Shown piece by piece: positions 1-64,000 of a stretch of 64,000 nt of DNA; positions within the stretch are counted from its first letter, which is position 1, and every line of letters begins with the position of its first letter. Under the pieces are notes generated by a model. The model did not search any database. It saw only the letters and a program-made list of their open reading frames with translations, and was not told the DNA's origin. Both the position numbers and the translations under genes were made by a program. The DNA comes from Halomonas sp. M20 (GTDB lineage: Bacteria; Pseudomonadota; Gammaproteobacteria; Pseudomonadales; Halomonadaceae), in the NCBI RefSeq assembly GCF_020622265.1, contig NZ_JACNMQ010000004.1, positions 310,001 to 374,000 on the forward strand, given 5' to 3'.

Positions 1-70
1 GCAGCAGAAATACACCGAGGGTGATGCGCAGCACCAACAACGCTCGCGATAACGTTTGCTCGTCTCTCAT
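1..70 (-). CDS. DoxX-like membrane protein, N-terminal fragment (runs off window)
   Basis: A reading frame on the minus strand starts at an ATG at 68-70 and runs off the left edge. A strong ribosome binding site (GGGGGAGG) lies about six bases before it. The visible residues begin MRDEQTLSRALLVLRITLGV and go straight into a hydrophobic stretch, which is how small DoxX/DUF417-type membrane proteins begin. It starts 34 bases after the sigma factor stop codon and on the same strand, so the two are probably cotranscribed. DoxX-like proteins are common companions of ECF42-type sigma factors. The family call rests on 23 residues only and is an inference from the pattern and the neighbourhood. Confidence 0.5.
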   Translation of the reverse strand, partial: MRDEQTLSRALLVLRITLGVFLL

Positions 71-104
71 GAACACCTCCCCCATGACAATTGGATATCA
101 ATGG

Positions 105-1403
105 CTATTGGTCGCTCAACACACCACGACCTTTCAGCTCGAGCGTCGGTTCTTCATCCAGCTCGGCTAGCCGCCGCTCAAGGAACCACTGCTCTTGTTG
201 TTGCGGCGCCAGGCACAACGCCCTCTGATAGGCGACCCGCGCCTCCTCCTGTCTCCCTAGCTGACGGCAGAGATCGGCCCGGGCGGCATGCGCCAGATGG
301 TAGTCCTGTAGATCACCGCGCTCGAGAATAATGTCGATGAGCCTCAGGCCGGCCTCGAGGCCGTCGCGCATGGCCACGGCAACGGCGCGATTAAGCTCTA
401 CCACCGGCGACGGCTCCATCCGGAACAACACATCATAAAGCCCCACGATCTGCGCCCAATCCGTCTCGGCAGCGCTGGGCGCCTCGGCATGCACTGCGGC
501 AATGGCGGCCTGAAGCGTATAGGGGCCGAAACGATGCGTCGCCAGGGCGCGCTCGACCAGCGCCCCGCCCTCGATGATGCGCTCTTGATTCCATAGCGCG
601 CGATCCTGGTCATTGAGCAGGATTAACTCGCCTGTCGTGGTCGCACGCGCTGCGCGCCGCGATTCGTGCAACAGCATCAACGCCAGCAGTCCCATCGCTT
701 CAGGCTCGGGAAGCAGCGTCATCAACAGCCGTCCCAGACGGATCGCTTCTTCGCTTAGGTCATTGCGTATCGATATATCACTCGAAGGAGTCGAATAGCC
801 CTCGTTGAACACCAGATAGATCACTCGTAGTACGCTATCCATCCGCATTGGCAGCTCATCCCGCGACGGCACCTGATAGGGTATCCGCGCATCTCGGATC
901 TTCGCCTTGGCGCGCACAATGCGCTGAGCCACCGTGGATGGTGTGGTAAGAAAGGCTCGCGCGACCTCCTCGGTAGCTAGGCCGCAGACCTCGCGCAGGG
1001 TCAATGCCACCTGTGCAGGGGGTGGCAGCGCCGGATGGCAGCAGGTAAAGATCAACCGTAGGCAATCATCTTCCACGGCCGTGTCTTCGTCGGGCATGAA
1101 TGCATCGTTCTCGTCTTCGAGTTGCCGGGCGATTTCCGCCTGGGAGGCGTCGAAACACGCACGACGGCGCAAGCTGTCGATGGCCTTGAAGCGACCGGCC
1201 GAGACCAGCCAGGCACGAGGGTTGGCAGGCACACCCACGCGCTGCCATTGCTCCACCGCGGCGGCGAAGGCGTCGTGCATTGCCTCCTCGGCGAGTTGGA
1301 AATCGCCGAGCAAGCGAATCAGGGTAGCGAGGACGCGACGCGACTCTCCACGATAGACCATGTCCACCGTCTGACGAATCTGCCTGGCCTCATGTTCGTT
1401 CAT
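105..1403 (-). CDS. ECF sigma factor, ECF42-like with C-terminal helical extension
   Basis: RNA polymerase sigma factor of the extracytoplasmic function class, 432 residues. Sigma-2 lies at about residues 15-85 (starting LATLIRLLGDFQLAEEAMHD) and sigma-4 at about 120-175 (LTLREVCGLATEEVARAFL). An additional C-terminal domain of about 230 residues with TPR-like helices follows. Ordinary ECF factors have about 180-200 residues; the long tail marks the ECF42/DUF6596 type, which has no anti-sigma factor and usually sits next to DGPF/YciI-domain proteins. One such protein is found here at 2546-2890. The surrounding DUF1428, VOC and DUF899 genes are typical companions. The ATG start gives the expected N-terminus. 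The inducing signal is unknown; the tail is thought to act as the regulatory module. Confidence 0.9.
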   Translation of the reverse strand: MNEHEARQIRQTVDMVYRGESRRVLATLIRLLGDFQLAEEAMHDAFAAAVEQWQRVGVPANPRAWLVSAGRFKAIDSLRRRACFDASQAEIARQLEDENDAFMPDEDTAVEDDCLRLIFTCCHPALPPPAQVALTLREVCGLATEEVARAFLTTPSTVAQRIVRAKAKIRDARIPYQVPSRDELPMRMDSVLRVIYLVFNEGYSTPSSDISIRNDLSEEAIRLGRLLMTLLPEPEAMGLLALMLLHESRRAARATTTGELILLNDQDRALWNQERIIEGGALVERALATHRFGPYTLQAAIAAVHAEAPSAAETDWAQIVGLYDVLFRMEPSPVVELNRAVAVAMRDGLEAGLRLIDIILERGDLQDYHLAHAARADLCRQLGRQEEARVAYQRALCLAPQQQEQWFLERRLAELDEEPTLELKGRGVLSDQ

Positions 1404-1480
1404 CTCATACCCACCTCAAGAGATGTTCCGAAACAGTCTCGCTCCGACTTCGACGCAACGCCATAATTAGTGCCGTATGC

Positions 1481-1843
1481 TCATAATTTGACCATGATCT
1501 CGAATCCACCCCAGATCATGCGCTTGCCGTCGAAGGGCATCGCCCCAGGCTTCATCATGTCGGTTATTCGTGAATCTTTCATGACCTGCTCGTTGACGTG
1601 ATCACGCTGCTCACGCGACTCATACAGTATCCAGGAAAGCACCACTATCTCGTCGGATTCGAGCTTGACGCTCTGGGGAAACGAGGTGATCTCGCCAGGC
1701 TTCACGTCATCAGCGAGGCACTCGATGAATTCCAAAGCGCCGTACTCTCGCCACACCTTGCCCGCCTCCTCCGCCATCTGCCGATAGGCCTCAAGGTTAT
1801 GCTTGGGAACGGGGACTACGAAACCATCCACATATTTGCTCAT
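1481..1843 (-). CDS. DUF1428 family protein
   Basis: Small cytosolic protein of 120 residues of the DUF1428 (YbaA-like) family, a ferredoxin-like alpha/beta-barrel fold related to the dimeric alpha-beta barrel enzymes. Recognisable pieces are MSKYVDGFVVPVPK at the N-terminus, the PGEITSFPQSVK segment and the end FDGKRMIWGGFE. The open frame extends 38 codons further upstream, but the internal ATG at 1841-1843 has a good site (GGAGAG) and gives the family N-terminus, so I chose it. It lies 77 bases downstream of the region where the sigma factor starts, on the same strand. Biochemical function is unknown for the family; membership in the ECF42 neighbourhood suggests it belongs to that regulon. 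Confidence 0.88.
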   Translation of the reverse strand: MSKYVDGFVVPVPKHNLEAYRQMAEEAGKVWREYGALEFIECLADDVKPGEITSFPQSVKLESDEIVVLSWILYESREQRDHVNEQVMKDSRITDMMKPGAMPFDGKRMIWGGFEIMVKL

Positions 1844-2080
1844 GTTCGCTCTCCTGCAGTATCGACCGAAAACGCCATAATTGCGCGGCTCCAAGCGGAG
1901 CGCTTGATCGCTGACACAGGATGGTCGTTTGGCGAAGAGTGAATTCGACAGCCTCAAGAAAAACTATGGCCGTGGTGTCGAATTCGCGGACCGCCATTCG
2001 ATTAATCAAGAGTACAGAGGTCGCTCCATACAACGACGCCTGGACGCTCAGACCTAACAAAAACGGAAGGAGGTATCGCG

Positions 2081-2521
2081 ATGCACGTTCAACCTTATCT
2101 ATTCTTCGACGGTCGCTGTGAAGAGGCCCTCGAGTTCTATCGCAACACGCTGGGCGCCGAGATAACGGCACTTATGCATTTCAAGGACAACCCGGATTTC
2201 AAGGACGGCTCAGCGCCTACCGAAGGCTGCATGGGCCCGCAGTATTCCGACGACAAAGTGATGCACGCGAGTTTTCACCTCGGCGATACCACCGTAATGG
2301 TCGCGGATGGGCAGTGCCGGGGGCAGCCGAACTTTCAGGGTTTCTCGCTGGCAATTACGGTGTCCGAAAAGGACGAGGCCGAGCGGCTGTTCACTGCCCT
2401 GGGCGAAGGTGGACAGGTGCAGATGCCTCTGGCGGAGACATTCTTTTCGCCACGCTTTGGCATGGTCGCCGACAAGTTCGGTGTCTCGTGGATGATCGTC
2501 GTGGAGATGATGAAGGCCTGA
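2081..2521 (+). CDS. VOC family protein, PhnB-like
   Basis: Protein of 146 residues from the glyoxalase/bleomycin-resistance/dioxygenase (VOC) superfamily, PhnB-like subgroup. The N-terminus MHVQPYLFFDGRCEEALEFY with the following NTLGAE is diagnostic, as is the ending FGMVADKFGVSWMI. The paired beta-alpha-beta-beta-beta modules normally form a metal or small-molecule pocket, but PhnB-like members often have no known reaction. The ATG has a strong Shine-Dalgarno (GGAAGGAGG). It is on the opposite strand to the sigma factor and the DGPF and DUF899 genes but sits among them, which is a common arrangement of this small set of stress- or detoxification-linked proteins. Confidence 0.88.
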   Translation: MHVQPYLFFDGRCEEALEFYRNTLGAEITALMHFKDNPDFKDGSAPTEGCMGPQYSDDKVMHASFHLGDTTVMVADGQCRGQPNFQGFSLAITVSEKDEAERLFTALGEGGQVQMPLAETFFSPRFGMVADKFGVSWMIVVEMMKA

Positions 2522-2545
2522 CTCTCGTCGTAAAGCGGTAGGCAA

Positions 2546-2890
2546 TCACAGCCCCAACTCTCTGACCGGACGCACCTCGACGCTACCCACTCGGGCTGCA
2601 GGTATGTTTTCAGCGATCTGTAGAGCCTCGTTCAGATCCCGCGCATCGACCAGATAAAACCCCGCCAATTGCTCCTTGGTCTCGGCGAAAGGGCCGTCGG
2701 TAATGTTGGTCTTACCGCCACGGACCCGTACAGTGGTAGCAGTCCGCACCGGATGCAGTGCCTCCGCGGCGATCATACGACCACTCCTCTGAACGCTTTC
2801 GGCATAGGCCAGGCACTCCTCGTCACGCGGACTGTCGGACAGGCTATGCAGCGTGTCTTCGTCGCTATACACCAGGCATAGATATTTCAT
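2546..2890 (-). CDS. YciI-related DGPF-domain protein
   Basis: Protein of 114 residues with the YCII/DGPF fold. MKYLCLVYSDE opens the domain and the diagnostic ITDGPFAETKEQLAGFYLVD stretch follows at about residues 60-80. The longer open frame starts 20 codons upstream, but the ATG at 2888-2890 gives the family start and has an AGGGG site, so it is preferred. DGPF proteins are the standard genetic partner of ECF42 sigma factors, as with the gene at 105-1403. Some YciI relatives have weak hydrolase activity; no enzymatic role is established for this group. It is 31 bases downstream of the DUF899 gene and likely shares its transcript. Confidence 0.9.
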   Translation of the reverse strand: MKYLCLVYSDEDTLHSLSDSPRDEECLAYAESVQRSGRMIAAEALHPVRTATTVRVRGGKTNITDGPFAETKEQLAGFYLVDARDLNEALQIAENIPAARVGSVEVRPVRELGL

Positions 2891-2921
2891 GGCTGACCCC
2901 TGTTCATTGCTAGATGTGTCG

Positions 2922-3599
2922 TCAAGAGACGTCACGCAGATCCTCGTCATAGCGATCGTGGTGACGCATCCAGCTCATGGTGCCTTGCTCGTTACGGCCC
3001 TTGGGCGTCAGGTCGAGGTAATGATGCGCCCCGAGCAAGATGTCCACGCCTCTCGCGTAGGTGGAATAGGTATGAAATACCTCGCCACTCACGTTCTTGA
3101 AGAACACACTCAGACCGTGGGTCTCTTCGCCCGAGGCGGTCGAGACCTGGTAGTCGTAGTTGAAGTCGCTGCCGTGGGACGACACCCAAGTGAAATACCA
3201 GCCCATGCGCTGCTTGAACGGTAGGAACTCTGCCAAAGGCGCGCGCGACACCGCCAGCACCGTCACGTCATGATGCGCCAAATGCAGGTTAGCACCATCA
3301 ATATGATCGGCCACGAACGAACAGCCGCTGCAGCCCTCTTTCCATCCAGGGCCGAACATGAAGTGATAAACGATCAACTGGCTACGTCCATCGAACAGTT
3401 CGACCAGCGTCCGTTTGCCATCCGGCGTGTCGAACACATAGTTTTTCTCGACCTTGACCCACGGCAGTTCACGCCGCTCAGCACTCACTCGATCATATTG
3501 GCGGGTGAGCTCTTTTTCTTTTACCAGTAAGGCCCTGCGTTCCTCTAGCCACTCTTCTCGCGACACCACGCGCGGTAGGTTTTTCTCGATGTTGTCCAT
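2922..3599 (-). CDS. DUF899 thioredoxin-like family protein
   Basis: Protein of 225 residues of the DUF899 family (thioredoxin-like fold). Visible markers are the N-terminal VVSREEWLEERRALLVKEKE, a GRSQLIVYHFMFGP strand and a Cys-Ser-Gly-Cys pair at about residues 90-93 (EGCSGCSF), which occupies the place of the redox CXXC of thioredoxins. The family ending DVSTGRNEQG-like is seen here as LTPKGRNEQGTMSWMRHHDRY. The ATG at 3597-3599 is preceded by GGGGAGGTG; a slightly earlier in-frame start would lie inside that ribosome site. It is probably the first gene of a two-gene unit with the DGPF protein. A redox role is inferred from fold and cysteines; no substrate is known. Confidence 0.87.
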   Translation of the reverse strand: MDNIEKNLPRVVSREEWLEERRALLVKEKELTRQYDRVSAERRELPWVKVEKNYVFDTPDGKRTLVELFDGRSQLIVYHFMFGPGWKEGCSGCSFVADHIDGANLHLAHHDVTVLAVSRAPLAEFLPFKQRMGWYFTWVSSHGSDFNYDYQVSTASGEETHGLSVFFKNVSGEVFHTYSTYARGVDILLGAHHYLDLTPKGRNEQGTMSWMRHHDRYDEDLRDVS

Positions 3600-3724
3600 G
3601 ATCACACCTCCCCTCATTGTCTGACTTTGTACTGACTAGTCGCTTGGCAAAAGACGAAATCGACACTAGGGAGCAACAAACTTCCTAGCTTTTTGCCCAG
3701 ACAGGTGTGCAAGTACACTGGCTT

Positions 3725-4427
3725 TCATACTATGGCCCCGAACAGCTTTCCCACTCCAGCGGTGAGAGCCATAGCGAGCGCTCCCCAAAAGGTCACGCGA
3801 GTGGCGCCGACCAGGATGCTAGCGCCCCCCCGCCCGTGCCGCCAAGCTTCCCAATAAGGCTAGAAACACCAGCGAGCATCCCGCGATGGAGATCATGATG
3901 AATGCCGATGGCGCCAACAGTGTCGTCAATAGCGGCAAGGCAGCCCCCACCGCGAAGGCAGCGGCCGATGCCAATGCCGCTTGAAGTGGGCGTGCAGTAT
4001 GCACCTCCGATAGACCCAACTCGTCGCGAGCGTGCGCCGCCAGCGGGTCATCCCTCATCAACTGCTCGGCGACCTGGTCGGCAAGGGGGGCGTCCAACCC
4101 TCGCTCGACGTATATTTCCGCCAGTTCCCGACGTTCGAACTCGGGGTGAGCTTCGATCTCGAGTCGCTCACGGTGCAAGTCCGCCTTCTCCGTGTCGGCT
4201 TGCGAGCTGACCGAGACATACTCACCGGCTGCCATCGACATGGCGCCGGCCACCAGCCCCGCCACCCCCGCTATCAGCACGTTTCCCTGCGTGGCTCCCG
4301 AAGCGGCGACCCCCATGACCAGACTCGCCGTGGAGACGATGCCATCGTTGGCTCCCAGCACCGCTGCTCGTAGCCAGCCGCTTCTCTTCGAAAAGTGTTT
4401 TTCGCTATGAGATCTCGCCACCCCCAT
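3725..4427 (-). pseudogene. VIT/CCC1-family transporter gene interrupted by a +1 frameshift in a G7 run
   Basis: The intact frame from 4427 gives a VIT1/CCC1 (DUF125) membrane protein, a family that moves iron or manganese. GWLRAAVLGANDGIVSTASL is the family N-terminus, followed by VAGAMSMAAGEYVSVSSQ and the cytosolic metal-binding helices. The reading frame stops at 3819-3821, after 202 residues, immediately behind seven consecutive G on the coding strand (3825-3831). Dropping one G restores the missing last transmembrane segment (about 30 residues including VTFWGALAMALTAGVG) and the frame then closes at TGA 3725-3727, giving the usual length of about 231. The ATG has a GAGGAG site. Explanations are a real mutation, slippage-based phase variation, or a base-calling error in the homopolymer. 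Confidence 0.75.
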
Positions 4428-4552
4428 GACTCCTCGCTAACCGGTTATCGAGAAGCATCGAACCCTCTCGTTTCGCGTTTCGCCATGCTGTCTTTTCCTT
4501 TCATCAGCATGGCCTAGCAACACTAATTCGGGTAAGAATGTTCTGAGCCTGC

Positions 4553-5695
4553 CTATTGGAGAAACGCTTCCACTTCCGACCTTCTCGACATCGTATCTTT
4601 ATAACCAAGCTCGAAAATAGCCGAAACATAATCCGGCTCGAACGAAAGGTAGCTTTCGAGCCGGCCAGCGCTTGGCTTCGATTGACGCTTGAACAACAAC
4701 CATTTCAAGGTCCTAGACATGTGATGCGAGCGTGCTGCTGTTGCAGAGTCGTTCAAGGGGCACGAAGGCGCCAGTATCATGACGTCTATGTGTTTCAGGC
4801 TGGAGTGGCGCCTTGCGGTTTCAGACAATTCATTCAATGTCGTGTTGATCCTGCTCAATCGCTCGACATCGGCATCGATGCTGTCGCGAAACACTGTCTC
4901 CAGAGCGTATCCGCCAAGATCGCCAAACGTTGGATAATGGCCCGGAAGCAATGTGCATTGATCCTGTTTGGACGGGCGCTCGTGGGTCGCGATTACCATG
5001 AGCCGCGAAGCACCGAGATGGATGGCGGGCGCCAGCGGCGATGTCATCCGGAGCATCCCGTCACCGTAATACTGCCCATCGATTTCGATAGCTTCAAACA
5101 AGAATGGAAGCGCCGACGACGCAAGTGCATGGTTGAGAGTAAGCGACGTTTTACGGCCTTTCCGCCGTACCCTAGACCACTCGCACCTCTCTGAGTCGCC
5201 ATCGAAGAACGTCACGGCGCTCCCCGTCGCGTAGCAGGAGGCTGTCAATCCGATGGCCCTGAGCCCTTGGCGTTCTATAGATCGTTGGATGGATTGAAAA
5301 TCAAAGGCACGAGCGAGCGATTGTCGTAGTGGATCGCTATCCAGTAATGCGTTCGGCAGCCAGTGCTCCATACGCGGGAATACTGAACTTGCCACTAACC
5401 CAGATAGAGTTGCTATGTCCCGAATCGGGCCGGTTTTGAAGACTCTATCGGTGCGCAAGCGTTTCCAGAATGCCTCCACAAGCGAGGCTGACCCAGCGAA
5501 ATCTCCAAAATGCGATGCAAGGCCCACCGCATTCAGCGCACCAACCGAAATACCGGTGATCACGGGAAAAGGGACAGGGCCCGAGCCGCATATTTCTGCC
5601 AGCGCTTTGAGCGCGCCAGCCTGGTACGCGCCTCTCGCCCCACCCCCCGTCAGAACCAGACCCTTTGTGCCAGCCACCGCTGCGACAACGCCCAT
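4553..5695 (-). CDS. Patatin-like phospholipase family protein
   Basis: Predicted lipid acyl hydrolase of 380 residues with a Ser-Asp dyad. The oxyanion motif GGGARG is at residues 17-22 and the nucleophile elbow GISVG at 48-52 (Ser50). The aspartate motif appears as YYGDGM around residue 211, with DGM instead of the commoner DGG. It has no signal peptide, so it probably acts in the cytosol or at the inner membrane. A GTG four codons upstream could also start translation; the ATG at 5693-5695 is preferred because a GGGG site lies at suitable distance. It is larger than and distinct from the two paralogous patatins at 20.6 and 23.3 kb. The gene stands alone. Confidence 0.85.
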   Translation of the reverse strand: MGVVAAVAGTKGLVLTGGGARGAYQAGALKALAEICGSGPVPFPVITGISVGALNAVGLASHFGDFAGSASLVEAFWKRLRTDRVFKTGPIRDIATLSGLVASSVFPRMEHWLPNALLDSDPLRQSLARAFDFQSIQRSIERQGLRAIGLTASCYATGSAVTFFDGDSERCEWSRVRRKGRKTSLTLNHALASSALPFLFEAIEIDGQYYGDGMLRMTSPLAPAIHLGASRLMVIATHERPSKQDQCTLLPGHYPTFGDLGGYALETVFRDSIDADVERLSRINTTLNELSETARRHSSLKHIDVMILAPSCPLNDSATAARSHHMSRTLKWLLFKRQSKPSAGRLESYLSFEPDYVSAIFELGYKDTMSRRSEVEAFLQ

Positions 5696-6243
5696 TTCAG
5701 ACCCCACTCAGCCACCACCAGGGCACCGGCTAAGATGAGCGCTACCCCGCCCCAGCCGACGAGTGATCTTCCTGGTACCAATGGATACGCCTTAACGCAG
5801 TACACTGCAATGAAGTGATCCATGACAAGGCAACCTTCAAGTCGCCGATGTCTCGACTCGCTCTACCTGAGTGAATTACACGACTCTACGCCTTTATCGA
5901 GCGCCTTCCCCGTTTCTGCCGATAGGTCGCTGCTAGCGCTGGATCTAGGTCGTTCTTGTCGATAAGGCATCAGGTGCTGGCCAACAGATTGGCCGTCGCA
6001 ATGCTCCACCCCCCAGGCAGCCAGTGCATTGAATAGTGCTAGGCAGGGGCTTCCAGTGCACGTCCAAGAGACTCGAACATCCGTCTGGCTCTCGCCGAGA
6101 GCGGCCATTGATCAGTCCGTTTGCTGTGTTTTCAAATAATGGGCGGATAAGCGGATCTGTTATGTATCACACGCTAGAGATACGCCATATGCCAGCCATG
6201 AGTTACGGCTACTATCTTGCCACCCACCTCGGAAGATATGCTT
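5696..6243. other. Intergenic stretch without a recognised gene
   Basis: About 550 bases between the patatin start and the hydrolase stop. The only sizeable frame that is not overlapped by a gene is 5863-6108 on the minus strand (81 codons, beginning MAALGESQTDVRVSW). It resembles no family I know, shows no convincing ribosome site, and alternative frames look equally good, so I do not call it a gene. The stretch may be a decayed gene remnant. Promoters for the patatin should lie near 5700-5800 on the minus strand, but I could not assign clear boxes. Confidence 0.5.
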
Positions 6244-7086
6244 TTATCGGGCAAGGAATTCCAGGATATGACGCGTGATCTCTTCAGGTTGTTCATCGAT
6301 CACCCAGTGTCCAGCATCCTTCACCCAGACCAGCTCAGCGCCCGGAATGGCATCCGCCAACATTGGAGCGTAGACCGGCTTCTGGAAGTTATCCTTATCG
6401 CCCCAAAGCACCAGAGTATCGATCTCAATATTCTTGAGATCATCCGCGATAGCCTGAGTATATTCCTTGTTGAGACGACGCATGTTGCGAAAGAATGCTG
6501 CCTTGCCTTCGGCGCTGTTCCACGGCTTGATGTAGATCTCTTTCAACTCTTCGGTTATCACCTCAGGGTTGTGCACGCCTTTGGGCATGAAGTCATGCAT
6601 GATGCCGATGAATTCCTCGACACTGGTAGCTTCTTCAACCCCCGGCTCCAGCAGGCTCTCGAATTCCGGAATTGGCCAGGAATCGAAGCATACGCTGTCG
6701 ATTAGCACCTGGCGGCGCACTCGCTCGGGATCGTTGACGCTGATCAGCTGACCGATACCACCGCCGATATCGTGTGACACCATGTCGGCGCTCGATATAC
6801 CTAGCGCGTCCATCAGCTTGACGAAAATGCGTGCCTGAGCATTGATGGATACATCGGCATCCTTTGGCATGTCGGACTCGCCATAGTTGAGCATGTCCGG
6901 AGCAATGACACGATAATTTTCAGCAAGCTTGGGCATGATCTTACGCCACATCAGCTTGTTGGTCGGGATACCGTGGATCAGGAGAAGCGGACTCCCTTCG
7001 CCCATTTCCTGGTACGCAATACGATGGCCTTCAACCATCACATAACGTGTTTCGACGGTTTCCATCCTGGTTGCTACGTTGCTCAT
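6244..7086 (-). CDS. Alpha/beta hydrolase with Asp nucleophile (haloalkane/fluoroacetate dehalogenase-like)
   Basis: Protein of 280 residues with the alpha/beta hydrolase fold. The oxyanion HGIP motif is at residues 38-41. The nucleophile elbow reads SHDIGGG, giving Asp106 rather than Ser; this is the pattern of haloalkane dehalogenases, fluoroacetate dehalogenases and epoxide hydrolases. The acid is probably Asp230 (WGDKD) and the general base His260 (DAGHWVIDEQPEEI, close to the dehalogenase form). A start 13 codons further upstream is possible, but the ATG at 7084-7086 has an AAGGACG site. It is monocistronic as far as can be seen. The substrate (halo-acid, epoxide or ester) cannot be told from sequence alone. 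Confidence 0.85.
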   Translation of the reverse strand: MSNVATRMETVETRYVMVEGHRIAYQEMGEGSPLLLIHGIPTNKLMWRKIMPKLAENYRVIAPDMLNYGESDMPKDADVSINAQARIFVKLMDALGISSADMVSHDIGGGIGQLISVNDPERVRRQVLIDSVCFDSWPIPEFESLLEPGVEEATSVEEFIGIMHDFMPKGVHNPEVITEELKEIYIKPWNSAEGKAAFFRNMRRLNKEYTQAIADDLKNIEIDTLVLWGDKDNFQKPVYAPMLADAIPGAELVWVKDAGHWVIDEQPEEITRHILEFLAR

Positions 7087-7397
7087 ATCGTCCTTGTCCT
7101 TTACATGAAAATTGGTTTCCAGCAAGCCACTCTGCAGATTGTGGTCTTAAAGAGTCTTCACCCTATCTATTCTTGATCGATCACTCAACAACAATTTTGA
7201 GCAACTGCTCAAAGCTGGGTTTAATACTCTCGTCATCAACCAAAATTTACTCGACCTGCTTTACCTGACCATCAACCTGAATCCTGGTCAGGCACAACTG
7301 AAGGATATGGGATTACCATGCAAAGAGCCGGGGAATCTACGGCACACGTCATATTCGACGGACACCGGCCGATGAGGGTGAGCCGATTAGTTGGCCT
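7087..7397. other. Intergenic region between hydrolase and MaoC-Pta genes
   Basis: About 310 bases, locally AT-richer (7150-7300). It holds the upstream region of the hydrolase gene on the minus strand and the downstream end of the MaoC-Pta gene. I see no conserved RNA, no convincing terminator and no credible small gene. Confidence 0.5.
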
Positions 7398-8780
7398 CTA
7401 CGAGGAACAACGCACGAAGAGCTGAACGAGAGCTGCAGAAGCCAGACGGCTAAGCGTATTGTCGGCGCGACTGGTCAGCATGATGGGCACCCGCGCACCC
7501 AGCACTACCCCTGCCGCATCTGCACCCGCAAGATAGATGAGCTGCTTGGCAATCATGTTGCCCGCTTCGAGATCCGGCGCGACGAGGATGTCCGCGTCCC
7601 CCGCCACCGGAGAGCTGAGGCCCTTGGTCTTGACTGCCTCTGGGGAGACCGCATTGTCGAAGGCGAGTGGCCCATCGATAATGCCGCCGCTGATCTGGCC
7701 CCGGTCCGCCATCTTGCACAGTGCCGCCGCCTCGACCGTCGAGTTGATCCTGGGCGTTACCGTCTCCACTGCGGAAAGCACCGCCACCTTGGGCAGGTCG
7801 ATGCCGAGCGCATGGGCAAGATCGATGGCGTTCTGCACGATATCGCGCTTGTCATCGAGGGTCGGATAGATGTTGATCGCCGCATCGGTGATAAATAGCG
7901 GCTTGGGGTAATGAGGAACGTCGAACGCATAGATATGACTCAAGCGCCGCTCGGTACGAATACCATGAGTGCCATCAACGACGGCGGCCATCAATTCATC
8001 GGTATGCAGCTTGCCCTTCATCAAGGCGTCGACCTTGGCCTGACGGACCAGGCTGACCGCCATCTCCGCAGCAGCGTGACTATGGGGTGTATCGACGATC
8101 TCGATCTCGCCAAGATCGAAGCCTGCCTCGACCGCGGTGGCTTCGATCTTGGCACGCGGCCCAACGAGCACCGGAATGATCAGCCCTTGGCTTGCCGCCT
8201 CGATTGCGCCGGATAGCGACAGCGCATCACAGGGATGCACGATGGCGGTACGCACCGGCTCAAGATCCCGGGTGGCATCGATGAGCGCCTTGTAGCTGGC
8301 ACCTGGCTCGTGCAGATAGACCTGTGGCAAGGACATTTTCGGCCGGCGTATCTTTTTGGTAGGCGCGATTACCTCCGCCTCGCCTTGAATCACCGTTTCG
8401 CCGGCCTGATTGATGCAGGCACACTCTAGAATCACACGTTTCTTCTCGGGTTCCTTTTCGCGCACGGTAACGCGCACTGTCAATGTGTCGCCAACCCCCA
8501 CCGGATGACGAAAACTCAGTGACTGATTGAGATAGATAGTACCAGGGCCCGGCAACTCGGTGCCGAGCACGGCAGAGATCAGCGCGCCACCCCACATGCC
8601 TTGCCCAATCACCCGGTGAAAACGACCGGATTGCGCGAACTCTTCATCCAGGTGAGCAGGATTCACATCCCCGGACATGATCGCAAAGAGTTCGATGTCT
8701 TCGCGTCTGAGGGTGCGTACTAGCTGCGCCGACTGACCGATCTGGAGCTCATCGAAGGTCGTGTTCTCGATATAGTGCAT
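7398..8780 (-). CDS. Bifunctional enoyl-CoA hydratase (MaoC) / phosphate acetyltransferase
   Basis: Fusion protein of 460 residues. Residues about 8-140 form a MaoC-type hot-dog domain with the hydratase signature D-(x)4-H in SGDVNPAHLDEEFAQ, and G-(x)n-PG elements in HRVIGQGMWGGALISAVLG. Residues about 160-455 are a phosphate acetyl/butyryltransferase domain (IVHPCDALSLSGAIEAA, PLFITDAAINIYP, GGIIDGPLAFDNAVS). This domain pair is an annotated family of about 465 residues in proteobacteria. It likely couples reversible hydration of enoyl-CoA with acyl-CoA to acyl-phosphate exchange in short-chain acyl or hydroxyalkanoate metabolism. The usual acetate kinase partner is not adjacent. Nothing suggests truncation, though the last dozen residues are not conserved in pattern. 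Confidence 0.88.
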   Translation of the reverse strand: MHYIENTTFDELQIGQSAQLVRTLRREDIELFAIMSGDVNPAHLDEEFAQSGRFHRVIGQGMWGGALISAVLGTELPGPGTIYLNQSLSFRHPVGVGDTLTVRVTVREKEPEKKRVILECACINQAGETVIQGEAEVIAPTKKIRRPKMSLPQVYLHEPGASYKALIDATRDLEPVRTAIVHPCDALSLSGAIEAASQGLIIPVLVGPRAKIEATAVEAGFDLGEIEIVDTPHSHAAAEMAVSLVRQAKVDALMKGKLHTDELMAAVVDGTHGIRTERRLSHIYAFDVPHYPKPLFITDAAINIYPTLDDKRDIVQNAIDLAHALGIDLPKVAVLSAVETVTPRINSTVEAAALCKMADRGQISGGIIDGPLAFDNAVSPEAVKTKGLSSPVAGDADILVAPDLEAGNMIAKQLIYLAGADAAGVVLGARVPIMLTSRADNTLSRLASAALVQLFVRCSS

Positions 8781-8934
8781 GCTGGCTCCCTGTCGTTTCC
8801 ACCGTGCCCCTGTCGGTCAGCCCGGTGAATGGCCGTATCCTCAAGGTTACCGCTTTAGACCAGCGTAACAAAAAGAGATAACGTCTTATGTGCCACTGAA
8901 GCGCTTCACAAGCCAGGAATACAAGGAGTACGAC

Positions 8935-9228
8935 ATGACGACACAACGACCGAACGCCACCCCCACGGTGCAACTGGACAACGACCGCGTGATCGTGACG
9001 CGCTGGGACTTTCCACCTGGCGGGGAAACCGGCTGGCATCGCCATGAATACGACTATGTCGTGGTACCTATGTCGGATGGCGTCCTGAACCTCGAAACTC
9101 CGGAGGGGCTCAAGGAAGCGATCCTGTCAGCAGGCGTGTCCTACACCCGCTCGGCGGGCACCGAGCACAACGTCATCAATGGAGGAGAAGAGGCATTTGC
9201 GTTTGTGGAGATCGAACTGAAAGCGTAG
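8935..9228 (+). CDS. Small cupin-domain protein (BauB-like)
   Basis: Single-domain cupin of 97 residues. The barrel motif G-(x)-H-x-H is seen as GGETGWHRHEYDYVVVPMSDG at about residues 28-48, and the second motif as SAGTEHNVINGG. These histidines normally bind a divalent metal. Similar short cupins occur as BauB in beta-alanine catabolism, but no other bau gene is adjacent, so that role is not implied here. The frame opens 15 codons earlier; the ATG at 8935 is chosen because AAGGAG lies seven bases before it. It is divergent from the MaoC-Pta gene, with 154 bases between them. Confidence 0.8.
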   Translation: MTTQRPNATPTVQLDNDRVIVTRWDFPPGGETGWHRHEYDYVVVPMSDGVLNLETPEGLKEAILSAGVSYTRSAGTEHNVINGGEEAFAFVEIELKA

Positions 9229-9278
9229 TGAATCACCCATAGTTTCTTAGATACCTTAAGACCTTATACTGAAGGCAC

Positions 9279-10175
9279 TTAAGACAGCGGACTCAATTTA
9301 TCGAGCGCCACTTCGACACGCTGTTGATCCCGGGCAGACAGCGGGAGAATTGGACGAGGCGGCGCAGTATCTATCAATGAAAGTATATGGGCAGCGGCAT
9401 AAACGACCCGCAGACTTCCAAGCTCCTTGAAGAGGTGCCAAAGCGGTTGGAAATGGCTATCGATTTTTTGCGTTTCGTTTGTGTCGCCCACCTGCACGGC
9501 TCGTACGAGCTTCAATGCAGGCACCGGAAGCAGGCCACCTACAACGCTATACCACGCATCAGCGCCAGAAAGCAGCGCCTGAGCACACCCCCAATCTCCG
9601 CTATACCCGATCAGAAAGTCGTCCGGTAGCGCATCTCGAAGATGCCGAAGATCGGCAGAGAAGCCTGACGCCGTCGGCAACGGCATCTTTACTGCCGAGA
9701 TGTTAGGTATCCTGGCAAGTCGTGCCAGAAGGGAGACGCTAAAGGTAAAATGTGTCGTGCCTGGGTTGTTGTAAATGCATAGCGGGAGGTCGGTTGCTCC
9801 GGCAACGGCAAGGTAATGCTGATAGACCTCTTCCTCAGTCAGCGGCGTATAGGAAACGGGTGCCAGCAATAGTGCATCGGCACCTGACCTTGCAGCGTCC
9901 CTCGCCAGCACTTCTGCGTCGTCCGTCCGCAATGCGCCTACGCCAACGATCAACGGGATCTTGCCACCGAGACACGCCGCTGCCGCTTCGGTAGCCCGCT
10001 GCCGTTCCACTCTTGTCAGGTAGGCATATGTTCCCGTGCTTCCCAAGAGACCAACAGAGTGAACTTCTGCACGCTCGAGTCTCATCAACAAGCGGCAGAG
10101 TCCGTCCGTGTCGACATGTCCATTCTTATCAGCGGGCGTGATTGGAAAAGCGGAAAGCCCCTCGAAAAGTGCCAT
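9279..10175 (-). CDS. Dihydrodipicolinate synthase/N-acetylneuraminate lyase family aldolase
   Basis: Class I aldolase of the DapA/NanA superfamily, 298 residues, TIM barrel. The active-site tyrosine is in IYNNPGTTHF (about Tyr135) and the Schiff-base lysine in SAVKMPLP (about Lys163). GLLGSTGTYAYLT replaces the strict GTTGE of true DapA, so this is probably a paralogue acting on another 2-oxo acid, such as a sugar acid or hydroxyproline-type substrate. It lies 42 bases downstream of a LysR-type regulator on the same strand, so the regulator may control or be cotranscribed with it. No catabolic partner genes sit beside it, leaving the substrate open. Confidence 0.85.
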   Translation of the reverse strand: MALFEGLSAFPITPADKNGHVDTDGLCRLLMRLERAEVHSVGLLGSTGTYAYLTRVERQRATEAAAACLGGKIPLIVGVGALRTDDAEVLARDAARSGADALLLAPVSYTPLTEEEVYQHYLAVAGATDLPLCIYNNPGTTHFTFSVSLLARLARIPNISAVKMPLPTASGFSADLRHLRDALPDDFLIGYSGDWGCAQALLSGADAWYSVVGGLLPVPALKLVRAVQVGDTNETQKIDSHFQPLWHLFKELGSLRVVYAAAHILSLIDTAPPRPILPLSARDQQRVEVALDKLSPLS

Positions 10176-10217
10176 CTTTGGCCTCGTCTATGTTTTTAAG
10201 GTTAGCGTCGGCCATCA

Positions 10218-11120
10218 CTAGCGCAAGCCACGAAATGCATCCATTACATGACCGGCCAGCACTTCACTGGCCGAGCCGGTATTGGCGTCATGAATCAACA
10301 GCACCTGATACTCGCCAAGCGAAGGTAACCCAGCCTCATTTTTCAGTTCTCGCAACGGCCCACGAACCATACTCTGAGGCAGAGGGGCTATCGCCAGATC
10401 CGCCAGCAGTGCTGCCTCCTGACCAGCGCAGTTTTCACTGGTATAGGCAATACGGTATGCCAAGCCGCTACGATCTAGCGCGGTGAGCGCCATGGTGCGC
10501 CAGGCACAGCCTTGGTTGGCCAGTGCCAAGGGCAACGGTGAACGCTGCGCCGCGACACCGCCCTCGAGGCAGGCCCAGACCAGCGGCTCGGTATGCACGA
10601 TCTCGCCGCGCTCGGCGTCCACGCCTTGATTACCGGAGGTCGCCAGCACCAGATCGAGCTCTCCTTCATTCAGCCGTCTCAGCATATCGATACTGCGCCC
10701 AACCACTACATCCACCTGCACCGCCGGATGGGAGCGGGCGAATTTCGCCAACACCCCGGGCAAGATGCGCGATCCCACATCGTCGGGTGTGCCGAAACGC
10801 ACGGCGCCTTCCAGGGAGGGGGCGAGGAATTGGGTGACTGCTTCTTCATTGAGCTTGAGCAGGCGCCGCCCGTAACTCAGCAGCACCTCCCCTTCCGGCG
10901 TAAGCCTCACTCGCCGCGCCTCGCGTAGAAACAGGCGCTGCCCTAGCGTTTCTTCCAGTCGCTTGATCTGCATGCTCAAGGCGGAGGGCGTGCGGAAGAC
11001 TTGTTCGGCAGCGCGAGTAAAGCTGCCGCTCTCGGCAATCACGACGAATGTTCTCAACACCTCCGTATCCAATAACGGCAAGGCACTGTTACGAGTCGGT
11101 GCTGCAGTAGGAAGTGTCAT
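10218..11120 (-). CDS. LysR-family transcriptional regulator
   Basis: Transcription factor of 300 residues. The winged helix-turn-helix spans about residues 15-75 (VLRTFVVIAESGSFTRAAEQV, then TPSALSMQIKRLEETLG). The effector-binding domain follows from about residue 90 (GAVRFGTPDD). An in-frame GTG three codons upstream exists; the ATG at 11118-11120 is favoured because AAAGGTGAG lies just before it. It is divergent from the DUF1127 gene at 11285 and upstream of the aldolase at 9279. LysR proteins commonly act on the intergenic space to the divergent gene, so DUF1127 and the aldolase are both candidate targets. The effector is unknown. Confidence 0.9.
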   Translation of the reverse strand: MTLPTAAPTRNSALPLLDTEVLRTFVVIAESGSFTRAAEQVFRTPSALSMQIKRLEETLGQRLFLREARRVRLTPEGEVLLSYGRRLLKLNEEAVTQFLAPSLEGAVRFGTPDDVGSRILPGVLAKFARSHPAVQVDVVVGRSIDMLRRLNEGELDLVLATSGNQGVDAERGEIVHTEPLVWACLEGGVAAQRSPLPLALANQGCAWRTMALTALDRSGLAYRIAYTSENCAGQEAALLADLAIAPLPQSMVRGPLRELKNEAGLPSLGEYQVLLIHDANTGSASEVLAGHVMDAFRGLR

Positions 11121-11284
11121 ACCACTCACCTTTCAGTTTTTCTTAAAGGTAAATGTAGTTCTTTTCGTTTGTTTGAACAATAAGACTGGACCATGCTGAT
11201 ACCCGAGGTCGCGACCCTCATCGATTCCACAACCCCAAACAGGTGGCCAGCGCCGTTGAATGGCCGCTAACCGAAGGTGTCGCC

Positions 11285-11632
11285 ATGTCCAACCTAAAGC
11301 AACTCCATTCCGTGCAAAGCGAAGTGAAAACACCACTTCACGAGCCATCGACCCCCAGGCCACCGATGCCGGATTTCTATATGCCCGGCATGCCGCCGAT
11401 GGTCTTGATCAATGCCTTGGAGAACTGGGTTCGCGCCGTGCTTTGCCGCCGCCGCTTTCGCCAGCGTTTCTTGCACCTGCTCGCTTACGACGATTCCATC
11501 CTCGATGACATGGGCCATAACCGAGAAGATATCGAATGGGCATCGCGTCTACCCTTGCGAAAGAATGCCTTCAAGGCGCTGCAACGCCGCCGAGCACAGC
11601 GAAATAGCACACCCCCGCGCTGCGTACGCTAA
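11285..11632 (+). CDS. DUF1127 domain-containing small protein
   Basis: Protein of 115 residues. The C-terminal half carries the YjiS/DUF1127 signature: an aromatic-basic helix (NWVRAVLCRRRFRQRF) followed by LLAYDDSILDDMGHNREDIEWA. The first 50 residues are proline-rich and variable. In alphaproteobacteria, short DUF1127 proteins influence phosphate and carbon metabolism and RNA turnover; nothing firm is known for this type. The ATG at 11285 (with GAAGGTG before it) is preferred to a start 14 codons upstream. It is divergent from a LysR regulator, and its stop codon abuts the stop codon of the convergent GntR gene with no spacer. Confidence 0.82.
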   Translation: MSNLKQLHSVQSEVKTPLHEPSTPRPPMPDFYMPGMPPMVLINALENWVRAVLCRRRFRQRFLHLLAYDDSILDDMGHNREDIEWASRLPLRKNAFKALQRRRAQRNSTPPRCVR

Positions 11633-12292
11633 TCAACTCAGTAGCAACATGCCCTGCTCGACGTCCGCGCCAATCGCTTGACAGAACGCTTCACAATCAC
11701 CGCGGGACAATGCTTGGGTAACCTCGCGGTGATGATCGTCGGCAATACTGGAGGCTCCCCAGCGGGTGCAGATATAGCGCATGCTCGGCCCGTATTGCAG
11801 CCACAGAATCTCGATCAGCGGCAGAAGCACCTGGGATTGACTGAGCCGGTAGATAAGGAAATGAAACTGGTAGTTGCCGCGCATGTAACGAACAATATCG
11901 CTCTGCGCAATGGCGCCATTGATCTGTTCGTCGATGCGTTTCAGCTCGTCGATATCAGCAGCGGTGATATAGGCAAAGGCCTGGCGCGAAACCTCGGTTT
12001 CCAGGTTCTTGCGGGCGTACAACACCTCTGCAAAGCGTTCGCGACTCAACTCGGGCACAATGATCTTGCGGCTATCGGAAAACACCAGCGCACCTTCAGT
12101 GACTAGCCAGCGCAACGCTTCTCGTGCCGGCATGGCACTGGTGCCGTATTCCGCAGCGATACGCCGAATCGAAATCACCTCTCCCGGGGTGAAGTCTCCT
12201 TCGCACATCCGCGTGCGTAGTGCTTGATGCAAGCGCGTCGAGGCGGTATCCGGCGAGAAAGCGTCTCGTCTGCCAGTCGGTTGCGTGACCAT
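11633..12292 (-). CDS. GntR-family (FCD) transcriptional regulator
   Basis: Regulator of 219 residues. The N-terminal winged helix lies at about residues 18-85 (LHQALRTRMCEGDFTPGEVISIRRIAAEYGTS), and the all-helical FCD ligand domain at about 90-215 (LYARKNLETEVSRQAFAYI; metal/ligand residues include the His in YQFHFLIYRLS). It is divergent from the FAD oxidase gene at 12461. The intergenic region holds two palindromic GT-GATC-AC decamers, the type of site bound by FCD regulators, so it probably represses the amine catabolism genes and releases in the presence of a polyamine-derived ligand. That ligand is inferred only from neighbours. Its ribosome site is weak. Confidence 0.9.
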   Translation of the reverse strand: MVTQPTGRRDAFSPDTASTRLHQALRTRMCEGDFTPGEVISIRRIAAEYGTSAMPAREALRWLVTEGALVFSDSRKIIVPELSRERFAEVLYARKNLETEVSRQAFAYITAADIDELKRIDEQINGAIAQSDIVRYMRGNYQFHFLIYRLSQSQVLLPLIEILWLQYGPSMRYICTRWGASSIADDHHREVTQALSRGDCEAFCQAIGADVEQGMLLLS

Positions 12293-12396
12293 GTTGCGCT
12301 GTCGGCCTCTCTGTTATTCCTATTTGAGTTAAAGCATATCTCTGCGCGGCTCATGGACGACAATCCTAACTTGTCGCTGTTGTAAGCCTCTGCTAG

Positions 12397-12420
12397 TGTG
12401 ATCACACATATGTGATCACA
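12397..12420. promoter_or_regulatory. Double palindromic decamer, candidate GntR operator
   Basis: Two identical, self-palindromic decamers TGTGATCACA at 12397-12406 and 12411-12420 are separated by CATA, placing their centres 14 bases apart. The FCD-type GntR consensus has a GT...AC palindrome and matches. The site lies 41 bases before the oxidase ATG and 105 bases before the regulator ATG, so it could control both directions. Binding is inferred from position and symmetry. Confidence 0.65.
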
Positions 12421-12460
12421 GCACCCAATCATACTATCTGAAACCACGCCGGGAGACGTC

Positions 12461-13750
12461 ATGTCCCAGCCCCGCAGCGCTTCTTACTACACCGCCTCGA
12501 TCACCGAGGAATCCAATTATCCTCGATTGGAAGGCGATCATCGCGTGGACGTCGCCATCGTCGGTGGCGGTTTCACCGGAGTGGCCACGGCGGTGGAACT
12601 TGCCGAACGAGGTTATCGGGTGGCCATCACCGAGGCGCACAAGATCGGCTGGGGCGCCAGCGGACGCAATGGCGGCCAGGTCACCGGCAGCCTGTCCGGG
12701 CAGGACGCCATGACCAAGCAGATGCGCAATACCCTGGGCAACGAGGCCGTCGATTTCGTCTGGAACCTGCGTTGGCGTGGTCACCAAATCATCAAGCAGC
12801 GCGTCGAGAAGTACGCCATTGCCTGCGATCTCAAGCAGGGCCATTTGCAGGCAGCCTACAAGCCAAGCCACGTGAAAGAGCTGAAGCAGGATTTCGAGGA
12901 GTCGCAGCGTCACGCGATCGGTGAATACGTTCACTGGCTGGAAACCAACGAGGTACGCCAGGTCGTCGGCACCGAGCTTTATCACGGCGCCATTCGCAAC
13001 GACTACAACATGCACCTGCACCCGCTCAATCTGTGCCTGGGCGAGGCTCGCGCCGCAGCGGGCCTGGGCGCACTGATCTTCGAGGACTCGCCGGTAATCG
13101 ATATTCAGCACGGCGACACCCCGGTCGTGGTCGGCAAGCAGGGCCGTGTCACGGCGAATAGCGTAATTCTCGCGGGTAACGCCTATCATCGGCTCGAACG
13201 CAAAAAGCTCAGCGGCAAGCTGTTCCCGGCAGCCTTGGGCATCGTTGCTACAGCGCCACTGGATCAAGACACCGCAATGGCGATCAATCCGGATGATCTA
13301 GCCGTCTACGATACCCGCTTCGTGCTCGACTATTATCGCCTCACCGCCGATAAACGCCTGCTGTTCGGTGGCGGGGCCAACTACTCCGGCCGCGATTCCC
13401 AGAACATTGCCGGGGAGTTGCGTCCACGCCTGGAGCATACCTTTCCTCAGCTCAAGGACGTCGATATCGATTTCCAATGGCAAGGCATGGCGGGCATCGT
13501 CATCAATCGCATTCCGCAGTTGGGCAAGCTCTCCGACAACGTCTACTACGCCCAGGGCTACTCCGGTCACGGCTTCGCCACCTCGCATATCGTCGGTGAG
13601 ATCATGGCCAATGCGGTCAGCGGTAGCCTCGAGGAGTTCGACACCTTCGCCAAGGTGAAGCATATGCGCATCCCGTTCAACGACCGGCTTGGCAATACCT
13701 TGCTGGCCGCCGGCATGTGGTACTACCAGTTGCTCGAAAAACTGCGTTAA
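12461..13750 (+). CDS. FAD-dependent oxidase, gamma-glutamylputrescine oxidase-like
   Basis: Flavoprotein of 429 residues of the DAO/PuuB (OrdL) family. The dinucleotide motif VAIVGGGFTG is at residues 31-40, followed by GWGASGRNGGQVTGSL, a hallmark of PuuB-like enzymes. The C-terminal flavin motif is GYSGHGFATSHIVGEIMA. Family members oxidise primary or secondary amines such as gamma-glutamylputrescine, producing an aldehyde, ammonia or amine, and peroxide. It is the first gene after the GntR regulator and double-decamer site. Downstream are an NhaC-family transporter, a second similar oxidase and a polyamine-deacetylase-like enzyme, supporting an amine or polyamine role. No gamma-glutamylputrescine synthetase (puuA) is adjacent, so the exact substrate is uncertain. 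Confidence 0.88.
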   Translation: MSQPRSASYYTASITEESNYPRLEGDHRVDVAIVGGGFTGVATAVELAERGYRVAITEAHKIGWGASGRNGGQVTGSLSGQDAMTKQMRNTLGNEAVDFVWNLRWRGHQIIKQRVEKYAIACDLKQGHLQAAYKPSHVKELKQDFEESQRHAIGEYVHWLETNEVRQVVGTELYHGAIRNDYNMHLHPLNLCLGEARAAAGLGALIFEDSPVIDIQHGDTPVVVGKQGRVTANSVILAGNAYHRLERKKLSGKLFPAALGIVATAPLDQDTAMAINPDDLAVYDTRFVLDYYRLTADKRLLFGGGANYSGRDSQNIAGELRPRLEHTFPQLKDVDIDFQWQGMAGIVINRIPQLGKLSDNVYYAQGYSGHGFATSHIVGEIMANAVSGSLEEFDTFAKVKHMRIPFNDRLGNTLLAAGMWYYQLLEKLR

Positions 13751-13890
13751 GAGGGCGTCTACAAATTACTGCGCTCGACCATGCTGCGTTGAAATCAGTC
13801 TCAAAATGCTCACTTACAACACGTAAACTCCGCTTTTTCGACTGCTTCCGCCTTGCCTGATCGTCGCTCGTGACTTTTGTAAACACCCTC
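13751..13890. repeat. 140-bp intergenic element with 15-bp imperfect terminal inverted repeats
   Basis: Immediately after the oxidase stop codon, the stretch begins with GAGGGCGTCTACAAA (13751-13765) and ends with TTTGTAAACACCCTC (13876-13890). The reverse complement of the end matches the beginning at 13 of 15 positions. The interior includes short sub-repeats such as ACAACACGTAAACTCCGC. It looks like a miniature mobile or palindromic intergenic element. From memory, similar sequences recur between genes in Halomonas-type genomes, but I cannot verify copy number here and see only one copy in this window. Confidence 0.55.
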
Positions 13891-13953
13891 GAAGGAATTA
13901 CTGATCAATCTCAACCCGAATGCACAACAACAAGATGCTCGAGGTGATACACG

Positions 13954-15321
13954 ATGGACATCAACGGCCCCCTGGTGCTACTCCCCACCGCAATCGTTCT
14001 GGTACTCGCCCTATGGACACGGCGCGCACTTGAACCACTCGTCTTCGGTGCTTTCGTCGGCACCCTGATGATCGACCCCGGCAACGCCTTGAGCAGCCTC
14101 TCCGGGAATTTGCTGGATGTAATGACCGATGAAGACGTCGCCTGGGTCATCATCGTCTGTGGGCTGATGGGCAGCATCATCGCCCTTCTACTCAAGTCCG
14201 GCTCCTCCAAGGCCTTCGCCACATCACTGATGCGCTACACCGTCAACAAGCCTCGCGCACTGATGGGATGCTGGTTCATGGGCATCATATTGTTCGTGGA
14301 CGACTACCTGAACTCCCTGGCCGTCGGCACTTCGATGCGTAAGGTGACCGATCGCTTCAAGACCTCCCGCGAGATGCTGGCCTACGTAATCGATTCCACG
14401 GCGGCGCCGATCAGCGTATTGATCCCGATCTCGACCTGGGCGGTATTCTTCGGTGCACTGATCGAAAAAAACGGCATCGCAGAAGATGGTCAGGGCATCT
14501 GGACTTACATCCAGGCCATTCCCTACATGTTCTACCCCTGGATTGCCGTCATTCTGGTGCCGCTTTTCATCTACCGCTGGATTCCCGCCTTCGGCCCCAT
14601 GAAGAAGGCGGAGCAACGCGCCGAGGACACCGGGCAGTGCGTTCCCCCGGGTGCAGAGCACATCGACGCCGAAATCGGCCATCTCGAGGCGGATAGCGAT
14701 CAGACAAAAGGCACCATCTGGACGTTTCTGCTGCCCATGGCGTCCCTGGCCTTCTTCACCTGGTGGTTCGATCTGGACTTCCTGATGGGCATCTTCGTCA
14801 CCCTGGCGGGCATGATCGTGGCCTTTATCGCCCTGAAAAAGCTTTCTCCCCGTCAAACCTTCGACAACATCCTGGAAGGTTTCAAGTCGATGATCGATGC
14901 CCTGGCGGTGCTGGTGGCGGCGTTCCTGTTCAATGAGGTCAACACCGAACTGGGGCTCGCCGACTACGTCATCAACACCGTTCAGCCGCTGATCAACGCC
15001 GAGATGCTGCCCTTCATCATCTTCACCATCATGGGCTTCGTCTCCTTTGCCACCGGTTCCAACTGGGGCGTGTTCGTGATCATCCTGCCAATTGTCAGCG
15101 TGCTGGGTCAGAACCTTGGGGCCGACATGATTCTGGTGATCGGCGCCACTCTCTCCGCCAGCACCTTCGGCAGTCATGCCTGTTTCTACTCGGATGCCAC
15201 GGTACTGACCGCCCAGGCCAGTGGTTGCACGCCTTTCCAGCACGCTTTCACCCAATTACCCTACGCTGCAGTAGCGGGTTGTCTTGCGGCGGCAGGGTAT
15301 CTAGTGCTGGGATATATGTAA
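13954..15321 (+). CDS. NhaC-family Na+/H+ antiporter-type transporter
   Basis: Integral membrane protein of 455 residues with about eleven hydrophobic segments, matching the NhaC/MleN ion-transporter family (VLLPTAIVLVLALWTRRALEPLVFGAFVG at the start; GFVSFATGSNWGVFVIILPIVSVLG and SASTFGSHACFYSDATVLTAQASG near the end). Members exchange Na+ for protons or for organic ions such as malate/lactate or amines. Here it sits between two amine-oxidase-like genes in the same direction, so it may import a polyamine or another amino compound rather than only balance sodium; this is inference. The ATG has a GAGGTGATA site. A 203-base spacer containing the 140-bp element separates it from the first oxidase. 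Confidence 0.88.
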   Translation: MDINGPLVLLPTAIVLVLALWTRRALEPLVFGAFVGTLMIDPGNALSSLSGNLLDVMTDEDVAWVIIVCGLMGSIIALLLKSGSSKAFATSLMRYTVNKPRALMGCWFMGIILFVDDYLNSLAVGTSMRKVTDRFKTSREMLAYVIDSTAAPISVLIPISTWAVFFGALIEKNGIAEDGQGIWTYIQAIPYMFYPWIAVILVPLFIYRWIPAFGPMKKAEQRAEDTGQCVPPGAEHIDAEIGHLEADSDQTKGTIWTFLLPMASLAFFTWWFDLDFLMGIFVTLAGMIVAFIALKKLSPRQTFDNILEGFKSMIDALAVLVAAFLFNEVNTELGLADYVINTVQPLINAEMLPFIIFTIMGFVSFATGSNWGVFVIILPIVSVLGQNLGADMILVIGATLSASTFGSHACFYSDATVLTAQASGCTPFQHAFTQLPYAAVAGCLAAAGYLVLGYM

Positions 15322-15345
15322 TCATCTATTCGCGGTAGACGCTTT

Positions 15346-16755
15346 ATGCAACTGGATACGAATAGCAACCTCTGGACCTCTACTATCCCCGAACGGCCCG
15401 AGCCGCGTCCGCGTTTGGAGGCGAACATTCAGGCCGATGTGGCCATCGTCGGCGCTGGTTTCACCGGACTGTGGACCGCCTACTATTTGAAGACGCAGGC
15501 ACCACATTTATCTATCGTCGTGTTGGAGGCTGGACGCGTCGGCCATGGTGCCTCTGGGCGCAATGGCGGCTGGGTGGTGGGCAATCTGGCCGGTCTGGAG
15601 CGCTACGTTAACGAACTGCCGATGGTGCGAAGGCGTGAGTGCTGCCAGGTGGTAGCGGACAACGTCGACGAGATCGGCAAGGTACTGGAACGCGAGGGTA
15701 TCGCCGCCGATTTCAATAAAGGCGGTGCACTCTATGCGGCGGCCCGCTACCCGGACCAGATCGCCATCCAGAAGGACTACCTGGCGCATTTGCATGAACT
15801 TGGCCACGCCGAGACGAATTGCTCCTGGTTGGACGCGGACCAACTCGCCGAGAAGGCGCGTTTTCGCAATGGCTATGGCGGCATCTATCATCGCCAGGTC
15901 GCCACGGTGAACCCCGCCAAACTAGTTGATGGTTTGGCCGAGAGAGTTGAGCGCCTAGGCGTGACGATTCACGAAAATAGCCGTGTTACTCGCCTGGGTC
16001 AGCATGAAGCGGCCACAGATCAAGGTACCATCGAAGCAACGACCATCGTCTGCGCTACCGAAGGCTATGCCGAAGATTTTCACGACTTCAGGAAACATGT
16101 GATCCCGGTGCAGAGCCTGGTGATCGCCACGGAACCGCTGACGGACGACTTGTGGCAGGAGATCGGCATGGCCGAGCGCCCCGCCTTCGCCGATGCCAGC
16201 CGGCTGATCAACTACGGTCATCGCAGCGCCGATGGGCGACTCATCTTCGGCGCCCGGGGCAGCTATGCCTTCGGTGGCAAATCCAAGCACGGCATGGCCA
16301 TGTCCCAGGAAGATATTCATCTGCGCCGCGACCTTTTGGTAGACCTATTTCCCGTTCTAGAGGGCGTAGCAATAAGCCATGGCTGGGGCGGCTCCCTGGG
16401 GTTATCGCGTAATTTTCGCCCCCATGGGATTCTCGATCGCGAAAGTGGTATCGCCACCGCCGGCGGCTATGCCGGTGAAGGTGTCGCTGCGGCACACCTG
16501 TTCGGCAGAACCCTGGCCGACCTGATTCTCGAGCGTGACTCTCAGCTGGCAAGTATGCCTTGGGCCTTTGCCAACGCTAACCACCGCCATTTGATCAAAC
16601 GCTGGGAACCGGAACCGCTGCGCTGGCTCGCTGCTCAGGCGATCACCTATAGCTATGCCGGAGAGGAAGTGCTGATGAAGCGCAACAAACCGGCACCACT
16701 GATCAAGCCAGTGCTGACGAGAATGAACGACTTTTTCGCGTCGATTATTGAGTGA
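15346..16755 (+). CDS. Second FAD-dependent amine oxidase-like protein (PuuB family)
   Basis: Flavoprotein of 469 residues, paralogous to the gene at 12461. The nucleotide-binding motif VAIVGAGFTGLWTAYYL is at residues 33-49 and GHGASGRNGGWVVGNLAG follows. The C-terminal motif ATAGGYAGEGVAAAHLFGRTLADL also matches. It starts 24 bases after the transporter gene, so it is likely cotranscribed with it. The two oxidases differ enough in length and C-terminus to suggest different amine substrates or steps. Expected products are an aldehyde plus hydrogen peroxide. The ribosome binding site is weak, which may reflect coupling to the upstream gene. Confidence 0.87.
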   Translation: MQLDTNSNLWTSTIPERPEPRPRLEANIQADVAIVGAGFTGLWTAYYLKTQAPHLSIVVLEAGRVGHGASGRNGGWVVGNLAGLERYVNELPMVRRRECCQVVADNVDEIGKVLEREGIAADFNKGGALYAAARYPDQIAIQKDYLAHLHELGHAETNCSWLDADQLAEKARFRNGYGGIYHRQVATVNPAKLVDGLAERVERLGVTIHENSRVTRLGQHEAATDQGTIEATTIVCATEGYAEDFHDFRKHVIPVQSLVIATEPLTDDLWQEIGMAERPAFADASRLINYGHRSADGRLIFGARGSYAFGGKSKHGMAMSQEDIHLRRDLLVDLFPVLEGVAISHGWGGSLGLSRNFRPHGILDRESGIATAGGYAGEGVAAAHLFGRTLADLILERDSQLASMPWAFANANHRHLIKRWEPEPLRWLAAQAITYSYAGEEVLMKRNKPAPLIKPVLTRMNDFFASIIE

Positions 16756-16799
16756 ATAGCTGGCTTAATTGATAAATCTCTGAATAAAAAGGAAAGATC

Positions 16800-17861
16800 G
16801 TGCTGACATTTCACTCGGAAGATACCAAGAAGCGCCGTGCCAAGACCGAACTCGATGGCGGCAGGCTCGTGACGCCTTACGAATGCCCGGAGCGAGTCGA
16901 TATCGTCATCGATCGTGTGCGAAAGGTTGGTCTGGGCGAGATCCGCGCGCCCGAGGCTTACGGGCTCGACCCGGTACTTGCGGTTCATGATCGCGGCTAT
17001 ATCGCGTTCCTCGAACGTGCCTGGGAAGAATGGGTCGCGGCGGGTCATACCGGCGAACCCCTTCCCTTGGCTTGGCCTACCCGGCGCATGGATAGCGGCA
17101 GGATTCCGGACAATATCGAAGGCAAGATCGGCTACTACGCGCTGACCACGGATACATCTCTCTGCCCCAACACCTTTGCCGCCGCCCAGACCAGCAAGGA
17201 CATTGCCCTCTCGGCGTTGGATTACGTCATCACTACCAGCGAGCCCGCCTTTGGTCTGTGCCGCCCGCCGGGGCATCATGCCGCTATCGACCAATACGGC
17301 GGTTACTGTTTCTTCAACAACGCGGCTATCACCGCGCAACACGCCTTGAACGGTGGCATGCGCAAGGTCGCGATCCTGGATGTGGATTTCCATCACGGCA
17401 ATGGCACCCAGGACATCTTCTACGAACGCGACGATGTGCTATTCCTTTCGCTGCACGGCGATCCGCGCCAGGAATTTCCTTATTTTCTTGGTTTCGACGA
17501 CGAGATCGGGCGCGGTAAAGGAGAAGGCTTCAACGTCAACTATCCTCTACCCAGCGGCACCGACTACGCCACTTGGGCAAGCGCACTGGATGACGCCATT
17601 GCCCGCATGAAAGACTACCAGCCGGAACTGCTGATCGTTTCGCTTGGCGTCGATACGTTCGAGAACGATCCGATCAGCTCATTCAAGCTGAAGAGCGGCG
17701 ACTATCTCGACTGCGGGCGGCGTTTGAAAGCGTTGGGGCTTCCTACCCTCTTTCTGCTCGAAGGAGGCTATGCGGTGGAAGAGATCGGTATCAATGTCGT
17801 GAACGTATTGACCGGCTTCGAAAATGCCCAAACTAGCGGCGATGCAGCGACCTCAATTTAA
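16800..17861 (+). CDS. Histone-deacetylase-family amidohydrolase (acetylpolyamine deacetylase-like)
   Basis: Zinc hydrolase of 353 residues from the HDAC/AcuC/AphA family. The catalytic pair is in RPPGHHA (about His159-His160), and zinc ligands are in LDVDFHHGNG (Asp196, His198) and LGVDTFENDP (about Asp285). Bacterial members with 340-350 residues remove acetyl groups from acetylated polyamines. Translation starts at GTG 16800, backed by AAGGAAAG. It follows the second oxidase by 44 bases. Together the unit would deacetylate N-acetylpolyamines and oxidise the freed amines. The alternative is a protein or small-amide deacetylase, but the neighbours favour polyamines. Confidence 0.88.
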   Translation: MLTFHSEDTKKRRAKTELDGGRLVTPYECPERVDIVIDRVRKVGLGEIRAPEAYGLDPVLAVHDRGYIAFLERAWEEWVAAGHTGEPLPLAWPTRRMDSGRIPDNIEGKIGYYALTTDTSLCPNTFAAAQTSKDIALSALDYVITTSEPAFGLCRPPGHHAAIDQYGGYCFFNNAAITAQHALNGGMRKVAILDVDFHHGNGTQDIFYERDDVLFLSLHGDPRQEFPYFLGFDDEIGRGKGEGFNVNYPLPSGTDYATWASALDDAIARMKDYQPELLIVSLGVDTFENDPISSFKLKSGDYLDCGRRLKALGLPTLFLLEGGYAVEEIGINVVNVLTGFENAQTSGDAATSI

Positions 17862-17976
17862 TTGGCCAATAGCTGCCAACGGGTTCCGCTTTTTACTGAA
17901 CATCTTTGGCTGTGCCATTGGTCTCAAGGTGTTACATGGAAGTCGCGGTAAAGACCCGACATGGAGGATGGGCATT

Positions 17977-18285
17977 ATGCAATTACGTAGTACTCTTTTT
18001 ATCGGTACGTTGGGTGTTGCGCTGTTCGCTGCGTCTGCGGCTCTAGCTCAGGACTCACAGGATCAGGGCCAGAAGCTGGTCGAGCAGTGCCATCAGAAAG
18101 CATTGAAAGCACGTGAGGGCGAGGAACTACGCAACAATCCGATGAGTGAAACCAACGCCTCCGATTACGAATCAGGCGAAGAGTTCCAGCTGAAGATCAA
18201 CTTCGTGGGTCATGGCAACAGTTTTTACAATGTGACCTGTCAGGTAGACAAGCAAGGCAATGTGACTCACGAAAAGACCGCATAA
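17977..18285 (+). CDS. Small secreted protein of unknown function
   Basis: Exported protein of 102 residues. The N-terminus MQLRSTLFIGTLGVALFAAS followed by AALAQDS is a standard Sec signal peptide with AXA cleavage after about residue 25. The mature part is acidic, has two Cys (EQCHQ and VTCQV) that could form a disulfide, and ends with GNVTHEKTA. The long open frame from 17824 overlaps the deacetylase gene and is not needed; GGAGG at 17963-17967 fits the ATG at 17977, and another ATG at 17968 is too close to it. I do not recognise a family. A strong terminator follows. Confidence 0.7.
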   Translation: MQLRSTLFIGTLGVALFAASAALAQDSQDQGQKLVEQCHQKALKAREGEELRNNPMSETNASDYESGEEFQLKINFVGHGNSFYNVTCQVDKQGNVTHEKTA

Positions 18286-18321
18286 ACCGGTCAACCCAAG
18301 AGCTGAACCCACAGCTACGAC

Positions 18322-18355
18322 AAACGGCCTCGATGAGGCCGTTTTCTACTTTTTA
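18322..18355 (+). terminator. Rho-independent terminator
   Basis: A perfect 10-bp stem (AAACGGCCTC / GAGGCCGTTT, 18322-18331 with 18335-18344) with a three-base loop is followed by a T-rich run (TCTACTTTTT). It lies 37 bases after the small secreted protein gene and before the end of the convergent 655-residue gene, so it could serve both directions. Confidence 0.8.
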
Positions 18356-18396
18356 AGATTCATTTTCTTGCATTCATGCAACCAGTGGTTAACTTC

Positions 18397-20364
18397 TCAA
18401 TAATCTGCTGCCCAGCTCCCCCGCCCCAGTTCAACGACACGCGCCACATCGTCATCCGGCACTGCGGCTGAATCATCGAATTCCAGCGGATCGTAATGGA
18501 ACACGAAAAGTCGTGAAGCGAACTCGGCAAAAGGGAGTGAAGCTTCGCCGTGGCGCTCAGCGTTACCCTGAGTGGCACAGACAATGCCTTGGCCCCAGTC
18601 CTGACCGCTATCATTGTTGGGATTGAAGAAGTAGACCCGCATTTCGTTGTTGGCATCCAGCGCTACCCGCAGCAGGGTAATGGCGTGCCGGCCTACCAGG
18701 CGCGCCGCGCTGTCTGTAACAACGATGCCGGCGGGCTGCGGATGAATCAGCGGCATGTTGCCGTTGTAGAAAGGGTGATAGCAGGCGTAGAAATGACGAA
18801 TGAACCCATCGTAGTCCTCGATCTCCCCGGTGTGTATGTCCGCTATCACACGAAAGCCCTGGCCCACCCACCAGCCGTAGAACTCAGGATTGATCCAGCG
18901 ATGCAGGTCATCGTCGCGCTCACCGCACAACCGTCCCATTTCCATGTAGAGACGGTCGAGGTGCGGTATCAACACCACGGAAACCGGATCCACGTCCAGA
19001 GGCGGTTCCTTGGCAAGGCCAGGCTCTAGATCCCTTGACGAGATGCGCTCCCCCTCGAAACGGCTCAGCACCTCGTCATCCCGAGCCGCCCAGGCCACCA
19101 GCTGCAGAAGATAATCTCCGACGTTGTCCGCCCACATGGAAAGACCGATCACCGACTGACAGGTCGGGTTATTGCCCTGCCCGACACCCAAAGGCTGTCC
19201 CAACAGACTCAGCACACCGGCGAGCAGGAATACCCTTGGCTCCTGCGTTTCACCAAAGATACGCCGCAGCGTCTCAGCGGTGTCGTTTGATAGCGTAAGG
19301 CGGATCTGACGCCAAAGACCGGAAGCGATGGGTGCTGAGAAAAGCGCACCGCGCTCGAGCAACATAGCGAGTCCATAGACTGCTTGACTGGTTTCCGGGA
19401 AGACAGCTTCATTGATCAACGTATGCACCAGCTGTCGATAGCATTGCAGCGCATCGTTACCGGTCATGCTCAGTCCCAGCGCCTGTGGTATCAGATCGTC
19501 TCGACAATCCTGTAGATGACGCAGAAGCACGGGATGATAAGGCGATACTAGCCCTGTATCATGCATTGCTCGGGCGAACCCGGTGGCTTCTTCCACGAGT
19601 GTATTCTCATCCATTGTCGTCAGGCGCTGTTTATAGATATCCAGCCCTGGATCTTCGCGACAACCCGGCGTCGGGCCGAACAGCGCACGTACCAGACGCG
19701 CCGCGCCAACCGTTCCCGTAGTCTCGATTGCAGGATCATAAAGACACTTGGCGATCTGACTGATCATCTGCTTGATGCTATCTGTCTGTAGTGGACGCTG
19801 AGCCAGCAGACGCTGAATCTCATCAACGAGACTTTCGAGAATGCTCTCGTAGCCCAGGTGTGCAAGCAGATATTGATACAGGGTCTGCACGATCTGACCC
19901 AGATTCTCAGGGCGCTCCCGATCGGCCTCGCTCATGGGCCCTGCAAGAAGATCAAGATTCAGCGCCATGACCTGAGTCAGAAAATTGCGCGCCTGCTCCG
20001 CAGAAATGCCCGAATGAAAATAGTCGCCCGCAGTCACGGCCAGCAGACGAATCTCGCTGAGCGCTTCGATAGTGGTGATATCCGGCTTTCCTTCCCGTAG
20101 GGAACGTACCGCCAAAGCAGGTTGCAAAATAGCAGGACGCGCCCAATCCCTGCCGCTGAACACACCCGCCGCCTCTATCGTCATCACCCGCGCATACAGC
20201 GCATCGAGCCCACCCGGAAAAGCTATCACGGTTCTGGCCGAGGACAGCACTTCATCAGTGGGCGCCTTTGAATCGGTTTGCCGGCGCTGCGCCAAACGCT
20301 CCAGTGTGGCGTCAAAAACATGAATCGATGAATCCAGCGTTTCATTGGTAGCGTCGAGACTCAT
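18397..20364 (-). CDS. Large conserved-looking protein of unknown function, possible Cys-peptidase-like C-terminal domain
   Basis: Protein of 655 residues that I cannot assign to a named family. Residues 1-330 are helical, with no signal peptide or membrane segment. The C-terminal half has features of a papain-like fold: a cysteine at the start of a predicted helix (NNPTCQSVIGLSMWA, Cys402), a histidine in a strand (VGRHAITLLRVALD, His560) and an Asn in the next strand (VYFFNPNNDSG, Asn581). The order Cys-His-Asn and their surroundings suit a cysteine peptidase or transglutaminase-like enzyme; this is inference. The ATG has an AGGGAG site. It is divergent from the patatin at 20646, with 281 bases between. 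It could be non-catalytic. Confidence 0.7.
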   Translation of the reverse strand: MSLDATNETLDSSIHVFDATLERLAQRRQTDSKAPTDEVLSSARTVIAFPGGLDALYARVMTIEAAGVFSGRDWARPAILQPALAVRSLREGKPDITTIEALSEIRLLAVTAGDYFHSGISAEQARNFLTQVMALNLDLLAGPMSEADRERPENLGQIVQTLYQYLLAHLGYESILESLVDEIQRLLAQRPLQTDSIKQMISQIAKCLYDPAIETTGTVGAARLVRALFGPTPGCREDPGLDIYKQRLTTMDENTLVEEATGFARAMHDTGLVSPYHPVLLRHLQDCRDDLIPQALGLSMTGNDALQCYRQLVHTLINEAVFPETSQAVYGLAMLLERGALFSAPIASGLWRQIRLTLSNDTAETLRRIFGETQEPRVFLLAGVLSLLGQPLGVGQGNNPTCQSVIGLSMWADNVGDYLLQLVAWAARDDEVLSRFEGERISSRDLEPGLAKEPPLDVDPVSVVLIPHLDRLYMEMGRLCGERDDDLHRWINPEFYGWWVGQGFRVIADIHTGEIEDYDGFIRHFYACYHPFYNGNMPLIHPQPAGIVVTDSAARLVGRHAITLLRVALDANNEMRVYFFNPNNDSGQDWGQGIVCATQGNAERHGEASLPFAEFASRLFVFHYDPLEFDDSAAVPDDDVARVVELGRGSWAADY

Positions 20365-20645
20365 AGCGAACTCCCTATCTGCTATAGCGAAAATATGCTT
20401 TCGCTGGGTTCACTAGCGCGCGAAAGCATGACCGTGAAGCGTGGCATGCTCGATGACATTCATGCACGTTATTATTGCTCCACACTTGAAAATGGCCTCG
20501 GGGATAGATTTACCAGGGCAAATATTTTATTGCTTTTCTTGCCTCGACCAACGACGCCCCTTGTCGCGATCACCAGCAATCGGCGTTATGCTGCGACTTA
20601 TTGCAACGCACAATTATCGGGCGAGTTACCGCCTATAGGAGAACG

Positions 20646-21662
20646 ATGAGTCAGGTCAAGGCGATCAATTTGGCCCTGCAGGGTGGCGGCGCTCATGGCG
20701 CCTTTACCTGGGGGGTACTCGATTATCTATTGGAGAGCCCTCGGGTAAGAATCGAGGGTATCAGCGGCACCAGCGCCGGGGCCATGAATGCCGTCATCGC
20801 TGCCGATGGATTGCTGGAAGGCGATGAGGATCATGCTCGCCAGGAGCTCGAAAACTTCTGGTCCGCGGTAAGCAAGGCTGCCGTACTCAGCCCCATTCGA
20901 CGTACGCCGTTGGATATGTGGATGGGCAACTGGAGCCTGAACTACTCCCCAGGCTATCTTGCCTTCGACCTTTTCAGTCGCGTGATTTCGCCCTATCAGT
21001 TCAATCCTCTGGGTATCAATCCGCTGCGGGACATCATTGCCGAGCGGGTAAATTTCGAGCGAGTACGGGCGTGTCAGTATCTCAAGCTCTTCGTCTGCGC
21101 CACCAACGTCCGTTCCGGCAAGCAGCAGGTCTTTCGCCGAGAGGAAATGACGCCAGATATGGTGATGGCCTCCGCCTGCCTGCCTTTTTTGTACAAGGCG
21201 GTGGAAATCGATGGCGAAGCTTACTGGGACGGAGGCTACATGGGCAATCCGGCGCTGTTCCCGTTGATGGAGGAGTGCGATTCAAGGGATATCGCCATCG
21301 TGCAGATCAACCCGATCTATCGTGACAAGATACCGCGCAGCGCAGCGGCAATCCTCAATCGCATGAACGAGATCACCTTCAACGCCTCCTTGATCAAGGA
21401 AGTGCGTACCATCGCCATGCTCAAGCGTCAGATCGAGGCCAGCGGCGTCGATATGACCTGCTATCGCGACACGCATTTTCATCGCATCGATGCTGACGAC
21501 TCCCTGCAACGACTGTCCGTCTCGAGCAAGCTCAATGCGGAGTGGGCATTTCTGACTCATTTGCGAAATCAGGGCCGACGTACCGCTGCCCGTTGGCTCG
21601 AGGAGAATTTTTCAGCCCTTGGCGAGCGCTCGACGCTGGATACCGATTCGGTATATATGTAA
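20646..21662 (+). CDS. Patatin-like phospholipase family protein
   Basis: Predicted lipid acyl hydrolase of 338 residues. Oxyanion motif GGGAHG at residues 13-18, nucleophile elbow GTSAG at 41-45 (Ser43), and the catalytic aspartate in YWDGGYMGNP at about residue 199. It is soluble, without a signal peptide. It is a close paralogue of the gene at 23288-24343, and both flank phoH. In PHA-accumulating bacteria patatin-like proteins of this subgroup have been proposed as granule-associated hydrolases; nothing here proves that. The ATG at 20646 follows AGGAG and is preferred to an upstream start 15 codons earlier. A 13-base sequence upstream is shared with the paralogue. Confidence 0.88.
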   Translation: MSQVKAINLALQGGGAHGAFTWGVLDYLLESPRVRIEGISGTSAGAMNAVIAADGLLEGDEDHARQELENFWSAVSKAAVLSPIRRTPLDMWMGNWSLNYSPGYLAFDLFSRVISPYQFNPLGINPLRDIIAERVNFERVRACQYLKLFVCATNVRSGKQQVFRREEMTPDMVMASACLPFLYKAVEIDGEAYWDGGYMGNPALFPLMEECDSRDIAIVQINPIYRDKIPRSAAAILNRMNEITFNASLIKEVRTIAMLKRQIEASGVDMTCYRDTHFHRIDADDSLQRLSVSSKLNAEWAFLTHLRNQGRRTAARWLEENFSALGERSTLDTDSVYM

Positions 21663-21848
21663 ACGTGGAATGACACTATTGGCATTCCCGTTGTCAAACG
21701 TCCATGTTGAAATCTATGTAAAAAGCCACTCAAGGAGCCCATCGATCTTGTAGTCAGGAAAACGACGCCGAAAAGCAAGCGACATCAATGTGATAGTCAT
21801 TGTGGTTGGCGTCGTTCATCGCCGTTACTTTCAGGAGTGCCTACGCCG

Positions 21849-23261
21849 ATGGTTCGAATCGACAAGAAAGTCACCCGCCTTTACGTACTCGATACCAACG
21901 TTCTAATCCACGACCCCGCTGCGCTTTATCATTTCGAAGAACACGATGTGGTCATCCCCATGACCGTGCTGGAGGAGCTCGACAAACTCAAGAATGGCGT
22001 GCGCGACATCGCGCGTACCGCCCGCCAGGTCAGTCGCACCCTGTCGGAACTCACCAATGCCGTCTGCTTCGATGAAATCCAGCAAGGCATTCCCCTGGTC
22101 AACGCGGTTAGCCAAGGGGGGCGCCTGCGCTTTCTGTGCTATAGCGATCTGCAACCTCTCGATCACCTGGAAGACAACCCTGACAATCGCATTCTGGCGG
22201 AGACCTGTCGCCTGCGAGATGAACGTCCGGACGCTTCCGTCATTCTGATCACCAAGGATATCAATCTACGGGTCAAGGCAGCGGCCTTGAACGTACCAGT
22301 GGAGGATTATCGTAACGATCGGGTATTCAGTGACAGCGATGTAATGATCGGGGGGGTCAAGGTCTACACCGTGGCCGGCAAGGACGGTGCGGGCCTATGG
22401 GAATCCCTCAATGTCGAGGTCAATGTCGAGCGCGTCGATCACCACCTCTTCTACCATCTCAGTGGCGAGATGCCCCCTGATTGGCACATCGGCATGCTGG
22501 TTTCGGATAGCGACAACGGTGCAGATTTCGAAGCCATCGTGCGGGATCTCACACCGACGAGTGCCAGGCTGCAGCTGTTGACCAACTACCGCCATCATGG
22601 GGGTGTATGGGGAGTGCATGCTCACGACAGCCGCCAGAATTTCACCCTCAACCTGCTGATGGACCCGGAGATCGATCTGGTCACCATTGCGGGCAGCGCC
22701 GGCACAGGCAAGACCTTCATGACCCTGGCCGCCGCTTTCCAGCAGAGTCTGGATACCAAACTGTTCGAACGTATCGTGTTCACTCGGGCGCCGATCCCCA
22801 TGGGAGAAGATATCGGCTTTCTGCCGGGCACCGAAGAGGAGAAGATGTCGCCCTGGATGGGGGCGTTCCACGACAACATGGACAATCTGCTGCGGGACGA
22901 AAAGGACGGCACCTCCAGCTGGAGCGAAGGCGCCACGCGTCAATTGATTGGCGCTCGGGTACAGATACGCTCCCCCACCTTCATGCGAGGACGCACCCTC
23001 AACGATACCTTTTTGATCATCGACGAGGCCCAGAACTTCACTCCGAAACAGCTCAAGTCATTGATCACTCGGGCCGGGCGCAATACCAAGATCGTCTGCC
23101 TGGGGAATGTCGGCCAGATCGACACGCCCTATCTCACTACCAACACCTGTGGCATGGCCGCGGTCGTCGAACGTTTTCGCGACTGGCCCCATGCCGGTCA
23201 TGTCACCTTGAAGAGCGTGGAGCGCTCCCGCCTAGCGCTGACAGCAGAAGAGTTGTTGTAG
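21849..23261 (+). CDS. PhoH-family protein with N-terminal PIN domain (PhoH2 type)
   Basis: Protein of 470 residues that combines a PIN RNase domain (about residues 8-140; acidic residue in YVLDTNVLIHDP, Asp15, and further acids in VLEELDKLK) with a PhoH ATPase/helicase domain (about 240-465; Walker A AGSAGTGKTF near residue 282, Walker B FLIIDEAQNFTP). This architecture, PhoH2, is an RNA-unwinding and sequence-specific RNase in mycobacteria, sometimes used as a toxin. No small antitoxin frame is evident before it. An upstream GTG overlaps the AGGAG site, so the ATG at 21849 is taken as start. It lies between two patatin paralogues, 186 bases after the first. Confidence 0.92.
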   Translation: MVRIDKKVTRLYVLDTNVLIHDPAALYHFEEHDVVIPMTVLEELDKLKNGVRDIARTARQVSRTLSELTNAVCFDEIQQGIPLVNAVSQGGRLRFLCYSDLQPLDHLEDNPDNRILAETCRLRDERPDASVILITKDINLRVKAAALNVPVEDYRNDRVFSDSDVMIGGVKVYTVAGKDGAGLWESLNVEVNVERVDHHLFYHLSGEMPPDWHIGMLVSDSDNGADFEAIVRDLTPTSARLQLLTNYRHHGGVWGVHAHDSRQNFTLNLLMDPEIDLVTIAGSAGTGKTFMTLAAAFQQSLDTKLFERIVFTRAPIPMGEDIGFLPGTEEEKMSPWMGAFHDNMDNLLRDEKDGTSSWSEGATRQLIGARVQIRSPTFMRGRTLNDTFLIIDEAQNFTPKQLKSLITRAGRNTKIVCLGNVGQIDTPYLTTNTCGMAAVVERFRDWPHAGHVTLKSVERSRLALTAEELL

Positions 23262-23266
23262 CCTAT

Positions 23267-23310
23267 GAGCGGCTCAAGTGAAGCTATTCACGTAAAGAGC
23301 CGCTCTATTT
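23267..23310. terminator. Nested stem-loop at convergent gene ends
   Basis: GAGCGGCTC (23267-23275) pairs perfectly with GAGCCGCTC (23297-23305), and a second stem GTGAA/TTCAC (23278-23282 with 23287-23291) sits inside. It starts six bases after the phoH stop and reaches into the last codons of the convergent patatin gene. The trailing T run is short (TATTT), so it may act as a bidirectional terminator or mRNA-stabilising hairpin. Confidence 0.6.
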
Positions 23311-24343
23311 GCACCGAGGCCTGGCGCCCGACCGAAGGACCCTTGTCGGCAAGCCAGCGTTCAGCCCTATTTCGGCCGAGATCATGCAAATGATTGATGA
23401 AACCATCGGACGCATTGAGCTTGCTGATGCCATTCATATCGGCAAGATCGTCGGCCTCGACGAGATGAAATCGCAGCCGCTCCAGCAGACGTTCGAGGCG
23501 CCCTCGAGGCAGCCAGGCACGGGCCGACGAGGCACCGATGTAGTGGCGAGCCTGACAGATAGTGCGCATCTCCCGCAGAAAGCTGGAAGAAAACCCTAGA
23601 TCCATGCTACGACTGGCAATTCCCTTGGCACTGCGGGGAAGCGCCTCGGGCTCGAGAGAATTCAGCAAGATCAATAGGATATCCTGCGTCTTGCAATTGT
23701 AAATCAACGGATAAATCGCAGGATTGGCGGTGTATCCCCCATCCCAGTAGTACTCACCCTCGATCTCTACCGCCTGATGCACACTTGGGAGACAAGCGGA
23801 GGCCAGCAGTGCCTTCTCGCTGATTTCCTGGTTGCGGAACAGCTTTACCTTGCCCGTACCAACATGAGTAGCGGCGATGAAAAGCTTGAGCGGACACTCC
23901 TGTTGCAGGCGCTCAAAATCAAACTGCTCCTGCAGGATGTCCCGTAGAGGATTGATATCTAGCGGATTGAACTGATACGGCGAGAGCATCTTCGTGAATG
24001 CCTGCATCATGTGCATCGATGCGGGCATGGCAGCGTCGCCATTGGGATCGATTCGCTGTAGAAAATTCATATGAAACGGGGCGCTATTAGCAACTGCTTG
24101 CCAGAAATCTGCCAAGGATTGCCGGGCACATTCCGCACCGCCGTCCATCCATCCTTGAGCCAGAGCGACAGCATTCATCGCCCCTGCACTGGTACCACTG
24201 ACGCCCTCGATGCGCCAACCTTCCTCGAGCAAGCGATCCAGCACACCCCAGGTGTAAGCGCCGTGAGCACCGCCGCCCTGCAAGGCAAGATTGACCTCGG
24301 GAACGGACGAACCGCTCACCAAACCTGCGAGTTTCTGCCACAT
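23288..24343 (-). CDS. Patatin-like phospholipase family protein
   Basis: Predicted lipid acyl hydrolase of 351 residues, paralogous to 20646-21662. Oxyanion motif GGGAHG at about residues 23-28, nucleophile elbow GTSAG with Ser52, and the aspartate in YYWDGGYTANP. The shared segments LSPYQFNPLDINPLRDI and ASACLPS in both copies point to an old duplication around phoH. The frame extends eight codons upstream to a TTG; the ATG at 24341-24343 with GGAG seven bases before it is the better start. No signal peptide is visible. The 3' end overlaps the hairpin shared with phoH. Confidence 0.88.
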   Translation of the reverse strand: MWQKLAGLVSGSSVPEVNLALQGGGAHGAYTWGVLDRLLEEGWRIEGVSGTSAGAMNAVALAQGWMDGGAECARQSLADFWQAVANSAPFHMNFLQRIDPNGDAAMPASMHMMQAFTKMLSPYQFNPLDINPLRDILQEQFDFERLQQECPLKLFIAATHVGTGKVKLFRNQEISEKALLASACLPSVHQAVEIEGEYYWDGGYTANPAIYPLIYNCKTQDILLILLNSLEPEALPRSAKGIASRSMDLGFSSSFLREMRTICQARHYIGASSARAWLPRGRLERLLERLRFHLVEADDLADMNGISKLNASDGFINHLHDLGRNRAERWLADKGPSVGRQASVQIERLFT

Positions 24344-24573
24344 TGCGAGACTCCGCGTCGATTGCAACGTATTTGCTCAGGGTAAGCACTGTCACACCGA
24401 ACAATCTGCTGCAACGCACAATACAGGCATCAAGTGCATACGACCAAAGTCGAATTATGAAAAGAAAGAGACAGCACTACGGCTGAGAAACGAGGAATAC
24501 GCGATAACATAACGAGTGCGCCACGGCCGTAGATGCAGGCCGTGGCGCAAGACGCGTTTCTAGACGCGATGGA

Positions 24574-24855
24574 TCAGCTTTCCGATTTCTTGTCGGAATC
24601 TTTGTCAGAGCCCTTACCTAAGCCCTTATCGAAATCCTTGTTGGTTACCCGCTCGAGCAGGTTTTCCTTTTCACTCTTGGAATCGTTCTCGAGACGCTCT
24701 TCGGCTTCTCGATAAAGACACACGTAGGTATTGCAGGAAGCGCAGAACACCTTGTCATCCGGGTTCTTCTCCTGAGAGACGCGCATGAGATGGCTGTCGC
24801 AACTGGGACAAGGTTTGTCCATACGAAACTCTTCTGCAAAATCGGACACGGACAT
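24574..24855 (-). CDS. Small zinc-ribbon protein with charged tail
   Basis: Protein of 93 residues. A zinc ribbon is formed by CPSC (Cys16, Cys19) and CASC (Cys38, Cys41), with a further Cys at 46. The C-terminal 40 residues are highly charged, low-complexity and rich in Lys, Asp and Ser (GKGSDKDSDKKSES), likely disordered. The ATG has an excellent AAAGGAGG site. It stands alone between the patatin and the methyltransferase genes. I recognise no named family; nucleic acid or protein binding is a reasonable guess from the ribbon. Confidence 0.75.
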   Translation of the reverse strand: MSVSDFAEEFRMDKPCPSCDSHLMRVSQEKNPDDKVFCASCNTYVCLYREAEERLENDSKSEKENLLERVTNKDFDKGLGKGSDKDSDKKSES

Positions 24856-24962
24856 GGATAGCCTCCTTTCTTGGCCGGTCGGAATCGGTTATCAGCTTAT
24901 CTAGTGTTCGGATCAACGCCAAATTAATCAAGTAAATACCGCTTACCTGCTTTTCTACAACA

Positions 24963-25574
24963 CTACTTTCGCAATACCAAACTAAGGTTGTTGGCAGGCA
25001 TCTCGACAATACGCTCGATACGTAAGCGGTTCTCATGAGCCAAGACTTCTATATCGTTCAGATCCCGAATCCCCCAGCGCGGGTCGCGGCGGCGCAAATC
25101 CTCATCGAAGGCCGCATTGCTCTCGGCGGTATGCTGCCCATCGCGCTTGAACGGTCCGTACAAATACAGCACGCCGCCCTCTTCCAGATTTTTCCCAGCC
25201 TCTTTGAGCAACGCCTGCGCCGCTTCCCAGGGGGCGATATGAATCATGTTGATACATACCAAGGCGTCAAAATCCTCAAGTGGCCAAGGGCGAAGGGTAA
25301 CGTCCAGCTGCACCGGCTCAAGCAGGTTGTCGAGAGCCTCTGTCCTGCGCCAGGCGGCAATGGAAGCCAGCGCCTGAGGGTTCGGATCGCTGGGCTGCCA
25401 CGAAATAGCAGGCAGTTGGCGGGCAAGGTGCAGCGCATGTTCGCCGCTGCCGCTGGCGATCTCCAGCACTTTGCCCCGCTGTGGCAGCACATCGCGCAGC
25501 ACCGCCAGGATCGCATCGCGATTGCGCGCCACGGCGGGGCTGGAAAGACGTTGATCGGGCACGTTTTGAGACAC
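24963..25574 (-). CDS. DUF938 SAM-dependent methyltransferase-like protein
   Basis: Protein of 203 residues of the DUF938 family (related to METTL26). The SAM-binding glycine-rich loop is VLEIASGSGEHALHLA at about residues 36-51. The family motifs DALVCINMIHIAPWEAA and LYGPFKRDGQHTAESNAAFD follow. Its substrate is unknown. The frame is open further upstream, but that would overlap the eda gene; GTG at 25572-25574, with AAAGGTG eight bases before, gives the expected length. It is 26 bases downstream of eda and so may be cotranscribed with the zwf-pgl-eda operon. Confidence 0.85.
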   Translation of the reverse strand: MSQNVPDQRLSSPAVARNRDAILAVLRDVLPQRGKVLEIASGSGEHALHLARQLPAISWQPSDPNPQALASIAAWRRTEALDNLLEPVQLDVTLRPWPLEDFDALVCINMIHIAPWEAAQALLKEAGKNLEEGGVLYLYGPFKRDGQHTAESNAAFDEDLRRRDPRWGIRDLNDIEVLAHENRLRIERIVEMPANNLSLVLRK

Positions 25575-25600
25575 GAATACAGCACCTTTAGAACATGTTC

Positions 25601-26263
25601 TCAATGATGGAAGCGATCCGCTACCTGCCTTGCCAACTCTCTGATCCCATCCCAATCTTCTGCATCGATCAATTTCTTGGGAGTGATCCAGGAGCCACCT
25701 ACACACATGACGTTGGGCAGTGCGAGATAACTCTCGGCGTTATCCATGGTGATGCCACCGGTAGGACAAAAACGTGCCTCGGGAATCGGTGCAGCGAAGG
25801 ATTTAAGCGCCGCTACCCCGCCGCTGGCCTCCGCCGGGAAGAACTTGAAGCGCCGATAGCCATACTGCCAGCCGGCCATCAGCTCGGAAACGGTGGCGAC
25901 TCCCGGTAACATCGGCACAGGGCTGCTCACGCCATACCGATAGAGGGTATCCGTCGCCCCGGGGGTAACCACGAAGTCAGCCCCTGCCTGTTCAGCCTGA
26001 CGATATTGCGCCGGGGTCAGCACGGTGCCTGCACCGACACAGGCGCGAGGCAGTGCCTCGTTCATGCGTTTGAGCGCCTCCAGGGCGCAGTCGGTACGCA
26101 GGGTCAATTCGATCACCGCTAGACCACCTTCTACCAGGGCACGGCCCAGGGGTATCGCATCTTCCAGTCGCTCAATCGTCACCACCGGGATGACTTCGGC
26201 TCTAAGGCAGATGCTATCGAGCTCCGTGGTGCGGGTCGAAGGTAGTTGCTTTTCGGTACTCAT
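25601..26263 (-). CDS. eda: 2-dehydro-3-deoxyphosphogluconate aldolase (KDPG/KHG aldolase)
   Basis: Class I aldolase of 220 residues that splits KDPG to pyruvate and glyceraldehyde-3-phosphate, the last step of the Entner-Doudoroff pathway. The Schiff-base lysine is in RRFKFFPAEASGG (about Lys140) and the catalytic glutamate in VIELTLRT (about Glu52). The phosphate-binding end is FCPTGGI. It is the third gene of a zwf-pgl-eda operon, starting 25 bases after pgl. The pathway gene edd is not in the window. Regulation by HexR is likely from the divergent hexR and family knowledge. Confidence 0.95.
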   Translation of the reverse strand: MSTEKQLPSTRTTELDSICLRAEVIPVVTIERLEDAIPLGRALVEGGLAVIELTLRTDCALEALKRMNEALPRACVGAGTVLTPAQYRQAEQAGADFVVTPGATDTLYRYGVSSPVPMLPGVATVSELMAGWQYGYRRFKFFPAEASGGVAALKSFAAPIPEARFCPTGGITMDNAESYLALPNVMCVGGSWITPKKLIDAEDWDGIRELARQVADRFHH

Positions 26264-26287
26264 GGTTTACTCCACTAGAAATTCGGC

Positions 26288-26977
26288 TCAGGGCGCCCAG
26301 TAAATAGCAATCGGACAACTCAAGAAAACACGGATGGGCAATTCCCGCACGTCATCGCCTCCCATGGCCCGGGCCAATACCGCCCGCTTGTCGTCGCCGA
26401 CGATGTGCAGCATATGGCGTCTTGCCCGATGCAGCCAGCCCGCGCTCACGGTAATGCGCGGCTGCGGCACACTGGGAGCGCGCACCGCGACCGTTGCTTC
26501 ATCGGTACTCAGCGCCAGGCCCAGTTCGCCGCTGTCGGGAAACAGCGAGGCAGTATGGCCATCCCCACCCATGCCCAACACGACAGCACTCGCCGGCCAG
26601 GAAAGCCCGGCAAGACGCTCGGCAACTTCTATCGCGCCTTCTTCCGGGGTACCGTGGGCCGTGGTCAGGGGATGAAAATGCGCCTTGGCGGCAGGCCCTT
26701 GAAGCAGATGCTCCCGTACCAACCGGGCATTGCTGTCCTGATGCGCCTCACCGACCCAACGCTCGTCGACAAGGGCCACATCGACCCGCTCCCAGGGCAA
26801 ATCCACCGCGGCAAGCCGGGTAAAGAACGGTACCGGCGTCGAACCACCGGAGACCAGCAGCAACACCCGCTCCTGGTTGGACAGATCGATCGCCAGCGCA
26901 CTGGCAACGGACTCCGCCAGTTGCATCGCCAGGTGTTCACGCGGCGGTGAGACTTTTTCAGAGGCGGATGCACTCAT
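26288..26977 (-). CDS. pgl: 6-phosphogluconolactonase
   Basis: Cytosolic lactonase of 229 residues that hydrolyses 6-phosphogluconolactone made by Zwf. Family motifs are LLVSGGSTPVPFF near residue 40, VDERWVGEAHQDSN near residue 70 and GMGGDGHTASLFP near residue 137. Length is typical for the SOL/DevB type. Its ATG overlaps the zwf stop by one base (TGATG), showing translational coupling. The order zwf-pgl-eda is the standard one in pseudomonads and relatives. Confidence 0.95.
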   Translation of the reverse strand: MSASASEKVSPPREHLAMQLAESVASALAIDLSNQERVLLLVSGGSTPVPFFTRLAAVDLPWERVDVALVDERWVGEAHQDSNARLVREHLLQGPAAKAHFHPLTTAHGTPEEGAIEVAERLAGLSWPASAVVLGMGGDGHTASLFPDSGELGLALSTDEATVAVRAPSVPQPRITVSAGWLHRARRHMLHIVGDDKRAVLARAMGGDDVRELPIRVFLSCPIAIYWAP

Positions 26978-28467
26978 CAGTAATCCTCGTACCAGGAACG
27001 GCCATCCTGAGTGATCATGGCAATCGATGCTACCGGCCCCCAGGAACCCGCGGGATACCGGCGCGGCGGCAACTCGATTTCATCCCAGGCGGCTACCAGA
27101 CGATCCGCCCAACGCCAGGCGTATTCGACCTCGTCCCGGCGCACGAACAGGTACTGCTGGCCTTTCATGACCTCCAGCAGGAGGCGTTCGTAGGCATCGG
27201 GAATACGCGATTTGGGAAAAGCACTATTGAAATCGAGATGCAGGGGCCCCGGACGCAGGCGCATGCCCTTATCGAGCCCGCCATCCTTGGTCAGCACCTG
27301 TAGAGCGATGCCCTCTTCCGGCTGTAGACGAATGATCAGCTTGTTGGAAGCCAGGCTGCGCTGATCCGGGTCGAAGATGTAGTGCGCCTGCTGACGAAAA
27401 TGAATGACGATCTGGGAGAGCTTCTCTGGCATGCGCTTGCCGGTGCGTAGATAGAACGGTACGCCCGCCCAGCGCCAGTTGGCCACTTCGGTGCGCATGG
27501 CGACGAAGGTTTCGGTATGGCTATCCGCGTTGGCCCCCTCTTCCTCCAGATAGCCCGGCACGCTGGTACCCTCGATCGAGCCGGCAATGTACTGACCGCG
27601 CACCACATCCCGCGGGATCGATTCGCGACTGAACGGTTTGAGCGCCTTGAGCACCTTGACCTTTTCGTCGCGAATGGCATCCGCATCGAGATTGGACGGC
27701 GGATCCATGGCAATCAGACACAAGAGCTGCAGCAGATGGTTCTGCACCATGTCCCGCAGCTGGCCGGCCTTGTCGAAATAGCCCCAGCGCCCTTCGATGC
27801 CGACTTGTTCGGCAACGGTGATCTCGACGTGGGAAATATGATTCTGATTCCACTGGGTGCCGAACAGCGGATTGGCGAAACGCATCGCGATCAGATTCTG
27901 AACGGTTTCCTTACCCAGGTAGTGATCGATGCGATAGATGCGCGATTCGGGAAATACTGCGCCGATGGCATCGTTGATTTCCTGAGAGGACTCGAGATCG
28001 TAGCCAATGGGTTTTTCCACTACCACTCGAGTCTCGTCGTCAAGGCTGCCGCTTTTGTGCAGGTTACGACAGATATCGCCGAAGATGCTTGCCGGTACCG
28101 CCATATACACCGTCATGGGACGACTATCTTTTTCTTTCGAAGCACTCTCTCGCCACTGTCGAATAGCCTTAAAGCCTTCTACATCCTTGAAGTCGAGCTG
28201 TAGATAATCGAGACGTTCGAGAAAGCGCTGAATACACTCCTGCTCCAGTGATTCTGGCTTGACGTAGGTCTTCAGCGTCTTGTGTACCTGTTTGCGGAAG
28301 GCGTCCGTATCCATTTCCTGGCGTGCAAGTCCCAGAATGCGCGTACCGCTGGCCAGCAGATTGTCTCGATCCAAGTGATAAAGTGCCGGATACAGCTTAC
28401 GCAGCGATAGATCGCCCAAGCCACCGAACAAGGCAAGATCGACATCGGATGTGGAGTCTTGAACCAT
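26977..28467 (-). CDS. zwf: Glucose-6-phosphate 1-dehydrogenase
   Basis: Enzyme of 496 residues converting glucose-6-phosphate to 6-phosphogluconolactone with reduction of NADP+ or NAD+, feeding the Entner-Doudoroff and pentose phosphate routes. The coenzyme loop is [12 protein letters not shown] (residues 14-25), the EKP motif is at 151-153 and the substrate-binding RIDHYLGK at 179-186. Length and motifs are complete. It is the first gene of zwf-pgl-eda and diverges from hexR, with 213 bases between, where a palindromic site is found. Redox supply for osmotic and oxidative stress is a usual role in halophiles. Confidence 0.96.
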
Positions 28468-28486
28468 GAATCACCCCTCAAAATTC

Positions 28487-28500
28487 TGGTTAAATTACCA
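28487..28500. promoter_or_regulatory. Candidate HexR operator upstream of zwf
   Basis: The imperfect palindrome TGGTTAAATTACCA lies 20 bases upstream of the zwf ATG in the zwf-hexR intergenic region. It resembles the HexR consensus, which has TGTAA and TTACA arms around an AT-rich centre, but differs at the arm ends and is one base shorter. A role in KDPG-relieved repression of zwf is inferred. Confidence 0.4.
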
Positions 28501-28680
28501 ATAAAGTACGTCACGGATGCTTCATATCGCAAATAGTTTGGTAACTTTGACAAAAATATGCCGATAATTAACGTTTTGATCTTTTTATCAGGATAGTGTC
28601 AAGTTAGAGTAACGAGTTCCTCGTCAAACCACTACATCACAGTATGGTAGGAATCATTCCATGGTAAAGAACGCCGCCTG

Positions 28681-29538
28681 ATGTCCAGCCATGATCTTCT
28701 GGATCGCATTCGCCAGCGCCTGGAGACGCTGAATCGTTCCGAGCGCAAGGTGGCGGAAGTCATTCTTGCGGATCCACTGACCGCCACAGGGTTGAGCATC
28801 GCTACTCTTGCTCAGCGCGCGTTAGTCAGCGAACCCACCGTGAATCGTTTTTGCCGCAGCTTCGAAACCAAGGGCTATCCCGATTTCAAGATAAAACTGG
28901 CCCAGAGCCTGGCGGGTGGCACCCCCTATATCAGCCGCAACGTGGAGCCCGAAGACAATGCGGCCAGCTATGCGGACAAGATATTCGGTGCCAGTATCGT
29001 GGCCTTGGATGACGCCCGACGTGCTCTCGATCCCCGCAGCATCGAACAGGCCGTGGATTATCTCATCCAAGCCAAGCAGATCAGCTTCTTCGGGCTGGGT
29101 GCCTCTGGCCCCGTGGCCCAGGATGCCCAGCACAAGTTCTTTCGCTTCAACTTGCCTGTGATGGCCTACGAAGACGTACTGATGCAGCGCATGGTGGCCG
29201 CGGCCAGCCATACCGGCGATGTCATCGTGATCATTTCCTATACCGGACGCACCCGGGAACTGGTGGACATCGCCGAGCTAGGGCGTAACAACGGTGCGGT
29301 AGTGCTTGGCATCACCGCGCCGGCATCGCCTCTAGCCGCTCAATGCACTGAAACCCTGGAAGTCGTCACCCCGGAAGATACCGATGTCTACATGCCCATG
29401 ACCTCCCGCATGATTCATCTGGCCCTGATCGACGTGCTGGCTACCGGCGTGACCTTGCGCCGGGGCGAGGGATTCCTGCCGCATCTCAAGAAGATCAAGG
29501 AAAGCCTGCGAGCGACCCGTTACCCCCATGAAACGTGA
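28681..29538 (+). CDS. hexR: HexR, MurR/RpiR-family regulator of central sugar metabolism
   Basis: Regulator of 285 residues. The N-terminal RpiR helix-turn-helix covers about residues 1-77 ([20 protein letters not shown], then [22 protein letters not shown]). The SIS sugar-phosphate domain covers about 120-260 ([40 protein letters not shown]-like). HexR senses KDPG and controls zwf, eda, edd and related genes. Its divergence from zwf and the high match to the known family make the call firm. A clear Shine-Dalgarno is not obvious (GTAAAGAAC precedes), so the start could be slightly different. Confidence 0.93.
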
Positions 29539-29561
29539 GCCGGCAACTAGCGCCCGGCTTT
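29538..29561 (+). terminator. Weak hairpin after hexR
   Basis: AGCCGG (29538-29543) pairs with CCGGCT (29554-29559) across a ten-base loop, followed by only TTT. It directly abuts the hexR stop and could end that transcript before the pigment cluster, but the U-tract is poor. Confidence 0.35.
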
Positions 29562-29671
29562 ACCGACACCCCTGTTCGCCATGCCGCCCTCCCGGTAGCC
29601 TATCCCGGTAGAGTCGCGTAGGGTATGCGCGTTGCGCTGACGGCGCCTGAAACCAGGGAACAAGATGCTCG

Positions 29672-30373
29672 ATGAATGACGCCCCGCTTATCCTCGAGGA
29701 CTGGCGCGCTTGGTACCCGGGGCGCACCCCGGCCCGTGATCCACGTCTATCCGTTGAAGAGCGCCCCGCCGCTTCCCGAGTGGCGCCCATGCTGCGCCGC
29801 CGACTCAACAATTCAGGACGTGCCGTCTGTGACATGCTGGCGGAGCTCGACCCAGCGGCGGAGTGTGTGCTTCTTCATGCCTCACGCCACGGCGACTCGG
29901 AGCGCACCCTGGAGATGCTCTATGCCCTCAACGAGGATATACCGCTTTCACCGGCTCGCTTTGGCATGGCGGTGCACAATGCGATGATCGGCGTTCACTC
30001 CATCGCCAGCGGCAATCGTCGCTCCCTCCAGGCCATCGCCGCCTCGGGCGCCGAAGTCTCGGCGCTATTCAGCGAGGCGCTGGGCTATCTCATGGAGGGA
30101 GAGAAACAGGTGGTCGCGGTGTTCAGCGATGCCCCCGTGCCGCCTCGGTTTGCCGACCATACTCAAGGACCCTCGAACGCGACGGCGGTCGCCATGCGTC
30201 TCGGAATGAGCGCAGCGGTTTCCGGAGGGCAGTCCCTTACCGCTCACAGTGCCGATGAAGCGACGTGTCATGGGTACCGACCGCTCCAACCCGATGACGT
30301 GATCGCTTGGCTACTCGGTGAAACACCGTTAGTTTGCCCGATTCGCCGCAGAGTATGGAAAATGGCATCATAA
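29672..30373 (+). CDS. Beta-ketoacyl synthase-like chain-length factor (aryl polyene cluster)
   Basis: Protein of 233 residues matching the short ketosynthase-like family (Ketoacyl-synt_2) found in aryl polyene clusters, ApeC-like. It covers only the N-terminal half of a ketosynthase fold. Conserved pieces are LILEDWRAWYPG, LLHASRHGDSERTLEML and SPARFGMAVHNAMIGVHSIAS. The nucleophilic cysteine of true ketosynthases is absent at the equivalent place, so it should act as a chain-length factor partner to the ketosynthase at 41312. It is the first gene of the cluster, 133 bases after hexR. The ribosome site is modest. Confidence 0.88.
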   Translation: MNDAPLILEDWRAWYPGRTPARDPRLSVEERPAASRVAPMLRRRLNNSGRAVCDMLAELDPAAECVLLHASRHGDSERTLEMLYALNEDIPLSPARFGMAVHNAMIGVHSIASGNRRSLQAIAASGAEVSALFSEALGYLMEGEKQVVAVFSDAPVPPRFADHTQGPSNATAVAMRLGMSAAVSGGQSLTAHSADEATCHGYRPLQPDDVIAWLLGETPLVCPIRRRVWKMAS

Positions 30374-30542
30374 TCTCTGACCAACTAGGTCATACTTCGC
30401 TTTGTTGGAGCACTCTCGGTCGCGATGTTGCTCGCGGCTTTGGTCATCTTCATGCCCCAATAATTGCACATGCCCGCAAAGGCCCGGAAAATGAACGCTC
30501 ATTCGGCCTCTATTTCAACCTTGATGGACAAGGACATCGCCC

Positions 30543-30806
30543 ATGGCGAACGCTCTGGAACTTGAACTCAAACACTTGATCATCGACACCCTGGAACTCG
30601 AGGACGTCACTCCGGAAGATATCGGCCGTGATGAACCCTTGTTCGTCGAAGGGCTGGGCCTGGATTCCATCGACGCTCTGGAGCTGGGACTGGCGCTGCA
30701 AAAGACCTACGGCATCAAGCTCGAAGCGGATAGCGAAGAGTCCCGTCGGCACTTTGCCAATCTGAAAAGCCTCGCCGCTCTGGTGGAGGAGAGACGCGTC
30801 GACTAA
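30543..30806 (+). CDS. Acyl carrier protein (aryl polyene cluster)
   Basis: Carrier protein of 87 residues with the phosphopantetheine serine in GLGLDSIDALELGL (Ser42). It resembles ApeE. Polyene chains would be built on this carrier. Enterobacterial APE clusters have two tandem ACP genes, while only one is seen here. A 169-base gap separates it from the chain-length factor gene, the largest gap inside the operon; that gap holds an open frame (30334-30579) overlapping the ACP which I do not regard as coding. An AAGGAC site precedes the ATG. Confidence 0.9.
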   Translation: MANALELELKHLIIDTLELEDVTPEDIGRDEPLFVEGLGLDSIDALELGLALQKTYGIKLEADSEESRRHFANLKSLAALVEERRVD

Positions 30807-30826
30807 TGCGAAAGAAGACGTAGCGC

Positions 30827-31405
30827 ATGACCACTCCGATGAACGCCCCACATCGTGCCCACCGCCCTGTCCCTGCCTCGTTGTTGCTCGGGCTGATGCT
30901 GCTGGCCTGGCCGCTGCTGGTGTTCTTCCTGCTGCCAAGAAATGGCGGTTTGCTGCTGCTGGCATTGGCAGTGGCCCTGATCAGCTGGCGACTCCCTCAA
31001 GGATACAAACGCTGGGGCCTTTTGTTGGCGTTCGTCGTAGTAGCCCTGGCGCTGGCGGGCCACGTGGATATCGGAGTACGCGCCTGGCCAGTGCTGATCA
31101 ATGCTTCGCTCTTCATTCTATTCGCCTGGAGCCTGCGCCATCCACCGAGTCTGATCGAGCAGCTGGCCCGGCGGCAGGAACCCGACCTTCCACCCAGCGG
31201 CGTGCGCTATACTCGTAACGTGACCGTGCTGTGGTGCGGCTTCTTCCTGGTCAACGGCAGCATTGCTCTATGGACCGCGCTCGATGCGGATATAGGGCTT
31301 TGGACCCTGTACAACGGCGGCATTGCTTATGGGTTGAGCGGCGCCCTGTTTGCCGGTGAGTGGTGCATTCGCCAGCGTGTGCGCAGCAAGGTAGCCCATG
31401 ACTGA
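30827..31405 (+). CDS. COG4648 membrane protein (ApeG-like)
   Basis: Inner-membrane protein of 192 residues with about five hydrophobic segments, starting LLLGLMLLAWPLLVFFLLP. The second half, LPPSGVRYTRNVTVLWCGFFLVNGSIALWTAL, is characteristic of COG4648 proteins, which are constant members of aryl polyene clusters (ApeG). Its biochemical role is not established; a scaffold for the membrane-attached pathway is a common suggestion. The stop overlaps the start of the next gene by eight bases. An alternative ATG lies four codons downstream. Confidence 0.87.
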   Translation: MTTPMNAPHRAHRPVPASLLLGLMLLAWPLLVFFLLPRNGGLLLLALAVALISWRLPQGYKRWGLLLAFVVVALALAGHVDIGVRAWPVLINASLFILFAWSLRHPPSLIEQLARRQEPDLPPSGVRYTRNVTVLWCGFFLVNGSIALWTALDADIGLWTLYNGGIAYGLSGALFAGEWCIRQRVRSKVAHD

Positions 31406-33185
31406 CGTCTCTCTTCTCAGCGCCCCCTGGCGCAATGCACCATCGGATCGACCGATTGGCTGGTACTGTGCAGCGCCGCCATCCCAGGCCGCGGTGCCCT
31501 GGTCGATTCTGCATGGCCGTATTGGTGCCTGGCAGGCACTGCTGGATTCTCTAGCGCCGCCAGGTCAGCGTTGGCTCCTGCACTTGCGCGCGCCCCTGGA
31601 ATTTGCCGCTGCCCTGATCGCCTGCTGGGAGCGCGGCGATAGCGTCATGCTGCCCGCGGATGACCGGCCGGAAACCCTGGCCGGCGTGGATCGTGTGACT
31701 GAGGGGCGCCTTGGGGATGCGCCGAGGGGGCACCGTGCCGGCCCTGATGCCGGAACGCCGCGTTGGGGAACACTCGACACGGATGCGCTCGCGCTCTCTT
31801 TATACACCTCCGGCTCCAGCGGTGACCCTCAGCGTCTCGATAAATGCTTTGCCCAGCTGGACGCGGAACTTTCCGTGCAGGCACGCCTCTGGCCCTTGAA
31901 AGGACGACTGGTGATCAGCCAGGTGAGTCATCAGCATATCTACGGCCTGCTGTTTGCCATCTTGCGGCCGCTTTGCGAACGGGCTCTCATGGCCATGAGC
32001 CTGTGCCGCTACCCGGAAACCCTGAGCGACTGGTTGGCGCGTCTAAGCAAGCTGCGTCATTCAACCTCTACAGGCTTATCGTCTGATACACCGAACGTGC
32101 CTTCCGGCGTGGTACTCATCACCGCGCCGCCCCCGCTCGAACGTTTACCCGAAGAGCTGGACTGGCGAGCCGCGCCCCAGATGCTGTCGCGCATACACTC
32201 CTCCGGCGCGCCGCTGTCCCAAGCCGCCAGTGAACACGCCTTGAGGATCCTGGGAGTACCGGTCAGCGAGATCTATGGCAGCTCCGAGACCGGCGGCATC
32301 GCCTGGCGTATTCAACAGCACAATGCATGCTGGACGCCTTTTTCCGGCATCGAGATTCGTGACGATGACCAGGGCACGCTATGGCTGCGCTCACCTTTTC
32401 TGGATACTGCGGACTGGCAGCGTCAGGCTGATCGTATTTCTCTCGAGACGTCGGGTTTTCGCCTGCTGGGCCGCGTCGATCGTATTCTCAAGGTGGGGGG
32501 CAAGCGCCTGTCCTTGACGAGCATGGATCGCACCCTTGGTACTTACCCCGATGTACTTCAAGCACGCACGATCGCCCTGCCAGAGCGTGACACCCGCCTG
32601 GGCGCCATCGTCCAACTGGAGCCGCAGTCGATACCCCAGGATCACACCGCCCGGCGCGCGCTGACAGAAGCTCTGCGTCACCATCTGCTCGAAACGTTCG
32701 AGTCGACGGTAATACCGCGCTACTGGCGCTTCGTCGAGGCCTGGCCCTCCAACTCCCAGGGCAAGCTCTCCGGCACCGTTGTAGCGCATCTTTTCCGCGA
32801 CCTGCAGAGTCGCCGCTTGCCGCGCTGGCTCGGGGTGGAGTTCGAAGGCGATGAGCGCTGCCGTGTGACTCTGGAAGTTCCCGAACGGCTGATCTATGTG
32901 CAGGGGCACTTCGATGCAAAGCCGGTGGTGCCAGGCATCGTCATTGTGCAGTGGGCCATCGAACTTGCCCGGGAGCATCTGGGCTTGCAAGGCGAATTTC
33001 ACCGTCTCGAGCGGATAAAGTTTCCTCGATTGCTGTGCCCTGGCGACCGCGTCGAACTTCTTCTTTTTTTATCCCCGGTTCCGCCCGGGGGCGAACGGAA
33101 CGTCAAGCTGGTATTCACCTTGAAGGGTCGGCAAGCCACCCATGCCAGCGGCAAGGCCCTCTTTTCAAGCATTGGAGATAGATGA
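31398..33185 (+). CDS. AMP-dependent ligase fused to a hot-dog dehydratase (ApeH-ApeI-like)
   Basis: Fusion protein of 595 residues. Residues 1-465 form an ANL adenylation domain: phosphate loop YTSGSSGDPQR (136-146), YGSSETGG (293-300), hinge GRVDRILKVGGKR (358-370) and the catalytic lysine in SNSQGKLSG (Lys456). It should activate an aromatic acid starter as the adenylate and load it on the ACP. Residues 475-595 are a FabA/FabZ-like hot-dog domain with GHFDAKPVVPG at 503-513, in place of a separate ApeI dehydratase. The active-site His505 is present. Coupling is tight on both sides (8-base overlap before, ATGA after). Confidence 0.88.
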   Translation: MTDVSLLSAPWRNAPSDRPIGWYCAAPPSQAAVPWSILHGRIGAWQALLDSLAPPGQRWLLHLRAPLEFAAALIACWERGDSVMLPADDRPETLAGVDRVTEGRLGDAPRGHRAGPDAGTPRWGTLDTDALALSLYTSGSSGDPQRLDKCFAQLDAELSVQARLWPLKGRLVISQVSHQHIYGLLFAILRPLCERALMAMSLCRYPETLSDWLARLSKLRHSTSTGLSSDTPNVPSGVVLITAPPPLERLPEELDWRAAPQMLSRIHSSGAPLSQAASEHALRILGVPVSEIYGSSETGGIAWRIQQHNACWTPFSGIEIRDDDQGTLWLRSPFLDTADWQRQADRISLETSGFRLLGRVDRILKVGGKRLSLTSMDRTLGTYPDVLQARTIALPERDTRLGAIVQLEPQSIPQDHTARRALTEALRHHLLETFESTVIPRYWRFVEAWPSNSQGKLSGTVVAHLFRDLQSRRLPRWLGVEFEGDERCRVTLEVPERLIYVQGHFDAKPVVPGIVIVQWAIELAREHLGLQGEFHRLERIKFPRLLCPGDRVELLLFLSPVPPGGERNVKLVFTLKGRQATHASGKALFSSIGDR

Positions 33186-33949
33186 TGTCGAGCGTCCCGC
33201 CGGCTCGCCCCTGCGTGCTAATTCCCGTTTACAATCACGCCGCAGCGATTACCGCAACCTGCGACGGGGCACGCCATTTGGGAGTTCCATTGTTGCTGGT
33301 GGATGATGGCAGTGACATGATCTGCGCCGACGTACTCGACACCCTCGCCCAGGCACAAGACGTTCACCTTGTGCGCCTGCCGAAAAACCGCGGCAAGGGC
33401 GCGGCAATCAAAGCCGGGCTTCGCGAGGCGGAACGCCAGGGCTTCACCCATGCCCTTCAGATCGATGCGGACAGTCAGCACGATGCCAGAGATTTCCCGG
33501 TATTCCTGGAGGGATTGACCGGCGATCTGCAGGAGCTACGGATCGCCTATCCACGCTTCGATCGAAGTGTGCCCCGGCATCGCTTCTACGCCCGCTACGC
33601 CACCCATGCCCTGGTATGGCTCAATACGCTTTCCTTCACCCTGCGTGACACCATGTGCGGGGTCAAGCTGTACCCGGTTGCCGCGGTCAATCGTCTGGTG
33701 GCGCGCCACGGCTGTGGCGAGCGCATGCAGTTCGACACAGAACTCCCGGTGCGCTGGCTATGGGCCGGGCTCCCGGTGGCGAATCTACCGGTGCGAGTCC
33801 GCTATCCACTGGATGGCGTGTCGCATTTCAATATGTGGCGGGACAATGCGCTACTGGCCGTCATGCATGGGAGACTATTCTGTGGCATGCTGCGACGCCT
33901 GCCACGACTGCTTCTCAAACGACAGAGAACACTGAACCACGTCTCATGA
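33182..33949 (+). CDS. Family 2 glycosyltransferase (aryl polyene cluster)
   Basis: Glycosyltransferase of 255 residues with the GT-A fold. Nucleotide-sugar motifs are CVLIPVYNHAAAI at residues 11-23, VDDGSD around 40-45 and the metal-binding DAD of IDADSQHD at 95-97. No transmembrane anchor is evident. In APE clusters a GT2 protein adds a sugar or similar group to anchor the polyene; in many species it is fused to the acyltransferase (ApeJ), which here is the separate next gene. The start overlaps the ligase stop (ATGA), and its stop overlaps the acyltransferase start likewise. Confidence 0.88.
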   Translation: MMSSVPPARPCVLIPVYNHAAAITATCDGARHLGVPLLLVDDGSDMICADVLDTLAQAQDVHLVRLPKNRGKGAAIKAGLREAERQGFTHALQIDADSQHDARDFPVFLEGLTGDLQELRIAYPRFDRSVPRHRFYARYATHALVWLNTLSFTLRDTMCGVKLYPVAAVNRLVARHGCGERMQFDTELPVRWLWAGLPVANLPVRVRYPLDGVSHFNMWRDNALLAVMHGRLFCGMLRRLPRLLLKRQRTLNHVS

Positions 33950-34899
33950 GCCACTCTTCCGACGCCTCCCACCACTGGGCACGCATTCAGGAATCCGGCT
34001 CCGTGGCCGGCATGCGCCTCATGGTGTGGATTCGCCGTCATCTCGGGCGCCTGCCCTTTCGGGCAATGCTCGGTCCGGTCATCCTCTATTACTATCTTGG
34101 TCGAGCACTGCCTCGACGCGCGTCGCGCCGATATCTCGAGCGTATCTGGCCATTGTATGCCGGGTCGCCACCGCGCTGGAAACGGTGGCTCGGTCTCAAG
34201 CATTTCATGGCCTTCGGCCAGTCCCTGATGGACAAGGTGGATGCCTGGAGTGGCATACCTGTTGAAGTGTACGTGCCCCAGGAGGATCGCGCATGCCTGG
34301 ATCAGGCCATTCGCAGTGGCCGGGGTGGCCTGATGCTGGTATCCCATATCGGCAATCTGGAAATCTGCAGCGCCATGAGCGATAACCGGGAGGATTTTCA
34401 TGTCACCCAGCTCATGCACACCCGCAATTCGCAAAAGTTCAACCAGCTGCTCGATCGTTCTATCCTGAGACGCGGCCCGGAGATCATCGAGGTGACCGAG
34501 ATCACCCCGGCGACGGCCATGGCCCTGGCGGAGCGCATCAACGCCGGCGGATTCGTGGTAATCGCCGCGGATCGTGTGCCGATCAACGAAGGCGGCCGGG
34601 TACGCCATATCGATTTTCTTGGTGCATCGGCGCCGTTTCCCGAAGGCCCCTTCTGGCTGGCGGCGTTGCTACGCTGCCCGATCTATACCATGAGTTGCCT
34701 ACGGGAAAACCAGGCGCATCGGATCGAGTTCCAGCCCTTCGACGACACCACTCATCTACGACGGGCCGATCGCGAAGCCTGGCGCGAGGATGCCATGCAG
34801 CGTTACGTTGCCTGGCTTACGGATCAATGCCGCCGCTACCCGTTGCAGTGGTTCAACTTCTTTCCCTACTGGCAGGTGGATGACCGACATGCTGGCTGA
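33946..34899 (+). CDS. LpxL/HtrB-like lysophospholipid acyltransferase (aryl polyene cluster)
   Basis: Acyltransferase of 317 residues. The H-x4-E motif is in VSHIGNLEI (His134, Glu139), and a substrate region follows (ADRVPINEGG; FPEGPFWLAALLRCPIY). A hydrophobic anchor lies near residues 37-52. It would transfer the polyene acyl group to a glycosyl or lipid acceptor in the inner membrane. The frame is open well upstream within the GT gene, but the ATG overlapping the GT stop gives the family N-terminus SHHWARIQESGS, seen in APE acyltransferases. Translationally coupled to both neighbours. Confidence 0.88.
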   Translation: MSHSSDASHHWARIQESGSVAGMRLMVWIRRHLGRLPFRAMLGPVILYYYLGRALPRRASRRYLERIWPLYAGSPPRWKRWLGLKHFMAFGQSLMDKVDAWSGIPVEVYVPQEDRACLDQAIRSGRGGLMLVSHIGNLEICSAMSDNREDFHVTQLMHTRNSQKFNQLLDRSILRRGPEIIEVTEITPATAMALAERINAGGFVVIAADRVPINEGGRVRHIDFLGASAPFPEGPFWLAALLRCPIYTMSCLRENQAHRIEFQPFDDTTHLRRADREAWREDAMQRYVAWLTDQCRRYPLQWFNFFPYWQVDDRHAG

Positions 34900-36469
34900 T
34901 CGCCACCCGACTATGCTGACACTCGATGGCAGCGCCGTTGAACTCGAGTCCGTACTGACCGTCGCTACAGGTCACACTCGCGTTCAGCTTTCGGATTCAA
35001 CGGAATTTCGCGAACGTATCGCCGCCGGGCCGGCCTTTCTCGATCGCCTGCTTGAAGAGGATGGCGTGGTATATGGGGTCACCACCGGCTACGGCGACGC
35101 CTGTACCCGGGCAGTACCCATGGAACAGCACGCGGAATTGCCCCGCCATCTGTATACCTTTCACGGCTGCGGCCTGGGGGAGATTCTCGACATCGAGGCC
35201 GCCCGGGCGGTGGTGCTAGTGCGTCTGATATCGCTTTGCCGCGGTGTTTCAGGGGTCAGCCTTAAGCTTCTGGAGCGGCTGGTATGGCTGCTCGAGGAAG
35301 ATGTGATCCCGGTGATTCCCAGCGAGGGCTCCGTAGGCGCCAGCGGCGACCTGACCCCGCTTTCCTATCTGGCGGCGGTGCTGTGCGGCGAGCGCGAGGT
35401 GTTCGATGGCGGTCGGCGGCGCGCCACCGCCGAGGTATTCGCCGAGCGTGGCCTGACGCCCTATCGCTTGCGCCCCAAGGAGGGCCTGGCGCTGATGAAC
35501 GGTACCGCCGTGATGACGGCCCTGGCCTGCCTGGCACTGGGTCGCGCCGAACGGCTGTCGCGCCTGGCCACCCGCATTACCGCCATGAACAGCTGGGCGC
35601 TGGAAGGCAACCCCTACCATTTCGACGCGGATCTGTTTGCCGCCAAGCCCCATACCGGGCAGCAGCGCGTCGCCGCACGTCTGCATCAAGACCTCGCTCA
35701 GGACGCTGGACAGGGCGGCGACGCCGAAACACCGCGCAACTCCTCGCGGCTGCAGGATCGCTACTCGATTCGCTGCGCGCCTCATGTCATCGGCGTGCTG
35801 GAAGACAGCCTGCCCTGGCTGCGCAGCTTCATCGAAAACGAACTCAATAGCGCCAACGACAACCCGTTGATCGATCCGGTCGCCGGCAAGGTCATGCACG
35901 GCGGGCATTTCTATGGCGGCCATATCGCCTTCGCCATGGACTCTCTCAAGACCCTGGTGGCGAACATCGCCGATCTGCTCGATCGGCAGCTCGCGCTGTT
36001 GGTCGACACCCGCTACAACCACGGCCTGCCCGCCAATCTGAGCGGCGCCAGCATGGAGCGAGCACCGCTCAATCATGGATATAAAGCCGTGCAGATCGGT
36101 GTCTCCGCCTGGACCGCCGAGGCGCTCAAGCTGACCATGCCGGCGAGTGTCTTTTCCCGCTCAACGGAGTGTCACAATCAGGACAAGGTGAGCATGGGCA
36201 CCATCGCCGCCCGGGATGCGCTGCGAGTGCTCTCCCTGAGCGAGCAGGTGGTCGCTGCCCTGTTGCACGGCGCCTGCCAAGCGCTGGATCTGCGCTGTGC
36301 GCTTGGCCCTTGTGCTCAGAATTCTCGTCTGCCGCCGGCCCTGGCGGACTTTCAGCGTCTGTGCCGGGAACGCATTGCCTTCATTGAAGAGGATCGGGCC
36401 CTGGAAAGCGATCTGCGCTATCTATGCGCCCACCTGGCCGACCTGGCGGAGGGAATGTATGTGGACTAG
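34889..36469 (+). CDS. MIO-type aromatic amino acid ammonia-lyase in aryl polyene cluster
   Basis: Lyase of 526 residues with the self-forming MIO cofactor: the Ala-Ser-Gly triad is in GSVGASGDLTPLSY (151-153). The catalytic Tyr is in VYGVTTGYGD (Tyr62), and NSANDNPLID and the HFYGGHIAFAMD region are intact. No hut genes are nearby, so histidine utilisation is unlikely. The substrate-selectivity pair aligned with His-Leu of tyrosine ammonia-lyases and Ser-His of histidine ammonia-lyases reads Phe91-His92 here. It may make a cinnamate or coumarate starter for the polyene; flexirubin clusters use a tyrosine lyase in this way. ATG at 34889 fits AGGTGG; 34880 is an alternative. Overlaps the upstream gene by 11 bases. 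Confidence 0.85.
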   Translation: MLADRHPTMLTLDGSAVELESVLTVATGHTRVQLSDSTEFRERIAAGPAFLDRLLEEDGVVYGVTTGYGDACTRAVPMEQHAELPRHLYTFHGCGLGEILDIEAARAVVLVRLISLCRGVSGVSLKLLERLVWLLEEDVIPVIPSEGSVGASGDLTPLSYLAAVLCGEREVFDGGRRRATAEVFAERGLTPYRLRPKEGLALMNGTAVMTALACLALGRAERLSRLATRITAMNSWALEGNPYHFDADLFAAKPHTGQQRVAARLHQDLAQDAGQGGDAETPRNSSRLQDRYSIRCAPHVIGVLEDSLPWLRSFIENELNSANDNPLIDPVAGKVMHGGHFYGGHIAFAMDSLKTLVANIADLLDRQLALLVDTRYNHGLPANLSGASMERAPLNHGYKAVQIGVSAWTAEALKLTMPASVFSRSTECHNQDKVSMGTIAARDALRVLSLSEQVVAALLHGACQALDLRCALGPCAQNSRLPPALADFQRLCRERIAFIEEDRALESDLRYLCAHLADLAEGMYVD

Positions 36470-37070
36470 TTGGAAGCCGTTGCGTCGAGCACTCGTATTG
36501 CTGCTGCTCTTGCCCGGCCCGGCGCTGGCCTTCGAACTGACCGATCTGCAGGGTCGGTTGAATCAGACCGAGGCGCTCAAGGGCCGCTTCGAACAGCAGC
36601 GCTATCTCGCGGATCTCGATACCCGGCTGAAAAGCACCGGTCATTTTCTCTATGAGCGGGACACTCGAATGGTCTGGGTGCTGGAAACCCCGGTCGAGGA
36701 TCGCCTGGTATTTACCGCCGAAAACGCGGTGAACGGCACGGATGAGAATTCTGCCGCAAGCGCCGGCAACGACCGCCAGCGCCAGCAGGTCGGTACGCTA
36801 CTGCTACAGCTGCTACAAGGGGATTGGCAAGCCCTGCAGGAGCGCTTCACCCTCGATGTGGCCGGCACAAACGAAGCTTGGCAGGTCACGCTCACTCCAA
36901 AGGCCAGGGCCCTGCGCCAGCGCTTCACTCGCATCGAGCTCAAGGGCGCCGATTATCTCGACAACGTCGCGCTTTACGCCGCCAACGAGGATGTACTCAA
37001 GGTGCGCTTCTTCGATCAGCAGCCTTTCGATCCAGCGGCCGCCGAGGCAGGCGATGGCCCCAACCGCTGA
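36459..37070 (+). CDS. LolA-like outer membrane lipoprotein carrier (ApeL-like)
   Basis: Periplasmic protein of 203 residues. Signal peptide MWTSWKPLRRALVLLLLLPG then PALA, with cleavage near residue 24. The mature part follows the LolA-like fold: FELTDLQGRLNQTEALKGRFEQQRYL, then LDTRLKSTGHFLYERDTRMVW. In APE clusters this protein is thought to carry the hydrophobic product across the periplasm. Its ATG has a GGAGGG site inside the lyase gene and overlaps the lyase stop by 11 bases; its own end overlaps the exporter gene start. Confidence 0.87.
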   Translation: MWTSWKPLRRALVLLLLLPGPALAFELTDLQGRLNQTEALKGRFEQQRYLADLDTRLKSTGHFLYERDTRMVWVLETPVEDRLVFTAENAVNGTDENSAASAGNDRQRQQVGTLLLQLLQGDWQALQERFTLDVAGTNEAWQVTLTPKARALRQRFTRIELKGADYLDNVALYAANEDVLKVRFFDQQPFDPAAAEAGDGPNR

Positions 37071-39411
37071 ACCGCAGCCGAAAAAGATGGCGTCGCTTTT
37101 GCGCTTGTTCGCCTGGCTGTGGGCGCTGGTGTTGCTTGTCTGCATTCTCGGCCTGGGCTGGCTTGTGCGGGATGGCCTGCCGGTAGATACGCGGCTGACC
37201 GCCATGCTGCCGGAGGATCACCAATCCCCTCTGATCGAGCAGGCCAACGGCCAGCTCGGGCGCGGCTTCGAGGATCGCTTCGTATTGCTGCTCTCCTCCT
37301 CGAATTTGAAGGCCGATACCCGAACGCTCGCCAGCACGTTGAGCGATGCCGACAAAGCCGAGAACCACGGTACACCGCTGCTTGCCGAGATCGACTGGCG
37401 GGATACCGATCTGATCGACAGCGATCCGCGCCAAGCGTTGGATCGCTACCGTTATCGTCTTCTGACGCCGGAACTACAGCAAATCATCGATCAGGGTGGC
37501 AGTGAATCACTGATCGAGCCGGCTTTGCGCAACCTGTTCTCACCCACAGGACAGCCCGACCCGGTTGCCGATCCTTTCGGCCTTCTGGAGCGCTGGCTCG
37601 AGGCCCGGGATGGGAGCCCGGTTCAGGCCCGAGACGGCCTGCTCACCGTCACCCTTCAGGGCAGTACCCATGCCTTGCTGATCGGCGATCTGGCCGGCAG
37701 CCCCTACGACATTGGCGCACAGCAGGCCATGACTCGAATCCTCGAGGAGTTCGAGAGGGAACATCCCCAGGCCACTCTACTGCGCTCCGGGTTGATCTTT
37801 CACGCCGCCGCCGGCGCCCGCCAGGCCAAGCGGGAAATCACCACCATCGGGCTCGGCGCTTTTATCGGCCTGGTCACGATTTTGCTGCTGGTGTTTCGCT
37901 CGCCCCGGGTGTTGGCCCAGATGATGCTGCCCCTGGCCTGTGGCCTGCTGCTTGCCCTACCGGTGACGATAATGCTGTTTGGCCGTTTGCACCTGATGAC
38001 CCTGGCCTTCGGCGCCAGCCTGATTGGCATCGCCATCGACTACGCCCTGCATCTACAGTGCGATCGCGCCGTGCACGGGCGCAACTTTCGGCTCGGCCGG
38101 CTGTTGCCGGGCTTGACCCTGGGACTGGCCTCGAGCCTGCTGGCCTATCTTGCCCAGACCCTCACTCCCATGCCGGGACTGCGCCAGATGGCTACCTTTG
38201 CCGCCCTCGGGCTGCTCGGCGCCTGGCTGAGCGTGGTGCTATGGCTACCGTGCATGCGCCTGCCCAGTCCGGCGGCCACCCGACGCCTCGCGGACATGCT
38301 GTGGCGCCGAACGACCCCTCGTCGCGGACTCACCCCCAAAATTGCACTGCTCGGGCTGCTGATTTGCGGCGCCCTGATCGGCTGGCAATTGACCAGCGAC
38401 GACAGCCTGCGCCTACTCAATCCGTCTCCAAAAGCGCTGCTCGACCAGGAGCGCCAGGTGCAGCAAGCCCTTGGCAGCGATACCGGCAATCGCTATCTGC
38501 TGGTCACCGCCACCGACGAGGGCGCCCTGCTAAATCGCCTTGCGGCCCTGGGGGGCACGCTCGATGACTGGATCGACGAAGGCGTCCCGTTGAGAATTAC
38601 AAATCTTGCCGACAGCGTACCGCCGCCCCGGGTGCAGCAAGAGAACCTATCTCGCGTGAAGCGCTTGTACGAACAACCCCTGGACGCATTGGTGCGGCAA
38701 GCGGGCCTCGATGCCCGGGTCATTGAGCGTGCCCGAACGCGCCTCGACGACGTGCCGGTTCTCGATGTCGCTACCTGGCTAGCTTCGCCTTTGGGGACCT
38801 CCCAACAGCGACTGTGGCTGAGCCAGCCCGAAACCCAGGACAGCACTCTTGTCGCCGCCGCGCTGTTGCTGCAGTTCACTGGAGAAGATGATCAGGCACC
38901 CGCGCTGGAACAACGATTGCAGACGCTGGCCGCTGACGATGACGACGTCATCTATGTCAATCGCGTGGCGCGTATTGGCGAGCTGCTCGGTCAGCTGCGA
39001 AAGAATATCGTCTGGTGGGTGGCCGCCGCGGTGGCGGCACTGAGCCTATTGCTGACCTGGCGCTATGGGCGCGATACCTGGCGGGTATTGACGCCGCCCC
39101 TGGGCGCCCTGTTGGGCACCTTGTCGCTGTTTGCCCTAGCCGGCATTCCGTTGAACGTCTTTAGCCAGCTGGGGCTGCTGCTGGTGTTGGGCATCGGTCT
39201 GGATGCAGGCATTTTCAGCGTCGAACACAGCCGCCGCGCCTCGACCTGGCTGGCGATCAGCCTATCGACCTTGACCAGCCTGCTGGCTTTCGGTTTGCTG
39301 GCCTTCAGCGCGACCCCGGCGTTGCACTATCTGGGGCTATCCTGTCTGATTGGGCTGGCGATGGTATGGTGCCTGGTACCCTGGGTGCGGCCCAGCCGCG
39401 AGCACTCCTGA
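37054..39411 (+). CDS. MMPL/RND-family exporter (ApeM-like)
   Basis: Inner-membrane exporter of 785 residues. It has an N-terminal membrane helix (residues about 13-38), a large periplasmic loop, five to six helices (ITTIGLGAFIGLVTILLLVF onward, with the GASLIGIAIDYALHLQ motif), and a repeat of the same layout in the second half (LLLVLGIGLDAGIFSVEH). Each half resembles the sterol-sensing/MMPL unit. The product would be moved from the inner membrane to the LolA-type carrier. The frame is open far upstream; ATG 37054, overlapping the LolA end and preceded by GAGGCAGG, gives the expected size. Confidence 0.9.
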   Translation: MAPTAEPQPKKMASLLRLFAWLWALVLLVCILGLGWLVRDGLPVDTRLTAMLPEDHQSPLIEQANGQLGRGFEDRFVLLLSSSNLKADTRTLASTLSDADKAENHGTPLLAEIDWRDTDLIDSDPRQALDRYRYRLLTPELQQIIDQGGSESLIEPALRNLFSPTGQPDPVADPFGLLERWLEARDGSPVQARDGLLTVTLQGSTHALLIGDLAGSPYDIGAQQAMTRILEEFEREHPQATLLRSGLIFHAAAGARQAKREITTIGLGAFIGLVTILLLVFRSPRVLAQMMLPLACGLLLALPVTIMLFGRLHLMTLAFGASLIGIAIDYALHLQCDRAVHGRNFRLGRLLPGLTLGLASSLLAYLAQTLTPMPGLRQMATFAALGLLGAWLSVVLWLPCMRLPSPAATRRLADMLWRRTTPRRGLTPKIALLGLLICGALIGWQLTSDDSLRLLNPSPKALLDQERQVQQALGSDTGNRYLLVTATDEGALLNRLAALGGTLDDWIDEGVPLRITNLADSVPPPRVQQENLSRVKRLYEQPLDALVRQAGLDARVIERARTRLDDVPVLDVATWLASPLGTSQQRLWLSQPETQDSTLVAAALLLQFTGEDDQAPALEQRLQTLAADDDDVIYVNRVARIGELLGQLRKNIVWWVAAAVAALSLLLTWRYGRDTWRVLTPPLGALLGTLSLFALAGIPLNVFSQLGLLLVLGIGLDAGIFSVEHSRRASTWLAISLSTLTSLLAFGLLAFSATPALHYLGLSCLIGLAMVWCLVPWVRPSREHS

Positions 39412-39433
39412 CAAAATTCGGTGGAGAAAACCC

Positions 39434-40708
39434 ATGACACCTGAACACGCTCCTGGCTTCGATACTGATGTCATCGTCATTGGCGCTGGCCCTGCCGGCG
39501 CAGCCGCCGCCTCCCAACTGGTAGGCCTGGGCCATGAGGTGCGGGTATTGGAACGCAGTCAATTTCCGCGCTTCTCGATCGGTGAAAGCCTGCTGCCCCA
39601 GTGCATGAGCTATCTCGAGACCGCCGGCCTGCTCGAGACCGTGCAGGCCGGCGACTACCAGCTCAAGAATGGCGCCGCCTTTACTCGCGGCGCCAAGACG
39701 ACCGCCATTGACTTCCGCGAAAAGTTTACCTCGGGCTGGGGCACCACTTACCAGATCGAGCGAGCAGACTTCGATCAACGCCTGATCGGGGCCGCCGCCG
39801 AGCGCGGCGCAAAGGTGGACTTCGGCGTTACCGTGACGGATGTTCGGCCCGACGACCAGCGCCCCCAAGTGAGCTACGTCGATGAGAACGGCAAGACGAC
39901 GACCCTCACCGCCCGCTTTCTGTTGGATGCCAGCGGCTACGGCCGAGTGTTGGCGCGCAAGCTGGGACTCGAGCGGGACCCTCGCCTGGAGCCGCGCATG
40001 GCGGTGTTTACCCATGTAGAGGATTATATTGACGATCCGGACTACGATCGCGAGAAAATCCTGATCGGCGTACACCCCGAGGATGCCACCATCTGGTACT
40101 GGCTGATTCCCTTTGCCAACGGCCACGCATCAGTAGGCGTCGTCGGTGCCATCGAGACCTTAGCACAGTATGGCGATAGCCCCGAAGCGCGCTGGCACGC
40201 CTTGATCGACGCGGAACCCCGCTACCGCCAGCTATTGCGCAACGCCCGACCGGTGCGTGCTTTTAGCGAACTCAAGGGCTATTCCGCGGACGTCACCAGT
40301 CTGCACGGGCCCGGCTATGCCCTGCTTGGTAATGCAGGCGAGTTTCTCGATCCGGTCTTTTCCTCCGGGGTGACCATCGCGCTACGCTCCTCCACGATGG
40401 CTGCCCCGCTGGTCGACCAACTTTTACGCGGCGAGAGCGTGGACTGGCAAACCCAGTTCGAGACACCGCTGCGCCAGGGAATTGCCACCTTTCGTGCTTT
40501 CGTCGATGCCTGGTACGACGGGCGGCTGCAGAGCATCGTCTTCAACGAGACGCAGCCCGATAGTCTCAAGCGCATGATCAGCGCGGTTCTGGCAGGCTAT
40601 GCCTGGGAACAGGACAACCCTTTCGTTACCGCCGCGGACAAACGCCTGACGACCCTGGCCCAGCTTTGTGGCTACAGCCCGCGCCAAGCCCAATCCAGCC
40701 CTGCGTAA
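39434..40708 (+). CDS. FAD-dependent oxidoreductase with flavin-halogenase motifs
   Basis: Flavoprotein of 424 residues of the geranylgeranyl reductase / tryptophan halogenase group. The FAD motif is VIVIGAGPAGAAAASQL at 13-29, followed by FSIGESLLPQCM (GES motif). The halogenase signature W-x-W-x-I-P occurs as WYWLIP at 221-226, and a lysine sits at the position of the catalytic Lys79 of PrnA (Lys78 in YQLKNGAAF). The flavin end is GNAGEFLDPVFSSGV. It may halogenate the aryl head, as in brominated xanthomonadins, or hydroxylate it. ATG 39434 has a GGAG site; the gene is 22 bases after the exporter. Confidence 0.83.
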   Translation: MTPEHAPGFDTDVIVIGAGPAGAAAASQLVGLGHEVRVLERSQFPRFSIGESLLPQCMSYLETAGLLETVQAGDYQLKNGAAFTRGAKTTAIDFREKFTSGWGTTYQIERADFDQRLIGAAAERGAKVDFGVTVTDVRPDDQRPQVSYVDENGKTTTLTARFLLDASGYGRVLARKLGLERDPRLEPRMAVFTHVEDYIDDPDYDREKILIGVHPEDATIWYWLIPFANGHASVGVVGAIETLAQYGDSPEARWHALIDAEPRYRQLLRNARPVRAFSELKGYSADVTSLHGPGYALLGNAGEFLDPVFSSGVTIALRSSTMAAPLVDQLLRGESVDWQTQFETPLRQGIATFRAFVDAWYDGRLQSIVFNETQPDSLKRMISAVLAGYAWEQDNPFVTAADKRLTTLAQLCGYSPRQAQSSPA

Positions 40709-40718
40709 AGAGACGTGC

Positions 40719-41315
40719 ATGACGAATCACCTGTTTACTCTATTGCGTCCAGTAATGCTGTTGGCAGCACTTCTGGCGCTGCTGAACGGCTGCTCGCTGC
40801 TGCCTTCGACGGCCCCCTCGCCGCGCTTCGCGAGCCTACCTCTGACCGATACGCTCAAGCGCCGCCTGACCTTTACGCCGGAAGAAGAGCCCGACAAGGC
40901 GCGCACCCTGATTGGATTGATTCGCCTTGAGGAAAGAGAGCTGCGAGTGGTGTTTCTGACGCCCTACGGTCAGCGTCTGACCACCCTGGTCCACGACGCG
41001 GAAGACAGTCGTTTCGAGGAAGGCGACGTGCCCGAGAAAATGGTGAAGGACGCATTCCCCGCCTCCCCGGCGTGGCTGGCATCGCGGCTCGAATGGAGCC
41101 TTTGGCCGGTGAATGCGCTTGAAGAGGTCTTCATCGATAGCCCCTGGACGGTGAGCATTACGGGGGGTGTCAGGGAGATTCGACGCCATGGCACCCTCAT
41201 TGCTCGCATCACACCGGCGATGACGGATGCCTCTCGGGAAGAGACGGTAATACTCGACGACCGTCAGGGGCGCTATCGTCTGCGAATTGAGCCGCTTGAG
41301 GAGCCCACTTCATGA
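40719..41315 (+). CDS. DUF3261 lipoprotein (ApeN-like)
   Basis: Outer-membrane lipoprotein of 198 residues. The signal peptide ends in a lipobox LLNGC (Cys25). The mature part carries the DUF3261 pattern (RTLIGLIRLEERELRVVFLTPYGQRLTTLVHD; SPWTVSITGGVREIRRHG). DUF3261 proteins occur constantly in APE clusters and may form the outer-membrane acceptor, as LolB does in lipoprotein sorting. The start lies ten bases after the FAD enzyme and is preferred over the upstream open frame; its stop overlaps the ketosynthase start (ATGA). Confidence 0.85.
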   Translation: MTNHLFTLLRPVMLLAALLALLNGCSLLPSTAPSPRFASLPLTDTLKRRLTFTPEEEPDKARTLIGLIRLEERELRVVFLTPYGQRLTTLVHDAEDSRFEEGDVPEKMVKDAFPASPAWLASRLEWSLWPVNALEEVFIDSPWTVSITGGVREIRRHGTLIARITPAMTDASREETVILDDRQGRYRLRIEPLEEPTS

Positions 41316-42496
41316 GTCGACAGGAAAAACACACCGCCATGCCTTGTCGGCTCTCGGCCCCAGGCGTGGTGTGCAGCCTGGGAGACAGCCTGGACGCCAT
41401 TGCAGCCGCCCTGTTCACCGGTCAACGCGGCCTCGTGCCAAGCGATGCCTATACTCCCGGGCGCCCATTGCCCCTGGGAAAGGTGACCAGTGCGCTCGTT
41501 GATGACACCGACTGGCCCACGGAGCATCGCAGCTACAACAACCGGCTGCTGGCCACGGCCCTGCAGCGCCTAGATACATCGTCGCTGCTTGCCAACTATT
41601 CGCCTTCCCGCATCGGTGTCGTCATCGGCACCAGCACCTCCGGCATCGGTGAAACCGAACAGGCCCTGGAAATTTCGGGCCGGGAAGGGCCGCTTCCCGA
41701 CAATTTTCGCTATGCGCAGCAGGAACTCGGCGCGCCGGCGCAGTTCGTGGCACGACGACTCGGGCTCGAAGGCCCGGCCCACGTACTCTCTACCGCCTGC
41801 AGCTCCAGCGCCCGAGCCTTGGCCAGCGCGCGGCGCCTTCTGCGCGCCGGTGAATGCGATGCGGTGATCGCCGGCGGTGCCGACACCCTGTGCCGCTTGA
41901 CGGTCAACGGCTTTGCCAGTCTGGAAGCGGTCAGCGACGACCCTTGCCTGCCCTTCTCCGTCAATCGCAGCGGCATCAATCTTGGCGAAGCCGCAGCGCT
42001 GTTCGTTGTCACTCGTGAACCCGGCGGCGTCCAGCTCGAAGGTGCCGGGGAAAGCGCCGATGCCTATCACATCTCGGCGCCGCGCCCGAATGGCAGTGGT
42101 GCACTGGCAGCCATGGGCGCCGCGCTGACCCAGGCCGGTCGTGATATTGGTGAAATTGACTATCTCAACCTGCATGGCACTGGCACCCCTCAGAATGACC
42201 TCATGGAGTCCCGGGCGGTAGCCGATCTGTTTGCCACGCCGCCGCCCTGTAGCTCCACCAAGGCGCTTACCGGCCACACGCTGGGGGCTGCCGGGGCCCT
42301 GGAAGCGGCCTTTTGCTGGCTTGTCTTGCAGCACGGCAAACTGCCGCTGCACGTCTACGACGGGCATTACGATCCGGCACTCCCCTACTTGCCCCTGGTC
42401 GAGGACGTCAGCGCCAGAGCGCCGCGACATGTGATGAGCAACTCCTTCGCCTTTGGCGGAAACAATGCTTCGCTGCTTTTAAGTAAGGCTGAGTGA
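41312..42496 (+). CDS. Beta-ketoacyl-ACP synthase (ApeO-like)
   Basis: Condensing enzyme of 394 residues, FabF-type. The nucleophile is in STACSSSARA (Cys163) and the two histidines in LHGTGTPQNDLMESRA (His288) and KALTGHTLGAAGALEA (His322). All three catalytic residues are intact. It should pair with the chain-length factor at 29672 to elongate the polyene by malonyl units. It is followed after 31 bases by the dehydratase. Enterobacterial APE clusters contain an additional ketosynthase (ApeR) which I do not see here. Confidence 0.93.
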   Translation: MSRQEKHTAMPCRLSAPGVVCSLGDSLDAIAAALFTGQRGLVPSDAYTPGRPLPLGKVTSALVDDTDWPTEHRSYNNRLLATALQRLDTSSLLANYSPSRIGVVIGTSTSGIGETEQALEISGREGPLPDNFRYAQQELGAPAQFVARRLGLEGPAHVLSTACSSSARALASARRLLRAGECDAVIAGGADTLCRLTVNGFASLEAVSDDPCLPFSVNRSGINLGEAAALFVVTREPGGVQLEGAGESADAYHISAPRPNGSGALAAMGAALTQAGRDIGEIDYLNLHGTGTPQNDLMESRAVADLFATPPPCSSTKALTGHTLGAAGALEAAFCWLVLQHGKLPLHVYDGHYDPALPYLPLVEDVSARAPRHVMSNSFAFGGNNASLLLSKAE

Positions 42497-42527
42497 GACT
42501 AAATGCGGCTGAGTGAGAGGAATTGAA

Positions 42528-43031
42528 ATGCATTCGACGACTCGTCCTGGACTGCCCTGTCCCATCGCAGCGTTCGTGCCTCAGAGTCAGGGCATGTGCC
42601 AGCTGGATCATATTCTTGCGGTGGATGATTACAGTTTGGTAGCCGACGTGACCCCAAGCGCCGACAACGTATTCGCCACCGATGCGGGCATTCCGGGCTG
42701 GACAGGCCTTGAGTGGCTGGCCCAGGCCGTTGCCGCCTGGGCCGGTTGGCATGCCCAAGCCAACCATGAACAGGCACGCAGCGAGTCTCCGAAGATCGGC
42801 TTTCTGATCGGCAGCAAGCGTTTCGAGTCATTGCGCGACTATCTTGCAGTCGATCGCACCTATCAGGTAAGCGTTCGTCTCGATTTTCAAGCGGATAATG
42901 GCCTTAGTCACTTCCAGGGCGAAATCATGGATGATGACGGCACTCGGCTTGCTCACGGCACGCTTACCGTCTTCCAGCCAACCGCGGGAGAACTGCCCGA
43001 ACAAGCCATCAACCAGGAGACGCCTTCATGA
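42528..43031 (+). CDS. 3-hydroxyacyl-ACP dehydratase-like hot-dog protein (ApeP-like)
   Basis: Protein of 167 residues with a hot-dog fold resembling the ApeP dehydratases of aryl polyene clusters (PIAAFVPQSQGMCQLDHIL; GIPGWTGLEWLAQAVAAWAGWHA; IGFLIGSKRFESLRDYL). It would remove water from the 3-hydroxyacyl intermediate, so that each cycle leaves a trans double bond and, since no enoyl reductase exists in the cluster, conjugation builds up. ATG 42528 has an AGAGGA site. The end overlaps the ketoreductase by four bases. Confidence 0.88.
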   Translation: MHSTTRPGLPCPIAAFVPQSQGMCQLDHILAVDDYSLVADVTPSADNVFATDAGIPGWTGLEWLAQAVAAWAGWHAQANHEQARSESPKIGFLIGSKRFESLRDYLAVDRTYQVSVRLDFQADNGLSHFQGEIMDDDGTRLAHGTLTVFQPTAGELPEQAINQETPS

Positions 43032-43753
43032 CCGATACGATACTCGTCACCGGCTCGAGTCGCGGTATCGGCCGCGCCACCGCCCTGCGCCTGGCCCAGG
43101 ACGGCTTCGATATCGTGGTGCATTGTCGTCGTGAGCGCGAAGCCGCCGAGTCGGTGGTCGCAGAGATTCATGCCTTGGGTCGCAAAGCGCGCATACTGTG
43201 TTTCGACGTCACGCAACGGGAGGCGGTACGTCAGGCACTCGAAGCGGATATCGATGCCCATGGCGCCTATCATGGCGTGATCTGCAACGCGGGCATCACC
43301 GCGGACGGCGCCTTTCCCGCCCTGACCGACGAGGCCTGGGACAGTGTCATTCACACCAACCTGGACGGCTTCTATAACGTGGTGAAACCGCTGATCATGC
43401 CGATGATCAGGCGTCGAGCGCCAGGGCGCATCGTGGTGATGTCCTCGGTATCCGGAATCATGGGCAATCGGGGCCAGGTCAACTACAGCGCCGCCAAAGC
43501 GGGATTGATCGGTGCGGTCAAGGCCCTCGCCACCGAGCTTGCCAAGCGTCGCATCACCGTCAACTGTGTCGCGCCAGGGCTGATCGATACCGACATGATC
43601 CGCGATGATGTGGGTGAAGAAGCCCTCAAGATCATTCCCATGCAGCGCGTTGGAACGGCAGCCGAAGTGGCTGCTGCGGTGAGCTTTCTCTGCTCAACCG
43701 ACGCCTCCTATATCACGCGCCAGGTGATCGCAGTCAATGGCGGGATGTGCTAA
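43028..43753 (+). CDS. 3-oxoacyl-ACP reductase (FabG/ApeQ-like)
   Basis: Short-chain dehydrogenase of 241 residues. The NADPH loop is VTGSSRGIGRA at 7-17, the catalytic residues Asn111, Ser140, Tyr153 and Lys157 (YSAAK) are all present, and the C-terminus RQVIAVNGGMC is FabG-like. It reduces the ketoacyl intermediates in the polyene pathway. Its start overlaps the dehydratase stop (ATGA). It is the last gene of the tightly coupled operon; 136 bases separate it from the next gene. Confidence 0.93.
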   Translation: MTDTILVTGSSRGIGRATALRLAQDGFDIVVHCRREREAAESVVAEIHALGRKARILCFDVTQREAVRQALEADIDAHGAYHGVICNAGITADGAFPALTDEAWDSVIHTNLDGFYNVVKPLIMPMIRRRAPGRIVVMSSVSGIMGNRGQVNYSAAKAGLIGAVKALATELAKRRITVNCVAPGLIDTDMIRDDVGEEALKIIPMQRVGTAAEVAAAVSFLCSTDASYITRQVIAVNGGMC

Positions 43754-43889
43754 GCCATAGGCAAAGTCTGAGCAATTTGGCACCTAAGCGATCTTGATCC
43801 ACGTTAATATAAGGGCTTTTCGCAGTATCGATTCTTATCGCGCCGGTTACCCTATCGCCCTTCATACATATCCGTGCAGGAATTCGTTC

Positions 43890-44567
43890 ATGAAATATCT
43901 CGCCTCGGGACTATTGTTATTGTGTTCGCTTCACGCCCAGGCCTTTGAACTGGATGAGTGGGGGGAATGGCAGGCCGCCACTCCCGCCTTTCAAAGTCAG
44001 ATCGAGCAAAGTCGCTGGCTCGAGGAGGCACAAATTCGGGTCCACGCCAGCGGACAGATGTTGTTCACGCCCTACGAGACAATGGCATGGCGTTGGGTTT
44101 CCCCGGTGCCACGCCTACTAGTACTCGAAAAAGCCGGACAACTGCTTGATCTAAGCCCACAGGACGACGAGGCTACGGCTACTCCTCCTTTAGAAAAGAG
44201 CGACGACAATCTGCCCGGCGAACAGCAGATCGCTACACTTTTGATGCATGCCTTGAGTGGCGATCTTGCCGCTTTGAAGAAGAGCTATCACTTGTTGTTG
44301 GAAGGCGATCGCGATGCTTGGGAAATCATTCTATTACCGCAGGATAGAAGCGAGACCGCTCCCAAGAAGCTTACCCTCAAGGGGGGGCGCTTCATCAACG
44401 AGCTTACCGCCATTTCCTCGGAAGATAACAAGCTGACGCTGGAACTCTCTGATCATCACCGCCTGGTGAATGCCGAAGGGCCACGATACCTCTTTCAAGC
44501 CCTGCAGGAAGAGGCGTTAGCGCAACAAGATAGCGAGCATGGCACCGGGAATGAAAATAAGGATTAA
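43890..44567 (+). CDS. Second LolA-like periplasmic protein
   Basis: Protein of 225 residues with a short signal peptide (MKYLASGLLLLCSLHAQA, 18 residues). The mature region resembles the LolA-like protein at 36459: FELDEWGEWQAATPAFQSQIEQSRWL, then RVHASGQMLFTPYETMAWRWVSPVP, followed by a disordered acidic insert and KLTLKGGRFINELTAISSEDNKL. The C-terminal tail is charged. It follows the APE operon after a 136-base gap that could hold its own promoter. It may be a diverged duplicate specialised for the same product, or an unrelated LolA paralogue. ATG 43890 has CAGGAA before it. Confidence 0.75.
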   Translation: MKYLASGLLLLCSLHAQAFELDEWGEWQAATPAFQSQIEQSRWLEEAQIRVHASGQMLFTPYETMAWRWVSPVPRLLVLEKAGQLLDLSPQDDEATATPPLEKSDDNLPGEQQIATLLMHALSGDLAALKKSYHLLLEGDRDAWEIILLPQDRSETAPKKLTLKGGRFINELTAISSEDNKLTLELSDHHRLVNAEGPRYLFQALQEEALAQQDSEHGTGNENKD

Positions 44568-44655
44568 GTTGTAACCCGCGGGGCCGATAGAACAACAAGC
44601 GGCCCCTTATCTGATATCGCCTGATATCGATGGTGGGTCTTCTTGAACCAGGCGC

Positions 44656-45276
44656 ATGAATCAGGGGAACTGCGTGCGTATAGCGATCATCCTCATCCTC
44701 CTGACCACCCTGGCACTGGGTGCGGCGGGCATCACGGTCAGTGGTCTGCACTGGCCATTGACTCAGGGGGCCTTGATCACGGTCAGCCTCTATGGACTGG
44801 TTTTGGTCGCTGGCATGGGGTTGCTGACACTGGTGACGGTGCTCGTGCTTACTCTGAGCTCGCAACAGCGCGCACTGCAGCAGAGTCTTGACGCGCAAAT
44901 GGATCAGCAACGGGGTCTGGTCCTCGTTCAGCTGACGGAGCGTTTTGTGCATCACGCAGAGGCCCTGCTCGAAAAGGAGAGTCTCGACCCCAACAAGCGC
45001 AGTGTGCAGCGCTGCCTGGCGGTCGATGCGCTACGCGGCAACAGTGGCCGCAGCGACCCCAATTATCAGCGCCTAGGCAGGCTGTTCGAATGGCTGGCGG
45101 AAGAAGAGGCTGCTCAAGATGATGCCTCCAGTAAGCGCCTGTTCGAACCGCTGCTGCGCCACTATGCGGAAATCGCCGATCAGCTTTGCCGTATCAACGA
45201 GACCGACGAAAAACGGCTGGAAGCGTTTTTACGCTACCAGCCGCAAGTCAAGCAGAGTGGCGAAGAGACAGTTTAG
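44656..45276 (+). CDS. Two-helix membrane protein of unknown function
   Basis: Protein of 206 residues with two membrane segments near the N-terminus (about residues 8-28, [18 protein letters not shown], and 38-65, [21 protein letters not shown]), followed by a helical cytosolic region that looks like a coiled coil ([20 protein letters not shown]) and ends in a charged tail. I recognise no family. Alternative start: the GTG at 44674, which has AGGGGA in front. Its 3' end overlaps the end of the convergent ridA gene by four bases. It may be the last gene of the preceding transcript. Confidence 0.65.
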
Positions 45277-45635
45277 GAGTTCTTGATCGCGGCGGTCACG
45301 GTAATCTCTACCTTCAACTCTTCCGCCGGCATCTGTGCTACCACGCAGGTACGCGCCGGCGCATGGCCTTCCGGTACCCAGGCATCCCAGATCTCGTTCA
45401 TGGCGGCAATATCGCTGCCATCTTTCAGATAGATCGTGGCGGAGAGCAGATGCTCACGGTCGGAGCCGATCTCCCCGAGCAATGCATCCAGACGCGACAA
45501 CATGCTGTTGGTCTGCTCATTGATACTGCCCTGGCGCACATCGGGGCCGGCTACCTGGCCGCACAGATAGGCAACACCATTGTGAATGACGGCGCGACTC
45601 ATGCGAGTCTGGGTATCGTGACGCTGAAGTGTCAT
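45273..45635 (-). CDS. RidA/YjgF family enamine-imine deaminase
   Basis: Protein of 120 residues of the Rid superfamily. The family start [25 protein letters not shown] and the arginine motif [13 protein letters not shown] (Arg95) are present. The arginine suggests a functional deaminase of reactive enamine/imine intermediates from amino acid dehydratases. It forms a homotrimer in known structures. Which subgroup (Rid1-7) cannot be fixed from a glance. It lies 57 bases downstream of the universal stress gene on the same strand. Confidence 0.9.
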
Positions 45636-45691
45636 GCAGGTTCCTTTTCTTGACGTGTATGTCCGTTGTCAGCGGACGGTTGAAAACAGAA

Positions 45692-46546
45692 TTAGCGTAA
45701 CAGTAACAAAGGAATACTCGCCTTGCGCAACATGGCAGTAGTGGTGCTACCCACCAGCAGGTGGCGAATGCGTGAATGCCCGTAGGCGCCCATTACCAGC
45801 ATGTCGATATCGTTTTCCTGTTTATAGGCCCGCAGAGTTGCCTCGACTTCCCCCGCCAGGATAGCGCCCTGCACCCCAAGGCCGGCGCGTCTCAGCGTAT
45901 CCAGCGCCCAATCTAGCTGAGCCCGGTAATCCGCCACCCCAGCCCCGACCATCACAATATGGAAACTGAGCCCCTTGAACAGCGGGCTGGCGGCGATCAT
46001 CTCGATGCCCTTGCGGGTGCTTTTTCCACCGTCGAAGGCAATCATGATGCGCTGCGGATCACGGTACTCTTCCGGCACCATCAGAATCGGCCGATGCAAT
46101 GCCCGCACCACCCGCTCCAGATTCGAGCCCACATGCTCGCTGGCCAGATGGGCCGATTCGCCCCGCTTGCCCAGTACCAGCAGGCGCGTCTCGCTTTCCA
46201 GCTCGCTCAAGGTCTCGACCAGCTCACCGTTGCGCTGGCGTGCCAATGGCTCCTCCACGCCTTGCTTACTGGCCCGCTCCTGCGCGGCATCCAGCATCGA
46301 GCGGCCCTGCTCCTGGGCAATGCGTGCGCGGCGTTCATCCAGGGAGGCAAGTTCTTCGAGAAGATGTTCCCGGCTACCCAGGCCAATGTTGCCGGAGAAA
46401 TTGCCCTCCTCCGGCGGCAGGTGGTTATCCAGCACATGCAGGAACGTCAGCGGCGCTGCAAGACGTTGACTGGCCCAGACGCCATAGTCACACACTGCCG
46501 TGGAGTAACCGGAGCCATCGATACAGGCCATTACGTGTTCGCTCAT
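45692..46546 (-). CDS. Universal stress protein, tandem Usp domains
   Basis: Protein of 284 residues with two Usp domains of about 145 and 135 residues. The first starts EHVMACIDGSGYSTAVCDYG and includes LLVLGKRGESAHLASEHVGSNLERVVRALHRPILMVP. The second starts RIMIAFDGGKSTRKGIEM and ends LVMGAYGHSRIRHLLVGSTTTAMLRKASIPLLLLR. The G-x2-G-x9-GS ATP-binding motif is clear in the second domain. It follows a SulP transporter gene by 72 bases; this pair recurs in marine gammaproteobacteria and suggests a joint role in anion homeostasis under stress. That link is inference. Confidence 0.9.
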   Translation of the reverse strand: MSEHVMACIDGSGYSTAVCDYGVWASQRLAAPLTFLHVLDNHLPPEEGNFSGNIGLGSREHLLEELASLDERRARIAQEQGRSMLDAAQERASKQGVEEPLARQRNGELVETLSELESETRLLVLGKRGESAHLASEHVGSNLERVVRALHRPILMVPEEYRDPQRIMIAFDGGKSTRKGIEMIAASPLFKGLSFHIVMVGAGVADYRAQLDWALDTLRRAGLGVQGAILAGEVEATLRAYKQENDIDMLVMGAYGHSRIRHLLVGSTTTAMLRKASIPLLLLR

Positions 46547-46618
46547 ACTGGGCTCCCTTGACGTTTTTCGTTGATCTCTTGCCCCGTTTCTAACCTATCC
46601 TGAATCCGTTGAACAGGC

Positions 46619-48109
46619 CTAATGCCCGCCCATCAGCTGCTCGACGGAATCCGGCTTGTCGTGAACCGCGAAACGGTCGACGATGGTCGCGCTCGCCTCA
46701 TTGAGGCCCACTACCTCGACCTCGGTCCCTTCCCGGCGAAACTTGAGCACCACCTTGTCCAGGGAGCCCACCGCGGTAATATCCCAGAAGTGGGCCCGAG
46801 AGAGATCGATCTTCACTCGCTCAACGCTCTCCTTGAAATCGAAGGCATCGATGAAGCGAACCGATGAGGTGAAGAAGACTTGACCGACCACGGTGTATTC
46901 CCGGGTACGTCCATCCACGCTCATTTCACTCCCGATATAAAGCACCTGCCCTACCTTATTGGCAAAGAACAGCGACGCCAGAAGCACCCCGACAAATACG
47001 CCAATGGCCAGGTTGTGGGTGGCGACCACCACGATGACGGTGGCCACCATGACGATATTGGTGCTCATTGGATGCTTCTTGAGATCTCGCAACGACTCCC
47101 AGCTGAAGGTACCGATGGACACCATGATCATCACCGCCACCAGGGCAGCCATGGGAATCTGGGACACCCAGTCGCTCAGGAACACCACCATCAGCAGCAG
47201 CACGACGCCGGCCACCAGGGTAGACAGCCGAGTACGGCCACCGGACTTCACGTTGATCACCGACTGGCCGATCATGGCGCAACCCGCCATACCGCCAAGC
47301 AGGCCGGAGCCGATGTTGGCGATCCCCTGGCCCTTGCACTCCCGGTTCTTGTCGCTCGGGGTATCCGTCAGTTCATCGACGATGGTGGCGGTCATCATGG
47401 ATTCCAGCAGACCGACCACAGTCAGCATCACCGAGTAGGGAAAGATGATCTTCAGCGTCTCGAGGGTCAGCGGCACGTCCGGCCACAGGAATACCGGCAG
47501 GGTATCCGGCAGCTCGCCCATGTCACCCACGGTACGAATATCCATGCCACTGATCATGTAAACAGCAGTAAGCACCAGGATGCATACCAGCGGCGATGGC
47601 ACCGCGCGACCGATCTTCGGCAGCAGCGGGAATAGATAGATGATGCCGAGGCCTGCGGCGGTCATGACATAGACATGCCAGGTGACCCCGGTCAGCTCCG
47701 GCAGCTGTGCCATGAAAATCAGGATCGCCAGCGCGTTGACGAAGCCAGTGACTACGGAGCGGGAAACGAATCGCATCAGATCCGCCAGGCGCAGATAGCC
47801 CGCGACGATCTGCAGCACGCCGGTGAGCAGCGTGGCCGCCAGCAGATACTCGAGCCCGTGCTCTCTGACCAGGGTCACCATCAATAGCGCCATGGCGCCG
47901 GTAGCAGCAGAGATCATACCGGGCCGGCCGCCGACGAAAGCGATGATCACGGCGATACAAAACGACGCATACAGGCCGACCTTGGGATCGACGCCGGCGA
48001 TGATCGAGAAGGCGATTGCCTCGGGAATCAATGCCAGGGCGACAACGATGCCGGCCAGCAGATCGTTCTTGATATTGGAAAACCAGGCGTGGTGGATGGA
48101 TCGAATCAT
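46619..48109 (-). CDS. SulP-family anion transporter with STAS domain
   Basis: Membrane transporter of 496 residues with about 10-12 helices (residues 1-390; [28 protein letters not shown] is the SulP signature) and a C-terminal cytosolic STAS domain (about 395-490; [23 protein letters not shown]). Substrates in the family are sulfate, bicarbonate and other anions; BicA-type bicarbonate uptake is one possibility in marine bacteria, but the sequence alone does not decide. Upstream of and probably cotranscribed with the universal stress protein gene. Start supported by GGAACCGAGA. Confidence 0.9.
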
Positions 48110-48257
48110 TCTCGGTTCCGTTGGGTTGTTCTAGCGCGCAGCCAGCATCGAACGCAGCCTGCAGCAAACGCAAGAAGCGCCGCGCCGCAACGAACAAGGC
48201 GGTGAATACACATCGGGAAATGGCAGCCGCGCATTCTATCAGCTAGCCGATGTCACT

Positions 48258-49166
48258 TCACCCTGCCGGCTTTATGCCGGCCGCCTCGAGCCGACGCTTT
48301 TGAATACGGCGATCAATGAGGTTCTTGACCAGCAGGGTGCCAATGATCAGGGCGCCGCCGATAAACGCCAAGTTCGACGGCTGCTCGTGAAGTATCCACC
48401 ACACCCATAGAGTGCCGGCGACGGTTTCCAGCAAAAATAGCAGGCTGACCTCCGCGGAAGGCAAATACAGCGGCCCACGCTGAACCAGCGTAAAGCCCAT
48501 GGGAATCAAGATCAGACACAGCAGCACCAGCAAGCTGGCTTGATCCGCACTGGGCAACGCCACGCCTCCGCTGGCAAGCAAAGGCGCCGTTGCCGCCACC
48601 ATCAACCCCGCCAGGGTCAGCATCGGACTCATGTCGATGCCCGGACGAGTACGACACAGGGTAAAATTGGCCGCCAGGGTAAACGCCGCCAACAAGGCGA
48701 AGCCGTTGCCGACCCAGGAACCGGTGCCGGCATCGTCGAACACGATCAAGGAGGTGCCCAGCAGGCACAGGGCAATGGCAATCCAGGTTCGAAGGGGGAG
48801 ATGCTCCTGCAGGAAAAAACGTGACAGTAGCGCTGCAATCAAGGGGGCGCCGGCCAGGATCATCAATACATTGCCGCCCTTGGTGTATTGATTGCCCAGC
48901 ACGAAGCCATAATTCGATAGAGTGAAAAGTACGGCAACACCGAGTCCAACCCAGCCGCAGTGCAAGAATGAGGTAACGGTATAACGCCTGTTACGCAGCA
49001 TCACGATGATCAGGAAACCCAGCGCCGTCAGCAGGCCTCGCCAAAACAGCATCTGGCTATCCGGCAGGTCGATCAGCTTGATCAGCAAGGCATCCGGGGA
49101 AATGATCAGCGGGCCTGCCGCCGTCAGCAGCAGGCCCTTTTGTCGAAAGGAGAGATTGGAAAACAA
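48258..49166 (-). CDS. DMT-superfamily (EamA) transporter
   Basis: Inner-membrane protein of 302 residues with ten hydrophobic segments in two EamA repeats (residues about 8-145 and 158-290; typical pieces MLFWRGLLTALGFLIIVML, GAPLIAALLSRFFLQEHLPLRTWIAIALCLLGTSLI, and VSLLFLLETVAGTLWVWWILHEQPS). Members export or import amino acids and other metabolites. The start appears to be TTG (49164-49166) with GAGGAC before it. It is separate from the SulP unit by about 150 bases and its substrate is unknown. Confidence 0.87.
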   Translation of the reverse strand: MFSNLSFRQKGLLLTAAGPLIISPDALLIKLIDLPDSQMLFWRGLLTALGFLIIVMLRNRRYTVTSFLHCGWVGLGVAVLFTLSNYGFVLGNQYTKGGNVLMILAGAPLIAALLSRFFLQEHLPLRTWIAIALCLLGTSLIVFDDAGTGSWVGNGFALLAAFTLAANFTLCRTRPGIDMSPMLTLAGLMVAATAPLLASGGVALPSADQASLLVLLCLILIPMGFTLVQRGPLYLPSAEVSLLFLLETVAGTLWVWWILHEQPSNLAFIGGALIIGTLLVKNLIDRRIQKRRLEAAGIKPAG

Positions 49167-49236
49167 GGCGTCCTCGACGGCAATTCAGGCAGCGTTCAAG
49201 CCTGCTCAAATCAGACGTCGAAAACAAGTGAGCGGA

Positions 49237-50121
49237 TCAGATATCTTTAGAATCCGCGTCGCCTCCCGTGCCATGCCCGGGACTAGCAGGTGCCGATCCA
49301 GGCGTTGGCTGCGGGCCAGCGCCGCCTTTAACCATCGTCTTGAAAACGTCCATGATATCCAGGGGCAGGGGGAACACGATGGTGGAGGCGTTCTTGTTGC
49401 TCATGTCACTCATGGTCTGCAGATAACGCAGCTGCAGGGATGCGGTATTGCCGGACATGACATTGGCCGCCTCGACCAGTTTTTTTGAGGCCTGCAGCTC
49501 CCCTTCCGCATGAATGACCTTGGCGCGACGTTCCCGCTCCGCTTCCGCCTGCCGGGCAATGGCGCGAATCATGCTTTCATCAAGATCCACATGCTTGATC
49601 TCCACGTTGGCCACTTTGATACCCCACTCCTCGGTCTGGGTGTCGATGATCTCCTGAATGTCGTCGTTGAGCTTGTCCCGCTCCGAGAGCATTTCATCCA
49701 GATCGTGCTTGCCCAGCACCGAGCGCAGAGTGGTCTGGGCCAGCTGGCTGGTGGCAACGGTGAAGTTCTCTACCTGAATGATCGCCTTTTCCGGGTCCAC
49801 GACGCGAAAATAGAGTACCGCATTGACCCGCACGGTGACGTTGTCCCGGGAGATCACATCCTGCTCCGGTACGTCCATGGTGACCACCCGCAAATCCACC
49901 ACCTCCATCTTCTGAATGATGGGAATGATGATGAACAGGCCCGGCCCCTTGACCGCCTGATAGCGACCCAGGAAGAACACCACGCCGCGCTTGTACTCCG
50001 GCAGAATACGAATCGACGCTGCCAACAGCAGCAACACCAACACCACGGGAACGAGATAGGATACCCACATGGAAACATCTCCTCGGATTGCCTCGAGCAG
50101 AGGCTGAATGAATTCATTCAT
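49237..50121 (-). CDS. SPFH-domain protein, slipin/stomatin type
   Basis: Membrane-anchored protein of 294 residues. A hydrophobic segment at about 18-40 ([34 protein letters not shown]) is followed by an SPFH domain (about 45-200; [27 protein letters not shown] and [22 protein letters not shown]) and a coiled region ([20 protein letters not shown]). The C-terminal 30 residues are Pro/Gly-rich. Such slipins form oligomers in the membrane together with NfeD proteins. Its start overlaps the stop of the nfeD gene (four bases), so the two form one unit. Confidence 0.92.
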
Positions 50122-51626
50122 GTTGACGATGCATCGGAATCGGGCTCTACACGGTAAGGCGCTACCTCAACGGTCAGGCCATCGATGGACATGACCTGAA
50201 CACGCTGATCCTTGCGTACTGCCTCACCACTACGGGCGTTCCAGCGTTCGCCGCGCAAGCGGACATGTCCTCGATGATCAAAATCTTCCAACGCGATCGC
50301 GGTCATGCCGATCATCTCCTCCTCGCCGCTAAGCGGGGGTCGCTTGCGCAGCCCGACGAAGCGTATCGCTACCCACAGCAACAATCCGGCGGCCACAAAG
50401 GCCACACCCGCTATCAAAGGAATCGATACCGCCATGTTTTCGTCATCCATCAAGATTATCGAGCCCACTACGAAAGCGATGATGCCGCCGATACCGAGAA
50501 TACCGAAACTCGGCATCAGCGCCTCGCCGACGATCAGTCCCAGTCCCAACAGTATCAATGCTAGCCCAGCATAGTTGATCGGCAGCACCTGAAAAGCGAA
50601 CAGCGCCAGCAGCAGACAAATGGCGCCGATGGTGCCCGGCACCAGGGCACCGGGATTGATCAATTCGAAGATCAGGCCGTAGATGCCGATGATCATCAGG
50701 AAATAGGCGATGTTGGGATCGGCGATGATCGACAGAAGCTCGGTGCGCCAATCCGGATCGAAACGCTCGATGGCGAGATCCACGGTTTCTAGCGTCTCTC
50801 TGCCGCCGCTCATGACCACCTCGCGGCCATCGATCTGGGTCAGCAGGTCCTCTACGTCAGTCGCCACGACGTCAGCGACGTTCTGCTCCAGCGCCTCTCG
50901 CGCGGTGAGATTCACCGCCTCTCGCACCGCCAGCTCGGCCCAGTCCGCGTTACGCCCGTGACGCTCCGCCAAAGTGCGAATATAGGCGACCGCGTCTTCG
51001 AGCACCTTGCGTTCCATGGCGGTCTCGCCGCGACGTTTCCCGTCGCCGGCTTCCTGGCTCTGATTCTGGGCCTGTTTTTCATCCTGCTGCCCATCGCCGG
51101 AAGACGACTCTTCGGCCTGCTCGTCCTGATCAGACTTATTGGAAGGCTCTGACTGGTCGGGCTCATCCTCTTCCGAACCGGGCATTCCTCCGCCGCCGAG
51201 CTGCACCGGCGTGGCTGATCCTAAATGAGTGGAAGGCGCCATGGCGGCAACGTGGCTGGCTAATAATAAATAGGTGCCCGCACTGGCGGCCCGTGCCCCG
51301 GAGGGCGCGACATATACCGCTACCGGCACTTCTGATGCGAGCATGGCGCTGATCATGCTCCGCATTGAGGAGGCCAAGCCTCCCGGCGTATCGAGTCTCA
51401 GGATCGCCAGGGCGGCATTCTGCTCTTCCGCCCTTTCCAGACCGCGCTGAAAATAGTCGCTGGTTGCAGGGTTGATGCTGCCGTCGATGGTCATCACCAG
51501 AGCACTTTGCTGCCCCGCCTGCTCTTCCTGGGCAGCCGCCAGGAAAGCCAGCACCAGGCCGCTGAGTAAACACAGCAGCCATAAGGCACGGTAGCGATTG
51601 GACAGGATATGACGAGTGCCTGGCAT
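50118..51626 (-). CDS. NfeD-family membrane serine protease (NfeD1b type)
   Basis: Protein of 502 residues. Signal or anchor segment at 12-32, ClpP-like protease domain at about 40-280 (nucleophile Ser115 in [16 protein letters not shown]; likely base Lys207 in [13 protein letters not shown]), four to five membrane helices at about 305-430, and a C-terminal NfeD OB-fold domain ([25 protein letters not shown]). The partner slipin gene overlaps downstream, as in the archaeal STOPP operon where the protease cuts stomatin. An acidic, Gln/Ser-rich insert at about 150-200 is longer than usual and probably disordered. Role: membrane microdomain or protein quality control. Confidence 0.92.
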
Positions 51627-51685
51627 GGCGTCCCCGCTTGATATCTACTGGCTGTTTTTAAACAGTCAGTGTCGCTGTAGCGCAA

Positions 51686-53572
51686 TTAATTTGGCGTTTG
51701 AAGCTTCTTATACAGACCCTGGGAATCCTGTTGGGTTTCATGATTGGCGCCGGGATTCCCCGTGTCGTCGCTGTTTTCGCGTTCTTGAGACTCGTCGCGT
51801 GCGCTCTCTTTTCCATTACTTTCACTAGCTTCATTGCCGCCACCACCATCGTCATCTCCGCCATCGATCACCTCGCCCAGGGTCTCGATGGGGGAGGAAA
51901 CCAGGTTCTGCAACGCCTTGCGAATGGCCTGACCGGCGATATCCCCAAATTCGATGGAGCCGGATTTATCCAGCGGTATGGTAAAGGGAATCTCGAGTTC
52001 GATAGTGCCATCATCGTTGCGCAATACGCCGATCAAGGTCTTCACCGGTAAATCCGTGGCGGAGGCGTCGACCTGCTCGCCTAGCCTGATCCGACGTAGC
52101 ACGAGCTGGTTGTCGGTTTTGAGTTGGCCATCCTCCAGCCGGTAATCGAGATCGAGGCTCACCTCGCCCTGCTCGATTTCATACCCTGCAAACCGACGCA
52201 GATAAGGTGCGAAGGTAGCCAGACGCATTCGCTCGAAATGCATCTCGAAATTGCCCTGCCAAGGGTCGCTCAATGGATCGTAGGTGCCTTGGATATTCAG
52301 TGGAGAACCATCCGATACCTGGCCCTTCAACGAAAGTTTACCCCCGCCCTGCTGCGAGGAGGAAAGCTCATTCCACTCACCTTGTAGCGCTGAAAAATCG
52401 ATCTCGAAGGGCTCGGCCAAATGCCGATCGGCAAAGACCATTGCTCCCTTTTCGATAACGAGTTCGTTTAGGGCGTAGCGCATCGACGAAGAAGATTTTT
52501 GCTCCGCCTTGCCCTGCCCTGACTTTTCCTGATTCCGCTCATCGGGAGGCGTCCAGGCAGAGAGGTTGGTTCCCATCTGCTCGTTGATGACCACTTTGGA
52601 CCAGGGTTCCTGAAGGGTGATGCGCTCAGCCTCCAGTCGGGGCTGGTCGAGCTCGAACAAGAAGCTATCGATATCGACATGGGTTGCCCGGGCGATCTGC
52701 TGCTCACCGTCGGGTTCTAGCATTACCACATCATGCAGGTCCGCATCACCACTGATGCGCATCCCCGCATCCGTTGCCTCTCCTGTTTGCATTCTTGCCT
52801 GGGTGCCCAGCATTCCTTCTTTCGTCCGGGCGCTTACCACGTTGTCCAGATAGCCGGAAAGCGCAGTCAATGGCAGTTTTTCAGCGGTCATGTCCACGTC
52901 CATCTGCCAAGGCGAGAACTTCATCCTGCCTTGGGCGCTCAAGTCCGCACCCTGGAGTCGGGACTGGCTCTGCAATGAAAACGGCGCATCGGAGGTATTG
53001 TCGTACCCCTCGGCATCCAGACTCACTTGCTCGAAAGAGAGCGTGACCGGTTCATCGGTACGTCGATTGATCCAGTCGAACCGACCGTCGCTGGCGGTAA
53101 TCCGTTCGATCAGAATCGGGGTGGGCTGTTGATTGTTGTTTTTGTCGCTGCCAGCGAACATCTCGACGAGGTTCCAGTTTCCATCTTCCTGCCAGATGAG
53201 CTGCAGGCGAGGTGCCTGAATGCCCAAGCGTTCAAGACGCCAGCCCGGCGACCACAGCGAGCGCCACGCCACGTTCGCCTCAATACGCTCGCCAGAGAGC
53301 ACCGGCGTTTGCGCCTGACCGGCAACCTGCACATTCTCGAACGTCAACTCCAGGGTAAACGGATTATCGATCGCAACGTTCTCGATGGTGGTCTCGCGCC
53401 CGGTGATGGAAGAGAACGTCGACTCCAGGCGTTGCTCGATGTAATACGGCAGCGCCCAGAGCCAGGCGATCAGCAGCAGCCCCACCACCACGATCAAAAT
53501 CAATGGAATGAGCCACCAGCGCTTGACCGATGACTGGCCACGACGCGATGCCTTTTGATGTATCGAAACCAT
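51686..53572 (-). CDS. DUF748/AsmA-like envelope protein
   Basis: Protein of 628 residues with an N-terminal membrane anchor (about residues 20-42, WWLIPLILIVVVGLLLIAWLW) and a long periplasmic region. It matches DUF748, an AsmA-superfamily group with repeating-beta-groove character (YYIEQRLESTFSSITGRETTIENVAIDNPFTL; PFTIPLDKSGSIEFGDIAGQAIRKALQNLVSSP). Family members may help lipid transport across the periplasm. The last 55 residues are acidic, low-complexity and disordered (DGGDDDGGGGNEASES). It stands alone. The ATG has a GGGAGGG site. Confidence 0.85.
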   Translation of the reverse strand: MVSIHQKASRRGQSSVKRWWLIPLILIVVVGLLLIAWLWALPYYIEQRLESTFSSITGRETTIENVAIDNPFTLELTFENVQVAGQAQTPVLSGERIEANVAWRSLWSPGWRLERLGIQAPRLQLIWQEDGNWNLVEMFAGSDKNNNQQPTPILIERITASDGRFDWINRRTDEPVTLSFEQVSLDAEGYDNTSDAPFSLQSQSRLQGADLSAQGRMKFSPWQMDVDMTAEKLPLTALSGYLDNVVSARTKEGMLGTQARMQTGEATDAGMRISGDADLHDVVMLEPDGEQQIARATHVDIDSFLFELDQPRLEAERITLQEPWSKVVINEQMGTNLSAWTPPDERNQEKSGQGKAEQKSSSSMRYALNELVIEKGAMVFADRHLAEPFEIDFSALQGEWNELSSSQQGGGKLSLKGQVSDGSPLNIQGTYDPLSDPWQGNFEMHFERMRLATFAPYLRRFAGYEIEQGEVSLDLDYRLEDGQLKTDNQLVLRRIRLGEQVDASATDLPVKTLIGVLRNDDGTIELEIPFTIPLDKSGSIEFGDIAGQAIRKALQNLVSSPIETLGEVIDGGDDDGGGGNEASESNGKESARDESQERENSDDTGNPGANHETQQDSQGLYKKLQTPN

Positions 53573-53827
53573 CGAACCCTCCCTGGGATATGAAGAACGG
53601 CCTGTCCTTTACAAAAATGGCATACATTCAATCAAAACCCAGCAGCTCAATACTTTTTCACTAAATAATTAACCCCACTGTCACAAAGATTCACGGCTAT
53701 ACCTGAAAAACGCGGTTGTTGTTTGCGCCATGTTACGAAGATGATCGCAACGACCTGGAATTAAAGGTTCGTTCTACGTCATCGCAGCGGCTCGGACCAT
53801 GCTAGAACTCAAATGATGAGGCACGCC
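53573..53827. other. Intergenic region between DUF748 and formamidase genes
   Basis: About 255 bases, AT-richer than its surroundings, between two divergent genes; promoters for both should lie here. I looked for a sigma-54 -24/-12 pattern, expected for amide-nitrogen genes, and found no convincing match. No small gene or RNA is recognised. Confidence 0.4.
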
Positions 53828-55054
53828 ATGACTCATACAGCCTTCAAAGTGGAGCTAAACAAAAGCCCTGAAGAACAAGACACAAAGACCCATAATCGAT
53901 GGCACCCGGACATCCCTATGGTCGAGCAGTTCAAGCCCGGCGATGTTTTTCGCGTGGAAACCTATGACTGGACAGGCGGCCAGATAGACAACAACGACTC
54001 GGCCAACGATATTCGCGATGTCGACCTGACCAAGGTGCATTACCTCAGTGGTCCTTTTGGCGTGGAGGGTGCCGAACCCGGCGATCTACTGGTCGTCGAC
54101 ATACTCGATGTCGGCGCTTTGCCGGATTCACCCTGGGGCTTCAACGGCGTCTTTGCCAAAGAAAATGGCGGAAGCTTCCTGGTTGAGCATTACCCGAATG
54201 CTTTCAAGTCCTGCTGGGATTTTCACGGTATTTTCACCAGTTCACGACATGTCCCCGGGGTACGCTGGCCAGGTATCATCCACCCTGGGCTGATCGGCTG
54301 CCTGCCCGATCGCAAACTGCTCGAAGCGGCTAATAAACGCGAAGCGGCATTGATTGCGACCAATCCTGACCGGGTCCCACCCCTGGCTGCGCCTCCCTAT
54401 GCGGACACCGCCTTAATGGGGCAGATGGAGCCCGGCGCCGCCGGCAAGGCAGCAGCGGAAGCATGGCGTACCGTTCCTCCACGCGAGCATGGCGGTAACT
54501 GCGACATCAAGAATCTCTCGCGGGGCTCAAAGATCTATTTTCCGGTCTATGTCAAAGGCGGTGGACTCTCCATGGGTGATATCCACTGGTCTCAGGGCGA
54601 CGGCGAGATCACCTTCTGCGGCGGTATCGAAATGGCCGGATTCCTCGATATCGGAGTCGATATAATCAAGGATGGCGTCAACAAATACGGGGTGACCAAT
54701 CCTATTTTTATGCCAAGCCGAATCGATCCGCACTTCTCGGATTACATCGTCTTCGAGGGCATCTCCGTCGATGAGCATAGTGGTGAGCAGTACTATCTCG
54801 ATGCCCATGTCGCGTATCGCCGTGCCTGCCTTAATGCAATCGAGTATCTGAAAAAGTTTGGCTATACGGGGGAGCAGGTTTACACGCTGCTCAGCACCGC
54901 GCCGGTAGAGGGGCACATCGCCGGGATCGTCGATATCCCCAATGCCTGCTGTACCTTGGCCATCCCCACGGGGATCTTCGACTTCGATATTCGTCCGAAT
55001 GCCAAGGGCCCGGAAAAGCAGGTTTCGGAGGCAAACGTCAGCTTCGCGAGTTGA
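53828..55054 (+). CDS. fmdA: Formamidase (FmdA/AmdA family)
   Basis: Amidohydrolase of 408 residues that splits formamide (or acetamide) to ammonia and the acid, a nitrogen scavenging step. The sequence follows the FmdA/AmdA family from end to end: HNRWHPDIPMVEQFKPGDVFRVE, then GVEGAEPGDLLVVDILD, FKSCWDFHGIFTSSRHVPGVRW, REHGGNCDIKNLSRGSKIYFPVYVKGGG and GIVDIPNACCTLAIPTGIFDFD. It is the first gene of a three-gene set with an amide channel and FmdB. ATG 53828 (with TGAGGC before it) is chosen over one five codons upstream. Confidence 0.93.
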   Translation: MTHTAFKVELNKSPEEQDTKTHNRWHPDIPMVEQFKPGDVFRVETYDWTGGQIDNNDSANDIRDVDLTKVHYLSGPFGVEGAEPGDLLVVDILDVGALPDSPWGFNGVFAKENGGSFLVEHYPNAFKSCWDFHGIFTSSRHVPGVRWPGIIHPGLIGCLPDRKLLEAANKREAALIATNPDRVPPLAAPPYADTALMGQMEPGAAGKAAAEAWRTVPPREHGGNCDIKNLSRGSKIYFPVYVKGGGLSMGDIHWSQGDGEITFCGGIEMAGFLDIGVDIIKDGVNKYGVTNPIFMPSRIDPHFSDYIVFEGISVDEHSGEQYYLDAHVAYRRACLNAIEYLKKFGYTGEQVYTLLSTAPVEGHIAGIVDIPNACCTLAIPTGIFDFDIRPNAKGPEKQVSEANVSFAS

Positions 55055-55136
55055 TGCCTGGCGAGCGAACCTTATAACAGACAATAATCGCTGCCCGCCG
55101 GGGCATTTGGCCCAGGCCATTGCAACAGGTGTCACC

Positions 55137-55652
55137 ATGCTACTTGGACTCGCCTTGCTTTATGTCGGTGCCGTGCTGTTCCTCAACGGCCTCTGGTTAT
55201 TGGAAAAAATCGGCGATCAGGAAATCGGCGTCATCAATATCTTTGTCGGCGTCCTCACCTTTCTGGTCGCGTGCTACTCCGCCTTTGGTCCCGATGCAGA
55301 TGCCGCCACCATCAAGGCAGCTGCCCTGACCCTGCTGTTCAGCTTCACCTACCTATGGGTAGCGCTCAATCGCTACAACGGCGCCGATGGCCGAGGTCTG
55401 GGCTGGTTCAGCCTCTTCGTCTCGATCACTGTTTTGCCCATCGCTTTGCAGACCCTCATGGGAGCGCAGTCGGTGTGGGATGTCTGGTTCGGCCTGTGCT
55501 GGGCCGCCTGGTCGGTGCTGTGGTTCATGTTCTTTCTGCTGCTGGCAGTGCGTAAGCCCATTGCCAAGGCGACCGGCTACATGACCTCGTTGCAGGGTGT
55601 GCTGACAGGGTGGTTGCCGGGATTCTTGTTGCTCAATGGGGTGCTGGGATAG
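55137..55652 (+). CDS. AmiS/UreI-family amide/urea channel
   Basis: Membrane protein of 171 residues with six hydrophobic helices, typical for AmiS/UreI (MLLGLALLYVGAVLFLNGLWLLEKI; GVINIFVGVLTFLVACYSAF; LLFSFTYLWVALNRYNGADGRGLGWFSLFV). It allows uptake of short-chain amides or urea. Neighbouring fmdA implies formamide is the relevant substrate. The open frame extends back into fmdA, but ATG 55137 (CAGGTGT site) gives the family start. An 82-base spacer follows fmdA. Confidence 0.88.
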   Translation: MLLGLALLYVGAVLFLNGLWLLEKIGDQEIGVINIFVGVLTFLVACYSAFGPDADAATIKAAALTLLFSFTYLWVALNRYNGADGRGLGWFSLFVSITVLPIALQTLMGAQSVWDVWFGLCWAAWSVLWFMFFLLLAVRKPIAKATGYMTSLQGVLTGWLPGFLLLNGVLG

Positions 55653-55714
55653 CGCCAGAAACATCCAGGAACAATCTTTGTACTGCCTCCACTATCAAGA
55701 AAGGAGCTCTGATC

Positions 55715-56092
55715 ATGCCAAACTACGATTATATATGTCACCAGTGCGGACCTTTCAGCATCAGAAGAGCGATGACCCGGGCGACGGATCCTGCAGACTG
55801 CCCCCGGTGTACCCTCAGCGCAGTTCGCGTCATCAGCGCTCCGTTTCTCAATACCATGAACGGCAATAGCCGCAAGGCGTATCAACGCAACGAACTCAGT
55901 GCCGACTGCCCGAAGGTGATGTCCCGCGCCGAACTGGATCTGAAGCGTGTCGCCACTCAGCAGCACCCCGATAGCGCGCACCGGCATGGCTGCAAACACG
56001 ATCACGGCGCACCGATCTCTCCTGAAACCCGACGTCTGACCGGCTCGACGGACTATCAACAATCCAACAAGCGCTGGATGATCGGGCATTGA
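55715..56092 (+). CDS. fmdB: FmdB-family zinc-ribbon regulatory protein
   Basis: Protein of 125 residues. The FmdB zinc ribbon is N-terminal: YDYICHQCGPF and DPADCPRCTLSAVRVISAP, with Cys8, Cys11, Cys29 and Cys32. FmdB was described as a putative regulator next to formamidase in Methylophilus; it follows fmdA and the amide channel here as well, which strengthens the call. The C-terminal part is His/Asp-rich (HPDSAHRHGCKHDHGAP), possibly a further metal site. ATG 55715 has AAGGAG in front. Confidence 0.87.
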   Translation: MPNYDYICHQCGPFSIRRAMTRATDPADCPRCTLSAVRVISAPFLNTMNGNSRKAYQRNELSADCPKVMSRAELDLKRVATQQHPDSAHRHGCKHDHGAPISPETRRLTGSTDYQQSNKRWMIGH

Positions 56093-56133
56093 TCGGGTAA
56101 GAGTGACCTCTCCTCGAAACGCCGAAGAGAGAA

Positions 56134-56805
56134 ATGATGACCACTCTGAAGGATTTTCCGCTGGCGATTCTTGCCAAGGCACCAGTACCAGGCCAGGTCA
56201 AGACTCGACTGATGCCTCGCCTTGGTGCGGAGGGCGCTACCAGGCTGCATCGCCAACTTGTCTGGCAGACCCTGGAAACCGCCGTGGCTGCCACCGAGCC
56301 GGCATCAATCACGCTGTGGACAAGCCTTGCTTCCCGGGGCGGCCCGGAACATGCGTTCTTCGATACCTGTGCCGAACATTTCGGTATTCGTCTATGTGCG
56401 CAGCCTAACGGTAGCCTTGGCCTACGCATGCAGGCCGCACTGGTTGCCATGCCAGGTCCGGGCCTGGTGATCGGCTGCGACTGTCCGATGCTCGATGCGG
56501 CCTTGTTGCAGCAATGCCGGGCCATCTTGGCATCCTCGGAGTGCGTGCTGCTGCCGGCGGAGGACGGCGGGTACGCCCTTATCGGCGCGCACCAGGCCGA
56601 TTCGCGGCTATTTCAGGATATCGACTGGGGGACCGAGCGCGTGTTGACCCAGACGCTCGAGCGACTACATGAGCTCGGCTGGTCGTATGCGTGTCCGACA
56701 CGCGTCTGGGATCTGGACAGGCCCGACGATCTCGAACGTCTGCTGAGCCTACCCAATCCGGAGCGCTGGCGTGAGTTTGTTTCCAGCGCAATTGATACAC
56801 AATAG
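56134..56805 (+). CDS. TIGR04282 family glycosyltransferase
   Basis: Protein of 223 residues with a GT-A-like nucleotidyl/glycosyltransferase fold of the TIGR04282 (DUF2064) family. Markers are LAILAKAPVPGQVKTRLMPRLG, LVIGCDCPMLDAALL with the metal-binding acidic residues, and LLPAEDGGYALIGAH. Some members are linked to arsenosugar biosynthesis, but no other ars gene is adjacent, so the role here is unassigned. Two tandem ATG codons (56134 and 56137) are available. It starts 41 bases after fmdB and may ride on that transcript. Confidence 0.87.
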   Translation: MMTTLKDFPLAILAKAPVPGQVKTRLMPRLGAEGATRLHRQLVWQTLETAVAATEPASITLWTSLASRGGPEHAFFDTCAEHFGIRLCAQPNGSLGLRMQAALVAMPGPGLVIGCDCPMLDAALLQQCRAILASSECVLLPAEDGGYALIGAHQADSRLFQDIDWGTERVLTQTLERLHELGWSYACPTRVWDLDRPDDLERLLSLPNPERWREFVSSAIDTQ

Positions 56806-56865
56806 ACAGTTACAGTCACCTCCATGCCTCATGCGGCATGGCCTTGTCTACCCCTGTCTTGCTTA

Positions 56866-57570
56866 TCACTCGTGGCCCAGGCTGGACGCTAGACGTCGCT
56901 CCCAATCTGCCAATGATATCGGCAACTGGCCGATGACCTCGACATCGCGATTCTCGAAAATGTCGCGTACGCCGGACTTTTCAAGGCTATCTATCTCACG
57001 GTCGCGGTGATTGACCAAGACGTCGAGATAGGGATAGAAGGCGATAATCATGGCACTCACCCAGCGGTTGACGGGCCAAGAGGGCCAAGCGTGATCGAGC
57101 TCGAATGATCTGGCCAGCGCCAGAGTCTCGGGGGCATCGCGCCAGGTTTCACCGGTCACCCAGCGATTCGTGGTAAAAAGCCCGATAGGCTCCCCCCAGG
57201 CATCCATGGAGATGGCGATCAAATGAGTAGGATCAGCCAAGTAGCCGGGGTGATTGTCCTCCGGTGGGCGCTGAAAGACATGGAAATGACCATGTTCTTC
57301 ACTACCTCGGTGTGCATGATAGTAGTACTGGCTGCCGGTTTCCTTGTCGTAGACATCGCCCTGGGGGAAGTGATTGAACTCCAGGAACTCACCCTGCCCC
57401 TTGAGTAGCTCCCCCACCAAATTGAGACCGACCTTCTTCAATACCCGCTGGCAATCCAGGGCGTCGAGGGCGGCTGTATGCATGAGCTGTACTTCAGCAG
57501 TCGCGTAATCCACAAGAGAGGGTTCGCAAATAGCCTCGGTAATAGAGTACGACGGTGACACCGCATTCAT
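56866..57570 (-). CDS. DUF6969 family protein
   Basis: Protein of 234 residues without signal peptide or membrane segment. Conserved-looking segments are FLEFNHFPQGDVYDKETGSQYYYHAHRGSEEHGHFHVF and HLIAISMDAWGEPIGLFTTNRWVTGE. The dense His cluster (HAHR...EHGHFHVF) may bind metal. It matches what I remember as DUF6969, without a known function. ATG 57568-57570 with GGAGAA is preferred over an upstream start. It is 84 bases downstream of the NPCA-repeat cytochrome and on the same strand, so the two are probably one operon. Confidence 0.7.
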   Translation of the reverse strand: MNAVSPSYSITEAICEPSLVDYATAEVQLMHTAALDALDCQRVLKKVGLNLVGELLKGQGEFLEFNHFPQGDVYDKETGSQYYYHAHRGSEEHGHFHVFQRPPEDNHPGYLADPTHLIAISMDAWGEPIGLFTTNRWVTGETWRDAPETLALARSFELDHAWPSWPVNRWVSAMIIAFYPYLDVLVNHRDREIDSLEKSGVRDIFENRDVEVIGQLPISLADWERRLASSLGHE

Positions 57571-57654
57571 GGCATTTCTCCGCTTCTCGATCTCGTTGAC
57601 ATGGCGTCGATATGGCCGACTTCGCATGGCGGCCATATCGACTTGTCATCATGG

Positions 57655-58338
57655 CTATTCAGGTCCGCTGTAATTACGCTGAACGTTCACCACGTAGGCC
57701 GCCAACGCCGCTAGATCCATCGACTCCCAGTCCAAGGGACTCGCCGCCATGGGATTGGCCATGCAGATCTGCACCATCTCGTCGGCATGGACTTCGTTCA
57801 TGCCATAGAGGTTCATGCCCATGACCACCTGATGCGGGTAGGCCTGCTCGAAGGTAGCTTGATAACCTTGATCGCCGCTATGGCAACTGGCACAAGCAAG
57901 GCCATTGCTGCTCAGCTCCGTATCGTTGAACAGTGTCTCGCCGCGCGTCAGCAATTCTTGAGTGTTTTCGCCATCTTCTTTATAACCCGGCGAGTAATCC
58001 GCTGGGCGTGTCACCGCGCTAGAATCTTTCTGGCTGCCCGCCGCACAGGGATTGGCCCCGGCGCACGGATTGGCACTTGCGCAGGGATTAGCTCCTGCAC
58101 AAGGATTCTTTGTTGCACAAGGATTGGCTACGGCACAGGGATTCTTCGTTGCACATGGATTGACTCCAGCGCAAGGATTTTGACTGGCACAGGGGTTCTT
58201 GCCCGCACAAGGATTGGCCGCGCATTGTGCCATCACCTGACTTACGCCACCCCCAATGGCCGCCGTCAACAAGGTGCCGGCGAGCGTACCTGCCAGCGCC
58301 GTACGACTGGACAGATTCAGACGTTTCTTGAGATTCAT
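57655..58338 (-). CDS. Exported cytochrome c with Cys-rich NPCA hexapeptide array
   Basis: Protein of 227 residues. Signal peptide at 1-37 (MNLKKRLNLSSRTALAG, ending MAQ). Residues 42-99 contain ten NPCA units spaced exactly six residues apart. After a linker, residues 120-227 form a small cytochrome c domain with the haem site CASCH (149-153), DQGYQATFEQAYPHQ and a Met-rich stretch that could give the axial ligand (MGMNLYGMNEVHADEM). It should be periplasmic. The Cys array may bind soft metals such as copper, and the haem could pass electrons; both are inferred. ATG 58336-58338 has a GGGAG site. A related haem-free protein lies at 63468. Confidence 0.78.
   Translation of the reverse strand: MNLKKRLNLSSRTALAGTLAGTLLTAAIGGGVSQVMAQCAANPCAGKNPCASQNPCAGVNPCATKNPCAVANPCATKNPCAGANPCASANPCAGANPCAAGSQKDSSAVTRPADYSPGYKEDGENTQELLTRGETLFNDTELSSNGLACASCHSGDQGYQATFEQAYPHQVVMGMNLYGMNEVHADEMVQICMANPMAASPLDWESMDLAALAAYVVNVQRNYSGPE
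58042..58215. repeat. In-gene tandem repeat: ten NPCA-x-x units
   Basis: Encodes residues 42-99 of the exported cytochrome. An 18-base period gives Asn-Pro-Cys-Ala followed by two variable residues (GK, SQ, GV, TK, VA, TK, GA, SA, GA), with ten units and no phase slip. Such a repeat can expand or contract by recombination or slippage. Confidence 0.9.
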
Positions 58339-58622
58339 GACAGCACTCCCGAATTTGTTGGCTATTGTTATCGCCCCAGATGCGCAGTGGCATCGACTCG
58401 ATTCGCCTTGCGCATACTGCTTGGTCGAGCAATGTGCAGGAGCATTACATCTCATATTATGTTTCTTGACCGACTGATGACGCTGTCTCGGCAATCACTT
58501 AGAGCATGTGAACGCGACTGAGCCCGTAAAGGTCTCTAGGCAGTGGTGCTTCGATATTGCCAGTTCGCGTGTAAGGTCATGGTGTTGAAGACGACCAAGC
58601 TCTGAAACTCCCTCTCGCGTTG
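58339..58622. other. Intergenic region between NPCA cytochrome and phosphotransferase
   Basis: About 280 bases between divergent genes, presumably with promoters in both directions. No recognised RNA, terminator or small gene. The upstream in-frame extension of the cytochrome (to 58494) lacks a ribosome site and is not used. Confidence 0.4.
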
Positions 58623-59723
58623 ATGATTGATATGACCCGATCCGACTCGCCTATCGCTTGCGGCATTGATTCACGACTTGCAAATCTGCACCGAGCTTTG
58701 CAAGCGGCAGGACTCGACGTCAGTGAACTGGGCCAGATGGCCGATACCGGCCTGGCTCATGAGCATGTCTGGCTGTATCGGCGAAATGGCGCCGATTGGG
58801 TCGCACGCGTACCCAAACAGAGTCAGATGCGACTCGCCCCGCAAGCCAATCTCGACTACCAGGCCTGTTGCTTTGCCCGCGCTTCCCAAGGAGGACATAC
58901 GCCCGCCCTGCACGCAGTGCTTCCCCCCAGCGATGCGCTGCCCCGAGGCGGGCTTGTAGTGTCCGCTATCGATGGCCGTACGGCGCAATTGCCCCGCGAC
59001 TTACCCGCTATCGCACGGGCTTTGGCCAGTCTGCATCGCTTGTCTTTGCCTCACCCGGCAGCACGCACACCATTACTCGCGCCCCACTCACCCTGGCCGG
59101 CGCTGATAGAGGAAATTCGCGATCAGGCAAGTTATCTGGCCCAAGCCGATATCAGTGCGGACACTCATAGCCAGATATTCGAGGAATTCGAGCACCTGGA
59201 AGCATGGCTGGCTGAGAGTCAGCCATCATCGACAGCCCTGATCAGCTTCGATGCACATCCGGGTAACTTCCTGATCCAGGACGATGGCCATGCGGTATTG
59301 GTCGACCTGGAAAAATGCCGCTACGGTTTGCCGGGGCTCGATCTGGCACATGCCACTCTATACACTTCCACCACCTGGGACATCGCCACTCATGCCGAAC
59401 TCAGCGTGGAAGAGGTACATGGGTTTTATCGCCATTGGGCAACCGCAATGGGTGACGACGATAGGCATCGCGACCAAGACACCATGCTGCAATGCCGGCG
59501 TGCCATGTGGCTCTGGTCAGTGACCTGGTGCGCCAAATGGCGCGTGGAAAATCACCATTCCCACGATGCGACTGCCGGGGGCGAGGACTGGTCGACGGAG
59601 TTGAGTGACCCCGCACTGATCGCCCATGTCCGCGACCGAGTCAATCATTATTTGTCACCAAGAATCGTAGCGCGAGTTTGCACGGAGTTGCAGTATCTGC
59701 AACGGCTCGATCTGTTCGGTTGA
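58623..59723 (+). CDS. Aminoglycoside phosphotransferase/choline kinase-like protein
   Basis: Protein of 366 residues with the APH kinase fold. N-terminal nucleotide region around HEHVWLYRRNGADWVARVPKQ, where a lysine is present; catalytic region ISFDAHPGNFLIQDDGHAVLVDLEKCRYG, corresponding to H-x-D-x4-N with Phe-Asp-Ala in place of His-Gly-Asp, so the catalytic aspartate may be displaced; the metal aspartate is in VDLEKC. It might phosphorylate choline, thiamine or another alcohol. It precedes a ThiBPQ/YnjBCD-like ABC transporter by about 58 bases, so a thiamine-type kinase role is one option. Start uncertain: ATG 58623, TTG 58620 or ATG 58632, none with a good ribosome site. Confidence 0.72.
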   Translation: MIDMTRSDSPIACGIDSRLANLHRALQAAGLDVSELGQMADTGLAHEHVWLYRRNGADWVARVPKQSQMRLAPQANLDYQACCFARASQGGHTPALHAVLPPSDALPRGGLVVSAIDGRTAQLPRDLPAIARALASLHRLSLPHPAARTPLLAPHSPWPALIEEIRDQASYLAQADISADTHSQIFEEFEHLEAWLAESQPSSTALISFDAHPGNFLIQDDGHAVLVDLEKCRYGLPGLDLAHATLYTSTTWDIATHAELSVEEVHGFYRHWATAMGDDDRHRDQDTMLQCRRAMWLWSVTWCAKWRVENHHSHDATAGGEDWSTELSDPALIAHVRDRVNHYLSPRIVARVCTELQYLQRLDLFG

Positions 59724-59781
59724 CCGCCCGGCGCTTCTTGATTCATGACGCTCTATGCCAATGACAAAAGGAACTTTGCGC

Positions 59782-61005
59782 ATGCTCCAATCACTTGCTT
59801 TGCGACTTCTGCCGCTGCTTATCATCCTGCTATTCGGCAGTTCGTCGCTACAGGCTCAGGATCTCGACCTTGATGACTGGGCATCGATCGAGACCAAGGC
59901 CAAGGGCCAAACGGTTTACTGGAATGCCTGGGGTGGTGATTCGAATACCAATAACTACATCAATTGGGTGAGTAAACAGATGCAGTCTCGCCATGGTGTC
60001 AACGTGGTGCATGTAAAACTTGGCGATACCGCTGAGGCAGTGTCGCGGGTGGTGGCCGAAAAATCCGCCGGCAATCTCGAAGATGGCGCCGTCGATCTGA
60101 TCTGGATCAACGGTGAGAACTTCGCGGCCATGAAAGAAAACGGCTTGTTGTACGGTCCCTGGGCCGAGAAACTGCCAAACTTTGCGCTGACCGCCCCGAA
60201 TGCCAATCCCGAAATGCGCAACGATTTCACACTACCGGTGGAAGGCCTCGAAGCTCCCTGGGGCAAGGCGCAGATTACCTTCTACTACGATAGCGACCGG
60301 GTCGAATCACCACCCAGAACCATGCAAGCACTGCTGGATTGGACAAAGGACAACCCCGGCCGCTTCACCTATCCGCTGGTTCCCGATTTCTTCGGCAGCA
60401 CCTTTCTCAAGCAGGCCTTGTTGGGCCTGGTCGAGAATACCGAACCACTTTATGAGCCGGTCAGCGAGGCGGATTTCAAGGCGATCACTGCACCGCTTTG
60501 GGAGTATCTCGACGCGCTGCATCCGCATCTATGGCGCGGTGGCAAAAGTTTCCCTAGCAGCGGTAGTGCGCTGCGCCAGTTAATGGGGGATGGTGAGCTC
60601 AGCCTGGCGTTCACCTTCAATCCCTTGGAGCCCGCCGCTGCAGTAGCCGATTACCAGTTGCCGCCCACCATCCGTAGCTATGTGCTCGATAACGGCACGC
60701 TCGGCAACGTGCATTTCGTGGCCATTCCCTTCAATGCCAGTCACAAGGCCGGTGCACTGGTGCTAGCCAACTTTCTGCTCTCCCCCGAAGCCCAGGCGCA
60801 CAAACAGGATATCGACGTATGGGGCGACGCCACCGTACTGGCCCTGGACACGTTGGACGAAGCACAACGACAAGCCTTCAAGTCGCTGAACAATAATCGT
60901 GCGGCGCTGCCCCTCGACGCTCTGCAACGCACGCTGGCCGAGCCGCATCCAAGCTGGATGGAACGTCTGGAACAAGCGTGGCTCAAGCGGTACGGAGTGC
61001 GCTGA
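59782..61005 (+). CDS. ABC transporter substrate-binding protein (YnjB-like)
   Basis: Periplasmic binding protein of 407 residues. Signal peptide MLQSLALRLLPLLIILLFGS, then SSLQAQ. The mature protein begins LDLDDWASIETKAKGQTVYWNAWGGDSNTNNYINWV, matching the YnjB/COG4134 group, related to thiamine- and iron-binding proteins. The ligand is not known for YnjB. ATG 59782 (AAGGAA eight bases before) is preferred to 59755 because it gives a clean signal peptide. The stop overlaps the permease start by one base (TGATG). First gene of a three-gene transporter. Confidence 0.87.
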   Translation: MLQSLALRLLPLLIILLFGSSSLQAQDLDLDDWASIETKAKGQTVYWNAWGGDSNTNNYINWVSKQMQSRHGVNVVHVKLGDTAEAVSRVVAEKSAGNLEDGAVDLIWINGENFAAMKENGLLYGPWAEKLPNFALTAPNANPEMRNDFTLPVEGLEAPWGKAQITFYYDSDRVESPPRTMQALLDWTKDNPGRFTYPLVPDFFGSTFLKQALLGLVENTEPLYEPVSEADFKAITAPLWEYLDALHPHLWRGGKSFPSSGSALRQLMGDGELSLAFTFNPLEPAAAVADYQLPPTIRSYVLDNGTLGNVHFVAIPFNASHKAGALVLANFLLSPEAQAHKQDIDVWGDATVLALDTLDEAQRQAFKSLNNNRAALPLDALQRTLAEPHPSWMERLEQAWLKRYGVR

Positions 61006-62708
61006 TGCCGTCTGGGTATGCCTTGGGTATACGTCTGGCGCCCTGGATGGCGATCGCACTGCTGAGCCTGCCGGTAGCCAGCGGCCTGGTGGGCGTCATC
61101 GCACCGGCCTTCGGTTGGCTACCCGTACTGGGCGGCGATACCTTGACGTTGACGCATTGGCAGGCGCTCCTGGAGAAGCCGGGCCTGGGTCGCATGGTCC
61201 AGCTAAGCTATGTCACCGGGCTTGCCAGCGCCGGACTGTCGCTGGGCATCGTCGTGCTGTTCCTCGGCGCCTTCATGCACACTCGACTGTTCAGCACGAT
61301 GCGTCGACTGCTATCACCACTACTGGCCGTGCCGCATGCCGCAGCAGCTATCGGTCTGGCGTTTCTGCTTTCCCCTTCGGGGTTGCTCAGCCGCGCCCTT
61401 TCCCCCTGGATGACCGGCTGGCAACATCCACCGGACATCCTGTTTCCCGGCGATCCGCATGGCCTGGCGTTGATCACCGGTCTCGTTCTCAAGGAAGTGC
61501 CTTTCCTGCTTCTGATGAGCCTCGCCGCGCTGCCCCAATGCCACGCCAGTGAACGCTTGCGCGTGGCGCGCGCCTTGGGCTATGGGCCGCTCTCGGCATT
61601 TCTCAAAGCGGTGTTACCAGGGCTCTATCCGCTATTGCGGCTGCCGGTCTACGCGGTAATCGCCTTTGCATCGTCGACCGTCGACGTGGCGCTGATCCTG
61701 GGACCGACTACCCCGCCACCACTATCGGTCGCGGTATTGCGCTGGCTCAACGACCCCGATCTGTCGATGCGCTTCATGGCCTCCGCCGGCGCCTTACTGC
61801 AATTGGGTGTGACCCTGGCCGCTTTGGCCACTTGGTGGCTAATCGAGTGTTTGTTGCGGCGGCTTACCCACACCTGGCTGGAGAGCGGTCGGCGAAACAG
61901 CGGCGACGCAGTGTTCGGGGGGATCGCGCTCAGCGCGATTTCACTCTCGCTACTGTTGATCGTCGGCAGCCTGATCGGACTGGTCCTATGGTCGCTGGCT
62001 GCCTATTGGCCCTTCCCTCAGGCATTGCCGCAGCCGCTGACGCTGCGCAACTGGACGGGTGCGGCCGGCAGTCTGGGTGATCCACTGACCCAGGCCGCGA
62101 TGATCGGCATAATCGCCACCCTATTGTCGTTAGTGTTGGTAGTTGGCGCACTGGAAGCGGAAACATTGCATGAACGCCCGACCCGACCTTGGGCACAGTT
62201 TATCCTCTATTTACCTTTACTGGTGCCGCCGGTCGCCTTTCTGTTCGGGCTGGTATTGATGCAGGTTCAAACAGGCGTGCCACCGGGCACGGCAGTGGTA
62301 ATTCTCGGCCATGCGGTATTCGTGCTGCCTTATGTGTTTCTATCGCTGGCAGAAAGTTATCGCCGGCTGGACCCACGCTGGACGCATCTGGCGCGCTGTC
62401 TAGGCGCCAGTCCAGCACAGGTCTTCTGGCGGGTGCGATTACCGATGCTCAGCGTTCCGCTACTGACTGCCGCTGCGGTGGGCTTTGCGGTGAGTATCGG
62501 TCAATACCTGCCCACGCTGCTGCTGGGCGCGGGCCGAGTCAGTACTATCACCACCGAAGCGGTCAGTCTCGCCAGCGGCGGTGATCGCCGCCTGACCGCC
62601 GTCTACGCTCTGCTGCAACTGGCCTTGCCTGCGTTGGGGTTCGCATTGGCACTCGGCCTGCCTCGGCTGGTGTTTCGTCGTCGTAGCGGACTGTTGATCT
62701 CGTCATGA
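61005..62708 (+). CDS. ABC transporter permease, double-length (YnjC/ThiP-like)
   Basis: Membrane protein of 567 residues with two copies of a binding-protein-dependent permease domain, about six helices each (EAA-type loops near ASERLRVARALGYGPLSAFLKAVLPGL and LDPRWTHLARCLGASPAQVFWRVRLPML). Fused permeases of this sort are found in YnjC and ThiP. ATG 61005 overlaps the binding protein stop and has a GGAG site; a GTG at 60978 would overlap more. It works with the adjacent ATPase. The substrate may be thiamine-like or a metal/anion; the sequence does not decide. Confidence 0.87.
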   Translation: MPSGYALGIRLAPWMAIALLSLPVASGLVGVIAPAFGWLPVLGGDTLTLTHWQALLEKPGLGRMVQLSYVTGLASAGLSLGIVVLFLGAFMHTRLFSTMRRLLSPLLAVPHAAAAIGLAFLLSPSGLLSRALSPWMTGWQHPPDILFPGDPHGLALITGLVLKEVPFLLLMSLAALPQCHASERLRVARALGYGPLSAFLKAVLPGLYPLLRLPVYAVIAFASSTVDVALILGPTTPPPLSVAVLRWLNDPDLSMRFMASAGALLQLGVTLAALATWWLIECLLRRLTHTWLESGRRNSGDAVFGGIALSAISLSLLLIVGSLIGLVLWSLAAYWPFPQALPQPLTLRNWTGAAGSLGDPLTQAAMIGIIATLLSLVLVVGALEAETLHERPTRPWAQFILYLPLLVPPVAFLFGLVLMQVQTGVPPGTAVVILGHAVFVLPYVFLSLAESYRRLDPRWTHLARCLGASPAQVFWRVRLPMLSVPLLTAAAVGFAVSIGQYLPTLLLGAGRVSTITTEAVSLASGGDRRLTAVYALLQLALPALGFALALGLPRLVFRRRSGLLISS

Positions 62709-62745
62709 ACACTTATCTACATCACTTTGCATCTCTGGGAGCCCT

Positions 62746-63378
62746 ATGCATTCACTGACGCTGGAAGATGTGCATATCACCCTCGAGGGCGCGTCCTTGC
62801 TTAGCGTCGATACCTCCATCGCCCCAGGCGAGGTGCTGACGGTGATGGGCCCTTCCGGCGTAGGCAAATCGACACTACTGGCCTATATTGCCGGTTTTCT
62901 ATCCCCGGCGTTCCATGCTCGCGGCAGAGTGTGCCTAGGCGAGCGCGAACTTACCCGGCTACCCGCCGAAGCACGCCGAGTAGGCCTGCTGTTTCAGGAC
63001 CCACTGCTGTTTCCCCATCTCAATGTCGGCGGCAATCTGGCCTTCGGCATGACCGCCGAAGGCTCACGCCGAAAGCGCAGGCAGCGCGTCGAGGCGGCAC
63101 TCGAAGAAATCGGCCTGAATGGATTTGCCAACCGCGATCCCGCTACCCTGTCCGGCGGCCAGCGTTCACGGGTAGCACTGATGCGTGTGCTATTGTCCAA
63201 ACCATGCGCGATGCTGCTCGACGAACCCTTCTCCAAGCTCGATGCCGCCCTGCGTGATGAAATGCGCCAACTGGTATTTCAACGCGTACGTCAGGAAAAC
63301 CTGCCTACATTGATGGTTACCCATGACGCCGCCGATGCAGAAGCAGCCGGTGGCCATGTAATCGAACTTGGGAGTTAA
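62746..63378 (+). CDS. ABC transporter ATP-binding protein (YnjD-like)
   Basis: ATPase of 210 residues. Walker A is GPSGVGKST (35-43), signature LSGGQ (135-139), Walker B AMLLDEPF with Asp159-Glu160, and the H-loop is in VTHDAADAEA. It is short, without an accessory domain, in keeping with YnjD and ThiQ. It starts 37 bases after the permease and is the end of the unit. A hairpin follows before the convergent NPCA-repeat gene. Confidence 0.92.
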   Translation: MHSLTLEDVHITLEGASLLSVDTSIAPGEVLTVMGPSGVGKSTLLAYIAGFLSPAFHARGRVCLGERELTRLPAEARRVGLLFQDPLLFPHLNVGGNLAFGMTAEGSRRKRRQRVEAALEEIGLNGFANRDPATLSGGQRSRVALMRVLLSKPCAMLLDEPFSKLDAALRDEMRQLVFQRVRQENLPTLMVTHDAADAEAAGGHVIELGS

Positions 63379-63405
63379 GGCATTCCATTATCCATAGCAA
63401 AGGAA

Positions 63406-63437
63406 CGGGCGCGAGGTCTACCCTCACGCCCGATATT
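63406..63437. terminator. Hairpin between convergent ABC ATPase and NPCA-repeat genes
   Basis: CGGGCG (63406-63411) pairs with CGCCCG (63427-63432), with an inner GAGG/CCTC helix, followed by ATATT. It lies 27 bases after the ATPase stop and 30 bases beyond the end of the convergent gene, so it could terminate both transcripts. Confidence 0.55.
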
Positions 63438-63467
63438 ACAGTAGTTCGTGGTTGAGCCTGTTGACAC

Positions 63468-63794
63468 TCACCAGGACTCTGCGGCACATGGATTCTTCTT
63501 GGCCGCGCAAGGGTTGGCAGCACAAGGATTTTTGGTAGCGCAGGGATTGGCCGCACAGGGGTTCTTCGTGGCGCAGGGATTCTTCGTGGCGCACGGGTTC
63601 TTGGTAGCACAGGGATTGGCTCCACATGTCTGTTGTGCCGCGCAAGGATTCTTGCTTGCGCAGGGGTTGGCAGCACCGCAGGCCGCCATGGCCTGCAAAG
63701 CCGCGCCACTCAACGACACAGTCAGCACAGTGCCGGCTATTCTGGAGGCCAGCTTGCCTGAGCGAGACAGAGAAAAACGCTTCTTGAGTATCAT
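63468..63794 (-). CDS. Small exported Cys-rich NPCA-repeat protein
   Basis: Protein of 108 residues made of a signal peptide (MILKKRFSLSRSGKLASRI onward, ending about MAA at 38) and a tandem array to the C-terminus. NPCA units start at residues 43, 49, 60, 66, 72, 78, 83, 89, 94 and 101, with one degenerate unit around Cys57 and spacers of five to seven residues. The N-terminus resembles the exported cytochrome at 57655, so the two are homologous, but the haem domain is missing here. A soft-metal-binding role in the periplasm is inferred. ATG 63792-63794 has GGAG in front. Confidence 0.75.
   Translation of the reverse strand: MILKKRFSLSRSGKLASRIAGTVLTVSLSGAALQAMAACGAANPCASKNPCAAQQTCGANPCATKNPCATKNPCATKNPCAANPCATKNPCAANPCAAKKNPCAAESW
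63483..63668. repeat. In-gene tandem repeat: ten NPCA units with 5-7-residue spacing
   Basis: Encodes residues 43-104 of the small exported protein. Units NPCATK and NPCAA alternate in part, giving 18- and 15-base periods. Nearly identical adjacent copies (three NPCATK in a row) point to recent expansion. Confidence 0.88.
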
Positions 63795-63952
63795 GGGATC
63801 ACTCCATTGTTGTTCGTCAGTTGAGAGACACTGCTTTCTGCGGTGTCTGGCATTTGGTAGGTCGAAGGAGGAAGGGCTTACAGTTTTATTCATTTTTGAA
63901 GTCCATACTCGACAACCGGATGAACGCACCTTCTAAGTCAGCGGGCCTACTC

Positions 63953-64000
63953 TCACGCCGATTCAATACGCTCGTTCCATTCCAGAATATGTGGGTCGAA
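63953..64000 (-). CDS. Possible C-terminal end of a gene running off the window
   Basis: On the minus strand the frame entering at the right edge reads FDPHILEWNERIESA and stops at TGA 63953-63955. The composition looks protein-like and the spacing to the NPCA gene (about 160 bases) leaves space for its promoter. Another frame in the same stretch is also open, so this is only a hint. No family can be named from 15 residues. Confidence 0.25.
   Translation of the reverse strand, partial: FDPHILEWNERIESA

Follow-up and report, generated by a model that had tools for sequence, protein, structure and literature searches.

The closest known counterparts of the haem protein described here are SoxA and TsdA. 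In TsdA, Cys123 is a haem ligand and bears the thiosulfonate intermediate, and the active site includes Arg109, Arg119 and Ser127, which contact thiosulfate; the catalytic domain of SoxA spans residues 177-282 (available sections of PMC4423706). Exported cysteine repeats are represented by the bufferins or oxazolins, which have MNIO (DUF692) and DUF2063 proteins as partners. Bufferin precursors are Sec-exported and modified by a neighbour enzyme, and a fusion of Buf1, Cytochrom_C and FGE-sulfatase has been reported (PMC12452194, in the part accessible to us). YeeE-like proteins import thiosulfate or sulfur according to the accessible text of PMC11582611, which uses neither 'cysteine-rich' nor 'small protein'. 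The window, which is the whole stretch of 64,000 nucleotides analysed from the halophilic bacterium Halomonas sp. M20, encodes a cytochrome (P0001) whose frame is open throughout 57658-58338 on the minus strand (227 aa). Its parts are the following.

57655..58338, minus strand: Cys-array cytochrome gene P0001, 227 aa and stop (ORF list, translation)
58228..58338, minus strand: signal-like N-terminus, residues 1-37, MNLKKRLNL...GGGVSQVMA (read from sequence)
58036..58215, minus strand: array of ten NPCAxx units at residues 42-101, Cys at 44-98, disorder predicted (sequence, AlphaFold2)
57658..58011, minus strand: SoxA/TsdA-type mono-haem domain, residues ~110-227 (PF21342, fold match SoxA 1h31)
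57880..57894, minus strand: haem attachment motif CASCH, residues 149-153 (sequence)
57763..57765, minus strand: Cys192, invariant, matching TsdA haem ligand Cys123 in position (alignments)

The first-pass annotation described ten Cys residues at exact six-residue steps in this gene, and the translation agrees (residues 44, 50, 56, 62, 68, 74, 80, 86, 92 and 98). Additional Cys are found at 39, before the array run, at 149 and 152 (CASCH) and at 192. Shuffling the residues of the segment 100,000 times gave six-spaced Cys runs of at most 7 (2 shuffles), against 10 in P0001. N, P, C and A are fixed in all ten units, yet 2 Asn, 4 Pro, 2 Cys and 4 Ala codons are in use, and the last two positions vary freely. 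This combination looks like selection on NPCA rather than fresh DNA duplication. An origin of the array by chance or by fresh duplication was considered and rejected in view of the shuffles and the codon variation. Two NPCA units six residues apart gave 14 pattern matches in the M20 genome, all within P0001 and a second array gene, P0002. Pfam and NCBIfam scans gave no family match for the P0001 array or for P0002, and a literature search (NPCAAK; with metal; with cytochrome c in Mariprofundus) found no paper on NPCA-type cysteine repeats. The initial impression that this layout belongs to no characterised family is supported within the range of these searches. A plasmid search returned a single match, weak and partial. 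In an AlphaFold2 model built from an alignment of 23 sequences, residues 30-98 have pLDDT under 50, that is, the array is disordered in the model, and most of the haem domain folds well. The N-terminus and the maturation of c-type haem suggest that P0001 is exported. The signal-like N-terminus, the predicted disorder and PF21342 are consistent with the earlier description of an exported-looking array on a small c-type haem domain.

The haem domain passes the threshold of PF21342 (SoxA/TsdA cytochrome; residues 132-221, E 8.4e-8, 32.5 bits, cut-off 27) and stays below that of the SoxA equivalog TIGR04484 (28 bits, cut-off 110). Its best VIA-align match is SoxA 1h31, on which 87 residues superpose at 2.6 A with Z 8.6 (positions 54-141 of the chain), TsdA and TsdBA structures reach Z of about 7, and Foldseek also ranks SoxA and TsdA best, with E-values of just about 0.1. 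A profile including distant relatives gives 1.5e-10 for SoxA and 7e-7 for TsdA. The matched stretch 54-141 is the first haem domain of SoxA, and the matched stretch of TsdA contains the catalytic Cys. Cys192 is invariant in alignments A1, A3 and A4, and the profile alignment puts it at the same position as the Cys of 'GDCFERS' in TsdA (4wq7) and one Cys in each SoxA domain of 1h31, pointing to a distal haem-ligand Cys. Counted from this Cys, TsdA Arg109, Arg119 and Ser127 are aligned with Leu177, Met188 and Pro196 of P0001. By this alignment the ligand Cys is retained and the known thiosulfate contacts are lost. P0001 is therefore like the SoxA/TsdA family in the sequence and fold of the haem domain, in CxxCH and in the invariant Cys at the ligand position; unlike those proteins, it has one haem, a fused Cys array and no substrate-contacting Arg of the TsdA type. 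There is also local similarity around CxxCH to the di-haem enzymes MbnH/MauG, but P0001 has a single haem motif. Membership in MbnH/CCP was rejected (20.7 bits, cut-off 362.85; one CxxCH, not two haems).

A homologue of P0001 is present in 11 of 58 near genomes (own included). A sampling of GTDB 220 at one genome per species yielded 234 stretches that code for relatives, and the best 80 of these were used. These 80 come from Halomonadaceae, Marinobacter, Oceanisphaera and three Gamma- or Betaproteobacteria MAGs, and the closest named among them are an uncultured Halomonas isolate (84% identity), Modicisalibacter ilicicola and Halomonas sp. PR-M31. Among the best 80 of 234, 28 carry a Cys-type array, 50 an acidic Cys-free (AEGEAE)n repeat and 2 are truncated; L079, whose array is frameshifted, was scored as acidic and L119 as a short Cys array. 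The truncated relatives, L048 (Halomonas sp. PR-M31) and L106 (Halomonas sp. NO4), are cytochrome genes without the array region and were excluded from the Cys/acidic table. The 50 acidic-type relatives (spanning L047-L099, L120 and L121) have the same haem domain. Among the rows listed, inspection by eye showed a different N-terminus in the acidic type in addition to a repeat without Cys, so the exchange took in the entire N-terminal part. A quick tree built from 92 haem domains (119 columns, with many forks unresolved) requires at least three array-type changes, the starred branches also forcing three; L148, L151, L152, L157, L159 and L164 are absent from it because the motif missed their domain. 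In a wider sampling that counted the M20 genome, the haem domain, with or without an array, occurs in 15 of the 369 class genomes and 50 of the 398 phylum genomes. Identical array-cytochrome copies occur on two contigs of one Marinobacter mobilis genome (L102 and L103), by duplication or as an assembly effect.

The arrays of the 28 Cys-type relatives are less regular than that of P0001. Steps of six make up 148 of 355 Cys-Cys steps, steps of 3, 5 and 4 being also common, and 'NP' precedes 212 of 383 array Cys. Array length varies widely, with 3 to 21 thiols per protein, mostly at least 10, and 15 of the 28 proteins have at least two additional PC units C-terminal of the haem domain. Strict six-residue spacing as a family hallmark is thus ruled out by these variable steps: the perfect periodicity first reported holds for P0001 and breaks down in the relatives, where the NPC unit is what recurs. 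Universal conservation of the array in homologues, the lack of which the first-pass annotation had named as refuting its reading, was contradicted, since Cys-free acidic repeats replace it in 50 of the best 80 of 234, although array-only companion genes at these loci agree in type with the fused array. Met/His-rich NPC arrays, e.g. NPCGMKMH and NPCNPCAMKK, are common in family code f225, which may be Zetaproteobacteria. The array-cytochrome is a real and conserved feature, its array is modular and not universal, and the strict period is incidental.

Two further genes of the window, both absent from the first-pass finding, are relevant here.

56866..57636, minus strand: DUF6969 gene, 18 bases past the cytochrome stop codon (PF22308, E 1.7e-69)
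63468..63794, minus strand: second NPC-array gene P0002, haem-free, 10 NPC units, 12 Cys (ORF, unit count)

The product of the first belongs to DUF6969 by its PF22308 score (233.9 bits, cut-off 27). DUF6969 adjoins 28 of the 29 genes with a Cys-type array (that of the window and those of 27 out of 28 relatives) and none of the 50 with an acidic one, counting acidic locus L098, which is not assessable as it stops about 0.5 kb after the gene, and L055, which stops likewise and whose whole genome gave no DUF6969 match; L144 was excluded from this table. The genome of the sole Cys-type exception, L105, has DUF6969 elsewhere, adjoining another NPC array. A whole-genome search covering 50 genomes detected DUF6969 in one of 44 acidic-type genomes (L121), where it adjoins an NPCAAA array encoded as a gene of its own. 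In the wider tree set, which does not include the fetched f225 loci, DUF6969 adjoins 32 of 38 Cys-type genes and is absent at 6; none of the six fetched f225 NPC-cytochrome loci has it. Independent switches of array type number two (starred) or possibly three, on average 1.9 of 2 are concordant with DUF6969, and the sign test is not significant (p 0.5 or more). At 18 further chosen loci there was a multihaem cytochrome in 11, DUF6969 in 5, neither in 2 and both in 0 (Fisher p 0.0025, relatedness ignored); at L183, one of the two loci with neither, the cytochrome has no array. Multihaem Cytochrome_C554 genes stand beside NPC-cytochromes without DUF6969 at L168:7340-8575(-), L170:6903-8222(-), L174:6822-8117(-) and L175:9451-10647(+), the L168 protein also scoring to ExtKL (2e-17) under the cut-off.

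P0002 is 69% identical to P0001 across query residues 1-102, with Cys steps of 5 to 7, and is the one array-only NPC gene of the window besides the cytochrome. Among the best 80 of 234 relatives, NPC-type array-only genes were found at four loci of the Cys lineage (L044, L045, L058 and the truncated L048) and acidic-type ones at 11 acidic loci. Throughout these 80 loci the companion is of the same type as the fused array and there is no crossing, eleven 'NPC' companion rows having been discounted by eye as antisense or lacking NPC runs (L050, L059, L066, L069 twice, L070, L071, L078, L088, L107 and L110). At the level of the genome the types do mix, for the acidic-type L121 genome also has a separate NPCAAA array (L236). 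The array-less cytochrome locus L048 retains DUF6969 and the array-only gene.

DUF6969 was also sampled independently of the cytochrome; with the M20 genome counted, it has 30 carriers among the 369 class genomes and 20 among the 398 phylum genomes. There is a Cys array near 42 of the 50 DUF6969 genes, and near 34 of 41 after removal of the nine loci from array-cytochrome genomes (L186, L187, L196, L197, L220, L222-L225). The automatic scan, for a Cys array after a hydrophobic stretch, matched 38 of 50; one match was discounted (L214, an antisense Cys run) and five arrays were added by eye (L187, L191, L204, L206, L218), those of L204 and L206 having merely two PC units and that of L218 lying on the opposite strand about 1.4 kb off. 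As a control, 783 kb of acidic-type loci gave 11 chance-like matches, so that about 2.5 would be expected in the 175 kb scanned at the DUF6969 loci. No array was seen near DUF6969 at L193, L194, L214, L216, L219, L221, L223 and L226, of which L194, L219 and L221 were scanned at their original length and L223 is at a contig end. The motifs near DUF6969 are diverse: NPCAAK, NPCAPSARGG, KKPCAAKK, EGCCAAEGCC, CAACAAGC, CGAKCGAK and NPCGPKK. Arrays of SPCGLD or NPCSLDED follow an 'IDHTRH' stretch, and some of the linked arrays carry no haem domain. DUF6969 itself has no visible signal sequence. His107, 109, 117, 119 and 138, Glu114, Gly116, Asn157 and Val160 are invariant over 77 rows (a few genes twice), and His115 is conserved in 76 of 77. 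No PDB structure matched its model (pLDDT 83.8) well enough to be of use (Foldseek E 0.3 and VIA-align Z 3.7 at best), which is no proof of a new fold, and a literature search found no paper on DUF6969. This partnership of DUF6969 with Cys arrays is the main novelty of the present work.

With the bufferins/oxazolins and their MNIO, the locus shares a signal-like N-terminus, low-complexity Cys repeats and a conserved His-rich neighbour protein. Unlike bufferins, it has DUF6969 as partner in place of MNIO and DUF2063, and NPC/SPC repeats in place of EGKCG or Buf1/Buf2, with no family match for the scanned arrays. Neither the P0001 array nor P0002 has a bufferin-type family match. One DUF692 (MNIO) seed in tblastn matched none of the best 80 of 234 loci and 2 of 18 further loci, one of them the seed source. 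L174:93-1602(-) holds genes for an MNIO (PF05114) and for a DUF2282 protein of the bufferin 1 family, at a distance of about 6 kb from an NPC-cytochrome.

Around the cytochrome itself, the recurrent neighbours within the window are the following, counts referring to the best 80 of 234 loci.

58620..59723, plus strand: APH/choline-kinase-like gene, recurrent neighbour (23/80 loci)
59755..61005, plus strand: YnjB-type substrate-binding protein, recurrent neighbour (NF008633, 560.6 bits against 203; 35/80 loci)
60978..62708, plus strand: YnjC-type permease, recurrent neighbour (neighbour clusters)
62746..63378, plus strand: YnjD-type ABC ATPase, recurrent neighbour (neighbour clusters)
56134..56805, plus strand: TIGR04282 'arsenosugar' glycosyltransferase-like gene, frequent neighbour (174.6 bits against 134; 12/80 loci)

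Sigma factors are near 40 of these 80 loci, the copies near the window and in L170 being TIGR02943; the former, an ECF sigma factor at L012:3501-4091(+), about 2.5 kb past the window end, is a possible regulator. A TVP38-FAD oxidoreductase occurs at 25 of the 80, TIGR04282/TIGR04283 glycosyltransferases recur near array-cytochromes, and NfeD, SPFH and SulP are near cytochromes of either array type in many Halomonadaceae. Upstream of the TIGR04282 gene, the window has formamidase FmdA (53813-55054, plus strand; 727.5 bits, cut-off 500) and an ORF (55745-56092, plus strand) with a sub-cut-off match to RPWMISH and FmdB zinc-ribbon models.

Genes known from sulfur-import and sulfide-response operons of the YeeE/TsuA/SoxT, PmpAB and BigR types adjoin many DUF6969-array loci. 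Sulf_transp (YeeE/TsuA-type) was found at 19 of the 50 DUF6969 loci and at none of the 50 acidic-type loci used as a control, and two-domain rhodanese at 18 and 7, respectively; the controls hold 4.5 times as much DNA, and several sulfur-gene seeds, their families confirmed, came from the DUF6969 loci or genomes themselves, so that detection leans their way. The typical operon order is transporter, array, DUF6969 and rhodanese (L249, L250). An ArsR-type gene beside L249 resembles BigR (110.1 bits, cut-off 155), and as a seed it matches 3 of the 50 DUF6969 loci, which share one genus code, and 1 of 50 acidic loci. The gene at L236:4746-5567(-) joins an NPCAAA array to a sulfurtransferase domain resembling TIGR01244 (48.3 bits, cut-off 85.85) and adjoins DUF6969 and split Sulf_transp genes. 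At the Cys-type cytochrome loci sulfur genes are rare (Sulf_transp 3/28, rhodanese 2/28). The M20 genome has Sulf_transp on another contig; a SoxY search of this genome was empty, as were its controls. Genes for metals or metalloids were also seen. ArsS and ArsM lie within about 8 kb of the NPC-cytochrome in 4 of 6 fetched f225 loci, and at L170 an RND efflux gene set stands between ArsS/ArsM and the cytochrome. At L168:9746-11561(-), ArsM and ArsS (TIGR04167, 467 bits) are directly upstream of the NPC-cytochrome on the same strand, and L169 and L172 are arranged similarly. FGE-sulfatase is near 4 of 50 DUF6969 loci. No copper-specific gene was recognised among the commonest, classified clusters of recurrent neighbours.

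Our preferred but tentative interpretation is that the array-cytochrome is a periplasmic multi-thiol carrier, most likely of sulfane sulfur, with a SoxA-like haem in cis and DUF6969 as partner. A flexible NPC array, predicted to be disordered, would be tethered to one SoxA/TsdA-type c-haem domain and exported. The haem would load the array, taking electrons as sulfide, polysulfide, thiosulfate or a comparable chalcogen species is attached to an array cysteine, so that one chain would combine a SoxA-like haem with SoxY-like carrier thiols, at least ten in number. DUF6969 would be the dedicated partner of Cys arrays in general and, through its His cluster, might mature, protect or unload them. 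This reading draws on the PF21342 score, the SoxA/TsdA fold matches and the alignment of Cys192 with the TsdA ligand; on the linkage of DUF6969 to Cys arrays (adjacent at 28 of the 29 Cys-type and none of the 50 acidic genes, and with an array near by at 42 of 50 DUF6969 loci); on the Sulf_transp, rhodanese, BigR-like and sulfurtransferase-fusion neighbours of DUF6969-array loci; and on companions that match the fused type. Against it, the thiosulfate contacts of TsdA are not kept, the best SoxA match is the first, non-catalytic domain, the TIGR04484 cut-off is missed, sulfur genes are weak at the cytochrome loci themselves and a BigR-like seed also matches one acidic locus. The acidic versions cannot hold sulfur on thiols. 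In addition, DUF6969 is absent at 6 of 38 wider-set Cys-type genes and at the six f225 loci, often with a multihaem cytochrome instead, the f225 arrays are Met/His-rich with ArsS and ArsM in 4 of 6 loci and RND efflux in one, and just two or three independent switches, with no significant sign test, stand behind the association.

A close rival is that of the exported array as a soft-metal buffer, chelating Cu(I), Ag(I) or As(III) in the manner of bufferins or metallothioneins, with the haem setting the redox state. The first-pass annotation leaned this way, reading the array as a soft-metal binder coupled to redox. It is supported as to the layout of the protein, soft-metal binding being a candidate role, and the neighbours of DUF6969-linked arrays point more to sulfur. 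Arrays with mostly at least ten thiols would suit a buffer, and so would the FGE-sulfatase genes near DUF6969, a domain tied to copper in the accessible portion of PMC12452194. In other lineages, the Met/His-rich variants near ArsS, ArsM and, in L170, RND efflux genes keep metal or metalloid binding a live candidate. However, no copper-specific gene was recognised among the classified commonest neighbour clusters, sulfur-transfer genes abound at DUF6969-array loci and acidic arrays serve as replacements, and on balance we rate such a buffer slightly below the sulfur carrier. DUF6969 could also be a post-translational modification enzyme and the arrays precursors of new exported Cys-modified peptides, with either ligand possible; the array would then not be free thiols. 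The widely different repeat motifs linked to DUF6969, its conserved cluster of H107, H109, E114, H115, H117, H119 and H138, and a protein without visible signal sequence paired with signal-like arrays all fit this proposal, as does the bufferin precedent of Sec-exported precursors modified by a neighbour enzyme. But no enzyme fold was recognised for DUF6969, no chemistry is known, and NPC-cytochrome genomes such as G249, G167 and G118 and those of f225 are not among the DUF6969 matches (same-size samples, presumably the same genomes); the proposal seems less likely than not. Finally, the low-complexity segment might be a mere spacer or solubility tail of the cytochrome, as its wide variation in length and the swap between NPC and (AEGEAE)n within one family, with at least three changes in the tree, could imply. 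A pure spacer would need no type-matched array-only companions, NPC is constant despite codon variation, DUF6969 follows the Cys type and haem-free arrays exist, so this explanation appears very improbable.

Returning to the multi-thiol sulfur carrier, a broader and still less certain proposal may be put forward. DUF6969 may represent a new and widespread kind of metal-dependent enzyme, which modifies or charges exported peptides with poly-Cys repeats (NPC, SPC, CGA, GCC). The SoxA-type fusion would be its self-loading member, combining the haem with a ten-site carrier of sulfur (or a soft ligand), and the acidic (AEGEAE)n arrays a parallel, DUF6969-independent version on the same cytochrome. 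Our results suggest that these Cys strings make up a thiol system, widespread and so far undescribed, that is tied to DUF6969 and probably serves to handle reactive sulfur or soft metals. If this is true, DUF6969, annotated as of 'unknown function', would gain a function class and a substrate in the class of the window and in other classes of the phylum, and the use of exported poly-thiol peptides would be a strategy that recurs outside the MNIO bufferins wherever cells deal with reactive sulfur or soft metals. Nature's own swap between Cys and acidic arrays on a single cytochrome opens the function of the array to direct testing.
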